From Actinomycetota bacterium (GTDB lineage: Bacteria; Actinomycetota; Acidimicrobiia; Acidimicrobiales; CADCTF01), in the NCBI GenBank assembly GCA_019348305.1, contig JAHWJQ010000070.1, forward strand, positions 1 to 9,831: a stretch of 9,831 nucleotides of DNA, written 5' to 3'. Shown one piece after another: positions 1-9,831 of the stretch (its first letter is position 1; each line of letters opens with the position of its first letter). Both the position numbers and the translations under genes were made by a program. Under the pieces are notes generated by a model. The model was not told the origin of the DNA and searched no databases. It saw only the letters and a list, made by a program, of their open reading frames with translations.

Positions 1-120
1 AAAATGCTCGGCGTCATGGGCTGCCCACTCACGCTGCGCGAATTCGGCCGCCGCTCCATCGACCTCGCGACCCGCTTCTATCTGCATCCCTCTGCCCACC
101 CGGTAAAGGACAGTTCATAA
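1..120 (+). CDS. C-terminal end of an unidentified protein (partial)
   Basis: An open frame enters from the left edge and ends at TAA 118-120, giving about 39 residues. Its codons are GC-rich in third position, unlike the two alternative frames, which supports coding. The tail contains the segment SIDLATRFYLHPSAHP and ends in KDSS. It is not recognised. The SI-x4-TRFYLHP stretch faintly resembles the region around the nucleophilic Tyr of tyrosine recombinases, but the usual LGH motif before it is absent (FGRRS instead), so that reading is weak. The ATG at 4-6 is probably internal. The gene ends about 460 bases before the conjugation operon and is probably transcribed separately. Confidence 0.5.
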   Translation, partial: KMLGVMGCPLTLREFGRRSIDLATRFYLHPSAHPVKDSS

Positions 121-122
121 TG

Positions 123-152
123 CCGGTCGCGACGCCGGGTTGGCGACTCCGG
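123..152 (+). terminator. possible hairpin after the first gene
   Basis: Starting three bases after the TAA, CCGGTCGC (123-130) can pair with GCGA (143-146) and CCGG (149-152), with a two-base bulge and a 12-base loop. There is no U tract, so at best it is a weak, non-canonical terminator. The placement right behind a stop codon is the main support. Confidence 0.22.
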
Positions 153-160
153 ACCGTGGC

Positions 161-341
161 CCGCTGCTGCTCGGACGCTGCGGGGTCGGCACCTCGGGTA
201 CGGCGTTGACCCTTCGCCCTCGCAGGCGTGTCGACGACCCCGACGGGCGACGCCAGCGCGAAGAAGCGATCGGTGCTCCCAGGCCGCGACGGCGACCCAT
301 CGGCCGCCGCTGCTCGGAGCCGCCATGATCGGCACCTCGGG
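161..341. repeat. diverged direct repeat pair, 38 bases each
   Basis: Positions 161-198 and 304-341 align without gaps over 38 bases with 30 identities. The last 13 bases (TCGGCACCTCGGG, 186-198 and 329-341) are identical. The copies are offset by 143 bases. They may be an old duplication or part of a regulatory region. In GC-rich DNA some similarity is expected by chance, so confidence is modest. Confidence 0.35.
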
Positions 342-517
342 GCGGCCTCGCCGGGGGTGGACCGCGCGTTCTGTCCGCCCCTTCGGTGCGGCCCGGCTGC
401 CAACGGGCGTACTGGAACCGTCCATCTGGTCGTTCGCGATCTTTGATCCGAGGGTCGGCGGACGGCAGTCACCGACGGCATCACCTCCAAACCGGCGGCC
501 TGCCGTTCGTCGTCTCC

Positions 518-530
518 ACCAAGGTTTGGT
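518..530. promoter_or_regulatory. candidate operator-like palindrome upstream of the Ubl gene
   Basis: ACCAA (518-522), GGT, TTGGT (526-530) form five-base perfect arms about 55 bases before the Ubl start codon. This is a reasonable place for an operator bound by the operon's own HTH protein. There is no direct evidence, and a 5+5 palindrome can occur by chance. Confidence 0.2.
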
Positions 531-574
531 CTTACGGCCCCCGTCCCCCCGGACGACGAATAGATGAGACCCTG

Positions 575-580
575 AGGAGG
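575..580 (+). promoter_or_regulatory. Shine-Dalgarno of the Ubl gene
   Basis: AGGAGG lies four bases before the ATG at 585. Together with the HTH gene this is one of the two strongest ribosome binding sites that precede genes in the operon. It fixes the start of the Ubl protein. Confidence 0.75.
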
Positions 581-584
581 GCAC

Positions 585-875
585 ATGCCGAACGACCACA
601 AGAACAAGCGCGACATCACCGTAACCGTCCGAACGCCCGCTGGCCTCGGCGACGAGTTCGAGCTCAAGGACCACGACCGCGTCGACAAGACGACCAAGAC
701 CGCTGTCGACCACTTCGTCGCCAAGAACCAATTGGCGCCTGGCAACTATGGCCTCGCCCTCGTCCGCGACGGCGTCGCCAAGGACCTCAACGCCGCCGGC
801 CGCCTCGACGACTACGACATCGTTGACGGCGACGTCCTCCAGTTGTTCCCGAAGGACGCCCAGGTCGACGGCTGA
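585..875 (+). CDS. ubiquitin-like protein (beta-grasp Ubl) of a bacterial conjugation system
   Basis: This 96-residue protein is the likely modifier of the system. After a short basic/polar N-terminus (1-10), ITVTVRTPAG begins a beta-grasp domain. A helix-like stretch around TAVDHFVAKNQL (40-50) follows, then the strand-turn pattern NYGLALVRDGVAKDL (54-68) and the typical late segment RLDDYDIVDGDVLQLFPK (73-90), as in ubiquitin/YukD-like folds. It ends in QVDG, so the C-terminal residue is already a glycine and no trimming is needed before E1 activation. It has one Ubl domain, whereas the ISG15-like BilA has two. The strong AGGAGG box supports the start. Its TGA overlaps the ATG of the E2 gene by one base (TGATG). 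The Ubl call rests on fold pattern, terminal Gly and the E2-JAB-E1 neighbours. Small YukD/EsaB-like proteins are the alternative, but no type VII secretion genes are seen here. Confidence 0.85.
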   Translation: MPNDHKNKRDITVTVRTPAGLGDEFELKDHDRVDKTTKTAVDHFVAKNQLAPGNYGLALVRDGVAKDLNAAGRLDDYDIVDGDVLQLFPKDAQVDG

Positions 876-1264
876 TGCTGCACCCCGCCGTCCTCGCCGA
901 ACTGCTCGACGCGGAGATCGCCGCCGCCGTTGAGCAGTTCGGCCGGCCGATCACCCGCGACGGCCACCTCATCTACGGCCCCGTCCGTGACGACGTCGAA
1001 CTCCGCCTCGACGCCGGAAGATACGACGCTGAGCCCATGGCCGTCGACGTCACGACGGGCGACGGGGCGCCGCTCCCGCCGACGAACTGGCCGGGCACCC
1101 TGTTCCACAGCATCCACCCCGTCCACGGGCGGCCCTTCGTCTGCATCCGCGGGACTTTCGAGTACCACACCCACCCGTCGCACCTCGCCGACCGGTGGGA
1201 CCTGTACCGGGGGCGGCTGCAGCTGACCGACCTCCTCGGCCATCTGTACGCCATAGCCGGCTGA
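875..1264 (+). CDS. E2-like ubiquitin-conjugating enzyme
   Basis: This 129-residue protein, smaller than a typical ~150-residue UBC domain, would accept the Ubl from E1 on a cysteine and pass it to targets. Its core reads LFHSIHPVHGRPFVCIRG (76-93). H81-P82 fits the HPN motif, with Val in place of Asn, and C90 falls where eukaryotic E2s carry the catalytic Cys a few residues downstream. The protein has only this one cysteine. After it come HTHPSHLADRWDLYRGR (98-114), with His/Trp/Arg residues like those in predicted prokaryotic E2 families, and a C-terminal helix. The ATG overlaps the Ubl stop (TGATG), implying coupled translation; GAAGGA at 851-856 is too distant for a standard ribosome site. 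A 29-base gap separates it from the JAB gene. Assignment depends partly on context, since bacterial E2s are very divergent. Confidence 0.78.
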   Translation: MLHPAVLAELLDAEIAAAVEQFGRPITRDGHLIYGPVRDDVELRLDAGRYDAEPMAVDVTTGDGAPLPPTNWPGTLFHSIHPVHGRPFVCIRGTFEYHTHPSHLADRWDLYRGRLQLTDLLGHLYAIAG

Positions 1265-1293
1265 CCGCACCTCCGCTGAAGAACGGACCTCTC

Positions 1294-1767
1294 ATGACCG
1301 TCCCGCCGAGAACGCCTCCCACGCCGCTGACCGTCCCGCTCGCCGTCCTCGACGAAGCCCGCCGGTTCTTCGAGGACTGCGGGTCACGTGGCTGCGAGGG
1401 AACCGCGATGATCGCGGCGTCGCTCACTGCGATCCGCCTCGTCATCCCCCACCAGCACGCGACGCCCGCCCCGTACTGCTCGGTCGAAGTGACCTTGCAA
1501 GGCAAGCTAGAACTCGCCGGCGGGCTCCGATCCGGCGAGACCTACGTGTCGCGCATCCATTCGCATCCCGAGCTGCCGTTCCATTCGCCGACTGATGACA
1601 GGAACCCGGCGCTCACTCACGAGGGAGCGCTCAGCATCGTCGTACCGTTCTTCGGACTTGGCCTTCGCCAAGGCTTCTCCTGCTGCGCCGTCTACGTCCG
1701 TCAAGGCCACGAGTGGATCGAGCTGCCTGCCGGGTCGGGACGTGACCGCTTCGTCGTCGCCCGATGA
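1294..1767 (+). CDS. JAMM/JAB metallopeptidase (predicted Ubl deconjugase)
   Basis: This 157-residue zinc peptidase would cleave the Ubl from targets or mature a precursor. The JAMM signature is complete: an upstream Glu in CEGTAM (E35), then HSHPELPFHSPTD with H89, H91, S98 and D101, matching the HxH...SxxD pattern. The fold continues through ALSIVVPFF (112-120) and AVYVR strands typical of JAB domains. I chose ATG 1294. The frame is also open from a GTG at 1195, but that would overlap most of the E2 C-terminus and add a Pro/Arg-rich stretch that looks like E2 read out of frame. The ribosome site is weak (GAAG around 1278). The 3' end overlaps the E1 start as ATGA. Since the Ubl already ends in Gly, deconjugation is more likely than precursor processing. 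Confidence 0.88.
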   Translation: MTVPPRTPPTPLTVPLAVLDEARRFFEDCGSRGCEGTAMIAASLTAIRLVIPHQHATPAPYCSVEVTLQGKLELAGGLRSGETYVSRIHSHPELPFHSPTDDRNPALTHEGALSIVVPFFGLGLRQGFSCCAVYVRQGHEWIELPAGSGRDRFVVAR

Positions 1768-3278
1768 GCGACCCTCGCTTCGAGCTCGCGTCCCGTCTCG
1801 TCGGCGCCGGCGTCCAGCAGTGCCGTGAGGCCCTTGAGGCGGTCCGGCCTGTCGTCCGTGTCGGACCACGCATTTCCCCGGCGGCCGGGTTCGCCGCTGC
1901 CGCCTTGGTGCACATGCTCGCCCGGCTCCACCCGCACACCACATTGGAAGGCAACGCAGAGCTGGCGCACAACCCTTGGAATGCGGCGGACGTCGCTGCC
2001 GCCTGCGACGACGCCCACCTCCCTCGTATTGACGCAACGACCGCGGCGGCACAGGACATCGTGTTCTCGGTCGGCGCGGACGGGCCGGCGGACTGGTGGG
2101 TCGGCGGCGGCGACTGGAACGTGACCCTCACGGCAGAACCCGCCCCGATCGAGGCTCTCACCACAGGTCTCGGCCTCCACGCCGCTGCCTGCTTCGCGGC
2201 TGCCGAAGCGTTCAAGGCCGCGTTGGGGCCCCTCGGGTTTGCGTACGTCACCGTTGGACCAGCTCTCACCTGGAACCTGCTCGACCACCAGCACCGAACT
2301 GTCGACGAACCGGGCGGCACGTTCTCGGCGCCCCCGCCCATCTGGTGGTTCGGTGCCGGATCGGTTGGCTCGAGCAGCACTGCGCTCGCCCTGGCGCTGC
2401 CAATCGCCGGCCATGCCCACATCATCGACCCCGACGCGTTCGACCCAGCGAGGAACCCCTACCGGTACCCGGCGAGCACACCTTCCGTCACGGGACCGAA
2501 GGTGCTGTGGCTCGAGAAGATGCTCCGCGATGCCGGCTGGGTGGCCACCGGCCACGCCGGCACGGTTGCCGACTTCGTCGTCAGCCGCGACCATCCCGGC
2601 CACCGCGGGATTGTCGTTTCCTCCGTCGACCGCACCGACGCGCGCGCCGACGTCGCCGACGCCCTCGCCGCAACCACCTTCTCAGCCGGCGTCGCCGGCC
2701 TCGCCCTACACACCCAACGCGAACACCCGGACGACGACGCTGCCTGCCCGTACTGCCAGTTCCTCGCTGTCGGTTCTCCGGTGACGCAAATGCAGGTCTA
2801 CGCCGACGTCACGGGCCTGCCGCTCCCTCGGATCGCCCGCCTCCTCGCCGGTGACCGCCTGACGGGCGACGACCTGGCGGCGGCGTGCGCCGCCGGAAGG
2901 ATCCCAGCCAGCGACGCAGCCGCCTTCGTCGACCGCCGCCTCGAGGACCTGGTCCGCAACGCCTACGCCCAAGCCCAAATGACGGTCGACGACTCCGACG
3001 TCCTCGTCTCTGCACCATTCGTCTCCTGGGCGGCGGGGACCCTGCTCACCTCCGAACTGGCGAAGGCCGCACTCGGCATCCCCCTCGTCGACCGTCGCGT
3101 CGATCTGGATCTCAGCGGCCGCCCGACCGGCGCAGTCCGGCGCATCGGTCGCGACAACACCGGCCGCTGTCTGTGCGCCTCCCCGTTCCGCCGACGACAC
3201 GCGCGTCGCCTCTACGGTGAGGAGAACAAGATGATCCGAAGAATGTCTTACCCCCACCCGTCCCTACACGACGAGTAG
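1764..3278 (+). CDS. E1-like ThiF-family Ubl-activating enzyme with an extra N-terminal half
   Basis: This 504-residue protein would adenylate the Ubl C-terminal glycine and pass it to E2. The active ThiF/MoeB-type domain starts near 193: nucleotide loop FGAGSVG (196-202), acidic pair in IIDPDAFD (D222, D224), NPYR (N231, R234), GPK (K246) and VSSVDRTDAR (285-294) match the E1 adenylation core. CPYC (328-331) and CLC (469-471) probably form one split zinc site. C375 lies between them and is a candidate catalytic Cys. The first ~185 residues have no glycine loop but show GLGLHAAACFAAAEAFK (135-151), a pattern seen in ThiF-like halves, so the protein may be a pseudo-E1/E1 fusion. This resembles the inactive/active halves of eukaryotic E1s, but that is inference. 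The start overlaps the JAB stop (ATGA). The last 15 codons carry an unusual internal ribosome site (see 3219-3278). Confidence 0.88.
   Translation: MSDPRFELASRLVGAGVQQCREALEAVRPVVRVGPRISPAAGFAAAALVHMLARLHPHTTLEGNAELAHNPWNAADVAAACDDAHLPRIDATTAAAQDIVFSVGADGPADWWVGGGDWNVTLTAEPAPIEALTTGLGLHAAACFAAAEAFKAALGPLGFAYVTVGPALTWNLLDHQHRTVDEPGGTFSAPPPIWWFGAGSVGSSSTALALALPIAGHAHIIDPDAFDPARNPYRYPASTPSVTGPKVLWLEKMLRDAGWVATGHAGTVADFVVSRDHPGHRGIVVSSVDRTDARADVADALAATTFSAGVAGLALHTQREHPDDDAACPYCQFLAVGSPVTQMQVYADVTGLPLPRIARLLAGDRLTGDDLAAACAAGRIPASDAAAFVDRRLEDLVRNAYAQAQMTVDDSDVLVSAPFVSWAAGTLLTSELAKAALGIPLVDRRVDLDLSGRPTGAVRRIGRDNTGRCLCASPFRRRHARRLYGEENKMIRRMSYPHPSLHDE
3219..3278 (+). promoter_or_regulatory. internal ribosome site and 15-codon in-frame reading frame at the E1 tail
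   Basis: GAGGAG (3219-3224) sits six bases before ATG 3231, an ideal Shine-Dalgarno geometry. That ATG is in frame with E1, so ribosomes starting there would make only a 15-residue peptide and stop at 3278, four bases before the sigma GTG at 3283. The sigma gene has no ribosome site of its own, so this may load ribosomes for re-initiation at the sigma start. The sequence shows the site; the coupling role is inferred. Confidence 0.4.
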
Positions 3279-3282
3279 TTGA

Positions 3283-3852
3283 GTGGGACCTCCCAACCAC
3301 GCTGCGCTGCTCCAAGGCGTCCAATCCGGGAAACCGGACTACGACGCCATCTGGCGCGCCTACTACTCGCAGCTCGTGAAGGCGGCCTCGAGGATCAACA
3401 AGCGCATCGCTGAGGACGCCGTGCAACAGGCGTGGCTGGAAGTGCTCGAACGAGGACTCTTGAACGCATCGACAACAAACGTGCCCGCCCTGCTGACGAC
3501 GGTTGTCGTGCGCCGGGCGATCGACTTGGCGCGCAAGGACCGACGACTCGAACCGACCGACACCGTGATCGATGAGCCGGACGAGTTGGCGGCCGACGGG
3601 TTCACGAGGGCCGAGCGGGTGATCGCCGCGGAGGAAGTGCTCGCTGCATCGTGGGATCAACGTCAAATCTTCAACAGAAATGAGGACCAGGTGTTCCAGT
3701 ACAGGTATTGCTCTAACCACACCCAAACGGAAACCGGTTCGGCGCTGAACTTGACCAGGGAGCGGATCTCCCAGATCGAAGCCGACGTCGTCAAGAAGCT
3801 TCGAGCGAAGTTGCGAGTCGACCGTGACATTCCACCCCCGACCCAGAGCTAG
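3283..3852 (+). CDS. ECF-like RNA polymerase sigma factor
   Basis: This 189-residue protein has the two-domain layout of small sigma-70 family factors. Region 2 spans about 22-90: AYYSQLVKAASR, then IAEDAVQQAWLEVLERG, as in the conserved 'D.vQ..wl.v' helix, then VVRRAIDLARKDRR. Region 4 spans about 112-178 with the helix-turn-helix QTETGSALNLTRERISQIEA (147-166), which would contact the -35 element. It begins with GTG four bases after the E1 stop and has no good Shine-Dalgarno, so translation is probably coupled to E1. The stretch around 3660-3740 is more AT-rich, with AGA and AAT codons unlike the neighbours. No classical anti-sigma gene is visible, but the next gene is 12 bases away and could serve that role. 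It may direct transcription of this operon or be a repurposed DNA-binding protein. Confidence 0.82.
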   Translation: MGPPNHAALLQGVQSGKPDYDAIWRAYYSQLVKAASRINKRIAEDAVQQAWLEVLERGLLNASTTNVPALLTTVVVRRAIDLARKDRRLEPTDTVIDEPDELAADGFTRAERVIAAEEVLAASWDQRQIFNRNEDQVFQYRYCSNHTQTETGSALNLTRERISQIEADVVKKLRAKLRVDRDIPPPTQS

Positions 3853-3854
3853 AG

Positions 3855-3860
3855 AGGAGG
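3855..3860 (+). promoter_or_regulatory. Shine-Dalgarno of the HTH gene
   Basis: AGGAGG lies four bases before ATG 3865, directly after the sigma stop codon. It has the same layout as the Ubl ribosome site (GAGGAGG, four bases, ATG) and fixes the start of the HTH protein. Confidence 0.75.
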
Positions 3861-3864
3861 ACAG

Positions 3865-5049
3865 ATGGACCAGACCAACGACCGGGACGCCGAGATCGCC
3901 CAGACGATCATCGACTTCCTGGCCGCCAGCCGGGCAGGAGAGCCGTTCGCGTTCGACGACCTCGACGCGGACCTCCGCGCCGAAGTCGAGGAACTGCTCC
4001 CGATCGTGCTGGGAGCGGTGCACTCCGCTCCGTACCCGAGCGAGGACGATGAATTCAAGGGCTGGGACACGAGCGGCGCCGACGCCGACGCTGCCGCAGC
4101 CCGACTCGGGTTCAGCCCCCGAGAGGGCAACAGGCGCCTCCTCGGCGCGCGCCTCCGGGAGCTTCGCGTTCGCTCTGGTCGCTCGGCCCGAGACGTCGCG
4201 CGCGAGGTGTCGGCGACCGGAGCCACGGTGGTCGACTCCGACATCGCCGCCTTCGAGAACGAGACGATCGCGCACGTCCCGGCCAGCGTGGCGGCGGCGC
4301 TGATCGACCTGCTCGGTCCGAGCATCGCCTACGGAACCGATGATGCGCCGGGCCGTACGGTGCCCACCGTCGCCGGCTCGGGCGCGGCGGACGCCCCCGC
4401 CCTAACCGCCATCGTGCTCTGGATTCGCCCCGACGCAGACGTCACGATCGTTGAGGCAGGCAACTGGGCTCCGTTACCAGTCGACCAGGAGCTGAACGTC
4501 AACCTCCTCGGTCTCGAGACTCACCTGCTCGTGTGCACCACCGTCGCGGACGCCGAGTCCCTCGCCGAACCAGCCGTCCACGTCGCAGCGCGCCTCTTCG
4601 ACCGCCAGCCCCAGCTCAACGCCGTCTTCGTTGTCGCCGGCGACGACGGCCACTCGACCGTCACGCTCGAACCAGCCGACGTCCGCACGACCCTGCGGAC
4701 GAAGGGCCCCGCCCGGCCGCCCGGCCGCACGCACCCGATCCTCGACTTCGAGGACGCACTGCGACGATTTTTCGAGGCGTTCCTGCCGAACTGGTCGCAG
4801 CTCGACCTAAGCCACCTCACGGCGGATCCTGCGCCGATCGATGACGTGATCGCCAGCGCGACGCGACGCGCAGTCGCCCGCACGAAGATGGCGCGGGCGC
4901 AGATCCCCGCGAAACAGGACGCGCTCGCCACCATCTCCGATGCCGATGCGGTCGCCCTCGCCGACCTTCTAGCGGCCGTCCACGCCGGTACCGTGCCGAC
5001 CGGCCGAGCGGTGCAGGACCGAATCGGCACCCTCGTCGGTGCTCCGTGA
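3865..5049 (+). CDS. XRE-like helix-turn-helix protein with an unknown C-terminal domain
   Basis: This 394-residue protein has three visible parts. Residues 1-55 form an acidic helical region (IIDFLAASRAGEPFAFDDL, then EVEELLPIVL), reminiscent of the short N-terminal regions of sigma-linked or kinase-linked regulators in other bacteria. Residues 90-155 contain an XRE/Cro-type HTH pattern: LLGARLRELRVRSGRSARDV, then SDIAAFENE and a closing helix. Residues about 170-394 form a mixed domain I do not recognise. It includes ALTAIVLWIRPDADVTIVEA and DFEDALRRFFEAFLPNW, and has no HExxH, so it is not an ImmA/IrrE-type peptidase. It has a strong ribosome site and its TGA overlaps the GTG of the ATPase gene (GTGA). 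Plausible roles are repressor of the operon, anti-sigma-like partner of the preceding factor, or adaptor for the ATPase. The HTH call is moderate and the rest is unknown. Confidence 0.7.
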   Translation: MDQTNDRDAEIAQTIIDFLAASRAGEPFAFDDLDADLRAEVEELLPIVLGAVHSAPYPSEDDEFKGWDTSGADADAAAARLGFSPREGNRRLLGARLRELRVRSGRSARDVAREVSATGATVVDSDIAAFENETIAHVPASVAAALIDLLGPSIAYGTDDAPGRTVPTVAGSGAADAPALTAIVLWIRPDADVTIVEAGNWAPLPVDQELNVNLLGLETHLLVCTTVADAESLAEPAVHVAARLFDRQPQLNAVFVVAGDDGHSTVTLEPADVRTTLRTKGPARPPGRTHPILDFEDALRRFFEAFLPNWSQLDLSHLTADPAPIDDVIASATRRAVARTKMARAQIPAKQDALATISDADAVALADLLAAVHAGTVPTGRAVQDRIGTLVGAP

Positions 5050-6815
5050 TCCGCCTCCTCCGCCTTGAGGGCTGGAAAGGGTTCTCAAGCCTCGAGCTGG
5101 CCCTAGATGACGGGGCCACCTTCATCGTCGCCCGAAACGGGATCGGCAAGACGTCGTTCGTCCAAGCGACCGCATGGGTCCTCTTCGGCGCAAGAACGAA
5201 AGTCGATCCGGCGTTGGCGCTCCGCCGCGGTCATTCGTCGTCGCAGGTCGAGGTGACCCTCGGCCCGCCCGGCGGCGACCAACGAACCATCCGGCGGACG
5301 ATTACACCGAAGAAAAGGGGTGCGGGCGTCAACGTCGACGTATTCATTGACGGTTCCGTCGCCGACGATGACGCCGCGGAGGCACTTGTGCGGGACATGT
5401 TCGGTGCGAGCTCGGACGATCTCGCCCGACTGGCCGTTCTCCCCGCAGGCTCCCTACACGACTATGACGCCGAGAAGCTGCATCTTCGCCGCTACCTGTG
5501 CAGCCTGTACGGGATCGACAAGATCGAAGGCGCTCTATCGGCTCTGCATGACGAGCGCCGCTCCACCGCAGCGGCGATCAAAAGGGTTCGGGCAGCAGCA
5601 CGCATGGACGCGTCGGAGGTCTCGGCTGCCGCGTCGGCGGTCGACGAGCTCGTCGAGGCCATCGCGGTGACGACCGAGACGCTGGAAGCAGTCCAGCAAG
5701 GCCACCAGCAACTTCAGGACCGCCTCGCTGCGGTCGACCGCTTCGAAGCCGCACAAGTGCGGCTCGCTGCGCACCTCGAGACAGTGCGATCGGTTGCGCA
5801 GCGAGCGGCCGATCTCGTCGGCGCTCCCGTCAGCGCAGACATGATCGCCGAGGAGCTCGAGGAGCTGCTTGCGTCAGCCGACAGTGCGTTGGACGAGATC
5901 AGCCGGGAGACGGCCCGCCACCAAGCGCGCCGGGATCTCGCGGTCGAACTGCTCGCCCAGTTGTCGGACGCCGACAGTGACTGTCCGGTCTGTCGGCGGC
6001 CCCTAGACGAAGATCACCGCGAAGTCGCCGAGTCCAGCCACCGCCGCGACATCACGGCGGCAGACGAAGCTATCACCGCCGTGGAGGAGAGCCGCCGCCG
6101 CCAGGTCGAGCTTCGGGCGGCGCTGCGGGCACTGCAACAGGAGCTTCGCGACCAGCCGGAGCTGCCGCCGGACCCAGGGGTAGGAGTGGGAGAGGCCCGT
6201 AGCGCCGCCAGTGCAGCATCGGCACGGATCGCCGAGCTCGCCGGGGAGCTTGGCGAGCTGCGGCAACGGATGGCACAGCAGTCCGCGATTCTCGAGGCGG
6301 CCGCTGAAGCTCAGGACGCCCACAGGAAGGCCGTCTCGTTATATCGGCGGGAGCTGCTGGTCGGTGCAGCGATCGACAGCGCGCAGGAAGTGCTGTCAAC
6401 ACTGTTGGCGCAGCGGATCGATCCGCTCTCCGACGAGATTGCCGACCGGTGGAAGAAGGTGTTCGCGGGTGGCAGGGGCGGGGTGCAGGTGACCTCAGAT
6501 GGAGAAATTGTCCTGAACCGAGGTGGCTCTCCACTGTCCTTCACGGAGATGTCGGCCGGCGAGAGAAGCGTGGCGTTGATCACGACGCGACTGTTGGCGC
6601 TGGCGGCTTTGAATCGTCGGTGCTTCGCGATTCTTGACGAGCCGCTGGAGCAGCTCGACCCCGCAAATCGTCGGATCGTTGCGTTGCTGTTGGCGCGAGC
6701 GCCGTCGCCGGCGGTTCCTCAGATCATTGCGACGACATTCGAGGAGCAATTAGCGAGGCGGCTGGAGGCGAAGGCTCCGAACGTTCACTTAGAGTTCATT
6801 GCCGCCGACGACTGA
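5046..6815 (+). CDS. short Rad50/SbcC-like SMC-family ATPase with zinc hook
   Basis: This 589-residue protein has the split ABC-ATPase layout of Rad50/SMC proteins. The N-terminal lobe begins IRLLRLEGWKGFSSLEL with Walker A ARNGIGKTS (29-37). Two predicted coiled-coil arms (about 165-305 and 325-440) flank a zinc hook CPVCRRPLDEDH (C313, C316), through which Rad50 proteins dimerise. The C-terminal lobe holds the ABC signature EMSAGERS (501-508), Walker B CFAILDEP (526-533; D531, E532) and a D-loop LEQLDP (534-539). In the H-loop region (IIATTFEE, 560-567) the usual His is replaced. With arms of ~130 residues it is far shorter than SbcC (about 1000 residues). No Mre11/SbcD nuclease gene accompanies it in the window. 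GTG 5046 overlaps the preceding stop, which implies coupling. It is probably a DNA-end or phage-structure sensor or effector of the system; the specific role is inference. Confidence 0.85.
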   Translation: MIRLLRLEGWKGFSSLELALDDGATFIVARNGIGKTSFVQATAWVLFGARTKVDPALALRRGHSSSQVEVTLGPPGGDQRTIRRTITPKKRGAGVNVDVFIDGSVADDDAAEALVRDMFGASSDDLARLAVLPAGSLHDYDAEKLHLRRYLCSLYGIDKIEGALSALHDERRSTAAAIKRVRAAARMDASEVSAAASAVDELVEAIAVTTETLEAVQQGHQQLQDRLAAVDRFEAAQVRLAAHLETVRSVAQRAADLVGAPVSADMIAEELEELLASADSALDEISRETARHQARRDLAVELLAQLSDADSDCPVCRRPLDEDHREVAESSHRRDITAADEAITAVEESRRRQVELRAALRALQQELRDQPELPPDPGVGVGEARSAASAASARIAELAGELGELRQRMAQQSAILEAAAEAQDAHRKAVSLYRRELLVGAAIDSAQEVLSTLLAQRIDPLSDEIADRWKKVFAGGRGGVQVTSDGEIVLNRGGSPLSFTEMSAGERSVALITTRLLALAALNRRCFAILDEPLEQLDPANRRIVALLLARAPSPAVPQIIATTFEEQLARRLEAKAPNVHLEFIAADD

Positions 6816-6819
6816 CGGA

Positions 6820-6832
6820 TTGACCTGGTCAA
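6820..6832. promoter_or_regulatory. palindrome TTGACC-T-GGTCAA after the operon
   Basis: Perfect six-base arms around one central base begin five bases after the ATPase stop codon. It could be a small operator or a short hairpin at the end of the operon. There is no T tract, so it is not a standard Rho-independent terminator. Confidence 0.3.
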
Positions 6833-7031
6833 CGCCGTCGGATTGTGAAGCTCTCGGTCGGAGTTCGAGCACCCTGACCTGGGGACTGGTCGTGGGGTTT
6901 GTGGTCTCGCAGCGACGGCGAGAAGATCGCTCGCTCCCCGCACGTAATCGGCGATCTGGACGCCCTCTGCGGGTCCGTCCCGACTCTGCAACAGAACGCA
7001 CGGCCCATCAAGCAACTGACCGCGCACCTAC

Positions 7032-7076
7032 TGCCGGCTCGCCGGCGGGCGAGCCGAGCGCGAACGGATGATCGGC
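7032..7076. repeat. 45-base interspersed repeat, copy A
   Basis: TGCCGGCTCGC (7032-7042), a 14-base spacer, then AGCGCGAACGGATGATCGGC (7057-7076). Copy B at 9500-9544 has the same 11 bases, the same spacer length and 19 of the 20 final bases. The conserved blocks flank a hairpin core that varies between copies, as in REP-type elements. Confidence 0.45.
7035..7056. repeat. perfect 9-bp hairpin, tetraloop
   Basis: CGGCTCGCC (7035-7043), GGCG, GGCGAGCCG (7048-7056) form a perfect stem with a four-base loop. There is no following T run. It lies inside the first copy of the 45-base repeat, so it may be a REP-like extragenic palindrome rather than a terminator. Confidence 0.45.
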
Positions 7077-7224
7077 GCGCTGGTCCGCTCCTCGGCATGG
7101 ACCCAGCACCGGTCGGCCCGGCCCGGGCGAGCGGCACGTCGGTGCTAAATGGGGAGAGAGCCCGGATCCGCCTGTCGTCGGCAGATTGAGTCACTGCGGG
7201 CACTTCTTCCGTCATCATTGCACT

Positions 7225-7518
7225 GTGCCTACGAGTGCTCTCGACCGCGTGAGGAGCGACCTGGCCGAAGGCCGGCTGTGGAAGGCACGTGATCGAGTGC
7301 CGCGGACTCTCCTCGAGCGTCCGACCGACCCCGTACTGCATGGACTTGCTGTTTAGGTGTTCTTTCAGATGGGACTTGCCGCGCGCAGGCGCGTACTGGT
7401 TCCGCACCTCGGCCCGGAAGGCGCAGAGCGGGAGTGGGGTCCCCTTGCATTGCTGGGCCGACGGTTACGAACTCTTGGCATGGAGCTGTTGACCGCCGAC
7501 GCAGGTCACGTCTCCTGA
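7225..7518 (+). pseudogene. decayed DUF6584-like gene
   Basis: From GTG 7225 the frame reads ALDRVRSDLAEGRLWKARDR and then LLERPTDPVLHGLAV, as I recall the start of DUF6584 proteins. TAG at 7354-7356 then interrupts it where a Glu codon would be expected. The frame continues VFFQMG. The expected DLPRAGAYWF segment is found in another frame beginning at GAC 7373, as if one base were lost near 7372. A return shift around 7410-7440 restores the first frame (AEREWGPLALLG), which ends at TGA 7516-7518. One nonsense change and two compensating shifts indicate a recent pseudogene or sequencing errors. Its end lies two bases before the membrane gene at 7521, so the two were probably co-transcribed. 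The family has no established function that I know of. The name is from memory of family motifs; the decay is visible in the sequence. Confidence 0.6.
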
Positions 7519-7520
7519 CC

Positions 7521-8276
7521 ATGGCGTGGGTCCCTCCTGAATCGTCGCCGGGCCTTCTCCGCCTGGGGTGGGCGCTGCTTTCGGCGCGTCGGTGGCAGTG
7601 GCTTGCCCTGACGCATTTGGGTCTGGCCGTCGTCCTGATCATGTACTTCCTGATGGTGCTGGCCAACAGCGCGGGGTTCTCCTACAGCTTCTGGAACGAG
7701 CCGGCGCCAAACGATGCGGCTGACCAGTTCGCCGTGCTGTCGTTGCTTGCACTGGCAATCTCGGTCGTGCTCGTCGGATACGTGGTGTACGGCGCTTTCT
7801 GCGTCATGTTCCTCGACGCCCGCCGTGGCGGGACCAGTTCGACGTTTACGGTCCTCCGGCGGTCTTTAGGCCCGGCCCTACGTGCGTGGTGGTGGGGCCC
7901 GTTGCTCTTTCTGGCCGCCGCCGCATCGGTGGTCATGGTCTTGCCGGCGATCGCGGTTGTCCCTTTGCTAGCCCCTGTGCCGTTCAGCGCCATCCTCGCC
8001 AGAGACTCGCTGCCCGGAGGCTTCCTCGGGTATGTGCGGTCGCTTTACCAGCGACTCTTGCCGGCCGGCATCATTACGGCGATCGGAGGGTTCACCGTCT
8101 TCCAAGGCTTCACGTGGTCGTTCGCCTTGGCAGATCGCTTTGATGGGCTCGTCGAGCTACTGGTGCTCCCCATCAGCTGGGTTTGCTACCTGATCCTGTC
8201 GCTCTCCGCGGCCCTCGCCGCCGCCTGCGTCGCCGTACTGCTGGCAGAAGGCCCGCAGCGAGGTCTCGCAGGTTGA
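7521..8276 (+). CDS. polytopic membrane protein of unknown function
   Basis: This 251-residue, mostly hydrophobic protein has about six membrane segments (roughly 28-50, 70-98, 123-142, 143-160, 180-203 and 208-242). They are separated by short charged loops such as FLDARRGG (97-104) and YVRSLYQR (171-178). The layout resembles actinobacterial uncharacterised membrane proteins and, loosely, the membrane domain of some glycerophosphodiesterases, but no catalytic motif is visible. I chose ATG 7521. The frame is open upstream to 7434, but that part overlaps the decayed gene and is Arg-rich without a membrane signature. No strong ribosome site is seen. It lies two bases behind the pseudogene, converges with the next membrane gene, and shows no link to the conjugation operon. 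Confidence 0.7.
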   Translation: MAWVPPESSPGLLRLGWALLSARRWQWLALTHLGLAVVLIMYFLMVLANSAGFSYSFWNEPAPNDAADQFAVLSLLALAISVVLVGYVVYGAFCVMFLDARRGGTSSTFTVLRRSLGPALRAWWWGPLLFLAAAASVVMVLPAIAVVPLLAPVPFSAILARDSLPGGFLGYVRSLYQRLLPAGIITAIGGFTVFQGFTWSFALADRFDGLVELLVLPISWVCYLILSLSAALAAACVAVLLAEGPQRGLAG

Positions 8277-8296
8277 TGTCGTCGCCTCTGCAACTC

Positions 8297-8340
8297 GCCG
8301 CGTACCGCCAGACGGGCGGCGGCGACCGGCGGCACCGGTG
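8297..8340. terminator. possible bidirectional hairpin between convergent genes
   Basis: CCGCC (8305-8309), a five-base loop and GGCGG (8315-8319), followed by the palindrome CACCGGTG (8333-8340), lie in the 68-base gap between two convergent genes. The position suits a shared terminator, but there is no T tract on either strand. Confidence 0.25.
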
Positions 8341-8344
8341 CGCG

Positions 8345-8998
8345 TCAACGCTGCCTTCGGAAGTACGCCAATACTCCGATGCCAATGTTCAACACGGCGA
8401 ACGACGCAATGACGACGGCGTTCAGTAGAGCACCTTGGGCAAGCTGCCATCCGGCGAAGCCGATGATCACGAGGCCGAACCCGACGATCGCCACCAAGGA
8501 GAGCACCAGCTTCCTCCGGCTCCACGGATCGGCGAGGGCAGAGTGGTCGAGAGGTCGCTGCCTGGCCTCGACCCTTCGGCCACTTCTTGTCCCGACGAGG
8601 ACGATGGTGAAGAGGGCGAGCCAAAGGACCAGTGCCCAGAGGCCTCCAGGCTCCTCGGCGATCATGAAGCCGATCAGGGGTAGGAGCGCGCCGAGACACC
8701 CGGCGGCGTAAACGTACGCCTGTCCTGGGCCACTGACGTCGACGGCCTGGGGCCCCCTGACGACGAGCACGGCGGCGCCGACGCCGAAGCCGAATGCTGC
8801 AACAGCTGCGGGTAGGCGCCAAGACCACGGATACTCATCCTCGTACACGCCGCCCAACAGGACCGTGCCCAGCACGACGCAAGCCACGGCGATGGCGAGG
8901 ACGACGGCGAACCCGGAGATGGCGACAGCGGTGGCGACGTGCCCCGAGTAACCGTGGTTCCCCGCAGATCGCCGCCAAGGGTGGATTAGGTCACGCAC
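8345..8998 (-). CDS. polytopic membrane protein of unknown function
   Basis: Read on the minus strand from GTG 8998, this gives 217 residues ending at TGA (8345-8347). After a basic N-terminus (RDLIHPWRRSAGNHGYSGHV), about six hydrophobic segments follow: AVAISGFAVVLAIAVACVVL, AAVAAFGFGVGAAVLVV, AAGCLGALLPLIGF, ALVLWLALFTIVLVG, LVLSLVAIVGFGLVIIGFAGW and AVVIASFAVLNIGIGVLAYF. It ends in the basic tail FRRQR. A basic cytoplasmic loop (RSGRRVEARQRP) separates the fourth and fifth segments. The frame is open up to 9178, but that extension is polar and Arg-rich and would overlap the next gene. The GTG choice is uncertain, with no clear ribosome site. No family is recognised. Confidence 0.65.
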   Translation of the reverse strand: MRDLIHPWRRSAGNHGYSGHVATAVAISGFAVVLAIAVACVVLGTVLLGGVYEDEYPWSWRLPAAVAAFGFGVGAAVLVVRGPQAVDVSGPGQAYVYAAGCLGALLPLIGFMIAEEPGGLWALVLWLALFTIVLVGTRSGRRVEARQRPLDHSALADPWSRRKLVLSLVAIVGFGLVIIGFAGWQLAQGALLNAVVIASFAVLNIGIGVLAYFRRQR

Positions 8999-9167
8999 GC
9001 ACCGCCCATGGTGGCATGGCTCAAACTGACCCGGACGCAGGGTTGAGAGTCTCAGTGAATTCCGTGTCGACCGGCTACCAGGAAGAGACGAACTAGCCTC
9101 CAGGTCGCCGTCCCATGCGATGCGAGTGCGATGCGTGTCTGCTTGTCGAATCGGGTAGCAGCCGACC
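8999..9167. promoter_or_regulatory. divergent intergenic region with an 11-base-period repeat
   Basis: This region separates the minus-strand membrane gene from the small plus-strand gene and should contain both promoters; none can be assigned with confidence. The nine-base sequence TGCGATGCG occurs at 9116-9124 and 9127-9135, one helical turn apart and about 32 bases before GTG 9168. That is compatible with a protein-binding site, though it may simply be a small tandem duplication. Confidence 0.3.
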
Positions 9168-9416
9168 GTGGCCCGCAACGAGAGCTCATGGTGGCGGGAC
9201 TGGCGGCAGCTGCCGCCCGGGTCTCGAGATCCGAACAGCCTTATGTCGCCGGGCGAGGTCTGGCTTGTAAGAGCGGGCCTTCTATTGTTTCTGGTGGCCG
9301 GCGTTGTGGTGATTCTCTTGGCGGGAAACCTGACCGCAGGGCTACTTCTCTTGCTGCCGCTTGGCGGCTACCGCCAACTACCCGCTCATCAGCGACGTCA
9401 GGTCCTCGGCCGATAG
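9168..9416 (+). CDS. small two-helix membrane protein
   Basis: This gene encodes 82 residues from GTG 9168. A polar, Trp-rich N-terminus (SSWWRDWRQLPPGSRDP) precedes two adjacent hydrophobic segments, about 32-52 (WLVRAGLLLFLVAGVVVILL) and 53-68 (AGNLTAGLLLLLPLGG). It closes with the basic tail AHQRRQVLGR. The hydrophobic pattern with flanking charges supports a real protein more than an accidental frame. The ribosome site is weak. It is divergent from the larger membrane gene. No function or family is recognised. Confidence 0.5.
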   Translation: MARNESSWWRDWRQLPPGSRDPNSLMSPGEVWLVRAGLLLFLVAGVVVILLAGNLTAGLLLLLPLGGYRQLPAHQRRQVLGR

Positions 9417-9499
9417 CCCCTGGGCGCCCGTCGTGGGCCATTCGAGAGGCTCGCAGCAGGAGGCGGCTTGCCGGCGGCTGGGGACGGAGCCGCTTCGAA

Positions 9500-9544
9500 T
9501 GCCGGCTCGCGAGTCGCCGAGGCCAGCGCGAGCGGATGATCGGC
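9500..9544. repeat. 45-base interspersed repeat, copy B
   Basis: TGCCGGCTCGC (9500-9510), 14 bases, then AGCGCGAGCGGATGATCGGC (9525-9544). It matches copy A at 7032-7076 at 37 of 45 positions with identical spacing. The mid-segment still forms a partial inverted repeat (CGGC...GCCG). Confidence 0.45.
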
Positions 9545-9728
9545 ATGGGGCGGCAATTGTCTTGGCGCCCGCGTCGGCCGCCGGTGCCGGCGCGCGACGA
9601 TCGGCATCCCTGAGAGGGTCGTTGCTGTCAACAGGGCTTGTGAAGGGATTGCTGCTTCGGTGGGCAGCGAACACGTCCGTATCGGAAGGGCCTTGGTGTT
9701 CGCGGGCGCGCGCCGGCGACGAGCCGGG

Positions 9729-9769
9729 GTCAAGGCTGGCCGGAGGCCACCCGAAGGGCTTGCCTTGAC
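9729..9769. repeat. three-stem inverted-repeat element
   Basis: GTCAAGGC (9729-9736) pairs perfectly with GCCTTGAC (9762-9769). Between them sit two complete smaller hairpins, TGGCC-GGA-GGCCA (9737-9749) and CCC-GAA-GGG (9750-9758), leaving only CTT unpaired. The result is a compact three-way junction. It has no T tract. It could be an extragenic repeat, a structured RNA part, a recombination site, or a terminator. Confidence 0.5.
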
Positions 9770-9831
9770 GCCGGAAAGGAGCGGCGCAGACTCAGCAGCG
9801 AAGGCCTATGGGGTTTCTCCTCGGGTCGACG

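Follow-up and report, generated by a model that had tools for sequence, protein, structure and literature searches.

Described ubiquitin-like operons and their controllers

The closest described counterparts of the locus include: (i) the Bil operons, in which BilA consists of two consecutive ubiquitin-like (Ubl) domains, BilB carries a CEHH motif and BilD uses Cys417 as its catalytic cysteine (PMC11354881), (ii) the multiubiquitin operons, which encode a polyUbl, an RWD-like E2 and a JAB-E1 (Iyer 2006, row 6e), and (iii) the controllers of immune operons, which are proteases, WYL proteins or a kinase as far as they are covered in PMC13373217. CapP is activated by ssDNA and cuts CapH, a repressor, and the immune operons next to it are under its control, while CapK + CapS (a kinase and a STAS-wHTH repressor) is DNA-damage-responsive and adjoins Ubl immune operons, Bil included (PMC13373217).

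Organization of the locus

The window (the whole 9,831-nucleotide stretch of DNA analysed, from contig JAHWJQ010000070.1 of an Actinomycetota bacterium) carries seven co-directional ORFs on the + strand, which encode a Ubl-E2-JAB-E1 cassette followed by a sigma factor, a helix-turn-helix (HTH) partner protein and a Rad50-like ATPase. ORF calling reproduces the tight packing given in the initial annotation: E1 and the sigma factor gene are separated by 4 bases, the sigma factor and HTH protein genes by 12, and the HTH protein and ATPase genes overlap by 4. A codon model trained on the seven genes returns the same seven; this support is circular, and the real support for the genes thus comes from homologs. 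The HTH protein has homologs at 97, 87 and 59% and the ATPase at 98, 85 and 68%, in each case across the full length, which excludes chance ORFs for both. A sigma-70 promoter scan of positions 300-7300 found no promoter.

A conjugation cassette related to Bil

Judged by sequence and modelled fold, the cassette is related to Bil (BilA-B-C-D), though diverged from it. The E1 (BilD-like; 1764..3278, +) has no ThiF/E1 match when scanned by itself against Pfam; its family profile, however, matches the solved BilD (4.6e-41) along its length, over profile positions 20-490. The family has an invariant CxxC (328/331) and CxC (469/471). By manual count along the profile-to-BilD alignment, the position facing BilD Cys417 is Ala402 in the window, and the 53 E1 proteins have Ala (51) or Gly (2) and never Cys at this site. 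Between the CxxC and CxC motifs, cysteine is absent from 38 of the 53, while the window E1 has one. Searches of viral contigs and plasmids found no relatives of this E1. Metagenome proteins include 126 homologs of the E1.

The second gene (E2-like; 875..1264, +) has Metal_CEHH as its only Pfam match (1.3e-5). A reading as a mere metal-binding protein was dropped, as fold, profile and motif all point to BilB. The AF2 model (pLDDT 93.6) has BilB as its sole PDB match at E<=0.001 (8tz0_C, 2.1e-4, TM 0.65), the HMM profile gives a modest match to BilB (2.7e-4), and C90, E96, H98 and H103 have the spacing of the BilB CEHH motif. Within the family, C90 and H103 are found in 11/11 sequences, E96 in 7/11 and H98 in 6/11. 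The JAB/JAMM isopeptidase (BilC-like; 1294..1767, +) scores 0.001 to Prok-JAB, under the Pfam cutoff, and is recognized by its JAMM motif (HSHP..SPTD) and the PADLOC BilC profile (3e-7).

The Ubl, in the BilA-like position (585..875, +), is a single domain: its 96 residues, ending in QVDG, leave space for one domain, not for the two of BilA. PADLOC profiles do not match this protein, and Pfam returns only YukD (0.028). A DG C-terminus is likewise present in eight of the nine relatives with a readable Ubl; in one (L007) the protein apparently extends 10 residues beyond VDG. Full Bil membership was rejected, and the cassette is classed as Bil-related, because of the single Ubl and the lack of the BilD catalytic cysteine in E1.

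The sigma factor, its partner and the ATPase

The ECF-type sigma factor (3283..3852, +), annotated as ECF-like at the outset, is supported by Sigma70_r4 (7.4e-11, over the Pfam cutoff); region 2 falls just short (4.3e-5, 23.6 bits vs a cutoff of 24). The partner (3865..5049, +) was initially called an XRE-like protein. The HTH stands (HTH_31, 1.4e-6, residues 93-151), while that description missed a C-terminal domain of 240 residues. The N-terminal helical domain and HTH (about residues 1-153) are common to protease-type partners (hhalign 1e-9), and the C-terminal domain (about residues 155-394) is common to ATPase-type partners: a profile of window-type partners matches those of L037 (8e-7) and L038 (4e-12), and hhalign of alignments A7 and A8 gives 7.4e-8 across 186 columns. 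This homology emerged only with wider alignments; BLAST of the window partner against that of L011 gave nothing convincing, and shallow profiles gave E values of 0.01-0.46, not clearly above controls. The AF2 model of the partner is poor (pLDDT 48).

The partner is probably an anti-sigma factor or repressor. The partner ZPART has an N-terminus that resembles the anti-sigma zinc finger zf-HC2 (4.7e-4 in L035 and 3.1e-4 in L036, under the Pfam cutoff); L015 and L010 score no better than 0.25-0.29, and the zf-HC2 cysteines are absent from L041/L042. In Kribbella, ZPART occurs with g317, which has no Pfam match and is sigma-like in region 4 only (hhalign 2.8e-5; FliA 0.004). No promoter motif common across the loci was found, and a shared ECF promoter was rejected, as a conserved upstream block is present in L003/L005 only, which is too few.

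The ATPase (5046..6815, +) is a compact Rad50-like protein, and the zinc hook recognized earlier is upheld by Pfam (SMC_N 3.4e-15; Rad50_zn_hook 6.6e-6). The Walker A (GIGKT) is at residue 32, the hook CPVC at 313 and the signature SAGER at 503; the Walker B Glu and the hook CxxC are each conserved in 33/33 family members. Rad50 is matched in the PDB (5.6e-19). Pfam detected no Mre11/SbcD nuclease among the nine window proteins, and searches of phages found no relatives of the ATPase. A role as a sensor of abnormal DNA is proposed.

Relatives of the cassette carry an M78 protease

Ten relatives of the cassette were collected in one genome scan with an E1 profile built from a closer, less diverse set of E1 proteins. 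The homolog P0128, whose second half diverges from its family, was excluded from later alignments. A JAB is found in all ten, and each of the ten cassettes comes with a sensor-type protein, a factor that is sigma or sigma-like, and a partner of the HTH/anti-sigma-like kind. Thus, the initial proposal that the cassette and the genes at its end go together is supported, also by the recurrence of the trio beside other cassettes. In nine relatives the sigma factor holds the same position as in the window and sigma-HTH-M78 lies immediately 3' of E1 (the M78 gene of L002 is cut by a contig end), while the tenth, from Kribbella, has a divergent set, g117-g317-ZPART-M78, upstream of the cassette.

The sensor-type protein of all ten relatives is an IrrE/CapP-like M78 protease (profile matches to IrrE, 4.8e-18, and CapP, 3.1e-4) with many invariant C-terminal cysteines. 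No M78 protease was detected by Pfam among the nine window proteins, and none of the ten relatives has the ATPase at the cassette locus, although two genomes (G001 and G002) encode it elsewhere. Thus, the Rad50-like ATPase occupies the place of the protease. Recurrence of the seven families in this order, suggested earlier as a check, is not supported: the exact order was seen only in the window. With midpoint rooting, the E1 tree nests the window among protease-type loci; an ancestral protease type is only suggested, as the context of the 14 nearest E1 proteins is unread. The ATPase-type Bil-like locus is represented by one sequenced contig, the window, and close homologs of its proteins exist.

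Recurrence beside other cassettes

Of 21 Actinomycetota genomes with the ATPase family, 11 have it next to ubiquitin-like cassettes of other kinds (none seen in eight, two undetermined), and it lies beside Ubl genes additionally in G002, plasmid pP7a and the window. In 18 of the 21 genomes the ATPase comes after sigma factor and partner genes, all four combinations of sigma and sensor type occur, and the ATPase trio is found beside four cassette types. The cassettes of pP7a, L036-L038, L046 and L065 look, by gene content, like the multiubiquitin type. Among 395 Acidimicrobiia, the ATPase is present in nine genomes and a multiubiquitin-type E1 in five; the three with both have them at one locus (P = 8e-5, counting only co-presence and ignoring kinship). 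HTH + M78 is found at one of the two remaining E1 loci, and the second is truncated at a contig end.

The initial annotation held that cassettes regularly lacking the last three genes, and the trio found alone, would speak against a single system. This applies in part. A sigma or sigma-like factor and a partner are kept in 10/10 relatives of the cassette. By contrast, one syntenic lineage of four genomes has the trio intact with no recognized cassette, eight of the 21 genomes show no Ubl cassette by the ATPase, and seven of nine plasmid multiubiquitin loci are without sigma factor or partner by local profiles (one of the others has the ATPase trio and one sigma-HTH-M78). A solitary trio in one lineage is also what a self-contained regulator would allow.

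Proposed mechanism and alternatives

The locus is best read as a diverged Bil-related operon under its own exchangeable transcriptional controller (probability about 0.55). The sigma factor would drive the cassette operon and be held by the N-terminal half of the partner, which in the window also carries the DNA-binding HTH, while the sensor would dock on the C-terminal half. In the relatives, the M78 protease may cut the partner. In the window, infection or damage may present the ATPase with DNA ends or an abnormal DNA structure to bind, and its ATP-driven conformational cycle would set the sigma factor free. Phage or host proteins would then be tagged with Ubl in a putative defence response, with the activated Ubl probably passing directly from E1 to the E2 cysteine.

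A broader proposal, put forward tentatively at somewhat under even odds, is a new class of immune-operon controller in which a DNA-sensing Rad50-like ATPase would gate an anti-sigma factor and so link recognition of DNA ends or damage directly to sigma-driven transcription. Such a controller would swap with IrrE/CapP-like proteases and fit at least four kinds of ubiquitin-like cassette, one with an E1 devoid of the BilD cysteine. We know of no Rad50-type ATPase that gates a sigma factor, and a limited literature search found none. The trio beside several different tagging systems suggests a new switch that senses damage or infection; if true, it would explain how bacterial ubiquitin-like tagging turns on only upon DNA trouble. 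Because protease and ATPase alternate naturally at one position, two putative sensors acting on one output can be compared, and the E1 family raises the question of how the Ubl reaches E2.

A less likely explanation is that the ATPase and partner form a working sensor-effector complex, as in Lamassu or Rad50 systems, with Ubl tagging as co-effector or cleanup and the sigma factor serving only co-expression. Among the best 25 of 49 PADLOC matches, the ATPase is nearest to the defence profiles mad3 (1.6e-17) and LmuB (1.7e-16), over almost all of its length, and LmuB is small, often zinc-hooked and a likely sensor (PMC10586767). Against this, a regulatory-type protease takes the place of the ATPase in every relative, sigma factor and partner genes generally lie ahead of the ATPase, and the conserved Walker B Glu differs from LmuB, where Glu is generally changed to Gln (PMC10586767). 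Lamassu identity was rejected on this residue and on the lack of LmuA/LmuC among the matches listed for the seven proteins (the best 25 of 49 for the ATPase).

Somewhat more doubtful is a reading in which tagging acts on the trio, with Ubl conjugated to the ATPase or partner for priming or release. Retention of the same trio with different Ubl cassettes would be expected of a shared substrate; yet the trio occurs with no recognized cassette, and at protease-type loci the ATPase is missing as a target. A parallel is type II CBASS, where Cap2 acts on the CD-NTase; no CD-NTase match is listed for the seven proteins in Pfam or PADLOC. That the genes are loose, functionally unlinked neighbours in a defence island is strongly disfavoured, despite the plasmid location of some Ubl-linked loci, the eight ATPase genomes with no cassette seen and the seven plasmid loci without sigma factor and partner, by gene overlap, the ordered swap of protease and ATPase, the four cassette types beside the trio and the constant sigma-partner-M78 set of the Bil-like relatives.

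Comparison with known systems

The proposed exchangeable controller and its cassette share features with several systems. The multiubiquitin operons resemble the cassettes of pP7a, L036-L038, L046 and L065; the part of Iyer 2006 covered describes no sigma factor, partner or ATPase beside them, and SMC, ABC ATPase, helix-turn-helix and sigma factor do not occur as terms in the text. Bil, with its solved E1-E2-Ubl (8TYZ/8TZ0), has the common gene order Ubl-E2-JAB-E1, E1 homology over the length, the E2 fold with CEHH spacing and a BilC-like JAB. By contrast, the window has a single Ubl where BilA has two domains (PMC11354881), the Cys417 position is without Cys in all 53 E1 proteins, and sigma, partner and sensor genes are added. 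With LmuB and Rad50 the ATPase shares the compact zinc-hook ABC architecture; it differs in the absence of LmuA/LmuC (among the matches listed) and Mre11 and in its Walker B Glu. CapK + CapS is likewise a DNA-damage-responsive controller next to Ubl immune operons, though with neither such an ATPase nor a sigma factor in the available part of PMC13373217. The CapH + CapP controllers, an HTH repressor and protease beside CBASS/Bub operons, are paralleled by the protease-type relatives, which have HTH + M78 beside a Ubl operon. The present loci differ from them by the sigma factor, by an additional N-terminal domain in the partner, by the many invariant C-terminal cysteines in the proteases of the relatives and, in the window, by a Rad50-like ATPase where the protease would be.

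Operon and Protein Families

The seven genes of the operon all lie on the + strand (585-6815) and encode a Ubl (585-875), an E2 (875-1264), a JAB peptidase (1294-1767), an E1 (1764-3278), a sigma factor (3283-3852), an HTH partner (3865-5049) and a Rad50-like ATPase (5046-6815); the spacings of 4, 12 and -4 bases that the initial annotation gave after the E1 gene are confirmed. By Pfam, the sigma factor has sigma-70 regions 2 and 4, the partner an HTH_31 domain, and the ATPase an SMC_N domain and Rad50 zinc hook. At E<=1e-3 among ~8,000 candidates scored, the E1 has 126 homologs, the HTH protein 5 (one near homolog being labelled Actinomycetota) and the ATPase 58 (5 close at 68-98% identity, most others at 31-36%); thus, the E1 family is wide, whereas the particular HTH-ATPase pairing of the window makes up a small branch. 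Two ORFs past the operon (7434-8276, +; 8345-9178, -) have no Pfam match above cutoff.

Relatives of the Cassette

One scan of a genome collection yielded 10 cassette loci, from Acidimicrobiia, Rhodococcus, Allobranchiibius, Pseudonocardia, Kribbella and others; in a separate sample, the window-type E1 occurs in 1 of 395 Acidimicrobiia genomes. E2-JAB-E1 is present in all 10 loci and the Ubl is readable in nine (L008 begins at E2). The Rad50-like ATPase is found at the cassette locus in 0/10 relatives; in nine, the E1 is followed by a sigma factor, an HTH protein and an M78 (IrrE/CapP-like) protease, truncated by the contig end in L002. The HExxH motif is kept in 8/8 Bil-type proteases checked (L002 and L010 aside) and in the protease of plasmid locus L018. 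The Kribbella locus (L010) has a divergent upstream set of a small gene (g117), a sigma-like gene (g317, 1.1e-61), a partner resembling the zinc-finger type (ZPART, 9.7e-13) and M78 (Pfam M78, 3.3e-8); 3' of its Bil-like E1, genes for an AAA ATPase (1.9e-30) and then for a subtilase (2.2e-14) are present (L010:11015-14360). In the E1 tree, the window falls among protease-type loci, the known contexts not including those of its nearest 14 relatives. Two relatives share a conserved block 5' of the Ubl gene (L003:7560-7812 and L005:7554-7806) with diverged flanks and inverted repeats noted by eye (CGGATTCCG, GACTACTAGTC), a possible promoter or operator.

A search of the same ten genomes located the ATPase away from the cassette locus in two (G001 and G002) and a weak match of only 89 residues in a third (G007). 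In G001 and G002, the ATPase adjoins another Ubl cassette, composed of Multi_ubiq and DUF6791/ThiF with DUF6527.

Relatives of the ATPase

The ATPase profile, run on 395 Acidimicrobiia, 394 Actinomycetes and 396 Actinomycetota genomes (some match-free genomes being common to more than one sample), matched 9, 3 and 10, respectively, with one counted already, giving 21 distinct genomes. Ubl genes adjoin the ATPase in 11 (L016, L036-L040, L046, L048, L064, L065 and L068), including L048, where the ATPase is without its start, and L064, where multiubiquitin is weak (Pfam 0.053; local profile 5e-18). No Ubl cassette was seen by the ATPase in eight (L035, L047, L060-L063, L066/67 and L069/70), the view being limited by contig ends in L047, L061, L066/67 and L069/70; L041 and L042, whose contigs end within the ATPase, are counted in neither group. 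Sigma or sigma-like and partner genes lie in front of the ATPase in 18/21 genomes, the exceptions being L047 (partner only) and L048 and L068 (neither; the L068 contig ends there). Beyond the three samples, the ATPase lies beside Ubl genes in G002 (L015), in the window and on Mycobacterium avium plasmid pP7a (L017), where Ubl, E2, JAB-E1, sigma, hypothetical and ATPase genes are consecutive. L060-L063 form one syntenic lineage that has the trio in a conserved neighbourhood but lacks any recognised Ubl cassette; this trio is possibly a stand-alone regulator. Next after the trio on pP7a (L017:8949-15830) come a DEAD/DEAH helicase gene and transposition genes of TnsA-like/Mu-like type. The small g117 precedes g317 in L010:7149-7517, with faint PemK/MazF similarity (0.025), and in L015:7179-7532.

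Multiubiquitin-type E1s occur in 5 of 395 Acidimicrobiia genomes: three beside the ATPase trio, one beside HTH and M78 genes (L076) and one contig-cut (L077). With the ATPase in 9 and this E1 in 5 of the 395 genomes, finding both in 3 corresponds to P = 8e-5 with kinship ignored; as the genes are also adjacent, the link is stronger than this value. Among plasmids, 97 records match the pP7a E1. The nine loci viewed (L017-L025) include one ATPase trio (L017, the locus that led to the set) and one sigma-HTH-M78 set (L018), and local profiles detect neither sigma factor nor partner in the other seven. The Ubl-trio association is, thus, weaker on plasmids than in the Acidimicrobiia sample. A divergent HigA-family gene lies upstream in L019, L021 and L024 (adjoined by RelE/ParE in L019 and L021), its place being taken in L020, L022 and L023 by an annotated ImmA/IrrE gene.

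The ATPase tree (16 sequences) places multiubiquitin-linked ATPases in three separate groups, with low support at two nodes (0.47 and 0.69), which suggests that ATPase and multiubiquitin cassettes were re-paired repeatedly.

Partner Proteins and Module Combinations

Residues 1-153 of the window partner match protease-type partners (hhalign 1e-9), while the C-terminal domain is matched in ATPase-type partners (L037, 8e-7; L038, 4e-12) by a profile built solely from window-type partners. A wider partner alignment matches ZPART at 7.4e-8 over 186 columns, and the protease-linked Kribbella partner aligns at profile positions 9-157 only, without the C-domain. Thus, the N-terminal half tracks sigma type and the C-terminal half sensor type. 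All four combinations occur: sigma with ATPase (window, L017, L037-L040, L046, L064, L065 and others), sigma with M78 (L001-L009 and L018), g317 with ATPase (L015, L016, L035, L036, L041 and L042) and g317 with M78 (L010). The g317 protein resembles a sigma factor in region 4 only; zf-HC2 scores are sub-threshold.

Certain matches arise by construction, since the loci contributed to the profiles: the partner profile was built partly from L017, L037, L038 and L039, the sigma profile from 15 loci, and a later g317 profile from L015, L016, L035, L036, L041 and L042 (five of these six also in ZPART); L039/L040 have their own E1/E2/Ubl profiles. Independent partner and sigma matches are L046, L060-L066 and L069. 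With profiles from L015/L016 or L011/L012 only, g317 is matched in L035 (2e-117), L036 (4e-85), L042 (2e-64) and L041 (9e-63). For the partner, such profiles match L035 (4e-92), L036 (4e-50) and L041 (6e-11), with no match in L042.

Proposed Mechanism

The M78 profile of the relatives matches IrrE (4.8e-18) and CapP (3.1e-4). CapP is described as an ssDNA-activated protease that cuts the repressor CapH; in the same excerpted source, 219/544 Bub operons adjoin CapW or CapH+CapP, and CapK+CapS are also found near Bil (PMC13373217). By analogy, the Rad50-like ATPase in the protease position would most simply do the same job: it would sense DNA and relieve the partner, whereupon the sigma factor would be freed.

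Comparison with Known Systems

No trio-Ubl gene link was found in the literature searched (most papers as listings, the main Bil papers lying outside coverage), and its novelty is provisional; in PMC11354881, 'sigma factor' and 'ATPase' have 0 occurrences. The Walker B Glu is kept in 33/33 ATPases, unlike in LmuB in general, as portrayed in excerpts of PMC10586767.

The cassette resembles Bil (BilA-B-C-D) in several respects. A profile of 53 E1s matches solved BilD (8tyz_A) at 4.6e-41 over nearly the full length, and the JAB scores 3e-7 to BilC. The E2, named Metal_CEHH in Pfam, was modelled from 11 sequences (pLDDT 93.6); by Foldseek against PDB chains, the sole match at E<=0.001 is BilB (8tz0_C, 2.1e-4, TM 0.65), followed by 8tyz_C (2.2e-3), and the E2 profile also matches BilB (2.7e-4), in the region of the active-site Cys. 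C90, E96, H98 and H103 of the window E2 have spacing identical to the BilB CEHH motif (Cys138, Glu144, His146 and His151; PMC11354881, in part); C90 and H103 are conserved in 11/11 sequences, E96 in 7/11 and H98 in 6/11. The Ubl ends in DG in the window and in 8/9 readable relatives. In L007 (7564-7899), the Ubl seemingly extends 10 residues beyond VDG, a tail that may be trimmed off by the JAB peptidase.

By contrast, BilA has two Ubl domains and is carried on BilD Cys417 (PMC11354881, in part), whereas the window Ubl has 96 residues and its E1 has Ala402 opposite Cys417 (by manual count along the alignment). This column is Ala in 51/53 E1s, Gly in 2/53 and Cys in 0/53, beside a Tyr kept in 53/53. 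The four cysteines of CxxC + CxC, conserved in 53/53, look like zinc ligands; between the two motifs, 38/53 E1s have no Cys and the window E1 has one. The E1 family may, therefore, hand the Ubl-adenylate directly to E2. The cassette is classed here as a relative of Bil and not as a member of it.
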